DNA of 64,000 bases, from NCBI RefSeq assembly GCF_002153425.1, contig NZ_KZ119600.1:62001-126000 (forward strand), written 5' to 3'. How positions within the stretch are numbered: position 1 is the stretch's first letter; each line of letters opens with the position of its first letter. The notes beneath the pieces are model-generated. The model did no database searches. It saw only the letters and a program-made list of their open reading frames with translations, and had not been told where the DNA came from. The DNA comes from Litchfieldia alkalitelluris (GTDB lineage Bacteria > Bacillota > Bacilli > Bacillales > Salisediminibacteriaceae). Of this stretch, positions 1-64,000 are shown piece by piece. A program made the position numbers and the translations under genes.

Positions 1-716
1 GAGAATGGAGACTGAACACGAGGTGAGAAGCGATTTGTGTCTTCATTTTCCCAGAATGGAGACTGAACTCGAGGTACGAGGCGATTTGAGTCTTCATTTT
101 CCGAGAATGGAGACTGAACACGAGGTGAGAAGCGATTTGAGTCTTCATTTCTTCAAAATGGAGACTGAACTTAGGTACGAGGCGATTTGAGTCTTCATTT
201 CTTCAAAATGGAGACTGAACTGGAGGTGCGAGGCGATTTGAGTCTTCATTTTCCGAGAATGGAGACTGAACACGAGGTGAGAAGCGATTTGAGTCTTCAT
301 TTTCCCAGAATGGAGACTGAACTCGAGGAGCGAAGCGATTTGAGTCTTCATTTTCCCAGAATGAAGACTGAACTGAGGAAGTGAAGCAATTTGAGTCTGC
401 ATTTTCCCAGAATGAAGACTGAACTGAGGAAGTGAAGCAATTTGAGTCTGCATTTTCCCAGAATGAAGACTGAACTGAGGAAGTGAAGCAATTTGAGTCT
501 GCATTTTCCCAGAATGAAGACTGAACTGAGGAAGTGAAGCAATTTGAGTCTGCATTTTCCCAGAATGAAGACTGAACTGAGGAAGTGAAGCAATTTGAGT
601 CTTCATTTTCCCAGAATGAAGACTGAACTGAGGAAGTGAAGCAATTTGAGTCTTCATTTTCCCAGAATGGAGACTGAACTCGAGGTGAGAAGCAATTTGA
701 GACTTCATTTTCCTAA
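1..716. repeat. 51-bp tandem repeat array, about 14 copies
   Basis: Fourteen head-to-tail units start near 5, 56, 107, 158, 208, 259, 310, 361, 412, 463, 514, 565, 616 and 667; all are 51 bp except one of 50 bp. The array is cut by the window start. Each unit carries an inverted repeat, AATGAAGACT with AGTCTTCATT, at its two ends. Because 51 is a multiple of three, long open frames run through it on both strands as 17-residue repeats. I treat these as by-products, since no ribosome binding site or non-repeat domain goes with them. Confidence 0.9.
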
Positions 717-730
717 TTGACTCCCCCACA

Positions 731-1324
731 CTAGATTGAAAACATAGGGGGCGTATCTGAAAAGGAAGAAAGGCCTCGTTTTGCAAGCTTCGTAATTAAT
801 TCTGCAATTTCTTTAGGGGATTCTTTCATTCCACTTTTTAACCAATGCTGAACCACATGAATACTGCCGTTAGCTATATAAAGGCTTAAGTATTCTGAGT
901 TATATGGGACATTGGTGTTTTCCACTTCCAGAGTCTTTAATAAATGCGTATGGGCTAACATCATTACCTTTTTCTGAAAACGAGGGTCTCCATGCTCACT
1001 GAATAAGGTTTGGCAGCTGTCGCGATTTTCAGCTATGTATTCTAGTAGTTTTTCTGTCATTTGTAGGGCTTCTTCGTTTTTAGAGTAGTTATAGGCAGAA
1101 AGAGTCGCACTAATATCTTCAATAATATTATCTTCAATTTGGAATGCTAAATCATAGATATCTTTATAATGAGAGTAAAAGGTAGAGCGGTTAATATCCG
1201 CACTTTCACAAACTTCCTTTATTGTAATAGCTGAAAGAGGTTTTTCCTGCATTCGTTTTATAAAGCTTTCCTTTAAAACTTTACGTGTATATTTCTGACG
1301 TCTATCCAGTTTTTCAATCACCAA
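731..1324 (-). CDS. TetR/AcrR-family transcriptional regulator
   Basis: The protein has 197 residues. The N-terminal helix-turn-helix region reads ITIKEVCESADINRSTFYSH (about residues 34-53), the typical TetR recognition helix. The rest is a helical ligand and dimer domain ending in a pattern common in Firmicutes TetR proteins (YIANGSIHVVQHWLKSG). It lies divergent to the MMPL gene with 139 bp between them, so it probably represses that transporter and itself (inference). The start is TTG at 1324 or GTG at 1321 after a GGAAGGGG-like ribosome site; the choice is uncertain. The inducer cannot be told. Confidence 0.85.
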   Translation of the reverse strand: MVIEKLDRRQKYTRKVLKESFIKRMQEKPLSAITIKEVCESADINRSTFYSHYKDIYDLAFQIEDNIIEDISATLSAYNYSKNEEALQMTEKLLEYIAENRDSCQTLFSEHGDPRFQKKVMMLAHTHLLKTLEVENTNVPYNSEYLSLYIANGSIHVVQHWLKSGMKESPKEIAELITKLAKRGLSSFSDTPPMFSI

Positions 1325-1370
1325 TATTTCCCCTTCCGTTATTTATCCAACACATTTTCCTGTTATGTTG

Positions 1371-1444
1371 TTTAACGAACATATTATAATAAACTGTGTG
1401 TTGATTAATTAACATGGTGTTATTATAATTAATGATTAGTTAAT
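1371..1444. promoter_or_regulatory. Divergent tetR/MMPL operator region
   Basis: This AT-rich intergenic stretch holds a near-perfect 16-bp palindrome TGTTGATTAATTAACA at 1399-1414 (one mismatched pair). A second imperfect dyad, ATTAA-N7-TTAAT, lies at 1428-1444, and GTTGTTTAACGAAC is near 1368-1380. Dyads between a TetR gene and its divergent target are the usual operators. Which one is bound is not known. Confidence 0.5.
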
Positions 1445-1463
1445 CTGCAAGGAGTGGTCACCA

Positions 1464-3530
1464 TTGTCAGGCATTGCTTCTAAAATCATCAAGCATAACA
1501 AATTAATCGTTATTGTTTTTACAATATTAACTCTGATCAGTGCAGTGGCACTGTTTTTTGTTGATATTAACTATAATATGAATGACTACATACCAGAGGA
1601 TGCGCCATCAACAAAAGCCATCGAGGTAATGGAAGAAGAGTTTGAAAGTACGCTTTCCAATGCACAAGTGATGATTAAGGACGTGTCTGTCCAAGAGGCG
1701 TTACTATATCAAGAGTGGTTGGAGAATATTGATGGCGTATCAGACGTCACGTGGCTTGATCAAGCTATTGATTTAAAGGTCCCTTTAGAAATGGCAGATC
1801 AAGATGTGGTGGAGTCCTATTATAAGGATAACCACGCTATTTTTTCCATGACCGTACGAGAAGGTGACGAAGTAGAGATTACTGAGGCTATTTATGAGCT
1901 GATTGGTGAAGAAAATGCATTAATTGGGGAAGCGGCTAATACTTCCGTTTCGCAAAAAATGGCCTTTACTGAAACGATGTATGCTGCTTTACTACTTGTT
2001 CCGATGATCATTATCATACTCGTTTTATCAACGAATTCATGGGTGGAGCCAGTATTCTTTCTTACTGCAATTGGTGTGTCTGTCATCATTAATCTTGGAA
2101 CAAACATATTTATTGGAGAAATTTCGTTTGTAACGCAATCGGTGGCGCCGATTTTGCAACTGGCCGTGTCACTTGATTATGCGATTTTTCTACTTCATAG
2201 TTTTTCCGATCATCGCAAAAATACGGAAGACCCTGGGGAAGCCATGCAAAAAGCAGTGAAATCTTCTTTCCCTGCGATTGCGTCTAGTGCAGCTACAACG
2301 TTCTTTGGCTTTATGGCTTTGACGTTCATGCAGTTTGAAATAGGGGCAGACCTAGGGGTAAACCTTGTGAAAGGTATCTTACTAAGTTTTATTAGTGTCA
2401 TGGTATTTTTGCCTGCATTAACTATTTTGTTTTATAAATGGATCGATAAAACACAACACAGGCCGTTTTTCCCTCGATTTGAATCCATTGGTAAGGGAGT
2501 AATGAAAGCGCGGTTTGTGAGCTTAGCAGTTGTAGCTATCATTATTGTTCCTGCTTATTTAGCACAGCAGGAAACAACGTTTATTTATGGTATCGGTGAT
2601 CAGCCTGAATCCACCCGCCTAGGGAGTGATATGATTGCGGTTGATGAAGTATTTGGGAAGTCAACACCAATCGTGCTCCTTGTACCAAAGGGAGATGTGG
2701 CGAGAGAGGTAAGGCTTGAGCAGGACTTAAAACAGGAGGAGCGAGTCACCAGTGTTATTTCCTATAATCAGTCAGTCAGCCCTGCCATACCACCAGAGTA
2801 TTTAGATGAATCTGTGACAGAGCAGTTCCATTCTGAAAACTATAGTCAAATTATTTTATACACGGATACGGAGTCTGAAGGAGATGTGGCATTTAGAACG
2901 GTTGAAAATGTCCTAGAGGTCGCTCGTTCCTATTATGGAGAGGAAGTATTAGCCGTCGGTGAAAGTGTTTCATTGTACGATATGAAGACAATCATCAATA
3001 AAGATAACACGGTAGTAAATATTTTAACTGTAGTGGCCATAGCCGTTGTTCTTCTATTTACATTTAAGTCTATATCTATACCGATCGTCTTACTCCTAAC
3101 CATACAGTCAGCAGTTTGGATAAACTTATCTGTCCCTTACTTTACGGACACTGCCTTGGTTTTTATCGGATATTTAGTAGTAAGTACTGTCCAGTTGGCA
3201 GCGACGGTGGACTACGCCATTCTCTTTACGGAGGATTATTTGGAAAACCGGAAAGAAATGTCTGCGTGGGATTCAATTATTAAGACATTAAATGAAAAAA
3301 CGTTTTCCATTTCTATTTCAGCTGGTATTTTATCGAGTGTTGGATTCATATTAGCGATCACTTCTACCAACCCAATTGTAGGGTCCATCGGTTTATTGAT
3401 TGGTAGAGGGGCTTTATTAGCATTCATCATGGTACTCTTTTTCCTACCAGCGATGCTGTTATTGTTCGATAAATTTATTGGAAAAACCACGTTAAATGCG
3501 AAATTCTTTAAAGGGGGTCAATCATCGTGA
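1464..3530 (+). CDS. MMPL/RND-family membrane transporter
   Basis: The protein has 688 residues arranged as two similar halves. Each half is one membrane helix, an extracytoplasmic domain, then about five helices, the layout of MMPL (YdfJ/YdgH-like) exporters. The conserved intramembrane patterns SLDYAIFLLHSF and ATVDYAILFTEDYL occur once per half and carry the Asp-Tyr pair of MMPL proton relays. The start is TTG at 1464, placed by AAGGAGTGG seven bases upstream. Its stop overlaps the next gene, so the two are coupled. The substrate is unknown; lipid-like or hydrophobic compounds are usual for the family. Confidence 0.88.
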   Translation: MSGIASKIIKHNKLIVIVFTILTLISAVALFFVDINYNMNDYIPEDAPSTKAIEVMEEEFESTLSNAQVMIKDVSVQEALLYQEWLENIDGVSDVTWLDQAIDLKVPLEMADQDVVESYYKDNHAIFSMTVREGDEVEITEAIYELIGEENALIGEAANTSVSQKMAFTETMYAALLLVPMIIIILVLSTNSWVEPVFFLTAIGVSVIINLGTNIFIGEISFVTQSVAPILQLAVSLDYAIFLLHSFSDHRKNTEDPGEAMQKAVKSSFPAIASSAATTFFGFMALTFMQFEIGADLGVNLVKGILLSFISVMVFLPALTILFYKWIDKTQHRPFFPRFESIGKGVMKARFVSLAVVAIIIVPAYLAQQETTFIYGIGDQPESTRLGSDMIAVDEVFGKSTPIVLLVPKGDVAREVRLEQDLKQEERVTSVISYNQSVSPAIPPEYLDESVTEQFHSENYSQIILYTDTESEGDVAFRTVENVLEVARSYYGEEVLAVGESVSLYDMKTIINKDNTVVNILTVVAIAVVLLFTFKSISIPIVLLLTIQSAVWINLSVPYFTDTALVFIGYLVVSTVQLAATVDYAILFTEDYLENRKEMSAWDSIIKTLNEKTFSISISAGILSSVGFILAITSTNPIVGSIGLLIGRGALLAFIMVLFFLPAMLLLFDKFIGKTTLNAKFFKGGQSS

Positions 3531-5368
3531 AGAAAAAGTTTATGATGGTTTTTCTTACAATGTTACTTGTTTTTCCATACTATACGGGAAGTGCTGATCC
3601 CAACGAGGATATGGATGAAAATGATACTCAGGCTGAAATTGATAATGGTGGGGACCCAATGGGCAAGGTGGCTTCCAAGGATGAAGTGATTTATGGTAGC
3701 CTTCATGCGAATGGTTCCCTCAATGAGATATTTGTAGTTAATATGTTAGAAGTAGTAGAGGCTGGCCTAATTATCGACCACGGTAACTATGAGTCAGTAA
3801 AAAATTTAACGGACTTAACGGAAATAGAACAAGTAGATAACAAAGTGCGAATTCAAGCATCACCAGGGTGGTATTATTATCAAGGAAATAAAAAGAACGC
3901 TGAGTTGCCTTGGAATATTGATATTTCCTATATGCTTGATGGAGAAGAAATTTCAGCTCCTGATCTTGCTGGGAAAGATGGCAGACTGCTCATTACGATA
4001 AATACATCTCAAAATGAAAGTGTAGACCCTGTTTTTTACGAATATTACGCACTGCAGGTATCCTTAACTCTCGATACGGACAACACGAGTAATCTTCATG
4101 CACCTGACGCCACCATAGCAAACGTAGGTAAGCAGCGGCAGGTTAACTTTACTGTTATGCCGGAAAGGGATGGGGATCTCACGCTCTTAGCAGATGTGGT
4201 CGATTTTGAAATGGAAGGCATCGATATTTCTGGGATTCCATTATCTATGGCGTTGGAAGAATTCGAAATGGATGAAATGACAAGAGAGATGCGGAAGCTA
4301 GCCGATGCTATACAGGAAATAAACAATGGTGTTTCCGATTTAAGGGATGGCGTATCTGAACTAAACGATGGCATGTGGAGCTTGAGTAGCGGTTCTAATG
4401 AATACTATTCAGGAATGAATGAAATAAACAATTCCTCAGGGGAGTTAGTTGATGCCTCAGCAACGATTAGGGACGCTTTAAGAACATTAAATGAAGAGCT
4501 TAGTGGGGCGCAATTAGATTTTGACATGAGTGAATTGGAACAGATGCCAGAGATGTTTGAACGCTTTTCAGAAGGTGTTGGAGGCGCGGCAGAGGGCTTG
4601 GTTCAATTTAATGAAAACTTTGCTGCAGCTTTTTCCGCATTGGAAAGTGCCATTAATGAGATCCCTGAAACACCAGATTCACTTCAGGAAAATATTGAGG
4701 AACTTCGTGATATGGGAGTAGATCCTGAAATCATTGATTTCTTAATAGAAGTGAATGCAGCTGCTCAATCGGTGCGTGGGACATTTAGTGAAGTGAGGGA
4801 AGTATTTGGTGCCGTGGAATCAACCTTGGAAGGAATTAATGAAACTGTTGGAGAGATGACAGGAAGATTAGATACCATTTCTGAAGAGGTGTTGGCAGCG
4901 TTTGAGAATATGGATGAGCTTGATGCATTCGATGAATTAATTGATGGTGTTGCCATGCTCGCTGAAAACTACGGTGAGTTCCATAACGGATTACGTTCCT
5001 ACACAAACGGTGTCTCCCAGCTAACAGGGGCATATGGGGAAATTGACTCAGGTATTAGCGAGATAGCAAATGGAACGAGTGAACTTGAAAGTGGAGTTGG
5101 TGAACTCCATGACGGAACGGAAGAATTGGCTTCGGAAACAAGTGACTTACCTGAACAGATGGAAGAAGAAATGGAAGCGATGCTAGAGGAATTCGAACGC
5201 TCTGATTTTGAAGCTGTTTCTTATGTGTCCGATGCTAATAAAAATATAAATACTGTTCAATTTGTTTTGAAAACAGAGCCGATTGAAATAGTAAGTGCAG
5301 ATGATGAAGGGGAGGAAGAAGAGGAGCAACCTAGTTTTTGGGAGCGCCTATGGGGTTTGTTTTCTTAA
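3527..5368 (+). CDS. Exported X-X-X-Leu-X-X-Gly heptad-repeat protein, partner of the MMPL transporter
   Basis: The protein has 613 residues with an N-terminal signal peptide (basic start, hydrophobic to about residue 22). A beta-rich domain runs to about 250, followed by a long helical region with repeated short motifs such as ISDLRDGVSELNDG and IANGTSELESG. This L-x-x-G heptad pattern is found in exported proteins next to MMPL/YhgE transporters. The C-terminus is acidic and ends SFWERLWGLFS, with no clear anchoring helix. The GTG start at 3527 overlaps the transporter stop, after AAAGGGGG. A periplasm-like bridge or tether to the exporter is inferred. Confidence 0.75.
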   Translation: MKKKFMMVFLTMLLVFPYYTGSADPNEDMDENDTQAEIDNGGDPMGKVASKDEVIYGSLHANGSLNEIFVVNMLEVVEAGLIIDHGNYESVKNLTDLTEIEQVDNKVRIQASPGWYYYQGNKKNAELPWNIDISYMLDGEEISAPDLAGKDGRLLITINTSQNESVDPVFYEYYALQVSLTLDTDNTSNLHAPDATIANVGKQRQVNFTVMPERDGDLTLLADVVDFEMEGIDISGIPLSMALEEFEMDEMTREMRKLADAIQEINNGVSDLRDGVSELNDGMWSLSSGSNEYYSGMNEINNSSGELVDASATIRDALRTLNEELSGAQLDFDMSELEQMPEMFERFSEGVGGAAEGLVQFNENFAAAFSALESAINEIPETPDSLQENIEELRDMGVDPEIIDFLIEVNAAAQSVRGTFSEVREVFGAVESTLEGINETVGEMTGRLDTISEEVLAAFENMDELDAFDELIDGVAMLAENYGEFHNGLRSYTNGVSQLTGAYGEIDSGISEIANGTSELESGVGELHDGTEELASETSDLPEQMEEEMEAMLEEFERSDFEAVSYVSDANKNINTVQFVLKTEPIEIVSADDEGEEEEEQPSFWERLWGLFS

Positions 5369-5437
5369 CATTTTTTGAAATGTAAAAAGTGAGTTTTGCT
5401 GACAAGGTCTAATAAAGGTTTAATTACATGTATTCAA

Positions 5438-5484
5438 AAAGGCGCGAAGATCTTATCAAATTGATAGGTGTGCTTCGTGCCTTT
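5438..5484. terminator. Bidirectional terminator between convergent genes
   Basis: AAAGGCGCGAAG pairs with CTTCGTGCCTTT (one mismatch), enclosing a smaller TTATCA/TTGATA stem. A T-rich end follows in each direction. Confidence 0.7.
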
Positions 5485-5504
5485 AATATTGATTTTTTTC
5501 ACAT

Positions 5505-5870
5505 CTAATGGAATTGCTGAGTTGATGATACAACTTCTTTATCATCTTTAATGACAACTAAATAACGTGCTGTTGAAGGTGATTGGGTGAGTATTTCATC
5601 ACTTGTAGTAGTATCTTCTGGTTCCAAATTTACAAATACTTCATAAGTTCGAGTATCCTCCGTATCTTGATAGCGGTCTACGTTAATCCTTACAATTTCA
5701 AAATCCTCTAAAAAAGTGGCGAAATGCGGTTCAATCACATTTTCTTCGAGCTCCAATAACTTCTGTTTTGCTGGATCAGGCAATACAAAAGGAAGAAGAA
5801 CTAATAATATTAAGATTGCAGTAAGTATATAAACTGATTTAGGAACTTTCTTTTTTCCGACAGTGCCCAT
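5505..5870 (-). CDS. Small membrane-anchored protein of unknown function
   Basis: The protein has 121 residues. A basic N-terminus (GKKKVPK) is followed by one membrane helix at about 13-30, then an acidic extracytoplasmic domain of about 85 residues with probable beta strands (DFEIVRINVDRY, TYEVFVNLEP, RYLVVIKDDKEVV). This fits a type II anchored protein. I do not recognise the family. It is convergent with the MMPL operon and divergent from the sporulation cluster. The start is ATG after GGGGGCAGGA. Confidence 0.6.
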   Translation of the reverse strand: MGTVGKKKVPKSVYILTAILILLVLLPFVLPDPAKQKLLELEENVIEPHFATFLEDFEIVRINVDRYQDTEDTRTYEVFVNLEPEDTTTSDEILTQSPSTARYLVVIKDDKEVVSSTQQFH

Positions 5871-6043
5871 TTTCCTGCCCCCATTATTTCATTTTTCTTT
5901 ATTTACGCATTTTGTGATGGGGAGGTTTCATTATCCTACATAAAGTTTCCCATGGACATCATTCACTAGTTGTTCCAAGTATTGATCCTTATGAATTGCC
6001 TCAGAAACCTCACACTATAAATAAAAAAACGAGGCGATGTCTC

Positions 6044-6484
6044 ATGAATGTAATCACAAACTTAGGAGAAAGAAGGAGAAAGAAACAGTGGAAATTTGAG
6101 CGTAATATGCTTCGCTCCTTGTCCATTGATGATATGAGGAAAGATGTAAACGAACACTTTTTTTCCCAACTCATTGGGGCTGAAACAGTGAGTAAGTTGT
6201 ATTTGATGGACTTCTGCCTTGATATTGGTATAGATGCTTATTTACTCGGTTCTGAATATGGTCGATTTGGGTACTATGGAGAAACACCGGATCAGGCACA
6301 AACAAGATGTGAAGAGGAATTAGAAACATTCACAACCCAAACAGCTAGCCAATTCTCGGCATGGTTCACATTAACAGAAGACGAGAAGTTCATTCAATTT
6401 GAAAGAAGTAGGGCGTTCATTAACCGTTGGTGGAAAAAAGGGTTCCAAGAAGGCGAGCGGCGTTACCGACTTCGTTTACATTAG
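6044..6484 (+). CDS. ybaK: YbaK-family protein (DUF2521)
   Basis: The protein has 146 residues and matches the B. subtilis YbaK type in length, composition and position directly before cwlD. The patterns MDFCLDIGIDAYLLGSEYG and FINRWWKKGFQEGERRYRLR are seen. The function is unknown. ATG at 6044 is chosen because GAGG lies nine bases upstream; the longer frame from TTG at 5996 has no ribosome site. The distance of 67 bp to cwlD allows its own or a shared sporulation promoter. Confidence 0.75.
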   Translation: MNVITNLGERRRKKQWKFERNMLRSLSIDDMRKDVNEHFFSQLIGAETVSKLYLMDFCLDIGIDAYLLGSEYGRFGYYGETPDQAQTRCEEELETFTTQTASQFSAWFTLTEDEKFIQFERSRAFINRWWKKGFQEGERRYRLRLH

Positions 6485-6492
6485 ATTTCATT

Positions 6493-6522
6493 GCATAAAA
6501 CATATACCTCGTCCCATATATA
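6493..6522 (+). promoter_or_regulatory. Possible forespore or mother-cell promoter of cwlD
   Basis: GCATAAA at 6493 and CATATATA at 6515, with 15 bp between, resemble the sigma-G/sigma-E elements expected before cwlD. The match is loose. Confidence 0.3.
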
Positions 6523-6551
6523 TAGGAATGGAAGTATAAGGGGGCGAGGTT

Positions 6552-7274
6552 ATGATTATAAAGGTTAAGTTTTGGAAGCTTGTGGTTCTAGGAGTTAGTA
6601 TTGGTCTTATCATTTCTCTTATTAGTATGTATTTAGAAAGTAGAACAGTTACTGGATGGGCCTTGCCTTTATCTGGGAATGTTATTGTATTAGACCCAGG
6701 ACACGGTGGGATAGATGGAGGAGCCTCATCGAAAAACGGAGATTTGGAAAAAGACATTGCATTGGACATCAGCCTGAAGCTTCGTGATTATTTACAGGAA
6801 GCGGGGGCACTAGTCATTATGACAAGAGAAGGTGACCATGATCTTGCTGCTGAAGGAACAAAGCGAGTGAGATCTAGGAAAGTAGAGGACTTAAAGAAGC
6901 GGGTTTCCATCATTAATGATTCAAATGCGGATCTGTTCATTAGTCTACATTTGAATGCTATTCAATCTCCAAAGTGGAGTGGTGCACAAACCTTTTATAA
7001 CCGTACGATTGAAGGGAATGAAGCACTAGCGAAACATATTCAAGGAGAGCTAATAAGAAATTTGGAAAACACAAATCGCCAAGCAAAACCAATTAACTCT
7101 GTTTACCTCATTAAAGAAGCAGTTACTCCAGGTGCTTTAGTGGAAGTAGGTTTTTTATCTAATCCGGGGGAAGCTGCGCGATTAGCTACAGATGACTACC
7201 AACAACAAGTGGCTGCTTCCATTTATGAGGGGATCCTTCGCTACAAGAGTGGAGAAGCACCACCATCTTATTAA
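6552..7274 (+). CDS. cwlD: Germination-specific N-acetylmuramoyl-L-alanine amidase CwlD
   Basis: The protein has 240 residues. After a membrane/signal helix (about 8-26) comes an Amidase_3 domain. Zinc ligands are visible in VIVLDPGHGGIDGGA (His), DLEKDIAL (Glu) and LFISLHLNA (His), and the catalytic Glu in LVEVGFLSNPGEA. CwlD works with a deacetylase to make muramic-delta-lactam in spore cortex, the mark read by cortex-lytic enzymes at germination. The ATG follows GGGGGCGAGG. Family length and gene order (ybaK before, mrp after) agree. Confidence 0.93.
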   Translation: MIIKVKFWKLVVLGVSIGLIISLISMYLESRTVTGWALPLSGNVIVLDPGHGGIDGGASSKNGDLEKDIALDISLKLRDYLQEAGALVIMTREGDHDLAAEGTKRVRSRKVEDLKKRVSIINDSNADLFISLHLNAIQSPKWSGAQTFYNRTIEGNEALAKHIQGELIRNLENTNRQAKPINSVYLIKEAVTPGALVEVGFLSNPGEAARLATDDYQQQVAASIYEGILRYKSGEAPPSY

Positions 7275-7338
7275 GTAGGAACACCTTATTTTTACATGTA
7301 TAGGTGTGATCTATATCAACATGGTTACGGTGTAAATA

Positions 7339-7347
7339 TGTTATACT
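7339..7347 (+). promoter_or_regulatory. Extended -10 promoter before mrp/salA
   Basis: TGTTATACT is an extended -10 element (TG-N-TATACT) 46 bp before the GTG start. No good -35 is seen, as is common for this promoter class. Confidence 0.5.
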
Positions 7348-7392
7348 ATGGAATGATAACGAATACATACATGTATAAAGGCGGGTGTTATT

Positions 7393-8439
7393 GTGTTAAC
7401 AGAAGAACAGGTACTCAACGCATTGAAAAGTGTACAAGAACCTCACTTAGGAAAGAGCCTAGTTGAATTAAACGCAATTAAGGAATTAAAAATTAAAAAT
7501 AATATGGTTAGCTTGAAGCTGGCGATCTCTCAACCAGGAACTGCGGAACAAATGCAATTACAACAAGAGATAGTAACTGCAGTTAAAAATGCTGGAGCGG
7601 AATCTGTTGGACTTCGATTTGAGAAAATGTCTGACGAAGAAGTGGCAAAATACGGTGGCCAAGCTCAAGAGGAAGGTGCGTCTTTACTAAAGCGTCAAGA
7701 TAAAACAAACTTCATTGCTGTAACATCAGGTAAAGGTGGAGTAGGTAAATCAACCGTATCTGTTAACCTTGCTACGTCCTTAGCTCGACTTGGTAAGAAA
7801 GTTGGTATCATTGATGCTGATATTTACGGATTCAGTGTACCTGATATGATGGGTATTGAAGAGCGTCCGAAAGTGGTTGGACAGAAGATTTACCCTGTAA
7901 CGCGCTTTGATGTACAAGTTATCTCCATGGGCTTTTTCGTCGAAGATAATTCTCCAATCATATGGCGTGGCCCAATGCTTGGAAAAATGCTAAATAACTT
8001 CTTTAATGAAGTGGAATGGGACGATTTAGATTATTTAATTCTAGATTTACCACCAGGTACTGGTGACGTAGCGTTAGATATTCACTCTATGCTACCTACT
8101 TCAAAGGAAATTATTGTTACAACACCACATGCTACAGCAGCGTTTGTAGCGGCTCGTGCAGGTGCAATGGCTATAAAGACAGATCACGAAATTTTAGGTG
8201 TTGTAGAGAATATGTCTTACTTTGAAAGCAAAGTGACTGGAGAAAAAGAGTATGTATTTGGTAAAGGCGGAGGCGAAAAACTCGCTGAAGAACTTAAAAC
8301 AGAAGTCATTGCTCAAATTCCACTTGGGCAACCAGAAATAGATGAAGAAAACTTCGCGCCGTCCATTTACGACACAAACCACCCTATTGGTGAAATTTAT
8401 ATGGACATGGCAGCAAAAGTCGTAGAAAAAACAAAATAA
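7393..8439 (+). CDS. salA: Mrp/NBP35-family P-loop ATPase (SalA/ApbC type)
   Basis: The protein has 348 residues. An N-terminal MIP18-like domain (about 1-85) is followed by the Mrp ATPase with the deviant Walker A TSGKGGVGKST near 112-122 and a Walker B-like LILDLPPGTGD. Mrp proteins carry iron-sulfur clusters, though no CxxC is evident here. The B. subtilis orthologue at this locus, SalA (YbaL), also affects the regulator ScoC. The GTG start follows AAGGCGGG. A factor-independent terminator follows at once. Confidence 0.9.
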   Translation: MLTEEQVLNALKSVQEPHLGKSLVELNAIKELKIKNNMVSLKLAISQPGTAEQMQLQQEIVTAVKNAGAESVGLRFEKMSDEEVAKYGGQAQEEGASLLKRQDKTNFIAVTSGKGGVGKSTVSVNLATSLARLGKKVGIIDADIYGFSVPDMMGIEERPKVVGQKIYPVTRFDVQVISMGFFVEDNSPIIWRGPMLGKMLNNFFNEVEWDDLDYLILDLPPGTGDVALDIHSMLPTSKEIIVTTPHATAAFVAARAGAMAIKTDHEILGVVENMSYFESKVTGEKEYVFGKGGGEKLAEELKTEVIAQIPLGQPEIDEENFAPSIYDTNHPIGEIYMDMAAKVVEKTK

Positions 8440-8447
8440 ATAAGAGT

Positions 8448-8484
8448 GGCACTTCCACATTAATTGTTGGAAGTGCCTTTTTTT
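8448..8484. terminator. Terminator after mrp/salA
   Basis: GGCACTTCCA pairs perfectly with TGGAAGTGCC and is followed by seven T. It lies between convergent mrp and gerD. Confidence 0.9.
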
Positions 8485-8506
8485 AGGTGGGAGAGAGGGT
8501 TCGACT

Positions 8507-9181
8507 TTATTCGTCTCCTCCTCCGCCCCCTTCTCCTCCTTCATCTTCTTTCGTTTCGTTCTCTTTATCTTGTTTCTCCATCTGTTTTTGCGCAACATTA
8601 GCCATAATTTCATTTAACTTTGCAACAAAATAAGGGCTCTCAAATGCATCTGTCATGACGTTTAGCACTTGTTGCCGATATTCTTTACTCTGCATGGTTT
8701 CTAGATATTGCTCTTCCATTTCAGGGTCTTTCATGACAGAGATCATCATACCTTGATATTCAGGGTCCTTCATAAGGTTTTTTAAAATCTGCTCATTCTC
8801 TTGCTGCATACTTTCTGCAAAGGACTTCGCAAACTCAGGATCTTGCATCAAGGATGTCCAGTACTCCTTACCAGCATCAGAAGTTAACGTAGTTTGTACT
8901 GTTTCTCTGACAAAGGATTCCTCCATCACTAATTCCTGCTTCACTTCTTCGTCCTGTAAAACTTCTTTGATAGCCTGTTTTCCTTCATCAGTTTTTAACA
9001 TGTCCACCATCATCTTTTTTGTGCTTTCGTAGCTAGGTTGAGAATTACTTTGATCTTCCATTGCTGCACAACTAGAAAGGAGTATAGCTACTACAAAGAT
9101 AAGCAGTAAACGCCATTTCGAATACGTGATGATATTTTTATTATCCTTTATATTCTTAAAACAATTAATATTATGCCACAC
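8507..9181 (-). CDS. gerD: Spore germination lipoprotein GerD
   Basis: The protein has 224 residues. A long basic leader precedes a hydrophobic stretch and the lipobox LLSSCA (Cys about residue 38). The mature part is helical with repeated patterns (LMQDPEF, LMKDPEY, VMKDPEM), as in GerD, the inner-membrane scaffold that clusters germinant receptors. The tail is Gly/Glu-rich. GTG at 9181 is chosen because AAAGGAG lies nine bases upstream. The position between mrp and kbaA matches other Bacillus. Confidence 0.92.
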   Translation of the reverse strand: MWHNINCFKNIKDNKNIITYSKWRLLLIFVVAILLSSCAAMEDQSNSQPSYESTKKMMVDMLKTDEGKQAIKEVLQDEEVKQELVMEESFVRETVQTTLTSDAGKEYWTSLMQDPEFAKSFAESMQQENEQILKNLMKDPEYQGMMISVMKDPEMEEQYLETMQSKEYRQQVLNVMTDAFESPYFVAKLNEIMANVAQKQMEKQDKENETKEDEGGEGGGGGDE

Positions 9182-9435
9182 AGGAGCAGGCTCCTTTCTT
9201 TTATAATGGCTCTGCTAAATGAAAATGCTACTTGAGGAAAACGTTCAACCTGAAGCGAAAAATAAACATCTAAATTTAACAGGGCCTTCTTTGGAAATAA
9301 AGGCGCTTTTGCTCATAATATGAGATAAATTTAAAAAAAATATACAAAAAGTCAGTAGAAGGTAAAAAAAGTGGCAAAGGAAAAAGCTTTTTTGATAAAA
9401 TGATAGTTGGACTGAAATACAGGAGGAAAATTATC

Positions 9436-10071
9436 GTGAATACGAGAAAAGTCGTCTTTTTATTTTATACAACCTTGATTATTGGTACTGTAGCCGGATT
9501 TTTAGTCGGATTTATTGTGGATTTTCAAACACATATAAATGACCTCAGTAATGGCCAATTTGGCGGATTCATCATGATTATTATTACTGCATCTATTTGG
9601 ACTGTTATTGCACAGATGGGGTTCTTTGCGTACTTAACTGTTCATCGCTTTGGATTAGGGATTTTTAAATCAGTGAGCTTGTGGAATAAAATCCAAGTCG
9701 TTATTATTGCCTTTGCACTATTCGACATCATGTTCTTCCGTCACATGGCGTTTGCGGAAGAAGGAGAAGGTATGCTTGGCTTTGCCGTTTTACCACTTCT
9801 ATTACTTATTTATGGGTTAATTGTTGCATATATAAAGAGTAAAGAAACAAATATGGGTGCCTTTATTCCAGCTTTATTTTTTATGGTCGTTGTAACAACG
9901 ATAGAATGGATCCCTGCATTGAGGGAGAATGATACAACCTTTTTAATAACTTCCATCGTTCCGTTACTCGTTGCAAATACATGGCAGTTACTTGTACTGC
10001 ACCACTTACATGAATCTCCTGGTAAAAAAAATAGTGGAAATGTTAAAGCAAAAGCTCAGCCTCAAAAATAA
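9436..10071 (+). CDS. kbaA: KinB-signalling pathway activator KbaA
   Basis: The protein has 211 residues with about six hydrophobic segments, starting FLFYTTLIIGTVAGFLVGF. The pattern around FRHMAFAEEGEG and TTIEWIPALRENDTTF is typical of KbaA, which is needed for KinB input to the sporulation phosphorelay. GTG at 9436 is preferred over ATG at 9400 because AGGAGG (9421-9426) lies nine bases before it. The terminator stem overlaps the stop codon. Confidence 0.88.
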   Translation: MNTRKVVFLFYTTLIIGTVAGFLVGFIVDFQTHINDLSNGQFGGFIMIIITASIWTVIAQMGFFAYLTVHRFGLGIFKSVSLWNKIQVVIIAFALFDIMFFRHMAFAEEGEGMLGFAVLPLLLLIYGLIVAYIKSKETNMGAFIPALFFMVVVTTIEWIPALRENDTTFLITSIVPLLVANTWQLLVLHHLHESPGKKNSGNVKAKAQPQK

Positions 10072-10089
10072 GGCTGAGCTTTATTTTTT
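10053..10089 (+). terminator. Terminator after kbaA
   Basis: AGCTCAGCCT pairs with AGGCTGAGCT, then a T-run follows. Confidence 0.85.
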
Positions 10090-10156
10090 TGTTTGGCAAG
10101 CCCGTAAATAGGTTTGTCGGAACAAACTGAAGTTTACTCGCTTTCCGTGGAGATTT

Positions 10157-10915
10157 TTACTGCACTTCTTGCGTAGATACTTCCGCTCCAGAGATTAGGT
10201 CAGACACATTGGAAAAGTGGAATCCTTGCCCCTTTAATTTGTCGATAATAATTGGTAATGCCTCATTCGTTTGTTTTGCCGAATCAGAAGCATGCATTAA
10301 AATAATGTCTCCATTAGTTACATTTGCAGTAACATTATCAACAATTTTTTCAACCCCAGGGTTTTGCCAATCATTTGAATCTACACTCCAATGAATCACA
10401 TCATAGTTTAATCCTTCGGCAATCTTTAATACTCGATCATCAAAGCTACCATTTGGTGGTCTCAAGTATGTTGAACTTTCATTCGTAATCTCTTGAATAA
10501 TTCGATGCGCTGTCTGAATATCTTTTTTGATTTCATCATCATCCCAAGACGTATAATGATCATGCTTGAAACCATGACTACCAAGTTCATGACCATCTTC
10601 TACCATTCGTTCTACTACTTCAGGATGTCTCTCTGCCCAAGCAGCAGATACAAAGAATGTGGCTTCTAAATCATGTTCCTTTAAAGTGTCTAGTATTGGG
10701 ATTGCACGCTCTTCTCCCCAGCTGATGTTAAACGTCAAGGCTAATCTTTTTTCTTCCGCTTCTACTTTGTAAATCGCAACTGGTTCATCGTTTGTGGTGA
10801 AAACAGGTACTTGAGACTGGCCTGTCCAAAGTATTCCCGCAGTAAATAATCCTGCAATAGCAATGATCATATATCTCTTCAGTGACTTAGCATTCCAAAC
10901 CCAGATAAAGTTCAT
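10157..10915 (-). CDS. pdaB: Polysaccharide deacetylase-family sporulation protein PdaB
   Basis: The protein has 252 residues. An N-terminal membrane anchor (about 16-34) precedes a NodB-homology domain. In place of the usual TFDDG the protein has TFNISWGEE, the variant typical of PdaB. The histidine motif SHGFKHDHY, RPPNGSFD and LMHASDSA are present. PdaB (YbaN) is needed for late spore stability; its substrate is unclear. The start is ATG at 10915, eight bases after GGAGG; the ATG at 10921 lies too close to it and the one at 10936 lies upstream of it. Confidence 0.88.
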   Translation of the reverse strand: MNFIWVWNAKSLKRYMIIAIAGLFTAGILWTGQSQVPVFTTNDEPVAIYKVEAEEKRLALTFNISWGEERAIPILDTLKEHDLEATFFVSAAWAERHPEVVERMVEDGHELGSHGFKHDHYTSWDDDEIKKDIQTAHRIIQEITNESSTYLRPPNGSFDDRVLKIAEGLNYDVIHWSVDSNDWQNPGVEKIVDNVTANVTNGDIILMHASDSAKQTNEALPIIIDKLKGQGFHFSNVSDLISGAEVSTQEVQ

Positions 10916-11033
10916 CTTCATAGCCTCCTTGTCCATTCTTTACTTCATATGTATTGTGAAGGACAGGCATATATGAATAAAATTTACAAAAACCGAAAAT
11001 AATGCTTTATGTAGATTTATTGGAGGTGGTCAT

Positions 11034-11279
11034 GTGCTAGGTGTTATGTTAACAGAACGAGAATCTCAAGAAATGGAGTATTTGTTAAAAAGAGAGTTAG
11101 AGGAATTATTACTGGATTTATCAGATTCACGAATTGATGGAATTGTAAAACGGGCTATGGAAGAAAGATATCAAATGATATTTAAACTATATAAACGTTT
11201 TACACCTCAAAAGGAATATTTACAATATGTTCGACAAAGGCAATACTCAGGAAAATACAAGGAATCAAAAACTGATTGA
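11034..11279 (+). CDS. Small helical conserved protein of unknown function
   Basis: The protein has 81 residues, highly charged and helical (SQEMEYLLKRELEELLLDL, then AMEERYQMIFKLYKRF). There is no membrane segment. I cannot name it with certainty, but similar short proteins are found before the tRNA/rRNA clusters of Bacillaceae. GTG at 11034 is seven bases after TGGAGG; ATG at 11046 is an alternative. Confidence 0.6.
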   Translation: MLGVMLTERESQEMEYLLKRELEELLLDLSDSRIDGIVKRAMEERYQMIFKLYKRFTPQKEYLQYVRQRQYSGKYKESKTD

Positions 11280-11305
11280 CAAGTATCATGCGCCCTTGAT
11301 ATATT
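11276..11305 (+). promoter_or_regulatory. Sigma-A promoter P1 of the tRNA operon
   Basis: TTGACA at 11276, 18 bp, TATATT at 11300. The -35 overlaps the end of the preceding gene. It lies upstream of the second promoter, as tandem promoters do for stable RNA operons. Confidence 0.5.
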
Positions 11306-11415
11306 ATTTTTATTGTAAAAAATAAATACAGGGGCCTAAAAAAAAATGAAAAAAGATGTTTAATCTCTCAAAAGATTGTACACTATAGTAACTGTGATTT
11401 CTTTCAATAAATCCC

Positions 11416-11444
11416 TTGCGTTTTTACAAAAAAAATAGTATTAT
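11416..11444 (+). promoter_or_regulatory. Sigma-A promoter P2 of the tRNA operon
   Basis: TTGCGT at 11416, 17 bp, TATTAT at 11439. Transcription would start about 47 bp before the first tRNA. Confidence 0.6.
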
Positions 11445-11497
11445 ATCAAATGTCTTATCATTGTAACTCATCCATAAGATAACCAGATGCGTATCGT

Positions 11498-11573
11498 TCC
11501 ACAGTAGCTCAGTTGGTAGAGCAATCGGCTGTTAACCGATCGGTCGCAGGTTCGAGTCCTGCCTGTGGAGCCA
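11498..11573 (+). tRNA. tRNA-Asn (GTT)
   Basis: A full 76-nt cloverleaf. Acceptor TCCACAG pairs with CTGTGGA, the anticodon is GTT at 11531-11533, and the encoded end is GCCA. It is identical to the copy at 11664. Confidence 0.95.
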
Positions 11574-11663
11574 TTTTTTCAAAAAGTGATTTGTCCTTAG
11601 GAAAAATGGTTGAGTCCTGGTTAGAAGATTAATATGTGATGGAGCTCTAAAAGTTATTATCGT

Positions 11664-11739
11664 TCCACAGTAGCTCAGTTGGTAGAGCAATCGGCTGTTA
11701 ACCGATCGGTCGCAGGTTCGAGTCCTGCCTGTGGAGCCA
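11664..11739 (+). tRNA. tRNA-Asn (GTT), second identical copy
   Basis: 76 nt, identical to the first copy, including four bases before it (TCGT). This points to a local duplication. It is separated by only 2 nt from the following tRNA-Thr. Confidence 0.95.
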
Positions 11740-11741
11740 AT

Positions 11742-11817
11742 GCTTCCTTAGCTCAGTAGGTAGAGCGCATCCATGGTAAGGATGAGGTCAGCGGTTCAAG
11801 CCCGCTAGGAAGCTCCA
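11742..11817 (+). tRNA. tRNA-Thr (GGT)
   Basis: 76 nt. Acceptor GCTTCCT/AGGAAGC, anticodon stem CATCC/GGATG with loop ATGGTAA, CCA encoded. Confidence 0.95.
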
Positions 11818-11824
11818 GTTTAAT

Positions 11825-11899
11825 GGCCCGTTGGTCAAGTGGTTAAGACACCGCCCTTTCACGGCGGTAACACGGGTTCGAATCCCGTACGGGTCACCA
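11825..11899 (+). tRNA. tRNA-Glu (TTC)
   Basis: 75 nt. Anticodon stem CCGCC/GGCGG with loop CTTTCAC, acceptor GGCCCGT/ACGGGTC, CCA encoded. Confidence 0.95.
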
Positions 11900-11998
11900 T
11901 TTTTTTTTTGCCCATACTTAAGGTTGGGTTGTGCAATTTGCAATTTGATAATTTGGATTCAGCTGGAATTTGTAATTAAGCTAGTTCATTTAAATTAT

Positions 11999-12073
11999 TG
12001 GGCTATAGCCAAGCGGTAAGGCAACGGATTTTGATTCCGTCATGCGCAGGTTCGAATCCTGCTAGCCCAGCCA
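11999..12073 (+). tRNA. tRNA-Gln (TTG)
   Basis: 75 nt. Acceptor TGGGCTA/TAGCCCA, anticodon stem ACGGA/TCCGT with loop TTTTGAT, CCA encoded. Confidence 0.95.
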
Positions 12074-12093
12074 TTTTTTTAAGACTATAGACT

Positions 12094-12390
12094 ACGGAGC
12101 GAAACATCGTCCGAAATCTCCATGAATAATCATCGTAGAAATTAACTACGAGCCATTAGCTAGGAGCAAGGCTGCTGTGAATTTGCTGCGACTTGTTTCG
12201 ACGGATACACATCGAAGCGTTGCTAGTAGAGGAAGAAACACAGTTGGTTAACGAGCGTTTACAACACGAATAAGCTAAAGCTGTTTCGACGCATAAGCAC
12301 CGAAGCAAGACTAGAAGAGGAAGAAACAGGGTGCTACGAAGCGTTACAACGTCCGTAAGAAACATGAATAAACTTCGTAGAAATAACTAC
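12094..12390 (+). repeat. Spacer repeat element with a duplicated tRNA-Lys 5' end
   Basis: A stretch of about 40 bp (12121-12161) ending in the first 12 nt of tRNA-Lys (GAGCCATTAGCT) recurs at 12363-12402, where the intact tRNA-Lys begins. Between them lies a module with TGTTTCGACG, GAAGAGGAAGAAACA and GCGTTACAACGTCCG. The module recurs at 12540-12640 before tRNA-Ala. No reading frame is convincing. Confidence 0.7.
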
Positions 12391-12466
12391 GAGCCATTAG
12401 CTCAGTTGGTAGAGCATCTGACTTTTAATCAGAGGGTCGAAGGTTCGAGTCCTTCATGGCTCACCA
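12391..12466 (+). tRNA. tRNA-Lys (TTT)
   Basis: 76 nt. Acceptor GAGCCAT/ATGGCTC, loop CTTTTAA, CCA encoded. A copy of its 5' end lies 241 bp upstream. Confidence 0.95.
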
Positions 12467-12497
12467 TTTTTCAAATCAATAATTATCACTGAAAATA

Positions 12498-12676
12498 CAA
12501 CGGGGCCTTAGCTCAGCTACGAGCAAAGCTGCCATGAAAACGCAACGAGTTGTTTCGACGCATAAACACCGAAGCAAAACTAGAAGAGGAAGAAACAGGG
12601 TACTACGAAGCGTTACATCGTCCGAAGACATCATGAATAAGCATCATTGAAAAAGCAACGGGGCCTTAGCTCAGCT
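12498..12676 (+). repeat. Spacer repeat element flanked by 21-bp copies of the tRNA-Ala 5' end
   Basis: A 21-bp stretch, CAACGGGGCCTTAGCTCAGC plus T, occurs at 12498-12518 and again at 12656-12676, where it opens the intact tRNA-Ala. The 137 bp between are the same module as before tRNA-Lys. The upstream copy is a 17-nt tRNA fragment, not a gene. Confidence 0.75.
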
Positions 12677-12735
12677 GGGAGAGCGCCTGCCTTGCACGCA
12701 GGAGGTCAGCGGTTCGATCCCGCTAGGCTCCACCA
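12660..12735 (+). tRNA. tRNA-Ala (TGC)
   Basis: 76 nt. Anticodon stem CCTGC/GCAGG with loop CTTGCAC, acceptor GGGGCCT/AGGCTCC with one wobble, CCA encoded. Confidence 0.95.
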
Positions 12736-12761
12736 TAAAAATACTTATTAACTAGGATGAA

Positions 12762-12790
12762 ACTACATCCTGGTTTTTTTGTTGTCTGGG
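12762..12790 (+). terminator. Terminator of the tRNA operon
   Basis: CTAGGATG pairs with CATCCTGG (one G-T) and is followed by seven T. Confidence 0.8.
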
Positions 12791-12858
12791 GTTCTTCACT
12801 AAGTAGGATTTAGGGATTACTGCTATACCTTAGGGATCTCTAGTTGAGGGCATGCAGT

Positions 12859-13430
12859 AAGGTAAAATAAATCGAGTTTAATTGCCCGAAGCCGAAGCAA
12901 TCGAAGTGTAAAGGTAAAATAAACCGATTTTATTTGCCCGAAGCCGAAGCGATCGAAGTATAAAGGTAAAATAAATCGGTTTTAATTGCCCGAAGCCGAA
13001 GCAGCCGAAGTGTAAAGGTAAAACAAATCAAGTTTAATTGCCCGAAGTCGAAGCGGAAGAAGTACAAAGGTAAAATAAATCAAGTTTATTTGCGCGAAGC
13101 CGAAGCGGAAGAAGTACAAAGGTAAAATAAATCAAGTTTATTTGCCCGAAGCCGAAGCAACCGAAGTGTAAAGGTAAAATAAACTGAGTTTAATTGCCCG
13201 AAGCCGAAGCAGCCGAAGTGTAAAGGTAAAATAAATCAAGTTTAATTCCCCGAAGTAGAAGCAACCGATGTATAAAGGTAAAATAAATCGGTTTTAATTG
13301 CCCGTAGCCGAAGCAGCCGAAGTATAAAGGTAAAACAAATCAAGCTTAATTCCCCGAAGCAGAAGCACCCGATGCCAAAAGGTAAAATAAAAATAAACTG
13401 AGTATAAATACCGATTCGTTTAAAGCCCTA
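12859..13430. repeat. 52-bp tandem repeat array, about 11 copies
   Basis: The core AAGGTAAA recurs at 12859, 12911, 12963, 13015, 13067, 13119, 13171, 13223, 13275, 13327 and 13379, an exact 52-bp period. Each unit has a segment like TTGCCCGAAGCCGAAGC. The array is non-coding and lies in the gene-free stretch 12791-13660. The sequence GCCCGAAGC is shared with the larger array at 33.8 kb. Confidence 0.9.
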
Positions 13431-13660
13431 TCCAAAAAGTGATCTGAAAATAATACTATAGTTTGTGTCCTCTTCTAATAGATAGAAGCTAAACTGTGAT
13501 TTCCGATACTCCCCCATCAACTTCCCACTGAACTCCCCCCTCAACTAATCAGTCATTTATCTTCCGAACAAATAATAAAACTACCACAAGTTCATGACAG
13601 GTGGTTGTGACAAAATATTATACTTACTTATCCTCCGAACAAAAAAAGAAAACCAGCTAA

Positions 13661-13849
13661 TCACTGGTTCTCCTTTTGTAACTTACAGTTTTGATAGTTA
13701 GTTAATTGGTATTTGTTCAGAAGTTTATCAAGGTAGGTACTCACTTGAACTACTTCGTTTGATGTTCTAGGCTTTTTGGAGGAAAGACGATGCATTTTTG
13801 ATCTAGCAACTTCTATTTCCTCTAATAATTCTTTTTGACGAATACTCAT
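13661..13849 (-). CDS. Spo0E-family aspartyl-phosphate phosphatase
   Basis: The protein has 62 residues, the usual length. A two-helix hairpin is expected, with the family signature SNEVVQVSTYLDKLLNKYQ at about 29-47 (the S-x-x-V-V-x-x-S-x-x-L-D core). Such proteins dephosphorylate Spo0A-P and delay sporulation. The start is ATG after AAGGAGGG. It is monocistronic and divergent from sigW. Confidence 0.85.
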   Translation of the reverse strand: MSIRQKELLEEIEVARSKMHRLSSKKPRTSNEVVQVSTYLDKLLNKYQLTNYQNCKLQKENQ

Positions 13850-14054
13850 GGAGTACCCTCCTTAATGATTTTTAATAAGTACAGGCACATAATCATATTG
13901 CCACACTGTTAGTTTTAATAAAATTTAGTAAATCTATAATCTATTAATCTTGCTGTTGTTATTATTCTACCCTTGATAGATTCTGATAAAACATGCTATT
14001 TTCATAAACAGTTATGTTTTTTTTATAATAAAATGATAAAATTAAATTATTGTT

Positions 14055-14081
14055 TGAAACCTTTTAAAGGTTGTTTTCGTA
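14055..14081 (+). promoter_or_regulatory. Sigma-W autoregulatory promoter
   Basis: TGAAAC at 14055-14060 and CGTA at 14078-14081 with 17 bp between match the sigma-W consensus. The start of transcription would be about 30 bp before the sigW ATG. Confidence 0.9.
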
Positions 14082-14116
14082 AAGGAGATAACCGCTCGGA
14101 AGCGGAGGTAACAATA

Positions 14117-14680
14117 ATGGATGCGGTTGTAAAAAAAATTATCATAGAAGTAAAAAAGGGAGATCAGCAGGCATTCTCCGAATTAGTCGAAATATACAAA
14201 GATAAGGTTTATCAAGTAGCCTATCGCATGCTTGGAAATGCCCATGAAGCACAAGACGTTGCACAAGAGGCTTTCTTAAGGGCGTATACTAACTTAGAAA
14301 CGTACGATATAAATCGAAAGTTTTCTACTTGGTTATTTAGAATTGCAACCAATTTGGCGATAGATCGTATACGAAAGAAGAAACCAGATTTTCATTTGGA
14401 AGATCAGGTGGCTGGGACAGAAGACCTTAACTATTATTCGCAAATTGCAACGGATGAAGCATTACCTGAAGACCAGGTAGTTAAATTTGAAATGCAGGAA
14501 TGGGTGCAAAATGAAATCATGATGCTACCACCAAAATACCGTTCTGCGATAATATTGAAATACATGGAGGACCTTTCTTTGAAAGAGATAAGCGAAATTC
14601 TTAATCTTCCTGTAGCAACTGTGAAAACGAGAATACATCGGGGTAGGGAAGCCTTGCGAAAGAGGCTGAGAGATTCATGA
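14117..14680 (+). CDS. sigW: ECF RNA polymerase sigma factor SigW
   Basis: The protein has 187 residues, the same length as B. subtilis SigW. Region 2 contains YRMLGNAHEAQDVAQEAFLR and FSTWLFRIATNLAIDRIRKK; region 4 contains LSLKEISEILNLPVATVKTR. SigW controls resistance to envelope stress and antimicrobial peptides. ATG at 14117 follows GGAGGT; the longer frame from 13973 would include the promoter and is rejected. It forms an operon with rsiW. Confidence 0.95.
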   Translation: MDAVVKKIIIEVKKGDQQAFSELVEIYKDKVYQVAYRMLGNAHEAQDVAQEAFLRAYTNLETYDINRKFSTWLFRIATNLAIDRIRKKKPDFHLEDQVAGTEDLNYYSQIATDEALPEDQVVKFEMQEWVQNEIMMLPPKYRSAIILKYMEDLSLKEISEILNLPVATVKTRIHRGREALRKRLRDS

Positions 14681-14702
14681 GTCAAGGAAGGGGGGACCGG
14701 TG

Positions 14703-15353
14703 ATGGCGTGCGAAAATGAATATAGTCATTTAATTCATAAATACCTTGATGAAGAAATGACGTTGCTAGAAAAGAAGAAACTTGAAAACCACCTTCTTCA
14801 TTGTGCTGACTGTAGTGGCCACTTGAGAGAGCTACGCAAGACAGTGGCAATAGTTCAAAGTGCATCCCATATGGAGGCGCCAAAGGATTTTACAGCAAAT
14901 GTCATGAAACAGCTTCCTAAGGAAACAAGGACTAATCAGTGGAAAACGTGGACGAGAAGACATCCATATTTGATAACAGCAGCGGTATTTTTCCTCGTGT
15001 TTATTATGAGTGTTTCCTCGATCTGGACCGGGGGTCAAAAGGAAATTATCGTCCAGGGTGATGGGCACTTTGTTGTTGATGAGGAGCGTGGTGTGGTCAT
15101 CATTCCTGAAGGGGAGGTAATTTCTGGAGATATAACCGTAAGGAACGGAGATATAGAAATAGCTGGAGAGGTAAATGGGAGTATTACTGTCATTAATGGG
15201 GAACTCATCTACTCTGACCTTACTAATGGGGAAAACTATTTAGCCTCAACTGGGCATGTAGCAGGTGAGATTAATGAAATTAATCAAGTTTTTGGCTGGC
15301 TATGGTTTCACATTAAATCTTTCTTTTCAGATGTAATTAATGTCTTTAATTAA
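14703..15353 (+). CDS. rsiW: Anti-sigma-W factor RsiW
   Basis: The protein has 216 residues. The N-terminal zinc anti-sigma motif is His30-x3-Cys34-x2-Cys37 (HLLHCADC). One membrane helix lies near 88-107, followed by an extracytoplasmic domain with beta repeats (ISGDITVRNGDIEIAGEVNG), a polymer-forming-like pattern. RsiW holds SigW until it is cut by PrsW and RasP. ATG at 14703 follows AAGGGGGGA. Confidence 0.92.
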   Translation: MACENEYSHLIHKYLDEEMTLLEKKKLENHLLHCADCSGHLRELRKTVAIVQSASHMEAPKDFTANVMKQLPKETRTNQWKTWTRRHPYLITAAVFFLVFIMSVSSIWTGGQKEIIVQGDGHFVVDEERGVVIIPEGEVISGDITVRNGDIEIAGEVNGSITVINGELIYSDLTNGENYLASTGHVAGEINEINQVFGWLWFHIKSFFSDVINVFN

Positions 15354-15503
15354 TCGGTACCGTGAAAATAAAAATGTTAATTTGGTAATGGTTACAGTGT
15401 AATCACCCTTCGCTCATTCAACTACTAAGTTACTGACATATCCTTTTACATGGTGCTTTCATTCATTACATTTGAGATAGTGTTTAATAGTGATCTTTCT
15501 TTA

Positions 15504-15537
15504 GGACACATGATCAATTTTTTCATGTGTCCCTTTT
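15504..15537 (+). terminator. Terminator after rsiW
   Basis: GGACACATGA pairs with TCATGTGTCC, then CTTTT follows. The 300-bp gap 15354-15653 otherwise holds only the cdaA promoter. Confidence 0.75.
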
Positions 15538-15594
15538 GACGTGAATTGAAAAGTAGCCTAGAAGGCATAAACGTAAAATATGATGATAAAATTA

Positions 15595-15603
15595 TGATAT
15601 AAT
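15595..15603 (+). promoter_or_regulatory. Extended -10 promoter of the cda-glm operon
   Basis: TGATATAAT (TG-N-TATAAT) lies 51 bp before the cdaA start; the -35 is poor. Confidence 0.6.
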
Positions 15604-15653
15604 GTTAAAGTTAATAAAAATAGGAAGTAATGATATTCTTTGGGGGATATGCC

Positions 15654-16478
15654 ATGTTTGAGGACATTTCTCTACTCAGGATTCTTACAATTGTCATCGA
15701 TATAGCATTGGTGACATTTGTTATATACAAGCTTATCATGGTCGTTCGTGGTACACGGGCAGTTCAACTGTTAAAAGGGATCACGGTGATTTTAGCAGTA
15801 TGGTTTCTGAGTAGTACGTTTCAATTATATACATTACAGTGGATGATGGAACAAGCGGTGACTTATGGTTTACTGGCCATTATTATTATATTTCAACCAG
15901 AATTAAGGCGAGCCCTAGAGCAACTTGGTCGAGGTCGTTTTTTTTCAAAGAGTTCTGTAGCTGAAGAAGAGGAAATTAAGAATACGATTGATCATATAGT
16001 AAAAGCGTCTGCTTATATGGGTAAACGTCGTATTGGTGCGCTTATTTCTTTAGAGCGTGAAACAGGTATGACCGATTATGTAGAAACGGGAATTCCGATG
16101 AATGCAAAACTGACGTCGGAGTTGCTTATCAACGTGTTTATTCCGAATACACCGTTACATGATGGTGCTGTTATCATTAAAAGCAATGAGATAATTGCAG
16201 CAGGGTGTTATTTACCTTTATCAGAAAATCCGTTTATTTCTAAAGAGTTGGGTACGAGGCACCGTGCAGCCCTTGGTGTCAGTGAAGTGACAGATGCTGT
16301 TACATTAATTATTTCAGAGGAAACGGGTGCAATTTCAGCGACAAAAAATGGGGAACTTCATCGAAACTTAGATGAGGATGCATTAAAAACTTTATTAGAA
16401 AAAGAGTTGATGAAGCAGGATACAACTAGCTCATCTTCCCGATCACGTTGGCAGTGGGGAGGGAAGAAGAATGGATAA
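15654..16478 (+). CDS. cdaA: Diadenylate cyclase CdaA
   Basis: The protein has 274 residues, matching CdaA (YbbP/DacA). Three N-terminal membrane helices (about 5-75) precede the DAC domain with the signatures LHDGAVII and RHRAALGVSE. It joins two ATP into cyclic di-AMP, the potassium and osmolyte signal. ATG at 15654 follows GGGGGAT by seven bases; ATG at 15630 is too close to its ribosome site. It overlaps cdaR by 8 bp. Confidence 0.95.
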   Translation: MFEDISLLRILTIVIDIALVTFVIYKLIMVVRGTRAVQLLKGITVILAVWFLSSTFQLYTLQWMMEQAVTYGLLAIIIIFQPELRRALEQLGRGRFFSKSSVAEEEEIKNTIDHIVKASAYMGKRRIGALISLERETGMTDYVETGIPMNAKLTSELLINVFIPNTPLHDGAVIIKSNEIIAAGCYLPLSENPFISKELGTRHRAALGVSEVTDAVTLIISEETGAISATKNGELHRNLDEDALKTLLEKELMKQDTTSSSSRSRWQWGGKKNG

Positions 16479-17808
16479 GTGGTTTAATAACACTTGGTTT
16501 ATCAAATGGATTTCACTACTAATAGCAATTCTTTTGTTTTTAATGGTGAATGCTGAAAATATAAATAACCAGCCAGGGGGTATACCTGGAATAACAAGCC
16601 AAATAAGAAATATTATGGAAGTTGACTTAACTGTTTACCATGATGATGGTTATCAAGTTGTCACGGAAGTAGATCCTGCCAATGTTCAAGTAACGGTTCG
16701 TGGACCGCAGAATGTATTAAGGCAGTTTCAGTTAATGCCGCGACCAGAGTATGAACTATATGTTGATGTTCGAGGTAAGGAACCAGGTGTTCATTATGAA
16801 AGAGTACAGTACTCAGGTTTTCCGAATGATGTAGATGTGACCATTAACCCAAGAACAGTCCGTGTTACTGTTCAAGAAAAACAAACGGTGTCCTTCCCTG
16901 TAGATGTTGAGCTCATTAATCAAGGGGAGATAGAAGAAGGTTATACGATAGGAACACCATATACAACCCCAACTAATGTAGATATTACTGCTGCAAGGGG
17001 TATTATTGAACAAATTAACAGTGTTAGGGCAGTGGTAGATGTAGCAAATAGGAATGCAACCTTCCAGGAAGTAGCATCTGTTATTGTTTTAGACCAAAAT
17101 GGAAATGAAATGGATCTTAATACGGACCCACCAGCAGTAGAAGTTACGGTACCGATTACAAGTCCAAATAAAGAAGTGCCTTTACGAATTGAGCGAGAGG
17201 GAGAACTCCCTGAAGGCATAGCTATTGAGAATATATATACGGAACCAAATGTCGTAACGATATATGGTCCAATAGATGTTATTAATGATATATCATTTAT
17301 TGATGGTATAAAAATTGATTTGAGTGAAATTACACGGGATACTACCATCGAAGTGCCTGTACCTGTTCCAGACGGCGTGGAGAGAGTAGAACCGGAGACT
17401 GTTGAAGTTCATGTGGAAATATCAGAAGAAGAGGTACGTGAATTTACAGATGTGACCATTGAAGTGAATGGACTTCCAGAAGAATTTGAATATACATTTA
17501 TAGACCCGGAAGACGGTTTAGTAAACATAGGTTTAATGGGTAGTCCAAGCGTATTAGAGCGAGTGGACAGGGAAGACTTTCAAGTTTATATAGATCTGAG
17601 TGGTTTAGAAGTAGGGGAGCATGAATTACCGCTACAATTTATTGGACCACAAAATGTTAGGATAAGTCATAATCAACCAACTGTAGAGATTTATATTACT
17701 GATCCTACAGAGGAGCTTGAAGAACCAGAGGATCCCGAAGTTGAAGGTATTGAGGAAATGGAAATTGATGATGAAGAGGGGGAATCTCCTCCTGAAGACA
17801 CTTCGTAA
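16471..17808 (+). CDS. cdaR: CdaA regulatory protein CdaR (YbbR repeats)
   Basis: The protein has 445 residues. One N-terminal membrane helix (about 10-27) is followed by four YbbR beta domains and an acidic tail (EELEEPEDPEVEGIEEME). CdaR binds CdaA outside the membrane and tunes its activity. The coupling to cdaA (8-bp overlap) and glmM (56 bp) is the standard trio. Confidence 0.93.
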   Translation: MDKWFNNTWFIKWISLLIAILLFLMVNAENINNQPGGIPGITSQIRNIMEVDLTVYHDDGYQVVTEVDPANVQVTVRGPQNVLRQFQLMPRPEYELYVDVRGKEPGVHYERVQYSGFPNDVDVTINPRTVRVTVQEKQTVSFPVDVELINQGEIEEGYTIGTPYTTPTNVDITAARGIIEQINSVRAVVDVANRNATFQEVASVIVLDQNGNEMDLNTDPPAVEVTVPITSPNKEVPLRIEREGELPEGIAIENIYTEPNVVTIYGPIDVINDISFIDGIKIDLSEITRDTTIEVPVPVPDGVERVEPETVEVHVEISEEEVREFTDVTIEVNGLPEEFEYTFIDPEDGLVNIGLMGSPSVLERVDREDFQVYIDLSGLEVGEHELPLQFIGPQNVRISHNQPTVEIYITDPTEELEEPEDPEVEGIEEMEIDDEEGESPPEDTS

Positions 17809-17864
17809 TACAACAAGACAACAGCAGATAATCATTGAATGAAAAACCTTAAGGAGAGATTCAA

Positions 17865-19226
17865 ATGGGAAAGTTTTTTGGTACCGATGGTGTGAGAGGG
17901 GTAGCAAATAAGGAATTAACACCTGAATTAGCTTTTAAACTTGGGAGATTTGGTGGCTATGTTTTAACAAAAGAGACAGAGAAACCAAAGATACTGATTG
18001 GTAGAGATACACGAATTTCTGGACATATGTTAGAAGGGGCGCTTGTAGCTGGTCTATTATCTATCGGTGCAGAGGTAATGCGGTTAGGTGTCATTTCTAC
18101 ACCAGGGGTAGCTTTCTTAACGAAAGCATTAAGTGCAGATGCAGGTGTTATGATTTCTGCATCTCATAACCCTGTAGAAGATAACGGAATCAAATTCTTT
18201 GGATCAGACGGCTTTAAGCTGCTTGATGCGCAAGAAGAAGAGATTGAGAAGTTATTGGAGCAGGAAGATAACATGGAAGATGATCTTCCTCGTCCAGTGG
18301 GTGCAAATATTGGTCAAGTGAATGATTATTTTGAGGGTGGTCAAAAATATCTTCAGTTCTTAAAGCAAACAATTATGGAGGATTTCTCTGGACTTCATAT
18401 CGCAATCGACTGTGCAAACGGAGCTGCTTCACCTTTAGCAGCACACTTATTTGCTGACTTGGAATCAGATCAAATCTCAACAATTGGCGCTGCACCTAAT
18501 GGAATAAACATTAATGATGGTGTTGGTTCCACGCATCCAGAACCACTTGTTGAACTGGTATTAGAAAAAGGAGCAGACATCGGATTAGCTTTTGATGGAG
18601 ATGCTGACCGTCTGATCGCAGTTGATGAAAAAGGAAATATCGTTGATGGTGACCAAATCATGTACATATGTGCAAAACATATGAAAGAGCAAGGTCGATT
18701 AAAAGATGATACGGTAGTCACAACAGTGATGAGTAATCTCGGATTCTATAAAGCGTTAGAAGGAAACGGTATTAATGCAAAACAAACTTCTGTTGGTGAC
18801 CGTTATGTAATGGAAGAAATGCGAAAAGGTGGTTACAATCTAGGTGGAGAACAATCTGGACATATCATCTTCTTGGATTATACAACAACAGGTGACGGCT
18901 TATTAACTGGACTTCAGCTTTGTAGCATTTTGAAAGCTACTGGCAGACCACTTTCAGAGCTTGCAGCTGAAATGCCGAAATTTCCTCAAAAACTTGTGAA
19001 TGTAAGGGTAGCAGATAAGCATGCACTTACAAACAATGAAGTTATTGCTGTCGAAATCGATGAAGTTGAAGCAGAAATGAATGGCCAAGGACGAATATTA
19101 GTCCGCCCTTCTGGTACAGAACCACTTGTCCGAGTGATGGCGGAAGCGCCAACAGAAGAAATGTGCGAGAAGTACGTTGAGAAAATTGTTGGTGTTGTAA
19201 AAAGAGAGTTAGGCTCTATAGACTAA
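17865..19226 (+). CDS. glmM: Phosphoglucosamine mutase GlmM
   Basis: The protein has 453 residues. Active-site serine loop [16 protein letters not shown], metal loop DGDADRL and phosphate-binding [12 protein letters not shown] are all present. It converts glucosamine-6-phosphate to glucosamine-1-phosphate for cell wall precursors. In Bacillus it also restrains CdaA. The start is ATG after AAGGAGAG. Confidence 0.97.
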
Positions 19227-19233
19227 TGTAACA

Positions 19234-19282
19234 ATATGCATGGAATTCATAGTTCACACTATGGCTTTCCATGCATATTTTA
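19234..19282 (+). terminator. Terminator after glmM
   Basis: ATATGCATGGAA pairs perfectly with TTCCATGCATAT, then TTTATA follows. Confidence 0.75.
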
Positions 19283-19345
19283 TATTAATTAAATATGAGT
19301 CACCTTTAACCTAAGAACTGGATATTATTATTAGTCATAAGAGTA

Positions 19346-19387
19346 GTTGATGAGTTCTATACGAACTCGTCGTTCAGACTCATCAAC
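19346..19387 (+). promoter_or_regulatory. Nested, mutually exclusive hairpins upstream of the glmS promoter
   Basis: GTTGATGAGT (19346) pairs with ACTCATCAAC (19378). The inner GATGAGTTC and GAACTCGTC also pair with each other and share bases with the outer stem. No T-run follows. Its role is unknown. Confidence 0.4.
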
Positions 19388-19507
19388 GCAGTTTAATCAT
19401 TTCTAAGCGAACAGTTAAAATAATATTTAATTCTATGTAAGTTGGTGATTCTATAAGGGAGGTGATGGAAGCGGAGAGGAAGTGTTTGGAAAAGAACACA
19501 AATGCAG

Positions 19508-19537
19508 TTGACCAGAATTCAAACATTATAGTATGAT
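19508..19537 (+). promoter_or_regulatory. Sigma-A promoter of glmS
   Basis: TTGACC at 19508, 18 bp, TATGAT at 19532. The transcript would begin about 45 nt before the ribozyme cleavage site. Confidence 0.7.
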
Positions 19538-19574
19538 TAATGAGATTTGAGAAGAGAGGAGGCCTTATGAGAGA

Positions 19575-19765
19575 AAGTACAATTTAAAAGCGCCAGGACT
19601 ATGCAACGTACGGATTACTGCATAGTTGACGAGGAGGAGGTTTATCGAAGCGTTCGGCGGATGCCTCCCGGTTGCGTCATCACAACCGAAAACAATTACC
19701 TAAAACGGAAAGGTGACTTTTCGAACAAAAGTAATTGTATTGATGCACTCATAATCGAAAAACTA
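19575..19765 (+). promoter_or_regulatory. glmS ribozyme riboswitch
   Basis: The hallmark AAAAGCGCCAGGACTATGCA, GTTGACGAGGAGGAGGTTTA, CGGCGGATGCCTCCCGG and CCGAAAACA segments occur in order. Self-cleavage is expected between A19589 and G19590, using glucosamine-6-phosphate as cofactor. Cleavage destabilises glmS mRNA when the product is plentiful. The 3' part with CTTTTCGAACAAAAG forms the accessory stem. Confidence 0.95.
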
Positions 19766-19781
19766 AAACAAACAAAGAGTG

Positions 19782-19810
19782 GGGCAAGAATGCCCCGGTG
19801 TTTCTTGCCC
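19782..19810 (+). promoter_or_regulatory. Hairpin between ribozyme and glmS start
   Basis: GGGCAAGAA pairs with TTCTTGCCC. A competing GGGGCA/TGCCCC pairing shares its left arm. No T-run follows, and the ribosome site AAGGGAGG begins six bases later. It may be a two-state structure affecting translation, or a protective stem. Confidence 0.5.
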
Positions 19811-19831
19811 TGCTAAGGGAGGAAATATATT

Positions 19832-21634
19832 ATGTGTGGAATCGTTGGTTATGTAGGAACAGATGATGCAAAGGAAATTTTATTAAGAGGACTAGAGAAA
19901 CTAGAATATAGAGGTTATGATTCTGCAGGAATTGCTATTGCAGGTAACGATGGTGTTCATGTGTATAAAGAAAAGGGAAGAATTGCGACGTTAAGAGAGT
20001 GTGTAGATCAGAATGACGAAGGATTTATCGGAATTGGTCATACACGCTGGGCAACGCATGGTGTCCCTAGTCAAGTAAATGCACACCCTCATCAGAGTAC
20101 AAATAAGCGATTCACAATCGTTCACAATGGAGTAATTGAGAATTATGAACAATTAAGAAGAGAATACCTTCAAGATGTGGAACTAGCGAGTGATACAGAT
20201 ACAGAGATTATCGTTCAGCTTATCGAACGCTTTGCACGGGAAGGAATGGCTACAGAAGAGGCATTCCGCAAAGCCTTAAGTTTATTGAAGGGTTCATATG
20301 CGACAGCTCTATTGGATAACGAAGACACAGAGACAATCTATGTTGGTAAAAATAAAAGTCCACTCCTAGTCGGATTAAGTGATAATGTTAACGTTGTAGC
20401 AAGTGATGCGATGGCAATGTTACAAGTTACTAACGAGTATGTGGAGTTAATGGATAAGGAGATCGTTATTGTTACAAAAGAGAACGTAACGATCAAAACC
20501 CTTGCTGGAGAGGTGGTAACTCGTGATTCTTATATTGCAGAGTTAGACGCAAGTGACATTGAAAAGGGTACGTACCCTCACTATATGTTAAAAGAAATCG
20601 ATGAGCAGCCATTCGTTATTCGTAACATCATCTCTAAATATAAAGAAGAAGATGAAAGCATTAAGCTTGATGAGGATATACGTCAAGCTATGTTAGATGC
20701 TGACCGAATTTATATTATTGCTGCCGGAACTAGCTACCACGCTGGTTTAGTCGGTAAGCAACTAATTGAAAAAATAGCCAACAAACCAGTTGAGACGCAT
20801 ATTGCCAGTGAATTTCTGTACAATATGCCACTCATTAGTGAAAACCCACTCTTTATTTTTATATCACAAAGCGGTGAAACTGCAGACAGCCGTGGTGTTC
20901 TAGTGAATGTGAAGGAAATGGGACACAATGCCCTAACGATTACAAACGTTCCAGGATCAACACTGTCTCGTGAAGCGGACTTTACACTGCACACGTATGC
21001 TGGACCTGAAATTGCAGTTGCTTCTACGAAGGCTTACACAGCGCAAATGGCAGTATTAGCAATTCTTGCAGTAGACACAGCAAAGGCTGCTGGAATACAA
21101 ATGGACTTTGATCCATTACAGGAGCTTGCGATCGTAGCAAGTGCTATGGAAACATTAACAGATCAGAAGGAGCAAATGGAAGTCATTGCTCGTGAATATT
21201 TAAGTGTGACTCGTAACTGTTTCTTCATCGGTCGTGCTATTGACTACTTCGTCTGTCTTGAAGGTGCTTTAAAACTAAAGGAAATCTCTTATATCCAAGC
21301 GGAAGGTTTCGCTGGGGGAGAGTTAAAGCACGGAACAATTGCTTTAATTGAAGAAGGTACACCAGTTGTAGCTGTTGCTACACAAGAGCATGTAAACTTA
21401 AGCATTCGCGGTAACCTAAAGGAAGTTGTCGCACGTGGTGCTTCTCCATGTATGATCAGCATGGAAGGACTTCAAGAAAGCGACGATCAACTAGTTCTTC
21501 CAAAAGTGCATGATTACCTGTCACCATTAGTAAGTGTTATTCCATTACAGCTTATCTCTTATTATGCAGCACTACACCGTGACTGCGACGTTGATAAGCC
21601 AAGAAACTTAGCTAAATCAGTGACAGTTGAATAA
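19832..21634 (+). CDS. glmS: Glutamine-fructose-6-phosphate aminotransferase GlmS
   Basis: The protein has 600 residues. The N-terminal glutaminase begins with the catalytic cysteine [21 protein letters not shown] follows. Two SIS sugar-isomerase domains carry [11 protein letters not shown] and the end motif [13 protein letters not shown]. It makes glucosamine-6-phosphate, the first step to UDP-GlcNAc. It is controlled by the ribozyme before it. Confidence 0.98.
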
Positions 21635-21688
21635 CAGATGATTAGATAAATTTATAAATTATATAGCTGCCTTATTCTCTTTCCCCAC

Positions 21689-21725
21689 GCTAAAAAGTCG
21701 GTACCTACTGCTAAATAGTTGGTAT
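21689..21725 (-). repeat. Fragment of the GACTTTTTAGCAG dispersed repeat
   Basis: GCTAAAAAGTCGGTACC is the reverse complement of the end of the repeats at 22094 and 23931. Confidence 0.4.
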
Positions 21726-21802
21726 AACGGAGGGAAGAGCGAGGGAGGAAGAACAAAGAGACAATCACGTTAATTCAATCGTTAAATCAATCAACACTCT
21801 GG

Positions 21803-21831
21803 CTGGATCCAATACGGGTCCAGTCTTTTTT
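21803..21831 (+). terminator. Terminator after glmS
   Basis: CTGGATCC pairs with GGGTCCAG (one G-T), followed by TCTTTTTT. The stretch 21635-22439 has no gene that I can support. Confidence 0.75.
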
Positions 21832-22093
21832 CTTTTATCCAATCCACCTTCAATCCCTTGTCCAATAAGGGTTTCAGTGGTATTTCAAATTATAGAACCG
21901 TAGGATATTTAACCTCTATTCAGTGTGTTTCCTAACTGTAAAACCATCCTAGTATAGTTGCATTTCCTTTCTTTTCTCCTAATTCTTCTCTCCATTATGG
22001 AACATCTTTTTAACATTGTCTGAATATTCGATACAACCCAGAACAGAAAAAAGAGGGCAAAATGGCGAAAAAGAAGCCTTTTGAGGGAAGAAC

Positions 22094-22208
22094 TTTTTAG
22101 CATAATGGAATGAAGAAATAAGGCGAGATAAGAGAGGTGGGGCTAAGAGCCACAAGGGTTTGAGGGGAGTGAGGAGGAGAGAGGGGAGGGAAACCGACTT
22201 TTTGGCAG
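22094..22208 (+). repeat. Dispersed purine-rich repeat, copy 1
   Basis: About 115 bp from TTTTTAGCATAATGGAATGA to GACTTTTTGGCAG. It is strongly similar to copy 2 at 23931-24029; they share GAATGAAGAAA, GAGCCACAA and GGTTTGAGGGGAGTGAGGA. It is non-coding. Confidence 0.75.
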
Positions 22209-22439
22209 TTTAATATCAACCGTTTCTGTCTACACGAGTATCCGCCAAACCTTGCTATGTAAGGCTTTCGGTTCCTCCTGATCTTTTTAAGTTGGATTCC
22301 CAATCACATTGAATCAGTGTTTTCCTTGCCTAGATCAGGAGGAAAACCTTCCGTTTTATGTTTAGTTTCCTTCCAGTGTGGATCGTAATTATTGTGGGGA
22401 CATCTTTAACTACATACAAAAATGCGAAAATAGATTTTG

Positions 22440-22904
22440 TCATATTCTTCGTATAGGAAAAAAGATATACCCTTGTCCATTTCCAGGACAGATATAGTCA
22501 TGAACTGCACCAGCAAGTTTGATATTGTTTTCTTTCAGGTACTCACTAACTTCACTGAACGTATTCTGAGATTCATTCTCGACATAAATGTACTCATACG
22601 ATGGAATTGTCCACTTCACCCAACCTGGTGGTGGTTGAGAATTATCTACAGCCTCAATACCCGCAAGGTAAAGTCCTTCTTTAAAATGATTATCCCATGG
22701 ATTGAATGAGCGGGAGAAGTCGGACATGGCTCCCCATATTCCAATAAGGTTTCCATTCTCATCTTTCTTCGCTAATGGTACCACTTCTGCAAAATTAGCA
22801 TTAGCATCATCCCACAATTTTTGTATAAAAGATTCACCATCATTGGTAGAGCCTTCTTTACCGATAACCGAAAAGGACTCTTTGATACACTTTTTTATTT
22901 CCAT
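22440..22904 (-). CDS. GyrI-like / effector-binding domain protein
   Basis: The protein has 154 residues. The pattern LIGIWGAMSDFSRSFNPW, YLAGIEAV, then PPPGWVKWTIPSYEYIYV fits stand-alone GyrI-like small-molecule-binding domains. It has no DNA-binding part. The ATG at 22904 is set by GGGAGG seven bases upstream. No operon partner is present. The ligand is unknown. Confidence 0.7.
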   Translation of the reverse strand: MEIKKCIKESFSVIGKEGSTNDGESFIQKLWDDANANFAEVVPLAKKDENGNLIGIWGAMSDFSRSFNPWDNHFKEGLYLAGIEAVDNSQPPPGWVKWTIPSYEYIYVENESQNTFSEVSEYLKENNIKLAGAVHDYICPGNGQGYIFFPIRRI

Positions 22905-23257
22905 ATCATTACCTCCCATCATTAATAAAGGCTTTATATCTACTTTTAATTTTACTTCTATAATAGGATAATGTTATTTCAGGAGTTTGGCTAAATTGTG
23001 AATTTTCAATATATTGCTAATTATTTAAGGGGATTAGGTAAGGTGACATAATGGTCAAAATTATGATGATTAAGTATGTGGAGGACTATACTAAACTGTT
23101 TTTTCTTTGCTAATTTACTTTATAGGTCAGATATAGCGCCTCCTTTTTATTGACACGTTATGTTGGAGTCTCGTGCTATCCGGATCTATATACTGAAAAG
23201 TAATTCTGCTAAGGTGGTTAAACTGTAGAAGTTATTGCGATCATAGAAGGAGACTAT

Positions 23258-23359
23258 ATGGAATCAGATAGTTATCAATTATGGAAGCGAATTTTTTATG
23301 CGGGGGTTTTCTGTAAGTCAATCTCGAAAAAACGTGATTTAATAGAAGTAATAGTTTGA
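23258..23359 (+). CDS. Possible 33-residue small protein
   Basis: An ATG follows AAGGAG by a good distance and opens a frame of 33 codons (MESDSYQLWKRIF then a Cys- and Lys-containing end). It lies alone in the 22905-23451 gap. It may be a remnant or a real small protein; the ribosome site is the only support. Confidence 0.25.
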   Translation: MESDSYQLWKRIFYAGVFCKSISKKRDLIEVIV

Positions 23360-23451
23360 TGGAAAAGTCGTTCAAGGTTGTTGAGTTACAAGTGCTATTT
23401 AATTTCTAAAAGAGCAGTGACCAATGAAATGAATAATTAGAGGTGTTTCAC

Positions 23452-23913
23452 ATGCAGAAAACTAATGAGGAAGAGAAATATAATAGGATTAGGAAAGAAA
23501 CTATAAACAAAACCTATAAAGGGTGTTTCATAGGATTTTTAGCAGCAGCATGTGCTTTACTCGTTTTAATCTCAATTCCAATCGTTATATGGGGAATGAA
23601 AGTATATGAAGAACTAAATGAAGAAACAGTCTTGCTAGTAAGTGAGTCACCTAATGCCACAAATACAATTGAAATTGTTGAAAAAGGGTATGTTGGGGGT
23701 GAAACGGATTCTAAAGTCATTATTAAATCTAAGAGTAACTCCATTGAACGTAGGGTTTTAAATGAAGGAGACAGACTTGAATCATCCAATGTAATAGTGG
23801 AGTGGATTAATGAACAGGAAGCATATATTACCCTTTCTGGAAAGAAACAAGAGCCGGAGATAATAGAGTTTAAAGAAGCTGAACTTAAAACTCCTTTTAA
23901 AGTTTTGGAATAA
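23452..23913 (+). CDS. Membrane-anchored protein, DUF5412-like
   Basis: The protein has 153 residues. A charged cytoplasmic start of about 25 residues is followed by one membrane helix (FLAAACALLVLISIPIVIW) and an external domain with ESPNATNTIEIVEKG and VEWINEQEAYITL. This resembles DUF5412-type proteins, which are of unknown function. ATG at 23452 follows GAGGTG. It lies alone, close to the dispersed repeat. Confidence 0.55.
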   Translation: MQKTNEEEKYNRIRKETINKTYKGCFIGFLAAACALLVLISIPIVIWGMKVYEELNEETVLLVSESPNATNTIEIVEKGYVGGETDSKVIIKSKSNSIERRVLNEGDRLESSNVIVEWINEQEAYITLSGKKQEPEIIEFKEAELKTPFKVLE

Positions 23914-23930
23914 TAACGAAATGGAAACTA

Positions 23931-24029
23931 TTTTTAGCAGAATGGAATGAAGAAAAAAGGCGAAATAAGAGGGGGCATAGAGCCACAAAGGTTTGAGGGG
24001 AGTGAGGACGGGAACCGACTTTTTAGCAG
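23931..24029 (+). repeat. Dispersed purine-rich repeat, copy 2
   Basis: About 99 bp, bounded by TTTTTAGCAG at both ends. The same family as 22094-22208, in the same orientation. Confidence 0.75.
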
Positions 24030-24120
24030 AGGAATATATGTGGTTCCCTCTTGATTCGTGAAAAATCAACAATAACCATTAAGTATTAGCAATTTCCTGT
24101 ACACAGCAGAAGATAAACAC

Positions 24121-24927
24121 CTAACTATCTCTCCCGTTAACATATTCATCTAGCTCAACAAATAGTTCGTACATCTGTTGCACAAGCTCTTCCATTTCTT
24201 CTCCCATTGGGTAACCTGGTTTTCCTTCTGCAACCATTACACTGGTTACTTCCATGATCTCAGCAATAACCTTTTCAATTTCTTCACCTGTTACTTGAAT
24301 GTAACCTCGTGGTCCAATGGATTCTTGTACCCCTGTTGCACTTAAATAATAGTAATACTCTTCCGGAAACCCCGCATTAATAAGCCGCTCACTTTCATGA
24401 TCTGGAATTTCCTTAAATACATTTACATGATCTCTGGCAAAATCTTTAATATTAACATTTTCAATTAGTATTTCATCTGCTTCTTCATCAATGAGCATAA
24501 CAGCATAAGTATTTATAGCTATATAATCCTCTTCTACAATGTAAAAGTCTCCATATTTTTCAAGAGGATCCTCTTCTATCTGTTCTTCTACTTCTTCTGT
24601 TACTGGTTCCTCCTCTGAATCCGATTCCGTGTTTTCGGAAGGTGATATCCCGCCATCTGATGAGGTTGTTGGAGGAATTAATGTCTCCTGAATGGTTCCT
24701 TTTTGGTTGAAATCGGTTAAGGAAGTCAATTGAAAAACAAGGAAAAGGATACCAAGAAACATAGCTATGGAAAATCCATATTTAATAAACAGAAACTTCT
24801 TATTCTTATTCTCATATTCTTCTATTCTATCTGTGATTCTATCTAAGGTTAATCTTCTACTACTTTCTCCTCTTAAAGCCATAATGTTTTCATCCAAATC
24901 CTTGTATTTATCAGGTGACCTTTTCAT
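24121..24927 (-). CDS. Membrane anti-sigma factor candidate for the upstream ECF sigma
   Basis: The protein has 268 residues. A cytoplasmic N-terminus of about 45 residues precedes one membrane helix (FSIAMFLGILFLVFQL), an acidic Ser/Glu linker, and an external domain rich in Glu and Tyr. There is no zinc motif. It overlaps the ECF sigma gene by 17 bp, the typical place for an anti-sigma (compare RsiX), so the role is inferred from context. The ATG follows GGGGGATTTTCT. Confidence 0.65.
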   Translation of the reverse strand: MKRSPDKYKDLDENIMALRGESSRRLTLDRITDRIEEYENKNKKFLFIKYGFSIAMFLGILFLVFQLTSLTDFNQKGTIQETLIPPTTSSDGGISPSENTESDSEEEPVTEEVEEQIEEDPLEKYGDFYIVEEDYIAINTYAVMLIDEEADEILIENVNIKDFARDHVNVFKEIPDHESERLINAGFPEEYYYYLSATGVQESIGPRGYIQVTGEEIEKVIAEIMEVTSVMVAEGKPGYPMGEEMEELVQQMYELFVELDEYVNGRDS

Positions 24928-25432
24928 AGAAAATCCCCCTATTCTTCATTTTTGATTCCAATACTGGTAGGGCCCTATGTAGTGTGGTTTTTACCTTAGT
25001 CTCAGACCAACCTAAGATTTCACTGGTTTCCTTAATGCTGAAACCTTTTATTTTCCTCATAGTTATTACAAGTTTTTGTTGGTCTTTTAACTCATTTAGT
25101 GCTAGAAACAATTCGTTGTTTTCTTCCTTTAGCATATACACCGACTCCGGAGTATCCCCGGATGGCGTTTCTCGAAAAACTCCTTTAAACAACTGCAAGG
25201 TTTTTCGTTTTCTTAAAAAATCAATCGTTACATTATGGGCTATCGAAAACAGCCAAGTTTTTTCAGTGGATTCCCCCTTAAAAGTATCGAGCTTTCTGTA
25301 GGCTCTGAAAAACGTATCTTGCATTAAGTCTTCTGATTGTTGAAAATCGTGGACCATGATATAAATGAATGACTGAATAGAATCACTGTACTTCTCATAC
25401 CAATCCGTTATTATTTGGTAGTCTTCTAACAA
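24911..25432 (-). CDS. ECF sigma factor, SigX-like
   Basis: The protein has 173 residues. Region 2 shows SEDLMQDTFFRAYRKLDTFK and EKTWLFSIAHNVTIDFLRKR; region 4 shows FSIKETSEILGWSETKVKTT. Those patterns, especially the EKTW and GWSE-KVKTTLHR parts, resemble SigX. SigX adjusts envelope charge and peptide resistance in Bacillus. The TTG start at 25432 is set by AGGAGG seven bases upstream. It is followed by a membrane anti-sigma. Confidence 0.85.
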   Translation of the reverse strand: MLEDYQIITDWYEKYSDSIQSFIYIMVHDFQQSEDLMQDTFFRAYRKLDTFKGESTEKTWLFSIAHNVTIDFLRKRKTLQLFKGVFRETPSGDTPESVYMLKEENNELFLALNELKDQQKLVITMRKIKGFSIKETSEILGWSETKVKTTLHRALPVLESKMKNRGIFYEKVT

Positions 25433-25467
25433 AACGACACCTCCTGACTCCTACATTTCATACCTTA

Positions 25468-25493
25468 GACGTATATTTTTGAAAAAAGTGGCA
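25468..25493 (-). promoter_or_regulatory. Possible autoregulated ECF promoter
   Basis: On the minus strand TGCCAC (25493-25488), 16 bp, then CGTC (25471-25468). The -10 fits sigma-X; the -35 is a poor version of TGTAAC. Confidence 0.35.
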
Positions 25494-25726
25494 GTTTTAT
25501 AAGTTTTTTATTGAAAATTAATAATTATGAGTTTATAAATCCAAATATAGAATCCAAAAGCGAAAAGGATATCTAGGATATAGCATATAAGAAAGTGATA
25601 ACTGATGGTGAAACAGTTCTAATATGGGTGGTGAAGCTTATGGTATTATTAAATCCTCACTTTCCATATAACGCTATACATTTTTTTCATAAAATAATAG
25701 AATGAAAGCAAAGTGAGGCGATACGG

Positions 25727-26398
25727 ATGACAAAAATACTCTACATAGAAGATGAGATAGAGATTGGTTCCTGGCTAGAGAAAGACCTTACACAAAGGGG
25801 CTATCAAGTTACTTGGTTAACGAACGGGGATAAAGCGATGGATTACGCACCTGATACAGATATCGTCATTTTAGATATTATGATTCCTGGGCTAGACGGT
25901 TTTTCCTTAGGTAAGCGAATTAAAAAGAGCCATCCAACTGTTCCAGTAATGATGCTGTCTGCACGTACAGCAGTGGACGATAAACTAGAAGGACTTCAAT
26001 TTGCTGATGATTACGTAACGAAGCCTTTTCATCCTGATGAGCTTGCAGCAAGAATCAACGTTCTATTAAGACGGTTTGAAAAATCGGAGGATACTATCCT
26101 TCCTATTCAACACTTGACGTATCACCCTAAAAATTACCGACTAGAACACACGGAAACAACTGAAGAAATTCCTTTAACTTCGAAACAGTTGCAAATACTA
26201 GATTTTTTATCAAAACATAGGGGGCAAATTGTCACGAAGGAACAAATCTATGAAAATGTTTGGGGAGAAACATACATAGATGGAGATAAAACATTGATGG
26301 TGCACATCCGTTTTTTACGAGAAAAAATAGAGAAGGATCCAGCTAATCCTACGATTATTGAAACCATTCGTGGAATTGGATATCGGTTAAAGTTATGA
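25727..26398 (+). CDS. OmpR-family response regulator
   Basis: The protein has 223 residues. The receiver domain has the phosphorylated Asp in VILDIMIPGLDG and Lys in DDYVTKPFHP. The winged-helix C-terminal domain ends TIIETIRGIGYRLKL. The ATG follows GAGGCG. It overlaps the kinase gene by 4 bp. The target genes are unknown and no transporter lies beside it. Confidence 0.93.
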   Translation: MTKILYIEDEIEIGSWLEKDLTQRGYQVTWLTNGDKAMDYAPDTDIVILDIMIPGLDGFSLGKRIKKSHPTVPVMMLSARTAVDDKLEGLQFADDYVTKPFHPDELAARINVLLRRFEKSEDTILPIQHLTYHPKNYRLEHTETTEEIPLTSKQLQILDFLSKHRGQIVTKEQIYENVWGETYIDGDKTLMVHIRFLREKIEKDPANPTIIETIRGIGYRLKL

Positions 26399-27762
26399 AA
26401 GTAAAATTTACAAATTCGCTCCAGACTATGTATATCGGACTCGTGATTTGTGCTATGCTCGTTCTACCGTTTTCATTTGTTCTGGCCTCATTTTTCACCT
26501 ACATTCCTGCACTCACGTTTAATCATGACAGTATTACTACATACAGTGCGTCTGAGATTGAATCAATGTGGCACGAGAAAGCTCAAGAATTAAGCAATTC
26601 TCCCACTGAAGTTATTATTAATGAGATAAGTGTTATACAGGGGAACTACAAAGATTCTTCTGTATACTTGGTTGACGGAACAGGTAAAACGCAGTTTCAG
26701 CAACATTCCGATGAATCGGTTCATATTCCAGAGAACTGGAGCCCTAATGAAATCATTACGTTCATGAAAAACAGTTATGGCGGCGATCCTTACACAGTCG
26801 TAACTTTATTAGAAGAGTATCAAGGATTTATGGTGTTTCAAATCCCGAGAGTACTCGTAGAACCACCTATTTCACAATTAGATCCTAGTTTCGAAATACT
26901 TTACATTGCTGCTGTTTTATTATTTCTTATTATTTTTGTGATCCTGTCTTGGCTATTCTTCAGGAGAATCTGGAAACGATTACGCAAGTTACAGGATTCT
27001 ATGAAAATGGATCACACAGAAATGCCAGCACCTGTTACTGTTGGCGTGAAGGATGAAATTGGACAACTAGAGTCATCCTTTAATGACATGGTCCAACAAC
27101 TTCACATAAGTAAAGAAAGGCAACAAGAGGAAGAGCAGCTGAGGAAAGAGTTAATTGCCAACTTGTCTCATGATTTACGGACACCTTTGTCAACGATCCG
27201 TGCCCATAACTACACATTGTCAAAGGAGACACTCACGGAGGAAGCCAAACAGTCTGTACAAATTATTGATAAAAAAATAGATTACTTGAATAACTTGATA
27301 GAAAATCTGTTATCATACACTTTACTTTCTGCTGGAAAATATACTTTTCAACCAGAAAACATTGATGTAAATCGTGCGATTCGAGCATCTGTCGCAGCAT
27401 GGTATCCAGTTTTTGAACAGGAGCAGATGGAAGTGGAGGTAAAGCTTACGGAGGAAAAAATAGAGTGGCATGTCGATCCAAGGTGGTTGGAAAGGATTCT
27501 AGATAATCTTTTTCAAAACGTCGTACGCCATGCCAAATCTGGTTGTTACATTAAAATAGAAAGTTGCGAGCAACCCATCTCAAAAATTATCATTTCAGAT
27601 AAAGGGCCTGGTATGAATCAAACGTCCGAAAACACAGGTGTTGGTGTTGGACTATCTATCGTGGAGCTTATGGCAAAGGAAATGAACATTTCTTGGGAGG
27701 TAAAATCATCGGAAGACGGGACGGAAATTACGTTGATGAAAGATATTAGTGGCGTACATTGA
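26395..27762 (+). CDS. Sensor histidine kinase
   Basis: The protein has 455 residues. Two membrane helices (about 13-37 and 167-187) flank an external sensor of about 130 residues. HAMP is followed by the H-box LIANLSHDLRTPLSTIRAH, N-box ILDNLFQNVVRHA, G1 DKGPGM and G2 GVGVGLSIVELMAKEM. It pairs with the overlapping response regulator. The signal is unknown. Confidence 0.93.
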   Translation: MKVKFTNSLQTMYIGLVICAMLVLPFSFVLASFFTYIPALTFNHDSITTYSASEIESMWHEKAQELSNSPTEVIINEISVIQGNYKDSSVYLVDGTGKTQFQQHSDESVHIPENWSPNEIITFMKNSYGGDPYTVVTLLEEYQGFMVFQIPRVLVEPPISQLDPSFEILYIAAVLLFLIIFVILSWLFFRRIWKRLRKLQDSMKMDHTEMPAPVTVGVKDEIGQLESSFNDMVQQLHISKERQQEEEQLRKELIANLSHDLRTPLSTIRAHNYTLSKETLTEEAKQSVQIIDKKIDYLNNLIENLLSYTLLSAGKYTFQPENIDVNRAIRASVAAWYPVFEQEQMEVEVKLTEEKIEWHVDPRWLERILDNLFQNVVRHAKSGCYIKIESCEQPISKIIISDKGPGMNQTSENTGVGVGLSIVELMAKEMNISWEVKSSEDGTEITLMKDISGVH

Positions 27763-27777
27763 TTGTTAATTAGCAAT

Positions 27778-27822
27778 AGCCGACAAAACCCTTATATGAA
27801 AAGGGTATGTCGGCTTTTCTTA
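27778..27822 (+). terminator. Terminator after the two-component operon
   Basis: AGCCGACA pairs with TGTCGGCT, enclosing ACCCTT/AAGGGT, followed by TTTTCTT. Confidence 0.85.
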
Positions 27823-27968
27823 ATCTATTATAAAGTCCAGGGCCACCAACTCCCGAACTTTCAATCTATATTCAAGCTTATATTCCCACTATTCATTCCT
27901 TACTAGTCTCCATTATTATTCAATGGTTTTATGCTAAGGAAAATCTATTTTCGCAACAAATGTATGGG

Positions 27969-28661
27969 TCATGGTGTTGGCCCGCGGATCAAGCAGGCTA
28001 CCTTTCCTGAATGTGCCCACTTTAACTTAGGCTTTAGGGTGCCAGCTTGAACAACTGCCCTACTATATTCACTGTTAGTTAACTGCCTTTCATTGCTAGC
28101 TTTAAAGGATGACTCATTTCTTTTTAAAACTAGAATGGATGTACGGTATTGTGTAATTAATTCACGAATAAATGTGGCCAAATAATTTTTTGCATATTTT
28201 GTCCACTGGACGAATAGTGTTAATAATAACACGATAACTGGGAATATAAGCATTGGTTTTAATAGATATTCAACTGGATGAAAGCTAATCCCAATTAAAT
28301 AGTTAATCGATATAGTTGCGCCGTACGAGACCAGCAAACTTAGTCCAAGTAAAACGCCGATCACCTGGGGCTTGTCCATCTTTGTTTTATCGAAAAATGT
28401 GTATCGTTCTGTTTGCACTTTGATGCGATGAGCTGCAGTGCTTGTCCATGTTTGAATAGCCGTTAACCCTAGAAAAAACATTGGTGTTAATATAAATGGT
28501 TTTAAGAGGTAGTCCACAGCATTAAAGGAAACACTCCAGACATGTGCATTCATTAAAATGAAAAAGGTGTATACCACTAGTAGAGTTGTTACTAGATTCA
28601 TTGCTACTTTGTTTTCTTTCCACTGAAATCTTCCTTCATTAACTGCTAACAAAATTAACAT
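27969..28661 (-). CDS. Membrane protein with an internal duplication, unknown function
   Basis: The protein has 230 residues with about four membrane helices in two similar halves. VDYLLKPFILTPMFFLGLTA in the first half matches VEYLLKPMLIFPVIVLLLTL in the second. The last 60 residues are basic and less conserved looking (SKLTNSEY-like, ending CLIRGPTP) and may be read-through into non-coding DNA. ATG at 28661 is too close to GGGAG; TTG at 28652 is the better start. I do not recognise the family. Confidence 0.5.
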   Translation of the reverse strand: MLILLAVNEGRFQWKENKVAMNLVTTLLVVYTFFILMNAHVWSVSFNAVDYLLKPFILTPMFFLGLTAIQTWTSTAAHRIKVQTERYTFFDKTKMDKPQVIGVLLGLSLLVSYGATISINYLIGISFHPVEYLLKPMLIFPVIVLLLTLFVQWTKYAKNYLATFIRELITQYRTSILVLKRNESSFKASNERQLTNSEYSRAVVQAGTLKPKLKWAHSGKVACLIRGPTP

Positions 28662-28966
28662 CTCCCTTATCTAAATGTAATTGCATGTCCCTCTCATTCG
28701 GTTTTCATTGTAGCATGAGAGATTTGCCGAATTTTTATAATCGTAAATCAAATTCCTCCAATGAAGGCTATATATCGGCATGACTTTATAGTAAAGGGTG
28801 TTAAATTTGTCTAAGTGTTATCAGTTTCCTCGAAGACTGCACCAATCTGATCAAAAGCAACAAATGATTACATTTTTGTCACTTACAGTTTTCTCCCATT
28901 CGTTTTACTACCTCTTTAAACACATCAATGTCAGTTTCATTTAACGCCATCATAAGGTTTATCAGC

Positions 28967-29455
28967 TTAGACATAAAGGTCGAACATAGTAACATCATAG
29001 CCAAGTTGCTTTAAATAGTTGAAAAACTGGCCACGGTGATGGAATAGGTGTGAAACCTCTTCAACGAGCCAATGGGCTTGAATACTACCTTCTTCAAGGT
29101 AAAACGGCTTTGTCTTTTTGGTCAATAAATCTTCTTCAGACAAGGATTGGATAAAAGCTTTATATTCTTCAAAACCATGATGCATTGCTTTGATCATGTC
29201 ATCTGCCGATTCAAGTTGATCGTATTTCGCTTCCAGCTTTTGAATCGTCTCTTGATCTTTCCCCTGAAAAATATGGAGGTCCACCTCTGGTATGGAAACG
29301 ATATGCTTAGCAAGATCTTTAAGACTTCTCATATTGTCTGACGGCTGATACTCCCAATCCTTCGCTTGTACTTTTCTTAGCAAACCTTCCATCGACCGAA
29401 TCCCTAATTCAAGTTCACCCAATAATTCATTTCTTAAAATCTCTGTTGCGTTCAT
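28967..29455 (-). CDS. DinB-family protein
   Basis: The protein has 162 residues forming a four-helix bundle. Metal-binding histidines are expected in LAKHIVSIPEV and in VSHLFHHRGQFFNYLKQLG, the DinB/YfiT signature. Members act as metal-dependent thiol transferases or are uncharacterised. ATG at 29455 is chosen over 29464 by the distance to AAAGGATGAG. The 300 bp upstream toward 28661 hold nothing I can support. Confidence 0.85.
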   Translation of the reverse strand: MNATEILRNELLGELELGIRSMEGLLRKVQAKDWEYQPSDNMRSLKDLAKHIVSIPEVDLHIFQGKDQETIQKLEAKYDQLESADDMIKAMHHGFEEYKAFIQSLSEEDLLTKKTKPFYLEEGSIQAHWLVEEVSHLFHHRGQFFNYLKQLGYDVTMFDLYV

Positions 29456-29488
29456 TGCACTCATCCTTTCATTTATAATTTAGATCCT

Positions 29489-29527
29489 ATGATGTAATAA
29501 TGACAGTTCTTGTCACTATTACATCAT
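29489..29527. other. Long hairpin between dinB-like and ASCH genes
   Basis: TATGATGTAATAATGACA pairs with TGTCACTATTACATCATA around five bases, with one mismatch. There is no T-run in either direction. It may still stop transcription or stabilise an mRNA end. Confidence 0.6.
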
Positions 29528-29540
29528 AAAGTTGATTAAC

Positions 29541-30008
29541 CTATTTATATACTACCTTAAATCGCTCACATACAACTGGTATTTTATTATGAAACCCGTG
29601 ATTAATCCCCTCTAATTCCTTCTTAAAAAATTCTTCGTGAACATCCCGCCAATACTTCAATGAGCGGTCACCTTCACCCTCCAAATAGGCATGTTCTACG
29701 GTGACTTCATCGAAAGGAACGACTTCAACAGAGGTAGTTTCTACTATAGCAACTGCATTTCCCTCCCCATCAAGTATTATATTTAGAAGACCTGCATATG
29801 GCAGTTCCTCATTTTCCAATTCATATAAGATATAATTTGATGCAGTGGCAGTTTTCGTACCTTCTAGTACCAATTCGGCAAGTTCATCGGCCATTTCCTT
29901 TGAATCGCCAAATGCCCATGCATCATATGTTTTTGGCGTATTTGGATTTATTTTTTGGTATTCCTTCCACATTCGATTAACAGATTCATTTTGCATTTTA
30001 TCAACCAC
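29541..30008 (-). CDS. ASCH-domain protein
   Basis: The protein has about 155 residues. The pattern YDAWAFGDSKEMADELAELV, then VLEGTKTATAS, and SLKYWRDVHEEFFKKE matches ASCH (YhfF-like) proteins, a PUA-like RNA- or nucleotide-binding fold. The start is uncertain: GTG at 30008 lies close to AGGG, ATG at 29996 is far from it. It sits 8 bp after the ABC-F gene in the same direction and may be co-transcribed. Confidence 0.8.
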   Translation of the reverse strand: MVDKMQNESVNRMWKEYQKINPNTPKTYDAWAFGDSKEMADELAELVLEGTKTATASNYILYELENEELPYAGLLNIILDGEGNAVAIVETTSVEVVPFDEVTVEHAYLEGEGDRSLKYWRDVHEEFFKKELEGINHGFHNKIPVVCERFKVVYK

Positions 30009-30016
30009 TTTCCCTT

Positions 30017-31900
30017 TTAATTTTCTAGCTGATCACAAAGCACTTCCCATTCATTCTCTAAAACTTCTTTTTCCTTATATAACTCTTGTAGTAACTCCAA
30101 GTCGTCCACTTCCAATAACTTTTTGTCTAACTCTACAATTTTCTCCTCCAACATACCCAAGTCCTCTTCCAAGCTTTCGTTGTCCGTCTGTATATCCTTT
30201 ATTGGCTCCTTTTGTTGACGTGGAACCTCCACTTCTTTCTTTTTCTCCAAACTCAACTGTAACGTACTTTCTCTTAGCTTTGTCATTTTCTCTTTGGCCC
30301 AGGTATAGTTCCCTTCAAAGCAGTGGACCTGCTTAGCCTCTATCCAATAAATCTTGTCAAACAACTTGTTAAGAAAATAACGGTCATGAGATACAGTTAG
30401 CAAGCTACCTTGAAAATCCTCAAGGGCTTCTTCCAATACTTCTCTTGACTCAATATCTAAATGATTGGTTGGCTCATCTAATATTAATAGATTGATATCT
30501 TGGTACATCAATTGGGCTAACCTTAAACGCATCCTTTCTCCACCGCTAAGCTGAGCAACCTTTTGGAAAACCATGTGTCCATAAAACATAAATCTAGCTA
30601 AAATATGTCTTGCTTCTCCTTCTGTTACTTTCACTACATCCCTAAACGTCTCAAGTACTGTTTCGTCTCCATCGGTAGAGAATATATTTTGAGATAGATA
30701 ACCAATCTTAACATTACTACCTATCCGTACCTCTCCTTTGTCTGGAAAAAGTTGTTGGAGAACTAATTTAAGAAGTGTAGATTTCCCTGTTCCATTTTCT
30801 CCAATTATCGCAGCTCGATTTTGGTAAGTAATATGCATATTAACGCCCTCGAATAGCAACTTGTCTTCAAAAGATTTCGATACATCTTTTAGCATAATAA
30901 CATCATTACCGCTTCTTTCCGTCGACTCCATCTCTAAGTTCATTTTCGTCCGATTTAGTATCGGTCGATTTAATTTTTCCATCCTCTCTAACGCTCTTTC
31001 CATGTTCCTTGCTCTTCTATGAAGATCAGCATTTGGTGGGGTTGCCCTGTTCGCCCAATCCCTTAACCGTTTAATCGCTTCCTTCATTTTCTTTATTTTC
31101 TTCTGCTGTTCCTCATATGCTTGAAATTCCCTTAGAAGCTTTTCTTCTTTTTCTTTCACAAAACCTGTGAAGTTAGTGTGGTAAGTAGTTACTTCTCCAT
31201 CTTCCAAATCAATCACTTTGTTGACTACTTCATCAAGGAAATAACGATCATGTGAAATAACAAGAACTGTTCCACTATAATCTCTTAAAAAGTTCCCCAG
31301 CCATTCCACTGCCATTAAATCCAAATGGTTCGTTGGTTCATCTAACAATAGGAGGTCTGGTTGTTTTAATAGCATCAGACCTAGTCCAACCTTTGTTTTT
31401 TCTCCGCCACTTAATTGGGAGAATGGATGATTAATTAAGCGCTGAATATTTAAACCGTGCACTATTTTTTCAATATTCGACTCCATCTCATAACCACCAT
31501 TTATGGCATATTGATCTTGTAAATCTCCGTATTCTCCCATCAGTTTTTGAAGTTTATTTGAGTCCGTCTCCACACTCATTTCAGCCTCTAGCTGTTTCAT
31601 CTTTTCTTCCATCTGAAGTAAAGGCGAGAAAGCTGATCTTAAAACTTCTTTTGTAGATGTGGAATTATGGTAGTCTGGGATTTGTGTTAGATATCCAACA
31701 GCTGCATCTTTTTTAAAATGAATTTCTCCTGTATCCGGTGTTTCCTCACCAGCTAGCAAACGAATTAAAGTTGTTTTTCCGCTACCATTTCTTCCAACTA
31801 GACCAACACGTTCTTTCTCTTTTATTTCAAAGGATATATTTTCAAAAATAGAGTTTCCTCCATACATCTTAGCAACTTTATTCACGCTACATATAATCAC
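30017..31900 (-). CDS. ABC-F family ATPase, probable ribosome-protection factor
   Basis: The protein has 627 residues with no membrane helices. Two ABC domains carry Walker A GLVGRNGSGKTT and GENGTGKST, signatures LSGGEKTKVGL and LSGGERMRLRL, and Walker B LLLLDEPTNHLDLM and LLILDEPTNHLDIE. A linker between them and a coiled-coil C-terminus of about 90 residues complete the ABC-F layout. GTG at 31900 follows AAAGGAGG by seven bases; the longer frame from 31945 runs into the terminator. The attenuator leader argues for an antibiotic-inducible protein of the VmlR/Vga/CplR kind (inference), not a housekeeping YdiF or YfmR. Confidence 0.88.
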   Translation of the reverse strand: MIICSVNKVAKMYGGNSIFENISFEIKEKERVGLVGRNGSGKTTLIRLLAGEETPDTGEIHFKKDAAVGYLTQIPDYHNSTSTKEVLRSAFSPLLQMEEKMKQLEAEMSVETDSNKLQKLMGEYGDLQDQYAINGGYEMESNIEKIVHGLNIQRLINHPFSQLSGGEKTKVGLGLMLLKQPDLLLLDEPTNHLDLMAVEWLGNFLRDYSGTVLVISHDRYFLDEVVNKVIDLEDGEVTTYHTNFTGFVKEKEEKLLREFQAYEEQQKKIKKMKEAIKRLRDWANRATPPNADLHRRARNMERALERMEKLNRPILNRTKMNLEMESTERSGNDVIMLKDVSKSFEDKLLFEGVNMHITYQNRAAIIGENGTGKSTLLKLVLQQLFPDKGEVRIGSNVKIGYLSQNIFSTDGDETVLETFRDVVKVTEGEARHILARFMFYGHMVFQKVAQLSGGERMRLRLAQLMYQDINLLILDEPTNHLDIESREVLEEALEDFQGSLLTVSHDRYFLNKLFDKIYWIEAKQVHCFEGNYTWAKEKMTKLRESTLQLSLEKKKEVEVPRQQKEPIKDIQTDNESLEEDLGMLEEKIVELDKKLLEVDDLELLQELYKEKEVLENEWEVLCDQLEN

Positions 31901-31914
31901 GTCAATTCCTCCTT

Positions 31915-32022
31915 TTATGGATACAAAAAAGCCATGAGAAGACATATCTTCCCATGGCTGAGCTTAAATAGAACGCCTAACTCATTCCAGCTGCGTTCTA
32001 TTCTATACAAAAAGGAGAGCAT
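31915..32022 (-). CDS. Leader ORF 2 of the ABC-F gene (35 codons)
   Basis: ATG at 32022 lies nine bases after AAAGGAG. The frame MLSFLYRIERSWNEL... runs through the terminator and stops inside the ABC-F ribosome site (TAA at 31915-31917). Its own start is inside the first hairpin. It could couple or regulate translation of the ABC-F gene. Confidence 0.45.
   Translation of the reverse strand: MLSFLYRIERSWNELGVLFKLSHGKICLLMAFLYP
31925..31959 (-). terminator. Attenuator terminator before the ABC-F gene
   Basis: On the minus strand AGCCATGGGAAGA pairs with TCTTCTCATGGCT (one mismatch), followed by TTTTTT. It ends 25 bp before the ABC-F start. Confidence 0.8.
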
Positions 32023-32038
32023 GAAAATGCTCTCCTTT
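32008..32038 (-). terminator. First hairpin of the ABC-F leader
   Basis: AAAGGAGAGCAT pairs perfectly with ATGCTCTCCTTT around TTTC; on the minus strand TT-G follows. It can act as a terminator and also hides the ribosome site and start of leader ORF 2. Confidence 0.65.
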
Positions 32039-32081
32039 ATCGCCCTTCTATAGTGTGGGTTAAGAGATGTTTTTCACCGTT

Positions 32082-32210
32082 TTAGCTTGCTATTGAGTTG
32101 TTAAAAAAGGACAGACTTCTCCCGTTAACAACTAAAACAGCAAATTTTGCACGGATAAAATAAAGGAATTCCATCCAAAATCCATGCACTAAAACAGTAT
32201 GATTCAACAT
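32082..32210 (-). CDS. Leader ORF 1 of the ABC-F gene (42 codons)
   Basis: ATG at 32210 lies nine bases after GGAGG, close to the predicted transcript start. It codes for MLNHTVLVHGFWMEFLYFIR and 22 more residues. A short, well initiated ORF between promoter and terminator is the usual ribosome-stalling sensor of antibiotic-inducible ABC-F and erm genes. Confidence 0.55.
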   Translation of the reverse strand: MLNHTVLVHGFWMEFLYFIRAKFAVLVVNGRSLSFFNNSIAS

Positions 32211-32244
32211 CCTTCCCCACCTCCGATCCATAAAAGTTAGTCAT

Positions 32245-32273
32245 ATTTTACCACTGACTGGAATTTAATTCAA
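32245..32273 (-). promoter_or_regulatory. Sigma-A promoter of the ABC-F leader
   Basis: On the minus strand TTGAAT (32273-32268), 17 bp, TAAAAT (32250-32245). The transcript would carry a leader of about 340 nt. Confidence 0.7.
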
Positions 32274-32306
32274 TATAGCTACAACAATTATTTAGAGGCA
32301 ACTCGT

Positions 32307-33083
32307 TTAATCCAACCCAACTTTCTTTCTAAATTCTGCTAACTTCTCGGCTTCATTAACGATAAAATCGCTAACGATTTCCATATGAATCTCATTCCAA
32401 CCCTTCGACGGGTTTTCATTCATTTCATGCTCCATTACCTTAAACAATAATACATTAAAAGCGAAAGAATGAAGTCTTTGTTCAACCCAAAACTCATCTT
32501 CATTAAGCCTTAAATCTTCAATCTCACTTTGAATGGGATTCAGAGACTCTATATCCATAGCAGCAGCTTCTTCCTCATCCATTTCAGCCCATCCCTCAAG
32601 GGAATCATAGGCCCGCTGCAGCGCTTCTTCTCTTGTTACATCGATGCCTAAATCCATGGCTCTATGGATAATTGCTACTTCATAAGATTGATCAACAAAG
32701 GCCTGTTCTTCGGCTCTCTCTTTGGATAACCCTCGGTATTCGTGCCTCTCTGTTAATTTTTCATGTTTTTCAACGGAAAATTCACCATCAATTAATAGAT
32801 CCTCTTGATTTTCTACAGCACCTATTATGGAGTCATACTGATTTTGAAACCAGTTGACGATGCCAGCACCAGCTTTCCCCGCTAATGGAAGGGTTCCAAT
32901 AATAACCACCGCAAGTATTACACTAGCAACAACTTTGGCTCCCTTATTGGCCCACCAATTAGGGGATTTTGAGCGTGAACTTTTCCCATCTCCATGAGAT
33001 AATATAGCCTTTTTCATTCGCTTTTTTTGAGATTCTGTGGGGGACATGTTTTCGAAAAAACTCGTTAGTTTCTCTTTATTCAT
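32307..33083 (-). CDS. Membrane anti-sigma factor candidate
   Basis: The protein has 258 residues. The N-terminal region of about 45 residues is basic and helical; one membrane helix (VVASVILAVVIIGTLPLAG) follows, then a helical external domain with many Glu. It starts at ATG 33083, nine bases after AGGAG, and overlaps the ECF sigma stop by 8 bp. The role as anti-sigma is inferred from this coupling and layout. I do not recognise the external domain. Confidence 0.6.
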   Translation of the reverse strand: MNKEKLTSFFENMSPTESQKKRMKKAILSHGDGKSSRSKSPNWWANKGAKVVASVILAVVIIGTLPLAGKAGAGIVNWFQNQYDSIIGAVENQEDLLIDGEFSVEKHEKLTERHEYRGLSKERAEEQAFVDQSYEVAIIHRAMDLGIDVTREEALQRAYDSLEGWAEMDEEEAAAMDIESLNPIQSEIEDLRLNEDEFWVEQRLHSFAFNVLLFKVMEHEMNENPSKGWNEIHMEIVSDFIVNEAEKLAEFRKKVGLD

Positions 33084-33615
33084 GAAAATCATCTCCTATC
33101 TCGAGTCTCAAACGTTTTTTTGCGCTTCGCATTTTAGTTTTGACCGTGTTTAAATTGAGGTTGAGCATGATAGCAATCTCCGCTAATTTATACCCTTCGT
33201 AATAATGTAAATACAAGAGCAATCTGTGCGTGGAAGATAGCTTTTTGAGTGCATCTGCCACCTCGCTATACTGGGGTGTTTCTGCACCAAACCACTCCAT
33301 TCTACTTGAATCAAATCGAACCACTTTCTTCTTCCACCACTTCCGGTGAAGATCAACACATTTGTTTTTTGCAGTCACAATCAGCCACGCTTTCTCATGC
33401 TCAGCACTCATGAATCCTGGGTTGCTTTCCATCAACGTAATGAAAACCGTCTGCGCCACATCCTCTGCGTCCTGTTGATTTCCCATCATGGAAAAACAAA
33501 TTCTGTAAACCATGTCGATGTGCCGCTCATACGCATCTATGATCCTGTCCTCGACTTGCTCGGACACACCATCTTCAACAGCATTCTCTTTCTTCCGCAA
33601 CTCGGGCCGCTTCAT
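33076..33615 (-). CDS. ECF-type RNA polymerase sigma factor
   Basis: The protein has 179 residues. Region 2 shows CFSMMGNQQDAEDVAQTVFI and KAWLIVTAKNKCVDLHRKWW; region 4 shows YKLAEIAIMLNLNLNTVKTK. ATG at 33615 is chosen because AAAGGGGG lies seven bases upstream. An inverted repeat, CGTAT-GTG-ATACG, lies near 33642-33656 before it. The class and regulon are not known. Confidence 0.85.
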   Translation of the reverse strand: MKRPELRKKENAVEDGVSEQVEDRIIDAYERHIDMVYRICFSMMGNQQDAEDVAQTVFITLMESNPGFMSAEHEKAWLIVTAKNKCVDLHRKWWKKKVVRFDSSRMEWFGAETPQYSEVADALKKLSSTHRLLLYLHYYEGYKLAEIAIMLNLNLNTVKTKMRSAKKRLRLEIGDDFHE

Positions 33616-33837
33616 ACTCATTCCCCCTTTCATCCATAACACGTATGTGATACGAAAAAGGTTTTATTTAGATAAAATTGTTTAGTTTTAAATAAAACTA
33701 ATTATGTATCCGGAAACTCTAAAGAATATTAAAAATCAATATTGACTTTATTTTATCAGAGTTTTTACGCCCTAATGATTGTTAGTTAGGACCGTCTCTC
33801 AAAAATAATGAACCACTCATACGGAACTATCTATAAC

Positions 33838-35866
33838 GTGCTGATAGTGCCCGAAGCATCATTGAGTCGTGCAGTTCGGGAACTAAATCGTGCTGATAGT
33901 GCCCGAAGCATCATTCCGTCGAGGGCTTCGGGAACTATAACGTGCTGATAGTGCCCGAAGCATCATTGAGTCGTGCAGTTCGGGAACTAAATCGTGCTGA
34001 TAGTGCCCGAAGCATCATTCCGTCGAGGGCTTCGGGCACTAAATCATGTTGATTGTTCCCGAAGCAACAGTGAATCGAGTGGTTCGGGAACTAAAACGTG
34101 CTGATAGTGCCCGAAGCATCATTGAGTCGTGTAGTTCGGGAACTAAAACGTGCTGATAGTTCCCGAAGCATCATTCCGTCGAGGGCTTCGGGAACTATAA
34201 CGTGCTGATAGTGCCCGAAGCAGCTGTCCGTCGAGGGCTTCGGGAACTAAATCGTGTTGATAGTGCCCGAAGCATCATTCCGTCGAGGGCTTCGGGAACT
34301 AAATCATGTTTATAGTGCCCGAAGCAGCTGTCCGTCGAGCTCTTCGGGAACTAAATCGTGTTGATAGTGCCCGAAGCATCAGTCCGTCGAGGGCTTCGGG
34401 AACTAAATCGTGCTGATAGTGCCCGAAGCATCATTCCGTCGAGTGGTTCGGGAACTAAATCGTGCTGATAGTGCCCGAAGCATCAGTCCGTCGAGCGTTT
34501 CGGGCACTATTTCTTGCTGATAGTGCCCGAAGCATCAGTCCGTCGAGGGCTTCGGGCACTATAACGTGCTGATAGTGCCCGAAGCAACAGTGAGTCGAGG
34601 GCTTCGGGAACTATAACGTGCTGATAGTGCCCGAAGCATCAGTCCGTCGAGCGCTTCGGGCACTATATCTTGCTGATAGGGCCCGAAACATCAGTGAGTC
34701 GAGCGTTTCGGGAACGAAATCGTGCTGATAGTGCCCGAAGCATCATTGCGTCGAGGGCTTCGGGAACTAAATCGTGCTGATCGTGCCCGAAGCATCATTC
34801 CGTCGAGGGCTACGGGAACTCAATCGTGCTGATAGTGCCCGCAGCATCAGTCCGTCGAGCGTTTCGGGCACTAATTCGTGCTGATAGTGCCCGAAGCATC
34901 AGTCCGTCGAGCGCTTCGGGCACTATATCTTGCTGATAGGGCCCGAAACATCAGTGAGTCGAGCGTTTCGGGAACGAAATCGTGCTGATAGTGCCCGAAG
35001 CATCATTGCGTCGAGGGCTTCGGGAACTAAATCGTGCTGATCGTGCCCGAAGCATCATTCCGTCGAGGGCTACGGGAACTCAATCGTGCTGATAGTGCCC
35101 GCAGCATCAGTCCGTCGAGCGTTTCGGGCACTAATTCGTGCTGATAGTGCCCGAAGCATCAGTCCGTCGAGCGCTTCGGGCACTATATCTTGCTGATAGG
35201 GCCCGAAACATCAGTGAGTCGAGCGTTTCGGGAACGAAATCGTGCTGATAGTGCCCGAAGCATCATTGCGTCGAGGGCTTCGGGAACTAAATCGTGCTGA
35301 TCGTGCCCGAAGCATCATTCCGTCGAGGGCTACGGGAACTCAATCGTGCTGATAGTGCCCGCAGCATCAGTCCGTCGAGCGTTTCGGGCACTAATTCGTG
35401 CTGATAGTGCCCGAAGCATCAGTCCGTCGAGCGCTTCGGGAACTAAATCGTGCTGATAGTGCCCGAAGCATCAGTCCGTCGAGCGTTTCGGGCACTATTT
35501 CTTGCTGATAGTGCCCGAAGCATCAGTGAGTCGAGCTTTTCGGGAACTAAATCGTGCTGATAGTGCCCGAAGCATCAGTGAGTCGAGGGCTTCGGGAACT
35601 AAATCATGTTGATAGTGCCCGAAGCATCAGTCCGTCGAGGGCTTCGGGAACTATAACGTGTTGATAGTGCCCGAAGCATCGGTGAGTCGAGGGCTTCGGG
35701 AACTAAATCGTGCTGATAGTGCCCGAAGCATCAGTCCGTCGAGCGTTTCGGGAACTAAATCGTGTTGATAGTGCCCGAAGCAACAGTGAGTCGAGGGCTT
35801 CGGGAACTAAATCGTGCTGATAGTGCCCGAAGCATAAGCCAGGTAAGCCCTTCGGGAACTAATTTC
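33838..35866. repeat. 52-bp hairpin tandem array, about 39 copies
   Basis: The start GTGCTGATAGTGCCCGAAGC recurs every 52 bp (33838, 33890, 33942 and on). Each unit has a stem CCCGAAGC/GCTTCGGG; the best units pair ATAGTGCCCGAAGC with GCTTCGGGCACTAT (14 bp). A 260-bp block of five units is repeated three times almost without change at 34661, 34921 and 35181. The 52-bp period blocks any long reading frame. No gene lies in 33643-35999. Confidence 0.95.
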
Positions 35867-35934
35867 ATCATGGTACTGCCCATAACTGAAGAATGTCATA
35901 GAATTTGAAAGGTTATATGCCCATATCAATTAAA

Positions 35935-35972
35935 AAAGCCGATTCCCTTTACGTTTCGTAGGGTAATCGACT
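35935..35972 (-). terminator. Terminator of the ABC transporter operon
   Basis: On the minus strand AAGTCGATTACCCT pairs with AGGGAATCGGCTT, followed by a T-run. Confidence 0.75.
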
Positions 35973-35999
35973 TTCCGCCTTTAATCTAATCTGAACATA

Positions 36000-36740
36000 T
36001 TACCAACTCTTATTTCTAATATACAATAGCCCGCCGCACAATAAGAGGATACTTCCACCTACAATGACGATAATGAGTGTTTCGGTAGAGTAGAAGATAT
36101 CTCCTTCCCCACCAAGGATCATGCCTAAGAAGGGTTGTGCCCATGGATACCACGGACCAAATTTTTCCGAATTCGCCACCATAATATTAGGCAAGGTAAA
36201 AATAACATTCAGAGCAACAGGCGCTGCAAAGCTAGCCCAAGCAGTGGAAAACCAAAGCTGTAAAGTAACAAGAGGAATACAGGCCAGCCACCCCATAAAC
36301 ACTCTTGTTAGTATCAAGCTCCACGGGAAAGGATCCGTAAATCCATGGATCGAACCAACTCCCAATAGCCCGACAAAAAATAACAATTGAGTCGCAGCAA
36401 TGATGAGTAGGACAGTAATGAATTTTGTCAGATATATCGCTTCTCGTCTTACAGGCATTGACATGATTTGTTTCCAACCACCTTGATCATGTTCATATCG
36501 ACAAACGGAAGCGGTGAAAATCCCAGCTAGTAAAGGTAAAAAAAGTACCGCATGAATCATCACCATAGCAAAATAAGGATCAATCCACTGGTTTGTACCG
36601 AAGTCAAACATCGAAAAGTATCCAGCCAAAGCAGCGAGTAGGGGACTTACAAAAATCAGTGGCAAGCTATTTGACCCCTTTATTTTCAACCACTCTGCAT
36701 ACATCAGGGAAGGAAGTTGTCGTCCTATTTCAACTATCAT
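36000..36740 (-). CDS. ABC-2 permease, lantibiotic-immunity type
   Basis: The protein has 246 residues with six membrane helices. The pattern YAEWLKIKGSNSLPLIFVSP near the start and CRYEHDQGGWKQIMSMPVRR after helix 2 are typical of MutG/EpiG/BcrB-like permeases. It is one of two permeases of an exporter for peptide-like antibiotics (inference). It lies last in the operon, 1 bp after the first permease. Confidence 0.82.
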   Translation of the reverse strand: MIVEIGRQLPSLMYAEWLKIKGSNSLPLIFVSPLLAALAGYFSMFDFGTNQWIDPYFAMVMIHAVLFLPLLAGIFTASVCRYEHDQGGWKQIMSMPVRREAIYLTKFITVLLIIAATQLLFFVGLLGVGSIHGFTDPFPWSLILTRVFMGWLACIPLVTLQLWFSTAWASFAAPVALNVIFTLPNIMVANSEKFGPWYPWAQPFLGMILGGEGDIFYSTETLIIVIVGGSILLLCGGLLYIRNKSW

Positions 36741-36741
36741 T

Positions 36742-37449
36742 CTAGTTCACATCCCTTCTGTTAAAATCGATAGCACCAACCACTAGACTTAAGAGTCCCA
36801 CTATTACCCCTAAAAGGACACTTATTTCTGGAATATCCCATTGATTCTCTAAATACGGCCATTTCCAAATTAGCCATTCTGGTCCACCATATAAATATAA
36901 GGAAACGACTGCACCAGTAATGCCAAAGGTAAGGGGGGACCCTTGATTTTTCATCGTAACGGATAGCCATAATTGAAGCCCAAGAACAGGCAGTGCTGCG
37001 AAATATGGATAAAAGCTATTGATGAGAATCTCTCCATATGGAATGGATTGCTCCCACGAGAACACGTAACCAAATATGATCGTTCCGCCGAAAGTGAGAC
37101 AGGTAGAAATAAATAATAGAATTCCTGTGACAATAAACTTCGTGAAGTATACACTTATCCGACTTATTGGTAGAGTAAGTACGCGACGCCATGCTCCTGT
37201 CTCATGCTCCATTCCTGCGATCAAGGAGGCAAGAAGTGCTGTGCCAAGAAGGATTGCAGGTGTGAGAAAAATATTGATTTGATGAAGAAGCATTTGCCAT
37301 GGCTCTCTGTCCTGGGCGATCAACCAATCATAACGAACAGCAAAGTTAACAGCTTGCAGGGCAAAAATGCCGATAGGGCCCAAGAAAACAAGGATCCACA
37401 TACCGACCTTCAGCTTCTTGAATTCCCCCTGCAATAGTTTTAGAATCAC
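36742..37449 (-). CDS. ABC-2 permease, lantibiotic-immunity type
   Basis: The protein has 235 residues with six membrane helices. GEFKKLKVGMWILVFLGPIG opens it, and MEHETGAWRRVLTLPISRIS is the paralogous counterpart of the motif in the second permease. The two permeases probably form a heterodimer. It overlaps the ATPase gene by 4 bp (ATGA). Confidence 0.82.
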   Translation of the reverse strand: MILKLLQGEFKKLKVGMWILVFLGPIGIFALQAVNFAVRYDWLIAQDREPWQMLLHQINIFLTPAILLGTALLASLIAGMEHETGAWRRVLTLPISRISVYFTKFIVTGILLFISTCLTFGGTIIFGYVFSWEQSIPYGEILINSFYPYFAALPVLGLQLWLSVTMKNQGSPLTFGITGAVVSLYLYGGPEWLIWKWPYLENQWDIPEISVLLGVIVGLLSLVVGAIDFNRRDVN

Positions 37450-38363
37450 GATGTCTGCACCTCCTCTGTCATTTCGAGGAAGATACTTTCGAGAGAGCGC
37501 TTTTCCTCCTCTACTCTATACACATCAAACTGGCTTTCTACTAGCGTACGAACAATTGCTGCAACGATCGTTTTATCTACTTCTGGAAAAATAAGATGAT
37601 TCTCTTCGAACTCCCCTTTATAACCTTTGGTGATAAGGTAGTTCCACGCAGCCTTACAATCATTTGTTTCGATTCGTATTTTGTTTAAAGACTGTTTTCT
37701 TAACACCTCAATGTTATCTTGAAAAATGAGTTTTCCCTTTGAAATAATCCCAACCTCTGTAGCGATTTGGTCAATCTCAGAAAGTAAATGACTCGAAACC
37801 AAAACGGTCATACCAAACTGCCCAGGCAGACTCTTAATGAGTTCCCGCATTTCAATTATTCCAGACGGGTCTAATCCATTTGTAGGTTCGTCCAAGATTA
37901 GTAATTCAGGCTGACCAAGGAGTGCTTGGGCAATGCCTAACCGCTGTTTCATTCCAAGGGAATACCCCTTCACTGGACGGTCTGCATTTTCCTCCAGTTT
38001 TACGATTTCAAGAACTTCTTGAATCCTTGATTTCGGTACTTGAAGAATTGCCCTCATGATTTCAAGATTACGTCGAGCAGACAAATGACCATAGTAGGAA
38101 GGGGACTCCACCAACGAACCTACCTGTCTTAAAATAGATATTTTATCTTTCTTTAACTCTTTTCCAAAGATAGAAACAGATCCAGCTGATTTTTTAATCA
38201 AACCAAGTAACAGCTTAATGACCGTTGTTTTCCCAGCGCCATTCGGTCCCAAGAACCCGTATATGGCCCCTTTAGGAATCTGAATATTCACTTTGTCCAC
38301 TGCAGTAGTGGACTTAAATTGTTTAGTTAAATTCGTTGTTTTCACAATGTATTGTTTTTCCAC
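37446..38363 (-). CDS. ABC transporter ATPase, BcrA type
   Basis: The protein has 305 residues. Walker A GFLGPNGAGKTT, signature YSLGMKQRLGIAQALL, Walker B LLILDEPTNGLDP and the switch VSSHLLSEI are present, with a C-terminal extension of about 90 residues as in BcrA/NisF-like ATPases. GTG at 38363 is set by GAGGTG six bases upstream; ATG codons further up (38384, 38393) are less likely. GTTTAAA repeats lie directly upstream. Confidence 0.9.
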   Translation of the reverse strand: MEKQYIVKTTNLTKQFKSTTAVDKVNIQIPKGAIYGFLGPNGAGKTTVIKLLLGLIKKSAGSVSIFGKELKKDKISILRQVGSLVESPSYYGHLSARRNLEIMRAILQVPKSRIQEVLEIVKLEENADRPVKGYSLGMKQRLGIAQALLGQPELLILDEPTNGLDPSGIIEMRELIKSLPGQFGMTVLVSSHLLSEIDQIATEVGIISKGKLIFQDNIEVLRKQSLNKIRIETNDCKAAWNYLITKGYKGEFEENHLIFPEVDKTIVAAIVRTLVESQFDVYRVEEEKRSLESIFLEMTEEVQTS

Positions 38364-38397
38364 TCTTATCACCTCTAACCCCATGATAAGCAATGGA

Positions 38398-38438
38398 GTT
38401 TAAATGAAGAGGTAAAGGAAGTTTAAATTTTGTTTAAA
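38398..38438 (-). promoter_or_regulatory. Direct heptamer repeats before the ABC operon
   Basis: GTTTAAA occurs at 38398, 38421 and 38432. The last two are 11 bp apart (7 + TTTT), the spacing of SARP-regulator sites. A possible -10, TATCAT, lies nine bases further on the minus strand (38388-38383). A SARP-like regulator is encoded next door. Confidence 0.5.
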
Positions 38439-38467
38439 AAGAACGGGACAATAAACGGCGAACCACT

Positions 38468-39874
38468 TCATAATGATAGATTTTCCATCCATTCACTCAA
38501 GTGACTTAACTGCGCATCGATTTCATTCCGCAACGAGACTGCCCAATCATCATAGTTGTCTACTAAGATGGATTCTGGCAGGAAGGTTGGTAACTGTTTG
38601 CACAACTCGTATCGAATCTTAGGATCTTTCTCAAGATATGCTTGGCGAACCACGGCTACATAATCGGCTAAATCACATTTTATTTTGTACTGGATTGAAA
38701 CCGTTCCATGCTGAAACAACAACCCATTCACAGATCCGTTTGGATGCCGTAGCAATTTTGTCAAATGATGAAGGCACACTTTCAAATTTGCTTTTGCTTT
38801 ATCCTGAGCAAGGTGTGGGAAAAGCTCTTCACACAATATTTCCCGTGTCGTTACTGGGTGAAAGGCTATATAAGTAAGTAACCTCTTGGCATGGCGTTGA
38901 TTCCAACCGAATTCAATTGGTATAGAATCTATCTCGACACTGAATTTGTTTAATAAATGAATGTCCAAAATGGGAACTCTTCGCGATTCTATTTGCTCTT
39001 CTGGCTGAAAAACCATTTGAATAAATTGCTGTGATTCTTTTCGGGAGAAATGATCGACACTAATCCTAGTTGCAAATAGTCTAACCCATTCCGTCACTAA
39101 TTCAGGTTGCTCTAAAAATAGAAGGAAAGACGCATTGGGAACGGTGATATGCGTGCTGTTTTGCAATAGAAAAGAACTTGCATTAAGAAATGAAGTTGTA
39201 CTTGTCATATTCAATTCGCCAGTTAATAGAAGGACTGGACATGATACATCTGCAAGTTCTAGAAGCAGTGTTGAATTCGAAGTTAACTCAACTATGTTGG
39301 AAAAATGCCCTGCTGGGTAGCTGAGCAAAACATTGAAATAATGTCTGAGGTCAGTATTCTCCGGACCAAGTGTCGTATATCCTTTTAATAGTTCTTTATA
39401 CTGGTGGAGAAAGTGGGGATGCCCCGCTTCCATCGTCTGTTTCATATGTGGAAATACGTGCCGTGCTAAATGGGAGTGTGCATTATTTTTTGACATATAT
39501 GGAAGGGACATGAGTGTAAGGGCTTTGACATGGTCGGGATACGCGCGGGCGTACTTCACTGCTAAATGTGTACCATATCCAAATGCGATAATATGAATAT
39601 TTGATAGCCCGAGCCTTGTAATGAGTCTTTCTATATCTTCACACAAAACTTCCCATGTAATCGGCCCCTCCTCATAACCATAACGACTTTGGCCATGCCC
39701 CCGAATATCGTACTGGACAACAGAAAAATCCATTACAAGTAATTCTGAAAAACGCTTCCAGCATGAGGAATCAAGTGCGAGTCCATGAATGAGCAAAAGT
39801 ACCTCCTTGCTCTCACCCCTACACTCATTCCATTGATAATACATGTTATGTCCATTTACTAATTCTAAAGGCAT
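38468..39874 (-). CDS. Degenerate alpha/beta-hydrolase fused to a SARP/BTAD-like regulator domain
   Basis: The protein has 468 residues. Residues 1-270 follow the alpha/beta-hydrolase fold (LLLIHGLALDSSCW, YDIRGHGQSRYG, FLEQPELV). The catalytic triad is lost: the nucleophile elbow reads AFGYG with Gly99 for Ser, Asp is Asn222 (GELNMTS), and His is Phe250 (PNASFLLFLEQ). Residues about 300-380 are an OmpR-like winged helix as in SARP proteins (FGWNQRHAKRLLTYIAFHP, then KANLKVCLHHLTKLLR), followed by a helical BTAD-like end. It is probably a transcription activator that uses the dead hydrolase to sense a ligand; the ABC operon downstream is the likely target (inference). Confidence 0.75.
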   Translation of the reverse strand: MPLELVNGHNMYYQWNECRGESKEVLLLIHGLALDSSCWKRFSELLVMDFSVVQYDIRGHGQSRYGYEEGPITWEVLCEDIERLITRLGLSNIHIIAFGYGTHLAVKYARAYPDHVKALTLMSLPYMSKNNAHSHLARHVFPHMKQTMEAGHPHFLHQYKELLKGYTTLGPENTDLRHYFNVLLSYPAGHFSNIVELTSNSTLLLELADVSCPVLLLTGELNMTSTTSFLNASSFLLQNSTHITVPNASFLLFLEQPELVTEWVRLFATRISVDHFSRKESQQFIQMVFQPEEQIESRRVPILDIHLLNKFSVEIDSIPIEFGWNQRHAKRLLTYIAFHPVTTREILCEELFPHLAQDKAKANLKVCLHHLTKLLRHPNGSVNGLLFQHGTVSIQYKIKCDLADYVAVVRQAYLEKDPKIRYELCKQLPTFLPESILVDNYDDWAVSLRNEIDAQLSHLSEWMENLSL

Positions 39875-39940
39875 GTTTTCCCCTCCTGTTTACATAAAGT
39901 TACATAATATTTCGACAATAAAGCTTATTCCCCCTTCTTT

Positions 39941-39959
39941 TTGTTACCTTCTTGTTACC
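39941..39959 (-). promoter_or_regulatory. Direct repeat GGTAACAA x2, 11-bp spacing
   Basis: On the minus strand GGTAACAA occurs twice, 11 bp apart, 68-85 bp before the regulator gene. It may be a self-regulatory site, or part of the promoter. Confidence 0.35.
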
Positions 39960-40163
39960 GATCATTAGTTAAAATGAACTAGAAGTAGCTAGAAGGCTCA
40001 AAATACATTGAATCAGAAAGGAAAGTAATGTCCTTAATGATTATCGTTTTGCATGCTATTTGACGAATGTTCGTCCAGATGAAAACTAATGTAATAATTG
40101 CGAGAATTTTGAAAAAGGTGGTAAAATTGTATATATATTGTTCACTGGGGGAGGACGTTGGAG

Positions 40164-40856
40164 ATGTTAAGGCTAGAGGAATCTTTGGACAAAATGTGGT
40201 ATTTATCAAAAATAGGGTTCTTTGAGTTTCTTCCACAAGAAGATTTAGAGAAACTAGGACCAATCATCCACCATAGGGATATTAAAAAGAATACAGTGAT
40301 ACAGAAACCAGATACGGTGGAGCGAAAACTTTTCTTTGTGAAGGAAGGCGCCCTAAAAATATACACGATAAATGAAGCGGGAAAAGTTTTTACCATCAGT
40401 CTATTAGGCCCTTATAGCACGTATGGACAGTTAAGTTCATTCTCCTTAGGTACGGAAAATGTCTTTATCGAAACATTATGTGATGTACATCTTTGCTCTA
40501 TTACAGAGGAGGATTTTCAAAAACTATTGAAGGACTATCCTGACCTCGTTTTTAAAGCGATGGAAATCTTAACAAAGCGATTGCATGAAAGGGAAAAAAT
40601 GCTTCAGATGATTGCGACCGGAAGTGTAAAAGAACAAATCATGCACCTCCTTGTGTCTATGGCAGATACATATGGAAAGAAGGATAATGCGTTTGTAGAT
40701 ATTCCTATCCCCTTGTCCCATCAAGAAATTGCAAACATGCTTGGAGTAACTAGGGAATCAGTTTCTACAAATATGTGTCGTCTCAAAAAAGAAGGAATGA
40801 TCCGAAGCACAGGGAAAAAGACAATCGAAGTGAAGCAACTCCAATCACTTAACTAA
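40164..40856 (+). CDS. Crp/Fnr-family transcriptional regulator
   Basis: The protein has 230 residues. A cyclic-nucleotide-binding-like beta barrel (about 25-135) is followed by a dimer helix and a winged helix with LSHQEIANMLGVTRESVSTN. No cluster of cysteines for an iron-sulfur centre is seen, so it is not a classic FNR. ATG at 40164 is chosen over TTG at 40158 by distance to GGGGGAGG. Sites of the family consensus lie before sinI-like, the 42.3-kb lipoprotein and apbE. Confidence 0.88.
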   Translation: MLRLEESLDKMWYLSKIGFFEFLPQEDLEKLGPIIHHRDIKKNTVIQKPDTVERKLFFVKEGALKIYTINEAGKVFTISLLGPYSTYGQLSSFSLGTENVFIETLCDVHLCSITEEDFQKLLKDYPDLVFKAMEILTKRLHEREKMLQMIATGSVKEQIMHLLVSMADTYGKKDNAFVDIPIPLSHQEIANMLGVTRESVSTNMCRLKKEGMIRSTGKKTIEVKQLQSLN

Positions 40857-40880
40857 AAATTCAGTAAATTAATATTAAAC

Positions 40881-40923
40881 TGTGAAATAGATTACAGAAA
40901 TAAATCAATTCCTGTTGTATACT
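40881..40923 (+). promoter_or_regulatory. Crp/Fnr-like site and promoter of the sinI-like gene
   Basis: TGTGA-AATAGA-TTACA at 40881-40896 differs by one base from TGTGA-N6-TCACA. TATACT at 40918-40923 puts the predicted start near 40930, so the site centres at about -41.5, the class II activator position. Confidence 0.5.
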
Positions 40924-40972
40924 TACCAACAGTGTACGTGTAGATCGTGACTATTATTGGAGGGGGTTTAGG

Positions 40973-41140
40973 GTGTTAAAGGAGAAGCAAATTAAAATGA
41001 TCCAATTGCAAAGATCAGAAGGTACGGAGAAAGATCTAGATCCTGAATGGGTAGCTCTTATGAAAGAAGCAAAGTCGATCGGACTCACTAGTGAAGAAGT
41101 GAGGGTATTTTTAAAATCTCCTTATGCTATAAAAAAATAA
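40973..41140 (+). CDS. SinI-family anti-repressor-like small protein
   Basis: The protein has 55 residues. The stretch DLDPEWVALMKEAKSIGLTS then EEVRVFLKS matches the SinI anti-repressor domain (compare LDQEWVELM-EAKEA in SinI), a helix-turn-helix that binds the SinR dimerisation part. No sinR is next to it. GTG at 40973 follows GGAGG by nine bases. A terminator follows, so it is monocistronic. Confidence 0.85.
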   Translation: MLKEKQIKMIQLQRSEGTEKDLDPEWVALMKEAKSIGLTSEEVRVFLKSPYAIKK

Positions 41141-41149
41141 GATTCATGT

Positions 41150-41180
41150 AAGTTCAGAGTGTGGGGCTCTGGACTTTTTG
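41150..41180 (+). terminator. Terminator after the sinI-like gene
   Basis: AAGTTCAGAG pairs with CTCTGGACTT (one G-T), followed by TTTGTTTTT. Confidence 0.8.
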
Positions 41181-41342
41181 TTTTTCATAGACTAGCAGTT
41201 GTGAAAGCGAAGTAAACCGGAGTTTGTTCTAACAATGCCTATTTCCACCGTAGCTATTAAAAAGGTACAATAAAACTAACAAATGAAAAATTGCAAAATG
41301 AAGGTAGATAGATAAGATTAGGGGACGGGAGGGCAAAACAAT

Positions 41343-41882
41343 ATGAATAAATCACGCAGAAGATTAGTTTACGGAGTGGTACTAGGAATTGTAGCTGTTA
41401 CTTCATTTATTGTAATCGTTGGTTGTCAGTCAAGCTCGAAAGAAGAAAAAAATATGGTACATAGCCCTGGAGGACAATACCCTTTCTATGAAGAGGTAGA
41501 GCAATTGTATACAAATGCTGATATCGTAGTTGAGGGCAAGGTTCAATCATCTGAAGCCAAAGAGGTTGTGACATCTACTGAGCTTAATGATTCAGAAATC
41601 ACGACAGTATCACAATTTGAAGTTTCAACTGTTTATAAGGGGGAAGTTTCGGTTGGCGAGATGCTTGAAGTGAAGCAAAGTGGCGGTGAAACGGAGGATA
41701 CGATTTTTGTGGTGGAGGGGGAACAGTACCTTGCTTCGGGAAAATCCTACGTATTGTTCCTTAATTCCTATGGCTACTTAATACACCCTGAGAAAGGACA
41801 ATATGTAGTGGGTGAGGATAACGAGCTGGAGTCGGTGGAGGGAAATGATTTTGTTTTGACAAGGGAAGATTTAGAATACTAG
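41343..41882 (+). CDS. Lipoprotein of unknown function
   Basis: The protein has 179 residues. A basic start, a hydrophobic stretch and the lipobox VGCQ (Cys about residue 28) indicate a lipid-anchored exported protein. The mature part has beta-type patterns (ADIVVEGKVQSSEAKEV, FEVSTVYKGEVSVGE, GKSYVLFLNSYG) like those of cardiolipin- or OB-like stress lipoproteins, but I cannot name the family. The ATG follows GGGACGGGAGGG at some distance. It is monocistronic. Confidence 0.65.
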   Translation: MNKSRRRLVYGVVLGIVAVTSFIVIVGCQSSSKEEKNMVHSPGGQYPFYEEVEQLYTNADIVVEGKVQSSEAKEVVTSTELNDSEITTVSQFEVSTVYKGEVSVGEMLEVKQSGGETEDTIFVVEGEQYLASGKSYVLFLNSYGYLIHPEKGQYVVGEDNELESVEGNDFVLTREDLEY

Positions 41883-41888
41883 TTTTTT

Positions 41889-42003
41889 AAAAAAATAGAG
41901 TTTGCAGATAAAATTGAGTGTGCAAATTAAATTGAGTTTGGTATTTAAAAATAGATTGCCAATAAAAGTAGAGTTTGCATATAAAAAGAGTTTTCATATT
42001 AAA
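41889..42003 (+). repeat. Short degenerate repeats GAGTTTGCA-ATAAAA
   Basis: About six degenerate units of 17-20 bp (GAGTTTGCAGATAAAATT, GAGTGTGCAAATTAAATT, GAGTTTGCATATAAAAA and others) follow the lipoprotein stop. Confidence 0.6.
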
Positions 42004-42036
42004 CAGGTGCTGTGATATCGCAGTACCTGTTTTTTA
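42004..42036 (+). terminator. Terminator after the 41.3-kb lipoprotein
   Basis: CAGGTGCTG pairs with CAGTACCTG (one mismatch), followed by TTTTTT. Confidence 0.8.
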
Positions 42037-42218
42037 TATAGGTCTGGAAAGTCTCAATAAATGAGGGATTTACTATAAAATGGTACGGAGTTACTCATTG
42101 GCAGATCGTCAACACTTTTGTTAATAATTGTGATTTTTACTTAGTGATTTGTGTCCAAAAAGTTTGCAATTGGTTCATAAAATATACACACATAGTTGCT
42201 TAATATCATTAATAAATA

Positions 42219-42265
42219 TGATAAAATTCTATGTGTGAAAACTATCACAAGTTAAAATTTTAACT
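42219..42265 (+). promoter_or_regulatory. Promoter with perfect TGTGA-N6-TCACA operator and a second palindrome
   Basis: An extended -10, TGATAAAAT (42219-42227), is followed by TGTGA-AAACTA-TCACA at 42234-42249 and at once by the 16-bp palindrome AGTTAAAATTTTAACT at 42250-42265. The first dyad covers the predicted start, so it would suit a repressor. Confidence 0.6.
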
Positions 42266-42284
42266 ATCAGGAGGAGAAATTACA

Positions 42285-43259
42285 ATGAAAATTAAAGCTT
42301 TGCTAGGTTTAGCTTTATCAGCACTTATTTTTGCAGCTTGTTCCGTAGATGAGCCAGAGGCAGATGCAGCAGAAGAAGCAGCTGGAGAAGACGCAGTATC
42401 AGGAGCTACACAAGTAATCGTTACTGATGAAGATTCATTCTTTAATGGTGTAAGTGAAAACGGAGCATGGATCATTATCTTTAACGACGATTTAACTGTT
42501 GATGAAGATATAGTATTAGCAGGTGTACACACTCACCGTGATGAGCCAGCTCGTAAGTTAGCTTTATATGAGCAAGATGCAGACCGTAATGTTACTGAGA
42601 GATTTACTTTAACTGCACCATCTTTAACTGTACAAAGCCCTAACACTCGTATCCAAGGTGGTACATTCGCAGGTGATGTTTTAGTAGAAGCTGAAGGTTT
42701 CAGTGTTGTAAATGCAACTGTTGAAGGAAATGTATATTTTGCTAGCCAAGAACTAATGGATTCCGCAGAAATTGGTGAAGATGGCGAAGTAACTGGTGCT
42801 TGGGAAGTAAACGAAGATAAAGCTACAGTAGCTGATGCAGTAACTGGAGCTACACAAGTAGTTGTAACTGATGAAGATTCATTTTTACAAGGTATTAGTG
42901 AAAACGGAGCATGGATCGTTATTTTCAACGACGATTTAACTGTTGATGAAGATGTAGTATTAGCAGGTGTGCACACACACCGTGACGAGCCAGCTCGTAA
43001 ATTAGCTCTATATGAGCAAGATGCAGATCGTAACGTAACTGCTAGATTTACATTAAATGTACCATCATTAACTGTACAAAGCCCTAACACTCGTATCCAA
43101 GGTGGTACGGTTGCTGGTGATGTTTTCGTAGAAGCTGAAGGTTTCAGTGTAGTAAATGCTACAGTTGACGGAAACGTATACTTTGCAAGTCAAGAATTAC
43201 TAGATGCTGCTGAAATCGGTGAAGATGGCGAAGTAACTGGTGCTTGGGAAGTACAATAA
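42285..43259 (+). CDS. Two-repeat lipoprotein with candidate flavinylation motifs
   Basis: The protein has 324 residues. Signal peptide and lipobox FAACS (Cys19) lead to an Ala/Glu linker and two nearly identical domains, offset by 148 residues. Each is preceded by D-A-V-[S/T]-G-A-T (residues 36-42 and 184-190), which fits the D-x-x-[ST]-G-A-[TS] site where ApbE attaches FMN. The domains contain SENGAWIIIFNDDLTVDED, HTHRDEPARKLALYEQDADR and beta-helix-like NTRIQGGTFAGDVLVEAEGF. It lacks a classic FMN_bind domain. It could act like PplA, an electron shuttle of the EET locus that follows (inference). The ATG follows AGGAGG. Confidence 0.7.
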   Translation: MKIKALLGLALSALIFAACSVDEPEADAAEEAAGEDAVSGATQVIVTDEDSFFNGVSENGAWIIIFNDDLTVDEDIVLAGVHTHRDEPARKLALYEQDADRNVTERFTLTAPSLTVQSPNTRIQGGTFAGDVLVEAEGFSVVNATVEGNVYFASQELMDSAEIGEDGEVTGAWEVNEDKATVADAVTGATQVVVTDEDSFLQGISENGAWIVIFNDDLTVDEDVVLAGVHTHRDEPARKLALYEQDADRNVTARFTLNVPSLTVQSPNTRIQGGTVAGDVFVEAEGFSVVNATVDGNVYFASQELLDAAEIGEDGEVTGAWEVQ

Positions 43260-43281
43260 TACATTAGTTTGTTAAAAAGTG

Positions 43282-43330
43282 AACAGGTTGATTGGCTGAT
43301 TTTGTTGGCCGATCTACCTGTTTTTTTGTT
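43282..43330 (+). terminator. Terminator after the two-repeat lipoprotein
   Basis: AACAGGT pairs with ACCTGTT at the base of a longer imperfect stem, followed by a T-run. Confidence 0.7.
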
Positions 43331-43348
43331 TGTTTGGGTGAGAGGGAA

Positions 43349-43531
43349 TGTCGCCAGGAGAGTGAACTGACGACAAAACAGAAGCAGGTAGCAGGTGAAA
43401 TGTCGTTAGTATGAGGATCTAACGACAAAACGGAATTAGGTAGAGCTGGAATTGTCGTTAGTTCAAAGATCTAACGACAAAACAGCTAGAATTCAAAGGA
43501 GAGGTGTCGCCAAAGCAAACAGTAGTTCTCT
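43349..43531. repeat. 52-bp hairpin tandem repeat, three full copies and a partial
   Basis: Units start at 43349, 43401, 43453 and 43505, exactly 52 bp apart. Units 2 and 3 hold perfect stems TGTCGTTAG/CTAACGACA; unit 1 has TGTCGCCAG/CTGACGACA with a mismatch. AAAAC follows each of the three full stems. No gene lies in 43260-43673. Confidence 0.85.
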
Positions 43532-43628
43532 ACGGCATAAACCGGTGCCACTCGAAAGCATGCCCCATAACATAAAACCAACCTAGATCGAGCTTAAAAA
43601 CTGCAATTAAACATAAATATAGATATAA

Positions 43629-44195
<567 letters not shown>

Positions 44196-44239
44196 AAAGA
44201 ATAAAAATGTATAAAAACGCAAAAAAATATCATCAAAAA

Positions 44240-44279
44240 AATGACTCAGTTCCTCACTATTCGAAGAACTAAGTCATTA
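44240..44279. terminator. Hairpin between paiA and the EET operon
   Basis: AATGACTCAGTTC pairs with GAACTAAGTCATT (one mismatch). There is no clear T-run. It lies between converging genes and may terminate both. Confidence 0.45.
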
Positions 44280-44462
44280 TGATTCGTACAATCGCGAAAT
44301 CGCGAGTTATAATATTTGGCATATGATGTGCAATTTGTGAAATTTCAATTAGGAAATACGATCGATCTGCGTTATGTGGATATACCAATTGTCATTACGA
44401 CAACAATAACGACAGCAGTTTTCCCCGCATCGCGAAAAACTAAGTTCTATTTCTCTATGAAA

Positions 44463-45443
44463 CTAGACTCTTCTATCTAGTAATCTCGTCATAATATCTA
44501 ATAGGATTGCTTTATGCTCACCGTCGGGCATTCTATTTAAGTGTTTCTTAGCCTTTTGCGTATATCTTTCAGCAAGGGCTTGTGCTTTTTCTACCCCGCG
44601 GTAGCGGCTGATCAGTTCAGAAATCTCAACCATGTCATCATCGGTTAAGGCTTCTTTTTTCTCCAGCAAAGGCATAAATGCACTTGCATTCTCTTGCATT
44701 GCATAGATCAATGGCAGGGTGTAAACACCTTGGCGAATGTCATTCATTACAGGTTTTCCAAGGGTAACTTGCTCCCCGTTATAATCTAGTATATCGTCCT
44801 TGATTTGAAAAGCCATACCAATATAGTGTCCCATATTCCAAGCATTCATCGCATCAGCACGCTTTGCACCACTTTCAATGGCACCAGAGTAGCAGCTGAT
44901 TGCGAAAAGCTGAGCTGTTTTACCAGCAACGCGAGATAAATAACTCTTTACACTAACACTTGGCTTAAAGCGTGAGTTTAACTGTGCCAATTCCCCACCA
45001 AGAATTTTTTCCATACTACGAGAGTTAAATTCAAGATGTGCGAGTGAAGTTGCATAACGGGAAAGGATATTAAAACAAATACAGAATAAATAGTCACCAG
45101 AATAAATAGCAAATTTATTGTCATATTGCGTGTGCAAAGTTGCGCGACCGTGACGTGTATCAGATTCATCAATGACATCATCGTGAACGAGTGTAGCCAT
45201 GTGCAAAGTCTCTAAAGCAGCAGCTACAGCAATACTCTTATCTTTATTATGCTCTGGACCAACTTGAGAGCATAGAAGGGAAAAGGCTGGACGAAGTAGC
45301 TTTCCTCCTGAATGCACAAGTTCCTTCAGCGTCGTTTCAACTTTTTTATCTCGAACACGAATATGTGACTCAATTAATTCAAGTACGGAAGCTAAATCAG
45401 CTTTTAAATTTGGGTGTGTATCCCACATTTGGTGTATACGCAT
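44463..45443 (-). CDS. Trans-polyprenyl diphosphate synthase, DmkB/HepT type
   Basis: The protein has 326 residues. The two aspartate-rich motifs HDDVIDESD and QIKDDILDY mark an all-trans polyprenyl synthase; the FARM region is HMATLVHDD. It would make the side chain for a demethylmenaquinone. As last gene of the ndh2-eetA-eetB operon it corresponds to DmkB of the Listeria EET locus, a second copy besides the usual hepS/hepT. The ATG follows AGAGGGAG. Confidence 0.88.
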   Translation of the reverse strand: MRIHQMWDTHPNLKADLASVLELIESHIRVRDKKVETTLKELVHSGGKLLRPAFSLLCSQVGPEHNKDKSIAVAAALETLHMATLVHDDVIDESDTRHGRATLHTQYDNKFAIYSGDYLFCICFNILSRYATSLAHLEFNSRSMEKILGGELAQLNSRFKPSVSVKSYLSRVAGKTAQLFAISCYSGAIESGAKRADAMNAWNMGHYIGMAFQIKDDILDYNGEQVTLGKPVMNDIRQGVYTLPLIYAMQENASAFMPLLEKKEALTDDDMVEISELISRYRGVEKAQALAERYTQKAKKHLNRMPDGEHKAILLDIMTRLLDRRV

Positions 45444-45464
45444 TGTACTCCCTCTTTCTACATC

Positions 45465-46007
45465 TTAATTGGGTTGTTCCCCTGATTCTCGTAAATATCT
45501 ATAGTAATGAAGTTTCTTTACATGGGTTAATAGGTAGTTTGCAGCAATACCAACAGCAATTCCTGACAAAACAGCTATAAAAGATAAGACTGGCAGATAG
45601 AGAAGGACGGTCCAAGTTTGAGCAATCCAACTAGCTACAAGCAGTTGTCCCACATTATGCAAGATGGCACCAGTTACACTAACTCCGATCATACTTACTC
45701 TAGAAGGACCTAGTTTGTGAACTGCCCACATACCGATGAAGCTTAGGACAGCGCCAGATGCACTGTACATAAACGTGGACATTGTACCTCCCAACAAGGA
45801 AGTTAATACAAGGCGTATTCCAACAACTTTGCCTGCATCCCTTGTAGACAAGGTATAGATGGCCATCACAGTGATGATATTTGCCAAACCAAGCTTGGCC
45901 CCAGGTGCAATGGCAAATGGAAACGGGATAGCCCTTTCCAATAGGCCAATAATGACGGCTTGAGAAGCCAATAAGGCAATGTATACGAGACGTTGGTTTT
46001 TTGTCAT
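45465..46007 (-). CDS. eetB: Gx-transporter / EetB-type membrane protein
   Basis: The protein has 180 residues with about five membrane helices. The signature PGAKLGLANIITVMAIY belongs to the Hpre_diP_synt_I (Gx transporter) family, related to ECF S-components. In Listeria the homologue EetB is part of the flavin-based EET locus. It lies between eetA and the prenyl synthase. The substrate is unknown; a link with the ECF module encoded on the other side is possible. Confidence 0.85.
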   Translation of the reverse strand: MTKNQRLVYIALLASQAVIIGLLERAIPFPFAIAPGAKLGLANIITVMAIYTLSTRDAGKVVGIRLVLTSLLGGTMSTFMYSASGAVLSFIGMWAVHKLGPSRVSMIGVSVTGAILHNVGQLLVASWIAQTWTVLLYLPVLSFIAVLSGIAVGIAANYLLTHVKKLHYYRYLRESGEQPN

Positions 46008-46035
46008 AATCTCTACTTCCTATCGTTAAAACCTA

Positions 46036-46458
46036 TTAATAGCTGATAATGATATCCTCAGTTTCTGAATTTCCTTGAACAGCTTTAATCTCTATAAAAA
46101 CACGGTGGTGCAAACAAATAATCGTTTGGCCTGGTCTTGAAATATAGTTAGTTAGTACACACACTTGGTCAGGACAGTCAGAAACCTTCATTCTAATTTG
46201 ATTATCTAGAATTTCAATTTGATGGCTGTCATGACATGGAATATCATCTAAATCTAAAATTTCATGTCCTATATTTCCAGTGAGTGTGACCTCTTTTATC
46301 ACCTTATTATCTACAGAAATAACAGCGATAAACTCTGAGTTATCTTCTGATATTCCTGCCTGCTGATAGCTGAAAACAGCAGAAGGTAGGAAAGATAATA
46401 GTAGAAGAGTGATAATAACCACCCAATCCCATCTTTTTACGATTTGAAAAAACGACAT
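46036..46458 (-). CDS. eetA: NusG domain II-containing protein, EetA type
   Basis: The protein has 140 residues. One N-terminal membrane helix (about 12-30) precedes a NusG_II domain with VSDCPDQVCVLTNYIS and GQTIICLHHRVFIEI. EetA is found with EetB in EET loci and is needed for electron export. It is co-directional with eetB, 28 bp away. Confidence 0.87.
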   Translation of the reverse strand: MSFFQIVKRWDWVVIITLLLLSFLPSAVFSYQQAGISEDNSEFIAVISVDNKVIKEVTLTGNIGHEILDLDDIPCHDSHQIEILDNQIRMKVSDCPDQVCVLTNYISRPGQTIICLHHRVFIEIKAVQGNSETEDIIISY

Positions 46459-46571
46459 ATCCTTCCTCCCTTCTTATGTTTTCAATAAATCCAACGGCTG
46501 GCCATTAAAACGAAGGAGGACCTTGCATTCTAATGGCAGCACTTGTTGGATATTTCACATACACAATAATA

Positions 46572-48485
46572 TTAAGAAGCTTTTTTCACTTTTTCTCCTG
46601 CACCAGCATTCGCGTGGTCAAAGTCAGTGTAAATTGCTCGCTCCTTACCGTACCACCAGTCGCCAACTTTTCTTTGTAGGAAAGGTACAACCCAGTAGTC
46701 TAGACCCATCGTACGACCAGATCCGTTCATTAGTGCAATGGAAGCAGGTAATACCCAAAGCTGTCCCCAGCCAAGCATTGCAGTTAATGTAAACATTGCG
46801 ATAAGTGCAGCACTTGCAGCACCAGCTAACCAAGTAAATAATCCAAATACGATGGCTAAACCAACACCGATTTCGACTAGTAACATGAATTTTTGCATGA
46901 ATACTGACATTTCAGGTGTAGGTACGGAAATTCTCATTGCCCACTCCATGAAGAAAGGCATTTCGCTTAAAATAGGTGAAGCCCATTCACTTGCATCAGC
47001 GGAAGCACTTGTCATTCCGTCCGGATGTAACCATTCGAATGGCATGTTCACTTGGTTTGTTGTTACCCAAGAATCGCTACCGAATCCTGTGAATAGTTGC
47101 GGTAAACTTGATAGACTAGCTGTAGCTTGTTCCCACTTTTCATAACCCCATACTTTTTTGGCCGATTCCACTAACCAGAAACCACCGACGAATAATCGTA
47201 ATGGGAGACTCCATAATACGTTCCCGAATCTAGTAGGCAAGCCGCGGAAGACATTACGCTTATCTTTCGTATGGAAAAACTCGTGTGCAACATATTGCCA
47301 CATATAATAGCCACTTCTTAGTCCGAAGAAGTAATATAAATTCACTAAGTGCTTTACAAGGTTGGATAGCCATCCACTTAAATGAATACCATTTAAGTCG
47401 GCAACTCCGTAACGGGCTCCGATAGATACCATAATCCCGTGATACTTACCTTTAAATTCAACCTTTTCTCCACCACTGATATCAGCAGCAATGTTTTTTG
47501 CAGCTGTAGCCGCAGTTTGTTCTGCCGCTTCAACGATCTGTGGTGTAGGTGTGTCAGGCTCTTCTTCGAAATAGGCAAGATCTCCTACCACATAAACATC
47601 TTCTAATCCTTCAGCCTCCATGTGTGCATTAACCTTTAGGCGTCCTGCACGTCCTCTCGTCATACCGTAATCTTCTGTATCTGAGTTAGCTTGAACACCA
47701 GCAGTCCAGATAAGTGTATGAGTTGGAATTACTTCACCAGATTTTAAGATAACGTGGTCAGCATTTACTTCAATGATTGGTGACTTCTTAAGTACTTCTA
47801 CACCTTTTTTCACTAAATATGCTTCTGCTTTGTTTGCATCTTTGCGGTCAAGCATATTTAAGATCGTTGGTGCAGCCTCAATTACTTGTAAAGTGATTTC
47901 ACTTTCATCAATTTTATTGTCTTTTGCTAGTCTTTCTTTCCATTCAACTAGCTCACCTACCATTTCAATTCCTGTAAAACCTGAGCCGCAAACGCTGAAC
48001 GTAAGCATTGCTTTTCTTGTGTCTTCGTCATGAATTGTAGCGGCTTTACGAACAGTTGATTCAATATGGTGACGCAATCTGATCGCATCTTCCATGGACC
48101 AAAGTGTAAATCCATGCTCTTCAACACCTGGAGTTCCAAAATCATTTGGCTCTCCACCCATTCCTAAAATTAAGTAATCAAAATCAAATTCTGCATGTTC
48201 TGTAACAACGCGCTTCTTCTTGTGATCCACATGTGTCACATTGTCTGTGATTAGTTTCACTTTTGTTCTGTTAAATAAGCGACGTAAGTCTAGTTGAACA
48301 GCATCAGGTTCAACACGGTGTGCTGCAACTTCGTGTAATTCTGTCATCATTGTGTGATAAGAATGACGGTCTATTAATGTAATAGAAACGGACTCATCTT
48401 TCTTGTATTGCTTTGCTAACATTTTTGCTGCATGAACACCAGCATAGCCAGCACCAACAATGACAATGTTTTTCTTTTCTGCCAT
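46572..48485 (-). CDS. ndh2: Type II NADH dehydrogenase with DoxX-like membrane tail (EET Ndh2)
   Basis: The protein has 637 residues. The first 400 are an NDH-2 core: FAD site IVIVGAGYAGVHAAKML, HSYHTMMTELHEVAA, a second nucleotide fold CGSGFTGIEMVGELVEW, and DVYVVGDLAYF. The last 200 add about five membrane helices of DoxX type (VEIGVGLAIVFGLFTWLAGA), the mark of EET-specific Ndh2 enzymes. It would pass electrons from NADH to demethylmenaquinone. The ATG follows AAAAGGAG. It is first gene of the minus-strand operon. Confidence 0.92.
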   Translation of the reverse strand: MAEKKNIVIVGAGYAGVHAAKMLAKQYKKDESVSITLIDRHSYHTMMTELHEVAAHRVEPDAVQLDLRRLFNRTKVKLITDNVTHVDHKKKRVVTEHAEFDFDYLILGMGGEPNDFGTPGVEEHGFTLWSMEDAIRLRHHIESTVRKAATIHDEDTRKAMLTFSVCGSGFTGIEMVGELVEWKERLAKDNKIDESEITLQVIEAAPTILNMLDRKDANKAEAYLVKKGVEVLKKSPIIEVNADHVILKSGEVIPTHTLIWTAGVQANSDTEDYGMTRGRAGRLKVNAHMEAEGLEDVYVVGDLAYFEEEPDTPTPQIVEAAEQTAATAAKNIAADISGGEKVEFKGKYHGIMVSIGARYGVADLNGIHLSGWLSNLVKHLVNLYYFFGLRSGYYMWQYVAHEFFHTKDKRNVFRGLPTRFGNVLWSLPLRLFVGGFWLVESAKKVWGYEKWEQATASLSSLPQLFTGFGSDSWVTTNQVNMPFEWLHPDGMTSASADASEWASPILSEMPFFMEWAMRISVPTPEMSVFMQKFMLLVEIGVGLAIVFGLFTWLAGAASAALIAMFTLTAMLGWGQLWVLPASIALMNGSGRTMGLDYWVVPFLQRKVGDWWYGKERAIYTDFDHANAGAGEKVKKAS

Positions 48486-48754
48486 TTGTATTTCACTCCT
48501 TTTAGAGATTAGTAACTTTATAGTTGATTTTCTTTTGTGAAATCATGAACATGTTACTATGAAATTTTACAACTTTTTATCAAGTAATGTCTATGAAGTT
48601 CACGGAATAGTAACAAATTTTTAGTGATAAAAAGTTCATAATAATAACATATTTCCAAAGTTAACTCTAGAACTTACACTCATATCAATCTTTCTCGCAT
48701 ATTTACTAGGTTTATAGAGGTTTTCCCTATATAGACACCTTTTATATGTGGTGT

Positions 48755-48787
48755 TATACTAACTCTGAATCTGTGATGTTTTTCACA
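48755..48787 (+). promoter_or_regulatory. Promoter element and perfect TGTGA-N6-TCACA site before apbE
   Basis: TATACT (48755-48760) is followed by TGTGA-TGTTTT-TCACA at 48772-48787, a perfect Crp/Fnr-type dyad that also partly fits Rex. If the start is near 48821, the site sits at -41.5; if TATACT is used, it is at the start. The 362-bp ndh2-apbE gap holds nothing else I can name. Confidence 0.65.
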
Positions 48788-48847
48788 ATGTAACAATGTA
48801 ATTATGAATGATATGTATGTTTTATATAAGGAAGGAGTTTGCGCATC

Positions 48848-49888
48848 ATGAAAAAAAGAGTGTGTTTAAGTTTCATTATAGTAGTGATAATTCTAACGGG
48901 GTGTCTATCGTCCAGTGCAGAAGAGATGAAGAATAATCCTCACCGTGAGACAGAGATATTGATGGGTACAGTAGTAACTTTAAGGATTTACGATAATGAC
49001 AAAGAGTATGTAATGGAAGAGGCATTTGAAAGAATCAGAGTGCTTGAAGATGTTATGTCAGTGAACGTTGAGGGATCTGAGATTGATAGAATTAATCAGG
49101 CTGCTGGTATAGAACCAGTGGAAGTCTCAGATAAAGTATTTAAGCTCATTCAAGATGGCGTTTACTACGGTGCAGATACAGATGGGATTTTTGATATTAC
49201 CATAGGGCCCCTTACTTCTTTATGGCAAATTGGATCAGATGAAGCAAGGAAGCCTTCACAAGATGAACTCGATGAAGTTCTTCCATTAATAGACTATGAA
49301 AAAATAGTACTAGATGAAGAGAATCAGACTGTATTTTTACAAGAAGCAGGAATGAGGCTTGACACAGGGGGAATAGCGAAAGGATATATCGCAGATCTAT
49401 TAGTTGATTTATTCATGGAGAAGGAAGTCGAATCTGCCATTATTGACCTAGGTGGCGATATTTATGTTATCGGTGAAAACCCGTCAGGAAGAGAATTTAC
49501 TATTGGGATACAAGACCCATTAACAACTAGGGGACAATCACTAGGGAATATTCAAGTGAAGGATAAATCGATCGTTACTTCAGGAATTTATGAGCGTTTT
49601 ATAGAGGTGGACGGAGTGGAATATCATCATATATTAGATCCATATACAGGTTATCCGATCATGAATGAATTAGCTGGTGTAACAATTATTTCGGAAAACA
49701 CCATTGATGGAGATGCATTATCCACAGCAGTTTTCGCAAAAGGTCTGCTAGATGGGTTGGAATATGTAGAGGAATTGGAAGGTGTAGATGCTATCTTCGT
49801 AACTCGCGATAATGAAGTGTATATTTCGTCAGGCATCACAGGTCAGTTTGAATTAACGAATGATGCGTTCAACATAATAGGAAACTAG
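48848..49888 (+). CDS. apbE: FAD:protein FMN transferase ApbE/FmnB
   Basis: The protein has 346 residues. A lipobox LTGCL makes it an exported lipoprotein. MGTVVTLRIYD, LDTGGIAKGYIAD, IDLGGDIYVIG and HHILDPYTGYP are the ApbE signatures. It links FMN to Thr/Ser of exported proteins; in EET loci (FmnB) the target is the lipoprotein PplA. ATG at 48848 is set by GAAGGAG ten bases upstream. It leads the plus-strand half of the EET locus. Confidence 0.95.
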   Translation: MKKRVCLSFIIVVIILTGCLSSSAEEMKNNPHRETEILMGTVVTLRIYDNDKEYVMEEAFERIRVLEDVMSVNVEGSEIDRINQAAGIEPVEVSDKVFKLIQDGVYYGADTDGIFDITIGPLTSLWQIGSDEARKPSQDELDEVLPLIDYEKIVLDEENQTVFLQEAGMRLDTGGIAKGYIADLLVDLFMEKEVESAIIDLGGDIYVIGENPSGREFTIGIQDPLTTRGQSLGNIQVKDKSIVTSGIYERFIEVDGVEYHHILDPYTGYPIMNELAGVTIISENTIDGDALSTAVFAKGLLDGLEYVEELEGVDAIFVTRDNEVYISSGITGQFELTNDAFNIIGN

Positions 49889-49912
49889 TAAGTGCTGGAA
49901 GGAGGAAGGATC

Positions 49913-50854
49913 ATGTCATTCTCAACGTTTTTGAAGCTTGTGGAAATCCAAACAAAAATAGCAAGTGTATTCCCATTTTTAGTAGGCTCTTTATTCGTCT
50001 ATTACCGCTACGATACGTTTAACTTATTGACGACCTTTATATTCTTTTGTTCCATGTTGTTATTCGACTTAACGACAACGGCAATCAATAATTATATGGA
50101 TTATCGAAAAGCAACTACGGACACATATAGAAGAGAAAGAAATATTATTGGACAGAAGCAAATTCCTGAATGGCTAGTAATTACAACAATCTTAAGCTTA
50201 TTGGTGGTCGCAACAGGTCTAGGATTGTGGCTAGTAGCTTTAACCGATCTAATCGTATTATTTATCGGTATGGCTTGCTTTGCTATCGGTATTTTATATA
50301 CATTTGGCCCGATTCCATTATCGCGCATGCCACTTGGTGAGGCGTTTTCTGGTGGAGCGATGGGCTTTGGAATTATCTTTTTAGTCGTCTATGTTAACGC
50401 TTATGATCAAGGGATTGCACAGTTTATATGGGAAGGACAGCAGATTAGTTTTTACGCCAATATTGTCTTACTGTTTGAGATCGCATTAATATCGATCCCT
50501 AGCATGCTGACCATTGCTAATTTGATGCTGGCAAATAACATCTGTGATCTAGAAGAGGATATTGCTAACCATCGCTTCACATTGCCATACTATTTAGGGA
50601 AACGCTGGTCACTAGTGCTATTTAACTTCTTATATGTCGTTTCATTCTTATCAATTGTTGCGGCAGTGGTATTGAATATTCTTCCTCCAGTTATGTTACT
50701 ATCGTTATTCATTATTTATCCTGTTTACTCATTAGTGCGTAAATTTAATGCGAAACAGGTGAAGTCAGAAACCTTTGAAGTTGCGGTGAAAAACTTAGTC
50801 CTAGTCAATGGATCAAGCGTCGCCCTACTCATCGTATCCGTGTTGATTTTTTAG
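49913..50854 (+). CDS. UbiA-family DHNA polyprenyltransferase, DmkA/MenA-like
   Basis: The protein has 313 residues with eight to nine membrane helices. The first Asp-rich motif appears as NNYMDYRKATTD, the second as NNICDLEEDI. It would join DHNA to the polyprenyl chain to form demethylmenaquinone. In the EET locus it is DmkA, a paralogue of the housekeeping MenA. ATG at 49913 follows GGAGGAAGG. The gap from apbE is 24 bp. Confidence 0.9.
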   Translation: MSFSTFLKLVEIQTKIASVFPFLVGSLFVYYRYDTFNLLTTFIFFCSMLLFDLTTTAINNYMDYRKATTDTYRRERNIIGQKQIPEWLVITTILSLLVVATGLGLWLVALTDLIVLFIGMACFAIGILYTFGPIPLSRMPLGEAFSGGAMGFGIIFLVVYVNAYDQGIAQFIWEGQQISFYANIVLLFEIALISIPSMLTIANLMLANNICDLEEDIANHRFTLPYYLGKRWSLVLFNFLYVVSFLSIVAAVVLNILPPVMLLSLFIIYPVYSLVRKFNAKQVKSETFEVAVKNLVLVNGSSVALLIVSVLIF

Positions 50855-50888
50855 GCTAAGTGAAAAATGTAATCGTAGAGTTGGAGTT

Positions 50889-50943
50889 CGCTACAGTCCA
50901 CTCGCTTTCCGCGGGCGGCTGGTAAGCCTCCTCGATGCTTTGC
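50889..50943. repeat. Bacillaceae intergenic repeat (CTCGCTTTCCGCGGG type)
   Basis: The stretch around ACTCGCTTTCCGCGGGCGGC and AAGCCTCCTCG looks like a repeat that I recall as common between genes of Bacillaceae. A shorter piece, ACTCGCTTTCCG, is at 10138-10149. Confidence 0.5.
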
Positions 50944-51002
50944 AAAAAATCAACATCACAGTTTAACAGAACCATTTTCAAATAAGGAAGAGGGTTAAAA
51001 AG

Positions 51003-51812
51003 ATGGGAACACCGATTTTACAAGTTGAGAATCTTTCCTTCCAATATGATAAAAGGACAGCTCATACATTATCCAATGTCTCTTTTACGGCCCAACAAGG
51101 GGAATGGCTCGGAATTGTTGGTAACAATGGATCTGGAAAATCAACGTTAGCCAAACTCCTTGTTGGCCTCTTACAGCCTGAGGAGGGACAAATTCACATC
51201 AATGGAATGAAAGTGAACCAAGAGAACATCTGGAAAGTCAGGAGTAAAATCGGATTAGTGTTCCAAAACCCGGACAACCAGTTCATCGGGACAACAGTGG
51301 AAGACGATGTGGCTTTCGGGTTAGAGAATTTAAATATGCCTTATGAGGACATGAAAGCAAGGGTAGATGAAGCCCTCAGTTTAGTTGGAATGACCGACTT
51401 TAGATATTATGATCCTTCCAATCTATCAGGTGGTCAAAAACAGCGGGTAGCAATTGCAGGAATCCTTGCATTAAAGCCCTCTATCCTTATTCTTGATGAG
51501 GCATTTGTCATGCTTGATCCAAAGAGCAGAAGAGAACTACTAGCAACGTTAAAAAAACTGAAGCAGGACGAAAATATCACGATTATATCTATTACTCATG
51601 ATATGAATGAGGCAGTGGATGCAGATCGAATTATTGTTTTAAAGGCAGGGAAGATTGTCAATAGTGGTACTCCAAGTGAGGTTTTCCATGAAGAACAAGA
51701 GCTGGAACCACCTTTTGCAGAACAGTTAAGAAGATTATTACAGGAGCGAAACGCAAAAGTTCCTCCTGAATTCATGACAGAACAAGAATTGGTGCGATGG
51801 CTATGCAAGTAA
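51003..51812 (+). CDS. ecfA1: ECF transporter ATPase EcfA1
   Basis: The protein has 269 residues. Walker A VGNNGSGKST, Q-loop FQNPDNQFIG, signature LSGGQKQRVAIAGIL and Walker B ILILDEAFVMLDP (with FVM in place of the usual TSM) are clear. The pairing with a second ATPase and EcfT makes an energy-coupling module for vitamin or flavin uptake. In EET loci it is thought to serve flavin handling with an S-component. It overlaps ecfA2 by 16 bp. Confidence 0.92.
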   Translation: MGTPILQVENLSFQYDKRTAHTLSNVSFTAQQGEWLGIVGNNGSGKSTLAKLLVGLLQPEEGQIHINGMKVNQENIWKVRSKIGLVFQNPDNQFIGTTVEDDVAFGLENLNMPYEDMKARVDEALSLVGMTDFRYYDPSNLSGGQKQRVAIAGILALKPSILILDEAFVMLDPKSRRELLATLKKLKQDENITIISITHDMNEAVDADRIIVLKAGKIVNSGTPSEVFHEEQELEPPFAEQLRRLLQERNAKVPPEFMTEQELVRWLCK

Positions 51813-52666
51813 AACTGTCAGGAGTGAAAGCAGACTATCAATTAGGACCTATACGGAGTCCGTTAGTTCTCAATGGTGTGGATTTAACGTTATCTTCAGG
51901 CTCACTTACAGCAGTGGTGGGACATACTGGTGCGGGGAAATCAAGCTTGTTAAAAATGCTAAATGGCTTACTTCTTCCTACTGAAGGGGAAGTGCAGGTA
52001 GGGGACGCTACGATTAAACCAAATCATTCTAAAAAGGCATTAAAGGAGATACGAAAAAAAGTGGGAATGGTCTTTCAATTCCCAGAATCTCAACTTTTTG
52101 CGGAAACAGTGGAAAAAGACATTTCCTTTGGCCCTCTCAACTTCGGTTTTTCCCGAGATGAAGTCTTGAAGCGGGCATACGAGGCTGCCATGCAAGTGGG
52201 TATCGATCCTGAAGGTGGAATGATGGAGAAGTCCCCGTTTACTTTATCTGGAGGACAGAAAAGGCGAGTGGCTATTGCAGGAATCCTGGCCATGGATCCT
52301 GACATTCTTGTTTTAGATGAGCCAGGGGCTGGACTTGATCCAGCTGGAAAAAAAGAGATTTTAACACTCATACAATCCTGGCATAAAACAAGGAATTTAA
52401 CGACTATCTTAGTCACGCATGACATGGAAGATGTGGTTCGATACGCAGACAATGTAGTCGTAATGGAAAAGGGTAAAGTAGTGATGCACGATACAGTATA
52501 TAACGTTTTTGCGGACGTTGAGAAACTCGCAGAATGGCATTTGGACCTTCCCGATGCAAGAAGGCTCCAATTAAAAATTGAGCATGAAACAGGTAAGCAG
52601 CTACCAGGTGTTTGCTTAACGCCGGAAGAACTGGCAGATGCTTTAATAGAGGTGGGATTAGTGTGA
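51797..52666 (+). CDS. ecfA2: ECF transporter ATPase EcfA2
   Basis: The protein has 289 residues. Walker A VGHTGAGKSS, Q-loop FQFPESQLFAETV, signature LSGGQKRRVAIAGIL and Walker B ILVLDEPGAGLDP are present. ATG at 51797 or 51803 both work. It overlaps ecfT by 4 bp. A second ecfA copy is usual in the ribosomal protein cluster of Bacillus; this set is separate and dedicated to the EET locus (inference). Confidence 0.92.
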   Translation: MAMQVKLSGVKADYQLGPIRSPLVLNGVDLTLSSGSLTAVVGHTGAGKSSLLKMLNGLLLPTEGEVQVGDATIKPNHSKKALKEIRKKVGMVFQFPESQLFAETVEKDISFGPLNFGFSRDEVLKRAYEAAMQVGIDPEGGMMEKSPFTLSGGQKRRVAIAGILAMDPDILVLDEPGAGLDPAGKKEILTLIQSWHKTRNLTTILVTHDMEDVVRYADNVVVMEKGKVVMHDTVYNVFADVEKLAEWHLDLPDARRLQLKIEHETGKQLPGVCLTPEELADALIEVGLV

Positions 52667-53454
52667 ATAAGCTAATATTAGGACGCTATTTCCCTGGGGA
52701 ATCCGTGTTACATTACATGGATCCAAGGGCAAAGCTCCTAGCTGGATTCATTTTTATATTTATCGTTTTCTTGGCGAGTAATTGGCAGACATTAGCTCTT
52801 CTCACTAGCTTCACCTTTTTTGTGATGTGTCTATCAGGTGTCTCCTTCAAAGTATATCTCCGCGGAGTCAGGCCATTAATTTGGCTCATTTTGTTTACTG
52901 TTTTTCTGCAAGTCTTATTTCGCTCTGGAGGAACGGTTTATTTTGATTGGGGCCCAATAACCATCTCTCACAATGGCATCATTAACGGTGTATATATCTT
53001 TTTCAGGTTCGTATTAATTATCTTTTTTACAACTGTGATTACTTTGACTACGAAGCCAATTGAGTTGACGGACGGCATCTACTTTTTACTGAGTCCCCTT
53101 GAAAAACTAAAGGTTCCTGTTGATGAAATAGCATTAATGCTATCCATATCCTTAAGGTTCATTCCAAACCTGTTGGACGAAACACAAAAGGTCATGGATG
53201 CGCAGCGAGCTAGGGGAACGGAATTCGGGGAGGGTTCCTTACTAAAACAAATGAAAACACTAGTCCCCATCTTTCTGCCGTTATATGAGAGTTCCCTCAA
53301 TCGGGCAGAGGATATGGCCAATGTGATGGAGGTTAGGGGATATCAGTCTGGACTGACAAGATCCAACTTTCGCAGACTAACTTGGCACACCAAGGACACA
53401 CTTGCACTAGTGACGATGGCCCTTCTTACATTGGGACTGCTCCTTTTACAGTAG
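52663..53454 (+). CDS. ecfT: ECF transporter transmembrane component EcfT
   Basis: The protein has 263 residues with about five membrane helices. The coupling motif AQRARGTEF and the helix around VMEVRGY correspond to the two Ala-Arg-Gly motifs of EcfT. GTG at 52663 overlaps the ecfA2 stop and follows AGAGGTGG. A strong terminator follows. Confidence 0.92.
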   Translation: MNKLILGRYFPGESVLHYMDPRAKLLAGFIFIFIVFLASNWQTLALLTSFTFFVMCLSGVSFKVYLRGVRPLIWLILFTVFLQVLFRSGGTVYFDWGPITISHNGIINGVYIFFRFVLIIFFTTVITLTTKPIELTDGIYFLLSPLEKLKVPVDEIALMLSISLRFIPNLLDETQKVMDAQRARGTEFGEGSLLKQMKTLVPIFLPLYESSLNRAEDMANVMEVRGYQSGLTRSNFRRLTWHTKDTLALVTMALLTLGLLLLQ

Positions 53455-53545
53455 GTAAGGATAGTGTTTTAGTATATAAAAGCAAAACTTCTAGTAGAAT
53501 ATGTAGTTTCGTTCGTGAGGAGAAAATTCAAATATGACCGTAATT

Positions 53546-53584
53546 CCTAGTCCAATAAGATATCTACTTGGACTAGGTTTTTTT
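53546..53584 (+). terminator. Terminator of the apbE-ecfT operon
   Basis: CCTAGTCCAA pairs perfectly with TTGGACTAGG, followed by TTTTTTT. The rest of 53455-53893 holds no gene that I see. Confidence 0.9.
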
Positions 53585-53893
53585 ATTGATTCAACGAGGT
53601 TTTTCCTTAATTTAGTCTTAAATTGGCTCCCGAATTTTCTTACTAAAAATAACAGACTAATGACTATTATTCAATAATTATTTTGTATTTAAAGTAGTTG
53701 CTATTTGTCTATCTGAAATGAGTTCAATTAGGCGGAAACTAATTAACCAGTAAAGATACATGTAAAAGAACCAACTATATAGGAGTAGTCGGTTCGTTAG
53801 GGTTAAATATAATTATTTCATCTTCAACTAACTCCCTCGTTACTTTAAGTGTAACTATTCACAATAAATGAAACAGTGGCCAACCCCTCTACA

Positions 53894-53927
53894 CAAAAAA
53901 GACTAACCCCGCTTTGAGGATAGTCTA
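53894..53927 (-). terminator. Terminator at the end of the fic gene
   Basis: On the minus strand AGACTATCC pairs with GGTTAGTCT (imperfect), followed by TTTTTT. It overlaps the fic stop. Confidence 0.6.
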
Positions 53928-54541
53928 TTCATTTGTTTCTATTATTTTAGTGAGTAATTTTTCCAATAAGCTGCTGTCCCCTTTAACCGTTCCATCCATA
54001 TATAAATGATATATATCATCATCTAAATTTAAATTTATTTCTAGTATATATCCTTTAGTTAAAGCAAGTACTCGGATCACTTCCCTTTGTGTCCTGCCGT
54101 TTCCTTCTCTAAATGGATGCATATAGTTTAAATTATCCAATATCTCCGCTAAAGTTTTTATGATTGTGGACTTATCATTTGCTTGTCGATGATAATCTGT
54201 TATCAGTTTATTCATATATTCTGAACCGGTAACAAAGGCTTGCATTGCCATAAACGGATTTCCATCTTTTGATATATTAACTTGACGAAATTCTCTCCAG
54301 CCCAATGATAAATCTCTTCAAACAGGAATTGATGTATCTTCTGAATGTCTTTCATCGAATAAACATGAATGGGATTTTCGAACAAATCAAGTAATTTCTT
54401 CGTAACAATACGATATTCCTTGGTCTGTAATTCTTGTGCAGATTTAATGTTAAATTCATTCCGCAGGACTCCGCTGTCAGGGTCTACATACAAATAATCT
54501 GGGTCTTCATATTTGTATGATGCATATCTTTTCCTAGTCAT
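53925..54541 (-). pseudogene. Fic-domain toxin, split by a frameshift
   Basis: Two frames together make one Fic protein of about 205 residues. The first (54541 down to about 54295) holds MKDIQKIHQFLFEEIYHWAG; the second (from about 54300 down) continues FRQVNISKDGNPFMAMQ and contains the catalytic HPFREGNGRTQRE. The change falls in the conserved WAGE-FR motif around 54290-54305, where one base lost or two gained explains it. Fic enzymes transfer AMP to target proteins. The toxin is probably dead, unless the shift is a sequencing error. Confidence 0.8.
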
Positions 54542-54722
54542 CGGATTTTTCCTTTTGTTTTAAAATAAGATAATCCTTTACTTGTTCGACATCCTGTTTC
54601 GTAGGCTGCCAGCCTTCAATCATATTCGAACTAATTGCGTACAACGCACCTCTAAATTCTTTCTGATTCTTAAATTTAACACCCATAATAGTTAGTTGAG
54701 GTTTATTGACATCCAACTTCAA
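54534..54722 (-). CDS. Antitoxin of the Fic module (VbhA-like)
   Basis: The protein has 62 residues. It contains SNMIEGW, which fits the inhibitory helix motif [S/T]-x-x-x-E-[G/N] of class I Fic antitoxins, whose Glu blocks ATP. TTG at 54722 is eight bases after GGAGG; the TTG at 54737 overlaps the ribosome site. It overlaps the toxin gene by 8 bp. Confidence 0.75.
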   Translation of the reverse strand: MKLDVNKPQLTIMGVKFKNQKEFRGALYAISSNMIEGWQPTKQDVEQVKDYLILKQKEKSDD

Positions 54723-54854
54723 TCCATACACCTCCAAGTACTCATACCCTTATTATATCATGGTTAAAACCTACATAGAAACATGCTTCTTCTGCAAGGA
54801 TTGCCTCCGTTTGTTATACAAGAAAAGCACCCATTTTTTGAGTGCTAGTTATCT

Positions 54855-55688
54855 TTATAAAACCATCCCTAAGATTTCATCAACCCACTCAGGTTCTTCT
54901 TCAATTTCTACTTTTTCACATAAGCTCTTATGTGTTTTTTTAAATTCAGGAATAATTTTTTTCAGTACGTCCATTAAATCATTCGGTTCTCTACTACTAT
55001 GCCAGTCTGCTAAAAGTGCAAGTTGCCAATTATCTAATTCGCTTCTTTCACCTTCATATTTTGCCCAATCCCCGAACGCATTTGGTTGCAACCCTTTGTC
55101 CATATACCAAGCCATTGCCATAGACATTCTTAGATTATCCAGGCAATTTAGGGCGTAATACATTTCTTTTCTGTTTACCCTTCGATAAGCCTCATGAACA
55201 TATGCAAAAAATTTAGTTCTCCACATCTCAACTTCTTGAACATTTGGTCGAAAAAAAAGATTCATTGATTTTTTTAGGAGTTCTTCCATAAATCCTGTTG
55301 TGTCCAAAACAATGCTAATGTTTTGTAACCATACAGATGGTTGAATATCTTCTTTTCTATAATAAAATGTATCAACCTTTATGAAATTATCATAGTGAGC
55401 AACACTATATGTTCCCCAAGGGAAATCTTCGAAAAACAATACCTTCCCCCAGTTTTTAGCTCTCTCTCTTTTGTTCAATCTATATTCTTCAAACACTTCA
55501 TCTTTAACAACTATACGGAGGTCAATATCAGAATATAAGTCTGTATTTCGATTTCCTATTGAACCCCCATAAAAAACAGCTAATACATTTTCATCTTTCA
55601 ATAAATCTTGCTCAATTTCTTTTAGCATAGTTTGACGATATTTTGGTATATTTAAATCTCTATCACGATGTTTATATTCTAATCCCAC
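54855..55688 (-). CDS. Nucleotidyltransferase-fold protein, aminoglycoside adenylyltransferase-like
   Basis: The protein has 277 residues. FYGGSIGNRNTDLYSDIDLR at about 39-58 is the polymerase-beta type motif GGS-x-D-x-D with both metal aspartates. The rest is helical as in ANT(6)/streptomycin adenylyltransferase-like enzymes (LDNLRMSMAMAWYMDKGL). Whether it changes antibiotics is not known. GTG start; the ribosome site AAAGGAG lies 14 bases upstream, rather far. Confidence 0.7.
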   Translation of the reverse strand: MGLEYKHRDRDLNIPKYRQTMLKEIEQDLLKDENVLAVFYGGSIGNRNTDLYSDIDLRIVVKDEVFEEYRLNKRERAKNWGKVLFFEDFPWGTYSVAHYDNFIKVDTFYYRKEDIQPSVWLQNISIVLDTTGFMEELLKKSMNLFFRPNVQEVEMWRTKFFAYVHEAYRRVNRKEMYYALNCLDNLRMSMAMAWYMDKGLQPNAFGDWAKYEGERSELDNWQLALLADWHSSREPNDLMDVLKKIIPEFKKTHKSLCEKVEIEEEPEWVDEILGMVL

Positions 55689-55761
55689 ACATTAAATAAC
55701 CACTCCTTTAATGTTTCTTTTATATTTGTTCGCCATAAAGAAAAAAATTCCTTCTTCAGCT

Positions 55762-55878
55762 ATTCTCCCAGTTACTTCAATATCTTTTATAATCAATTTT
55801 AATGTTAACACTATTTTCCTTTTATTTGGTATGAAAATGTAAAAAGGCATCTCTGCTTATTGCAGAAACGCTTTCCCG
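55762..55878 (-). repeat. Dispersed repeat with terminator hairpin, inverted copy of 61491-61612
   Basis: Its reverse complement matches 61491-61612 along about 115 bp, sharing AGCGTTTCTGCAATAAGCAG, TTTTTACATTTTCA and CAAATAAAAGGAAA. The gap 55689-56117 has no gene. Confidence 0.8.
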
Positions 55879-56117
55879 TATGATTAAGTGAATCATTCAC
55901 AAATTATATAGTAATTAGCATACAATTCTATTATCTAGTACCAGTATCCATAAGATTTCCTAGTATATATATATTACTCCTGGTTATTCAGCTTCTGGCA
56001 TAAAATTTCCTTCAATCTCAAAAGAATACCCTAAGCGCCTTTATATGTCCCAGAACCACCATCGCCTGCGATAACAATTGGTTATTACTAACTTGGTTAA
56101 CACAAGAAGCAACTAGT

Positions 56118-56342
56118 CTATTCCTTACCACCCTGTCTATTGATTAAGTTATCAAAGTCTCCTCGTTTTATAGATATTATTGCAGACAGTAGCGCCAAAG
56201 ATGCAAACAAAGAGGACCATTTAAGATGGAATTCTCCAGTTTCCTGCAATAAACAGTAAGCAACATATGGTACATCTGCAAAACTGATTACTGCAACAAT
56301 CCCTAAAAACCAAAGTAAAAAGATTTTTAATTTATTATTCAT
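56118..56342 (-). CDS. Small two-helix membrane protein
   Basis: The protein has 74 residues with two hydrophobic segments (FLLWFLGIVAVISFADVPYV and SSLFASLALLSAIISI) and a charged end. The ribosome site is weak. No known family is recognised; it may be an immunity- or stress-type small protein, but nothing shows this. Confidence 0.45.
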   Translation of the reverse strand: MNNKLKIFLLWFLGIVAVISFADVPYVAYCLLQETGEFHLKWSSLFASLALLSAIISIKRGDFDNLINRQGGKE

Positions 56343-56450
56343 TTTTAGTTAACCGCCCCAATAGCTTAAGTGTATTTTTCCACAATCAATGTCATTATTG
56401 TTTAATTATACCATAATATTTTCCATTAACTTTCCAAAAAAGCGGAATAA

Positions 56451-56545
56451 TGTAGAAAATATGCTAATTAGATGTATATTTAATTTGTTTTTCATGGTAA
56501 AAAAACGAGACAAATTCACTATGTAAAAAGGGCTCGTTTTTGCTG
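56451..56545 (+). repeat. Dispersed repeat, inverted copy of 59151-59232
   Basis: GCTAATTAGATGTATATTTA, CGAGACAAATTCACTATGT and GCTCGTTTTT match the reverse complement of 59151-59232. It contains a terminator-like stem AACGAG/CTCGTT with a T-run. Confidence 0.75.
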
Positions 56546-56646
56546 TGTAATTTTCATTTACCTTCCTCTAAACGGAACTTCTTACTAGTAGAAGAGTACC
56601 TTTCATCTTTTGAGTAATAGTTGTAAAATATAAATGAACTGGAAAA

Positions 56647-56800
56647 TTGTAGCTAGGGTTCCGCTTTCTTAGAAGGTCTGTGACCGAGGGCTACATCTTT
56701 TACCATAACGTAAAAGGCACCTATTGACATAAAAGGTCCGAGGGGAAAGGTTCAGCGTATTTGCAATGCGTTGAAATCCTTTTCTCCTCGGGCCTTTTTT
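56647..56800 (+). promoter_or_regulatory. ykkC-class riboswitch (likely subtype 2c) with terminator
   Basis: The conserved ykkC segments occur in order: GCTAGGGTTCCGC (56652), GGTCTGTGACCGAGGGCTAC (56675) and GACATAAAAGGTCCGAGGGG (56726). The last one is also the 5' arm of a strong terminator (56733-56800) whose 3' arm CCTTTTCTCCTCGGGCC is followed by TTTTTT. So ligand binding to the aptamer would free transcription. Upstream of a NUDIX hydrolase the subtype 2c, which senses nucleoside diphosphates, is the best guess. Confidence 0.8.
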
Positions 56801-56824
56801 ATTATTTGAAGGGAGGATTATAAG

Positions 56825-57265
56825 TTGAAAAGAATTGATGAATTAAGAGCTGGCGTGGCAGTTATAGTTTTGAATGAGGAAAACCAAGTTTTGTTACAGA
56901 AAAGAGCGGATGTAGAACTATGGGGTATTCCTTCAGGACACATAGAAATTGGAGAAACCGTTTCTAACGCAGCCATTAGAGAAGTAAAGGAGGAAACTAA
57001 TTTAGATATAAGAATTAAAAAGCTGATTGGAGTATACTCTGAGCCTAACTCGCAGGTTTTTACTTATCCAAATGGTGAGGTAGTGCATTTTATAACAACT
57101 TGTTTTCTTGCTGAAGTTAGGTGTGGAGAACTTAGATGTAATTCTGATGAATCACTTGAGGTGAGATTTTTTGATCCAGAAAATCTACCGCGAAACTTAC
57201 TGAAAATGCACCCCCGCTGGTTAAAGGATGCCCTTGCTAATCGAGATCAGGCATTTATTCGATAA
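56825..57265 (+). CDS. NUDIX hydrolase
   Basis: The protein has 146 residues. The Nudix box GHIEIGETVSNAAIREVKEE-TNL fits G-x5-E-x7-R-E-U-x-E-E-x-G-U except that the final Gly is Asn. The helical metal-binding glutamates are intact. It probably hydrolyses a nucleotide diphosphate compound. TTG at 56825 is set by GGGAGG eight bases upstream. It is directly downstream of a riboswitch and alone. Confidence 0.88.
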   Translation: MKRIDELRAGVAVIVLNEENQVLLQKRADVELWGIPSGHIEIGETVSNAAIREVKEETNLDIRIKKLIGVYSEPNSQVFTYPNGEVVHFITTCFLAEVRCGELRCNSDESLEVRFFDPENLPRNLLKMHPRWLKDALANRDQAFIR

Positions 57266-57469
57266 ATGTTATCCTATTTTCATAGTTATAAAGACAACTC
57301 CAGGTACATGCTGGATTACTTTTAAACTATTATTACGATTAAAAAGTTATAATATTTTAATTTTTTAAAAATAGTGTTAAACTATGAACATAATAAAATT
57401 TACTTCAGAAAGATGTGCCCAAGTCAGGCGGTCATTCTTTCTGTAAATCTTATGATAAGGACGGGAAAA

Positions 57470-58978
57470 ATGGATAGCAAACACACGAAAACAGACGTTA
57501 TCTTAATAGGTGCAGGTGTCATGAGTGCGACATTGGGGACGCTTCTGAAGGAATTAGTACCAGACTGGGATATTACAGTTTTCGAGAAGCTCTCAAACGC
57601 AGGGGAAGAAAGCTCAAATGAATGGAATAATGCAGGAACAGGGCATGCGGCTTTATGTGAATTAAACTACACATCGGAAAAACCTGATGGATCTGTAGAT
57701 ATTAGTAAAGCAATTAAGGTAAATGAACAGTTTCAAGTTTCTATGCAGTTTTGGTCTTATTTAGCAAACAACAAATTGCTCAGAGAACCACAGAATTTTA
57801 TTAAGGAATTGCCACACATGAGTTTTGTCCAAGGGGAAGCTAATGTCAATTTTTTAAGAAATCGTTATAAAGCGCTATCAAATAACCCCTTATTTGAAGA
57901 GATGGTGTTCTCTGATGATCCAGATCAGTTAAAAGAATGGGCTCCCGTTATGATGAAAGACAGGGAAATCACAGAACCAATTGCAGCAACGAAAGTGGAT
58001 TCTGGTACGGACGTAAACTTTGGGGCATTAACGAGAATGATGTTTGACCATTTATCTAGTAAAGGTGTCAACATCCACTATAATAACAGTGTCACTAATA
58101 TTAAACGTAATAGTGAAGGTTCCTGGGACCTACAGGTGCTAAACTTGAGAAGCGGTAGCCTTAAGACTTACACTTCAAAGTTTGTTTTTATTGGTGGCGG
58201 TGGTGGAAGCTTACATTTACTGCAAAAATCAGGTATCCCCGAAGGAAAGAATATTGGAGGATTCCCTGTAAGTGGTCTTTTTATGGTATGCAACAATCCA
58301 TTCGTAACGGAGCAGCACCATGCTAAAGTATACGGTAAAGCAAAGGTAGGCGCACCTCCAATGTCTGTGCCCCACCTTGATACTAGATTCATAGATAATA
58401 AGAAATCGTTACTGTTCGGTCCGTTTGCAGGCTTTACACCGAAGTTTTTAAAGTATGGTTCTATGTTTGATTTGCTGTCTTCTGTGAAGCCAGATAACGT
58501 GTTAACAATGCTTGCTGCTGGTGCAAAAAATATGTCGTTGACGAAATATTTAATCCAGCAAGTTATGCTATCCAAGGAAAAGCGCATGGAAGAGTTACGT
58601 GAATTTATTCCAAATGCAAAGAGTGAGGATTGGGATTTAGTTGTGGCAGGCCAACGTGTGCAGGTTATTAAAGATACGGAAGATGGAGGAGTCGGAACCC
58701 TTCAATTTGGTACAGAAGTGGTAACAGCGGAAGACGGCTCTATTGCAGCATTACTCGGTGCATCACCAGGTGCTTCCACTGCAGTTTCCGTTATGCTTGA
58801 GATCGTGGAGAGATGTTTCCCGGAACACTTAAAAGAATGGGAGCCTAAAATCAAAGAAATGGTACCGTCATATGGTTTGTCCTTAATGGAAAACCCTGAG
58901 CTTCTTAAGGAAATTCAAAGATCAACATCTGAGTCACTCGGGTTTGTTGAACGTGAGGTTGTATACAGTAACGCCTGA
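57470..58978 (+). CDS. mqo: Malate:quinone oxidoreductase
   Basis: The protein has 502 residues, the family length. FAD motif [18 protein letters not shown] is near the start; [19 protein letters not shown] and [15 protein letters not shown] are MQO signatures. It oxidises malate and reduces quinone at the membrane. ATG at 57470 follows AAGGACGGGA; the longer frame from 57374 has no support. A terminator follows. Confidence 0.95.
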
Positions 58979-58986
58979 CAAGGGGA

Positions 58987-59018
58987 AAAAATCGCAGATT
59001 GACGTCTGCGATTTTTTT
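58987..59018 (+). terminator. Terminator after mqo
   Basis: AAATCGCAGA pairs with TCTGCGATTT, followed by TTTT. Confidence 0.9.
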
Positions 59019-59150
59019 ATATATTGAGGTTAACGTCGAGAGTTCTGTAGTGGTATAAAATATGACTTAGTTGAACGATAAAACAAATAAAGGCATGAGA
59101 ATCAACGATAAGTAGTTCCATTTAGAGGGAGAAAAACTAATAATTATAAC

Positions 59151-59232
59151 AAAAACGAGACCTGTTCACATAGTGCATTTGTCTCGATTTTTCAATCTAA
59201 AAAAAATAGTAAATATACATCTAATTAGCTCG
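59151..59232 (-). repeat. Dispersed repeat, inverted copy of 56451-56545
   Basis: AACGAGAC pairs with GTCTCGATT to form a terminator-like stem; the remainder matches the copy before the riboswitch region. The gap 59019-59507 has otherwise only an extended -10 (TGGTATAAT, 59283-59291). Confidence 0.75.
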
Positions 59233-59507
59233 TTTTTGTAGCGTTCGTACTCTGCTTATTCCGGAAGCGACTGGAGATTTAATGGTATAATTAAATAATG
59301 GAAATTAGATTGTTAAACAGTGTACTTAAGTGAATGGATAGAAGAGTGAAAGAAGCAATCATGTGCACGATATCATTTTATAGTAAAATATTGGAAACAC
59401 CCCTGGTATACTTTGAAATTTCAAAATATTTATTATATACTAATATCATACCTAGTATTACTATGTATTTAATGAAAGGGTTAAATTATGATTGGAGGAG
59501 ATTTATT

Positions 59508-59930
59508 ATGAAAAAAGTATTATTGTTAATATTCTTAGTATTTTGTTGTGTTTCTTTAATTGCTTGTCAATCTGAAAATGAAGAAATGGCATTATTAGAT
59601 ACTATAGCTGATATTTTAATCTCCAAATCAAATGGTTATGGAGGGTTAAATGAAGATTATTTTCTTTCGTTTAACCAAGAAGAAACTATATCAGTTTTTG
59701 AAGTTATTTTGAAAAATACAAAAGGAATAAGTCAAACTGTGGATGTGACTAATGAAAAACCTGATTTCGACATATTGATACGTTATGAAGATGGTAATAA
59801 TCAAGGATTACATCTTTCACTTGGAAATGAGGGGGAAGAAAGCGTAATAACGTATATCGGTCACGAAAGAAATGGCTTTATTGTTTCTGCTAAAGATACA
59901 AATGAATTAAGACTGTTATTAGGCGTTTAA
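59508..59930 (+). CDS. Lipoprotein of unknown function
   Basis: The protein has 140 residues. MKKVLLLIFLVFCCVSLIAC is a lipoprotein signal with Cys20. The mature domain has VFEVILKNTKGISQTVDVTN and FDILIRYEDGNNQGLHLSLG, beta-type, with no family I know. ATG at 59508 follows GGAGGAG; the longer frame from 59334 is rejected because the signal peptide would be internal. Confidence 0.7.
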   Translation: MKKVLLLIFLVFCCVSLIACQSENEEMALLDTIADILISKSNGYGGLNEDYFLSFNQEETISVFEVILKNTKGISQTVDVTNEKPDFDILIRYEDGNNQGLHLSLGNEGEESVITYIGHERNGFIVSAKDTNELRLLLGV

Positions 59931-60065
59931 TAAGACATTATTAAATAAACGGGATGCGCTAGTAATATAAGCTGTCGAGACCTTGTAGAATAAACAAGGA
60001 GGTTACTTAAACAAATACCTTTGAAATGCAGAATAGTGAGAGTATAACTTAGGAGGTAAATTCTA

Positions 60066-60758
60066 ATGGAAGCAACTATTCCAACACATATTGCTATTAT
60101 GATGGACGGAAATGGAAGGTGGGGAAAACAGAGAGGGCTTACTAGAAGTCAGGGACATTATGCTGGTTCTAAAACGATGGAAAATCTTATTAAGGACTCA
60201 TTAGACTTAGGTATTAAAGTTTTGACTTTATATGCGTTTTCTACAGAGAACTGGACAAGACCTATAAAGGAAATCCAATACTTAATGAATTTACCTGCAA
60301 AGTTTCTAAATGCAAAGCTACCTGATTTTATGGAGAATAATATAAAGATATGTATCTCTGGAGACATTGAAGGACTACCAAGTCATACTAAAAAGGCTGT
60401 AAAAATTGCTGTTAGTGAAACAAAAAACAATAATAAACTTATCGTAAATTTCGCTTTAAATTATGGAGGAAGACATGAAATAATTGCAGCTGTTAAAAAA
60501 ATAGCAAATGATATTCAAAATTCAATAATAACTAATAAAAATATAGATGAAAAACTTATAAATTCATACCTCTATACAACTGGTCTCCCCGACCCTGATA
60601 TAATTATTAGAACTGGAGGAGAGAAGAGAATTAGTAACTTTTTATTATGGCAATCTTCAAATTCAGAATTATGGTTTACTGATACCTACTTTCCAGATTT
60701 TAATAAAAGACTACTCCTTCAAGCAATTGATGAAGTTAATAGAAGAAAAATTAAATAA
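60066..60758 (+). CDS. Isoprenyl transferase (UppS family) paralogue
   Basis: The protein has 230 residues. HIAIMMDGNGRWGKQRGL, LYAFSTENWTRP and DIIIRTGGEKRISNFLLWQS are cis-prenyltransferase signatures; the usual RTSGE is RTGGE here. The gene is more AT-rich than the core genes and stands outside the rpsB-uppS-cdsA context, so it is probably an additional, acquired copy. It would make a cis-polyprenyl diphosphate. The ATG follows TAGGAGG. Confidence 0.88.
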   Translation: MEATIPTHIAIMMDGNGRWGKQRGLTRSQGHYAGSKTMENLIKDSLDLGIKVLTLYAFSTENWTRPIKEIQYLMNLPAKFLNAKLPDFMENNIKICISGDIEGLPSHTKKAVKIAVSETKNNNKLIVNFALNYGGRHEIIAAVKKIANDIQNSIITNKNIDEKLINSYLYTTGLPDPDIIIRTGGEKRISNFLLWQSSNSELWFTDTYFPDFNKRLLLQAIDEVNRRKIK

Positions 60759-60936
60759 ATTCAATACATTTATGTATTTTATAATCGTTTTTACTTTTAA
60801 TGGTATTATTTTACCTACTTACATAGAATATCTATGTATCGGAGGAGTTGACTATAATATGAACAAAAGAAAGTTGTTTTGTTGGAATGTTGTATAAATG
60901 GGGAAAAATTATGGGATGTAACAAGAGGAGGAATAT

Positions 60937-61485
60937 ATGAAAAACATAATTAGTGCTGGTCTATTATTTTTAAATATAATTATATTTTTCAATGTTGCTG
61001 GTTGTGGCAATTATATAACTCGTGAAGAAGCTATGAATGAGGTAAAATCAATTGACTTATCAAACGAAAATATTGATGGGATTATGTTAGGAATGGTCAT
61101 AACTGATGATAAATTTGTCGAAGAACATGGGCAATTTGTAGTTCACCCTGATAATGATGATAGAGCTCCAGATGCACCCAAAAAGCATTATGACTTGTAT
61201 TGGAATGGAGATATTATTATTAGAGTCGACAAGGAAACAAATGAAATTCTAATGGTGCAACCATTGGAAAGCAATACCAATGCAACGACAATGAATGGGA
61301 TTGCAATAGGAACTTCCCTTGAAGGTGTCATCGACTTATATGGAGATGATTACTATATATACGAGGATAGTAGTCAAACATTAAAAGAAATCGGTTATGC
61401 TGACCATAATAACAATATAAGAATATCATTTGGTCATTTTTATGAAAAGGTTACTTCTATTAGTTTAGGATATATTGTTGACTAA
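60937..61485 (+). CDS. Lipoprotein of unknown function
   Basis: The protein has 182 residues. Signal peptide with lipobox VAGC (Cys23), then a soluble domain with DGIMLGMVITDDKF, WNGDIIIRVDKETNEI and GIAIGTSLEGVIDLYGDDYY, a pattern like other small lipoproteins with periplasm-type beta folds. The ATG follows AGAGGAGGAA. A terminator repeat follows. The family is not recognised. Confidence 0.7.
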   Translation: MKNIISAGLLFLNIIIFFNVAGCGNYITREEAMNEVKSIDLSNENIDGIMLGMVITDDKFVEEHGQFVVHPDNDDRAPDAPKKHYDLYWNGDIIIRVDKETNEILMVQPLESNTNATTMNGIAIGTSLEGVIDLYGDDYYIYEDSSQTLKEIGYADHNNNIRISFGHFYEKVTSISLGYIVD

Positions 61486-61490
61486 CTAAA

Positions 61491-61612
61491 GGGTAAGCGT
61501 TTCTGCAATAAGCAGAGACGCTTTTTTACATTTTCAACCCAAATAAAAGGAAATTAGTGTTAGCATTAAAATAGAGTATAAAAGATAAAGAAGTAACGGA
61601 GAGGTTAGGAGA
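61491..61612 (+). repeat. Dispersed repeat with terminator hairpin
   Basis: AGCGTTTCTGC pairs with GCAGAGACGCT, followed by TTTTTT, so it ends the preceding lipoprotein gene. The whole 120 bp matches the reverse complement of 55762-55878. Confidence 0.8.
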
Positions 61613-61643
61613 AAAAATAGAAATAGTATTGGAGATGAAAGTA

Positions 61644-62129
61644 ATGAACGAAGAATTAGATAAAGCAATTGAATTACGGAAAAGGGGAAATCACAAAGAG
61701 TCGAACAAATTACTAATGAGATTAGCAGAGGAGTATCCTGATGATACTTCAATTAACTACCAATGTGCCTGGAGTTATGACATATTAGGGGAAGAAGCAA
61801 ATGCAGTGCCTTTTTATGAAAAAGCCATCAAGCTAGGGCTGCCTGAAAAGGATTTAGAAGACGCATTACTGGGATTAGGTAGTACATACAGAACATTGGG
61901 AGAATACGAAAAGTCAAAAAACACATTTGAAAAAGGCATGGGACTATTCCCCAATAACAGAGCAATGCACACGTTCTATTCGATGACTCTATATAACTTG
62001 AATGAACATAGTAAAGCTATGGAGCTATTACTAAAATGTTTAATAGATACGACTAAAGACCCTGAGATTTCCAGTTATAAAAAAGCAATTGAATTCGATT
62101 CGAACAAATTAGATGAAATTTGGAAGTGA
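61644..62129 (+). CDS. Tetratricopeptide repeat protein
   Basis: The protein has 161 residues. About four TPR-like helix pairs are seen (ELDKAIELRKRGNHKESNKL, INYQCAWSYDILGEEANAVP, ALLGLGSTYRTLGEYEKSKN, HTFYSMTLYNLNEHSKAMEL). TPR_5 proteins of this size are common in Bacillaceae accessory DNA; the partner is unknown. ATG at 61644 follows GGAGATG. Confidence 0.82.
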   Translation: MNEELDKAIELRKRGNHKESNKLLMRLAEEYPDDTSINYQCAWSYDILGEEANAVPFYEKAIKLGLPEKDLEDALLGLGSTYRTLGEYEKSKNTFEKGMGLFPNNRAMHTFYSMTLYNLNEHSKAMELLLKCLIDTTKDPEISSYKKAIEFDSNKLDEIWK

Positions 62130-62150
62130 TTTGTGAAAATATACTTACAT

Positions 62151-62205
62151 TAACGGAAGCAATAGTAAAGTATCTTTCGCTTCTGTTGTGGTGCTAACGG
62201 GGAGT
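62151..62205 (+). repeat. TAACGGGG-bounded intergenic element, copy 1
   Basis: It runs from TAACGGAAG to GCTAACGGGGAG, 55 bp, with internal TTTCGCTTCTGTTGTGGTGC. Similar elements lie at 62819, 63087/63121 and 63756. Confidence 0.7.
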
Positions 62206-62281
62206 TCAACGGAAAAAACCAAAACTTTAACAAATGTGCTTACCAAAAATAATAAAAGTGTTAAATAGGGGGATTAGAGAG

Positions 62282-62821
62282 ATGAAAACATCAGATTTGC
62301 CGAAAGTTCAAGTAAGAGAATTAACTCTCGACGATGTGGAAGACCGTTATCAATGGTGTTTAGATAAAGAAGTGACCAAACACCTAAATATGCCAGAGAA
62401 GTACCCACCGTTTAGCAAGGATGAAACCAGAAGTTGGGTTGAGAAGTGCATTAACAAAACAAATGGGTACGAACAAAAAGCCATTGTAACAGAAGGAGGA
62501 AAGCACATTGGTTGGGTTGACTTAAAGAACATAGATAAAATGAATAAGCACGCAGAATTAGGGATTGCAATAGGTGATAAGGAATATTGGGGCAAGGGCT
62601 TTGGACTTGCTGCAATGAAGGAAATGCTGCTATGGGGATTTAACGAATTAGGTTTAAATAAGATTTGGTTAAGAGTTGAAGTAGATAATGAAAAGGCAAT
62701 CAAATCTTATATTCGAATGGGTTATGTGGAAGAGGGGATTTTGAGACAAGACCGATTAAGAAATGGAGAATTTGTAGACCGTTTAAGAATGAGTATTCTT
62801 AAGCAGGAGTTCTTCAAGTAA
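62282..62821 (+). CDS. GNAT acetyltransferase, RimJ/RimL type
   Basis: The protein has 179 residues. AELGIAIGDKEYWGKGFGLA (acetyl-CoA loop), NKIWLRVEVDNEKAIKSY and RMGYVEEGILRQDRLRNGEF are RimJ/L-type signatures. The substrate is unknown. ATG at 62282 follows GGGGGATTAGAG. Its stop TAA opens a TAACGGGG element. Confidence 0.88.
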   Translation: MKTSDLPKVQVRELTLDDVEDRYQWCLDKEVTKHLNMPEKYPPFSKDETRSWVEKCINKTNGYEQKAIVTEGGKHIGWVDLKNIDKMNKHAELGIAIGDKEYWGKGFGLAAMKEMLLWGFNELGLNKIWLRVEVDNEKAIKSYIRMGYVEEGILRQDRLRNGEFVDRLRMSILKQEFFK

Positions 62822-62874
62822 CGGGGAGCGGGAGTTGCACAAGTCTTCGCTTTCGTTATGGCGCTAACGGGGAG
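62819..62874 (+). repeat. TAACGGGG-bounded intergenic element, copy 2
   Basis: It starts in the GNAT stop codon and ends GCGCTAACGGGGAG. The 3' part CGTTATGGCGCTAACG can fold (CGTTA/TAACG). Confidence 0.75.
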
Positions 62875-62961
62875 TTTCCTTAAACAATTGCTATTAGTAA
62901 TTGAAACTTTTTATTAAGTCTTTTCGTATGTAAGAGAAAATTAAATGATGGGGTGTTTGTT

Positions 62962-63066
62962 ATGATGAGTAATGTAGGAATTCCAGGGTTAATGATGATT
63001 TTGGTTATACTTGCCGTAATTGTAGGAGGTATTTGGCTATTATTTCGTGCATTATCAAAAAAGTAA
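62962..63066 (+). CDS. Single-span small membrane protein (34 residues)
   Basis: The frame begins MMSNVGIPGLMMILVI and continues with a hydrophobic helix ending FRALSKK. GGGGTG lies about six bases upstream. The start resembles the TatA N-terminus, but the TatA amphipathic helix is missing. It lies between two TAACGGGG elements, like a one-gene cassette. Confidence 0.5.
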   Translation: MMSNVGIPGLMMILVILAVIVGGIWLLFRALSKK

Positions 63067-63086
63067 TCGCTCTTGACTTTGAACTG

Positions 63087-63177
63087 AACGGGCATTGAAC
63101 TGTCGCTACCCTTATGTCGCTAACGGGTAAGCGGTAGTGAAACTAGCTGGTGCTGCTGTTACGGCACTAACGGGGAG
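63087..63177 (+). repeat. TAACGGGG-bounded elements, copies 3 and 4 in tandem
   Basis: AACGGGCATTGAACTGTCGC... ends CGCTAACGGGTAAG (63131), which opens the next copy ending CACTAACGGGGAG (63177). The last GGGGAGG serves as ribosome site of the following gene. Confidence 0.75.
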
Positions 63178-63185
63178 GTGAGCTT

Positions 63186-63698
63186 ATTAACAAAGGTAAG
63201 ATAATTACAGTTATTGTTGTTTTAGTTATCATAGGATTCTTTTCATACCACGGAATACGTTCTGGTTTAATTCATATGTATTTTTCACCTGATGTAGAGG
63301 AGAGGGTGGTAGAGGAAGAGAATTATGTAAAGTATAGTAGTGGAGATATAAGGTTTAATGTAGATGAACAACATGGTGGTCATGTAATGCCAATAACGAT
63401 TGAAAACGAATCAAGTAAAATATACGCATATGCTGATAGAAAGTCATTCGGCTTTCCCAGCAATACAATAATCGTTGAATTGTGGGAATCTGAACCAAAT
63501 ACTCTTTTAGGTAAGTGTTTAGTAACCAGTGAAGAGTTATGTGATTTTGAAAAGAACCAAGTTAGTTATAGGGAGGAAGGTGGATTCAAATATTTGAGTG
63601 AAAGTAACGAAAACTTAACACTTTCTGCTGGAGATTATTGGGTGTATTTTATTTCACAAGATAAACACACTTGGGAACCTTGGGTTAAGGTGGAGTAA
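63186..63698 (+). CDS. Membrane-anchored protein of unknown function, likely ATT start
   Basis: The frame open from 63186 codes for a basic start and a membrane helix (IITVIVVLVIIGFFSYHGIR), then an external domain with VMPITIENESSKIYAYADRK and SAGDYWVYFISQDKHTWEPW. The only ATG (63276) would cut the helix off and has no ribosome site. ATT at 63186 is seven bases after GGAGG and is the best start; no ATG, GTG or TTG is near. About 170 residues. No family is recognised. Confidence 0.55.
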   Translation: MNKGKIITVIVVLVIIGFFSYHGIRSGLIHMYFSPDVEERVVEEENYVKYSSGDIRFNVDEQHGGHVMPITIENESSKIYAYADRKSFGFPSNTIIVELWESEPNTLLGKCLVTSEELCDFEKNQVSYREEGGFKYLSESNENLTLSAGDYWVYFISQDKHTWEPWVKVE

Positions 63699-63755
63699 TG
63701 AAAAAGTATTTATTACTGAACATTATTAAGAACACAATTGATTATAAAGGACAAA

Positions 63756-63823
63756 GTTTGTTAAACAAACGGGTTGCGTTAATGGAACAAGGTGCCACTA
63801 CTGTTTTGACGCTAAAGGAAAGG
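63756..63823 (+). repeat. TAACGGGG-type element, copy 5 (variant)
   Basis: TAAACAAACGGGTTGCGTTA ... CTACTGTTTTGACGCTAAAG. The 3' hairpin here is TTT/AAA in place of GTTA/TAAC, which keeps the pairing. Confidence 0.65.
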
Positions 63824-63889
63824 ATTCTTTAATAAGCGATGTTGTGTTATGCTTTTTAAGGACTAACTATTATAGAGGAGATTTGGATT

Positions 63890-64000
63890 ATGATAGACCA
63901 ACAGCTTTTTCACGGTTATGCAACTTTAATTCTTATTATTTATGTAATCTACGACCTCATTCGTAATAGAAAGAAGGAACATTCGCTACTACGGCGGTTT
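63890..64000 (+). CDS. Membrane protein, N-terminal part only (cut by window end)
   Basis: ATG at 63890 follows AGAGGAG. The first 37 residues are visible: a hydrophobic helix LILIIYVIYDLI and then a basic stretch RNRKKEH. The remainder lies outside the window. Confidence 0.5.
   Translation, partial: MIDQQLFHGYATLILIIYVIYDLIRNRKKEHSLLRRF

Follow-up and report, generated by a model that had tools for sequence, protein, structure and literature searches.

Structure of the locus

The window, i.e., the whole 64-kb stretch of DNA that was analysed, contains an open reading frame for a putative lipoprotein in the neighbourhood of an EET locus. The features of this region are presented in Table 1. 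The translated product comprises 324 aa, and its N-terminus, judged by eye, is like that of Gram-positive lipoproteins, with a hydrophobic stretch followed by FAAC, the cysteine of which (Cys19) is invariant across alignment A1 (five two-domain proteins, including that of the window). Translation confirmed the two D-A-V-[ST]-G-A-T motifs reported in the preliminary description, the two near-identical domains each being directly preceded by one of them, and the numbering of the candidate acceptors, Thr42 and Thr190, was correct (DAVSGAT at residues 36-42 and DAVTGAT at 184-190). The fit to the ApbE attachment site, also claimed there, is exact in both copies, which match the consensus D-x-x-[S/T]-G-A-[S/T] given in the accessible part of PMC12052999. 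The two repeats could be paired over 141 codons, of which 98 are identical and 43 differ, with 27 synonymous (silent) changes and 16 amino-acid changes.

As previously described, apbE (starting at 48839) is located 5.6 kb from the lipoprotein gene and inside the EET locus. A spermidine acetyltransferase-like gene (43629-44195; NF053587 above cut-off) separates the lipoprotein gene from this locus. Regarding the ECF genes, EcfA exceeds the TIGR04520 cut-off, the T subunit matches TIGR02454 below the cut-off, and EcfA' was named from its position and translation only, without a profile scan. Because terminator-like hairpins are found both before (42001-42032) and after the lipoprotein gene, it is predicted to be transcribed, probably, alone. 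Just upstream, at 41343-41882, there is a second lipoprotein-like ORF (179 aa, by eye), for which no family over cut-off was found.

Table 1 Features of the lipoprotein gene region and the EET locus (positions in the window)
Feature	Position	Strand	Basis
Perfect TGTGA-N6-TCACA palindrome, 35 bp ahead of the ATG and directly following a promoter-like -10	42234..42249	.	
Candidate lipoprotein gene, two copies of a ~130-residue beta-rich domain, ApbE-type site before each	42285..43259	+	ORF/translation, motif, co-occurrence, models
Putative lipoprotein signal peptide, end FAAC (Cys19)	42285..42341	+	By eye from translation
Site 1, D36-A-V-S-G-A-T42	42390..42410	+	Translation; consensus from PMC12052999 (accessible part)
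Domain 1, residues 46-177	42420..42815	+	AlphaFold2, mean pLDDT 94.4 with site 1 included
Site 2, D184-A-V-T-G-A-T190	42834..42854	+	Translation
Domain 2, residues 194-324	42864..43256	+	Family alignment, AlphaFold2 model
Terminator-like hairpin after the lipoprotein gene	43290..43314	+	
DmkB-type polyprenyl diphosphate synthase	44463..45443	-	PF00348, E 4.7e-64
EetB	45465..46007	-	PF07456, E 2.7e-48
EetA (NusG_II)	46036..46458	-	PF07009, E 4.4e-25
Ndh2-type NADH dehydrogenase	46572..48485	-	PF07992, E 3.6e-40
Second perfect palindrome TGTGA-N6-TCACA, divergent ndh2/apbE intergenic region	48772..48787	.	
ApbE/FmnB flavin transferase, lipoprotein by eye	48839..49888	+	PF02424, E 1.5e-88
DmkA/MenA prenyltransferase	49892..50854	+	NF009926, 373 bits (cut-off 316)
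ECF genes: EcfA, EcfA', FmnA-type T subunit	51003..53454	+	ORF list and NCBIfam

Predicted fold of the domain

No Pfam or NCBIfam family scored above its cut-off for the lipoprotein, and a comparison of alignment A2 with seven FMN_bind domains in hhalign gave a probability of 0.5%. The earlier statement that the domains are not classic FMN_bind thus holds as far as sequence comparison goes (no PF04205 match), and the possibility of an FMN_bind or catalytic domain was rejected, none being found above cut-off by Pfam, NCBIfam or hhalign. Bactofilin (PF04519) reached 16.3 bits against the window protein, below its cut-off of 27.9. In a scan of 57 domains, 23 had a bactofilin match with an E value no higher than 1 (lowest 8.1e-07), with no such match for the window's first domain.

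The AlphaFold2 model of the two-domain protein (8 sequences; pLDDT 80.8, pTM 0.50) has pLDDT values below 50 in residues 1-40 and 182-189, i.e., in the linkers, where most of each site is located. The model of a single domain plus site (57 sequences; pLDDT 94.4, pTM 0.88) consists mainly of short strands, and the mean pLDDT of its first ten residues is 64. Foldseek searches of the PDB with both models returned nothing with E <0.05 among the best 50 matches of each; these non-significant matches were mainly to beta-helix proteins (ice-binding proteins, pectate lyases) and to the SV2 luminal domain. The viral library likewise gave nothing significant, and the best E value in a sequence search of solved structures was only 0.14. 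From the models we infer a small beta-solenoid that may be distantly bactofilin-like.

Candidate substrates of ApbE in the genome

PplA is built of FMN_bind-type domains. The whole genome to which the window belongs (4.88 Mb) contains a single match to ApbE (PF02424) and no match to FMN_bind (PF04205) anywhere; therefore, PplA is lacking, and the earlier claim of an EET locus without PplA is borne out genome-wide. Among the Listeria-type EET genes listed in the available portion of PMC10572741, only pplA is missing.

Is the lipoprotein the only protein on which this ApbE could act? A search of both strands of the genome for the DNA pattern encoding D-x-x-[ST]-G-A-T gave four occurrences, the same number as for its backwards control; thus, it is not enriched at the DNA level. 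Two of the occurrences are the lipoprotein sites; in the 3-kb loci of the remaining two, no ORF of at least 40 aa has the pattern in frame. In the six-frame ORFs of the window, the sole other D-x-x-[ST]-G-A-[ST] sits in a 28-aa frame. Within the D-x-x-[ST]-G-A-T and FMN_bind searches, the lipoprotein would be the sole candidate substrate of the sole ApbE; D-x-x-[ST]-G-A-S, DUF2271, DUF3570, Flavodoxin_4 and FMN_red lay outside the genome-wide search. The presence of ApbE in the same genome, a criterion of membership among ApbE substrates, is fulfilled.

Co-occurrence with apbE and EET genes

Among 35 genomes of the window's family (own included), five carry the lipoprotein and five carry apbE, and these are the same five (hypergeometric 3e-6); FMN_bind is present in four of the 35, three of them among the lipoprotein carriers. 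In a sample of 398 genomes of the class, 20 carriers were found, two of which (G100 and G149; weak partial matches of 20 bits without an N-terminal site) were dropped. All 18 remaining carriers possess apbE (base 176/398) and EetA (base 38/398; 5e-21 by genome), and 16 of them possess FMN_bind (base 76/398). By genus, the figures for EetA are 5/5 carriers vs 15/146 (6e-6). These statistics are uncorrected for kinship, and 16 of the 18 carriers come from one family, f20, which is probably Paenibacillaceae. Within f20, the domain occurs in 16 of 17 EetA-positive genomes vs none of 17 genomes with apbE but without EetA. The domain tracks the EET genes more tightly than apbE as such. Since it follows EET, which in all 38 EetA-positive genomes of the class includes apbE, co-occurrence alone does not prove flavinylation, and we set it aside as a proof.

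Three of these 38 genomes have no FMN_bind: G405, which is also without the domain, and two that carry it, namely G432 and the genome of the window. G405 is the only one with apbE that has neither FMN_bind nor the domain, and it may hold another, unknown ApbE substrate.

A scan of GTDB genomes with A1 and two peptide patterns yielded 40 loci, both in Bacilli (Alkalibacterium, Saccharibacillus, Desemzia, Paenibacillus, Aquibacillus, Saliterribacillus, Texcoconibacillus and Lacticigenium) and beyond them (Clostridia, Halanaerobium and two MAGs named Spirochaetia and Phycisphaerales). Of these genomes, 39 have apbE and 31 have FMN_bind; the nine without FMN_bind are four of Saccharibacillus, one each of Aquibacillus and Saliterribacillus, two of Alkalibacterium and the apbE-negative MAG. 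The whole 3,379-bp contig of this Phycisphaerales MAG (L059/L062 pair) matches, at 99.8% identity, a contig of an apbE-positive Bacillota MAG. Because a near-identical contig sits in an apbE-positive MAG of similar sample name, the apbE-negative one appears, probably, to have been mis-binned. Homologues in genomes without apbE, which according to the preliminary description would have refuted its proposal, thus amount to 0/5 in the family, 0/18 in the class and 1/40 in the scan, the last being this MAG. Replacement of PplA by the domain is not general, since FMN_bind is also present in 16/18 class carriers and 31/40 scan genomes.

A 40% identical domain is also encoded in the unannotated plasmid record NZ_CP151545.1, at 6224-6634; the label of this record, Pseudomonas aeruginosa, is odd for a domain family that is mostly Gram-positive.

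Physical linkage to EET genes was observed in five genomes: that of the window, Texcoconibacillus (domain gene next after eetB, gap of ~190 bp), Saliterribacillus (3.9 kb from dmkB), and G015 and G460 (6.3 and 6.2 kb from apbE, respectively). The domain gene is distant from apbE in G031 and G033. The fetched flanks of the other 38 scan loci (out of 40), some of them short, contained no homologue of apbE, ndh2, eetA, eetB, dmkA or dmkB; generic ABC ATPases are present in a few of them.

Conservation of the site across the domain family

Another important question is whether the site itself is conserved. We compiled 90 unique domains with an intact N-terminus from the GTDB scan, the window's family and the class sample, leaving out truncated domains, the window copies L064 and L083, the Texcoconibacillus copy L028, and L062, whose protein is that of L059. 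A site of the form [DE]-x-x-[ST]-[GAST]-[AP]-[ST] precedes the domain in 87 of them, the three sequences off pattern being DAVTSSS, DAVGSAS and DEVTFAP. Conservation of the GAT threonines is partial: all five two-domain proteins of A1 have both of them, whereas canonical GA[ST] is found in only 24 of the 90 domains, with Thr, Ser or Ala in place of Gly in 63. In 88 tabulated sites, the Gly position holds nothing other than G, T, S or A; the degenerate domain L089 has F.

The information content of 88 segments is 3.96 bits for D, 3.57 for [ST], 3.96 for Ala and 3.55 for the acceptor, and only 1.15-1.41 bits for the eight residues upstream. The alignment was here anchored on the motif, which gives the motif an advantage. 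An alignment anchored at the start of the domain leaves 1.9-2.8 bits in columns -8 to -2 vs 1.0-1.4 further upstream, a signal made less sharp by an offset of two residues between GAT-class and xAS-class sites. The conservation of the site in a hypervariable linker, together with the low model confidence there, suggests a recognition site and not a part of the fold.

Canonical sites were found in the window's own family, in Alkalibacterium, Clostridium polynesiense and G460, in one of two Aquibacillus domains and in two of three Niameybacter domains. In the Niameybacter protein (L027:9401-11311), three domains with SAS, GAS and GAS sites are accompanied by a stretch that looks LysM-like by eye and by a further DAVSGAS at the N-terminus. 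In Alkalibacterium (L024, L029, L030, L032, L033, L041 and L044), there is a tandem gene pair with one GAT site and one AAS site, which offers a natural comparison of site types. G015, a member of the window's genus, has a two-domain GAT protein (L003) and a one-domain TTAS paralogue (L007) far from the EET locus.

All 14 FMN_bind stretches fetched from 11 f20 genomes (only part of the FMN_bind matches of these genomes) have an ORF with D-x-x-[ST]-G-A-[ST], and at the domain sites of the same genomes Gly is replaced by T, S or A, with a degenerate F-A-P in L089. Because 63/90 domains are without Gly while FMN_bind in such genomes keeps it, flavinylation may be limited to the GAT/GAS members. 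In the others, the motif may be only a poor target for ApbE or may not be an ApbE site at all, and the ApbE reading is doubtful there. For the window's own protein, this doubt is small, since it has two exact sites.

A palindrome shared by the lipoprotein and ndh2/apbE promoters

Perfect TGTGA-N6-TCACA occurs exactly twice in the window (shuffle mean 0.02), at the positions given in Table 1; with one mismatch allowed, four occurrences were counted vs 2.46 expected, so only the perfect palindromes are informative. Perfect copies at both promoters are also present in G015 (L003 and L009) and Saliterribacillus (L054), and Texcoconibacillus (cf. L028) has a perfect copy at apbE and a one-mismatch copy at the lipoprotein gene. 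No perfect box was found in the stretches fetched around apbE in G460, G432 and G450. The 50 upstream regions of domain genes contained nine perfect and three one-mismatch boxes vs 0.5% and 0.8%, respectively, of 1000 stretches of 200 bp drawn at random from the same loci. Several of the nine perfect boxes come from one genus, Alkalibacterium, and for some of the 50 regions the start codon is uncertain, one region belongs to a gene fragment (L055) and one MAG contig is represented twice.

Since many boxes sit just after -10-like elements (e.g., TTGACA-17-TATGAT and then the box in Alkalibacterium), the palindrome suggests a repressor operator. The sequence fits the CRP/FNR and, partly, the Rex operator consensus, and both redox-sensing Rex and the Crp/Fnr-family protein encoded at 40158-40856 are possible. 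A search of openly licensed papers on Fnr boxes found nothing on Bacillus. The lipoprotein and ndh2/apbE genes probably belong to an EET regulon with a redox-sensing repressor, the regulator being inferred. The Crp/Fnr-family gene lies 1.4 kb upstream of the lipoprotein gene, and a homologue was seen near two domain-gene copies in a Paenibacillus (L053:5092-5838).

Proposed role of the lipoprotein and alternatives

These data raise the question of what the lipoprotein does. We consider it likely that it is an envelope electron carrier flavinylated by ApbE and standing in for PplA; no flavin has been measured. The suggestion of a new type of ApbE substrate is supported for the GAT/GAS members; neither of the refuting conditions (homologues in genomes without apbE, no conservation of the GAT threonines) holds, and no computation shows a covalent flavin. 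According to the proposed mechanism, the protein would be exported, secretion being inferred, and anchored in the membrane as a lipoprotein, and the ApbE/FmnB encoded nearby would attach FMN from FAD to Thr42 and Thr190, giving two FMN groups, each on a flexible linker next to a solenoid domain. These groups would accept electrons from the Ndh2-fed quinone pool (demethylmenaquinone) and donate them to acceptors outside the cell, e.g., Fe(III) or dissolved shuttles. It would follow from this attachment and electron path that the job of PplA is done by unrelated domains. The flavinylation and electron steps are known for the Listeria system, and their transfer to the window protein is inferred by analogy. 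The gene, putatively transcribed alone, would nevertheless share its type of operator with the ndh2/apbE region. An association with the EET locus, the criterion for a PplA-like protein, is met through linkage, co-occurrence and the palindrome, while the acetyltransferase gene in between counts against this reading. The surface lipoprotein is probably the missing last electron carrier in bacteria without the usual one.

Could the site serve something other than ApbE? An EET-associated envelope lipoprotein may ancestrally have had a structural or binding role, e.g., as a bactofilin-like solenoid organising EET partners or as a non-covalent binder of flavin or metal, with the stretch recognised by a non-ApbE factor and only the GAT/GAS lineages, or none, flavinylated. 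We regard this as rather improbable. It draws support from the many domains without Gly, although the FMN_bind stretches of the f20 genomes all keep it, from the closer association with EetA than with apbE, and from the bactofilin matches. However, a Gly position restricted to four residues (apart from L089) is expected if the site has to fit ApbE, GAS and SAS sites exist within one Niameybacter protein, a Gly-to-Ala change still left ~50% flavinylation in one target (accessible part of PMC12052999), and the window's protein has the exact site twice.

A carrier is also not the only protein that FmnB modifies: in Listeria, its targets include FrdA, an extracellular reductase whose gene is not part of the locus (PMC9973259, as far as available). 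The lipoprotein might accordingly be a terminal flavin reductase with a substrate of its own, FrdA/UrdA-like, and not a general shuttle, but this seems very unlikely to us; no catalytic domain was detected by Pfam, NCBIfam or the fold search (best 50 of each), and small, repeated, linker-tethered sites suit a carrier. Least credible of all is a chance motif in an ordinary surface beta-solenoid protein near the EET locus. The equal counts of the DNA pattern and its control and the unrelated gene in between are compatible with chance, but it is largely refuted by the motif in 87/90 domains within a hypervariable linker and by the 18/18 co-occurrence with EetA, along with the shared palindrome and the linkage in five genomes.

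Beyond the window's protein, the entire domain family, from Bacilli to Clostridia and Halanaerobium, might constitute a new class of covalent flavin carriers of Gram-positive EET, with ApbE accepting D-x-x-[ST]-[GAST]-A-[ST]. We put this forward tentatively and would sooner expect it to fail than to hold. If it is true, flavoprotein repertoires counted by FMN_bind or SGAT alone are systematically too small. In the accessible part of PMC8238504, 2,571 genomes (17%) are stated to encode ApbE but no FMN_bind protein, and the domain family is a concrete, testable candidate for part of this gap. The GAT, GAS, TAS and SAS sites form a natural series that bears on the requirements of ApbE.

Comparison with known systems

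Compared with FMN_bind proteins (PF04205), the window protein shares the D-x-x-[ST]-G-A-[ST] site, and an extracytoplasmic location like theirs is predicted for it from the lipobox (by eye), but it has neither a profile match nor appreciable hhalign similarity (see above), and its sites precede the domain, whereas they lie inside the domain in the FMN_bind domains aligned here (A5). With bactofilin (PF04519), it shares the small beta-solenoid inferred from the models and weak profile similarity. Bactofilin is a cytosolic polymer; in contrast, the window protein would be an exported lipoprotein (by eye) with an N-terminal site.

Other ApbE substrates with non-FMN_bind folds are known: according to the available parts of the sources, DUF2271 and DUF3570 were found via apbE genes without FMN_bind (PMC8238504), and Flavodoxin_4 and FMN_red are flavinylated (PMC11334425). 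These are different families from the window protein, in which none of the four has a Pfam match. As far as the accessible parts of PMC8238504, PMC11334425, PMC12052999, PMC10572741, PMC8837199 and PMC9973259 go, the fold of the domain is not among the ApbE substrates described there. No description of the domain family was found in the openly licensed PMC literature, judged mainly by titles and the openings of abstracts.

The closest parallel is the Listeria system, in which FmnA and EetB have a role in exporting FAD, and PplA receives FMN from FmnB at two positions (PMC9973259, available part). Like PplA, which is a lipoprotein (PMC8837199, available part), the window protein is a putative lipoprotein with two candidate flavinylation sites, and both go with ndh2, eetA, eetB, dmkA, dmkB, apbE/fmnB and ECF genes (gene list in the accessible part of PMC10572741). 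Unlike PplA, it has no FMN_bind domain, and its gene lies outside the main cluster. Alkalibacterium pelagium from indigo vats offers a further comparison: EET genes but no pplA are reported for it in the accessible part of PMC10572741, and in the GTDB scan its locus L032 contains a relative with EVTTGAT, beside one with DAVTAAS.
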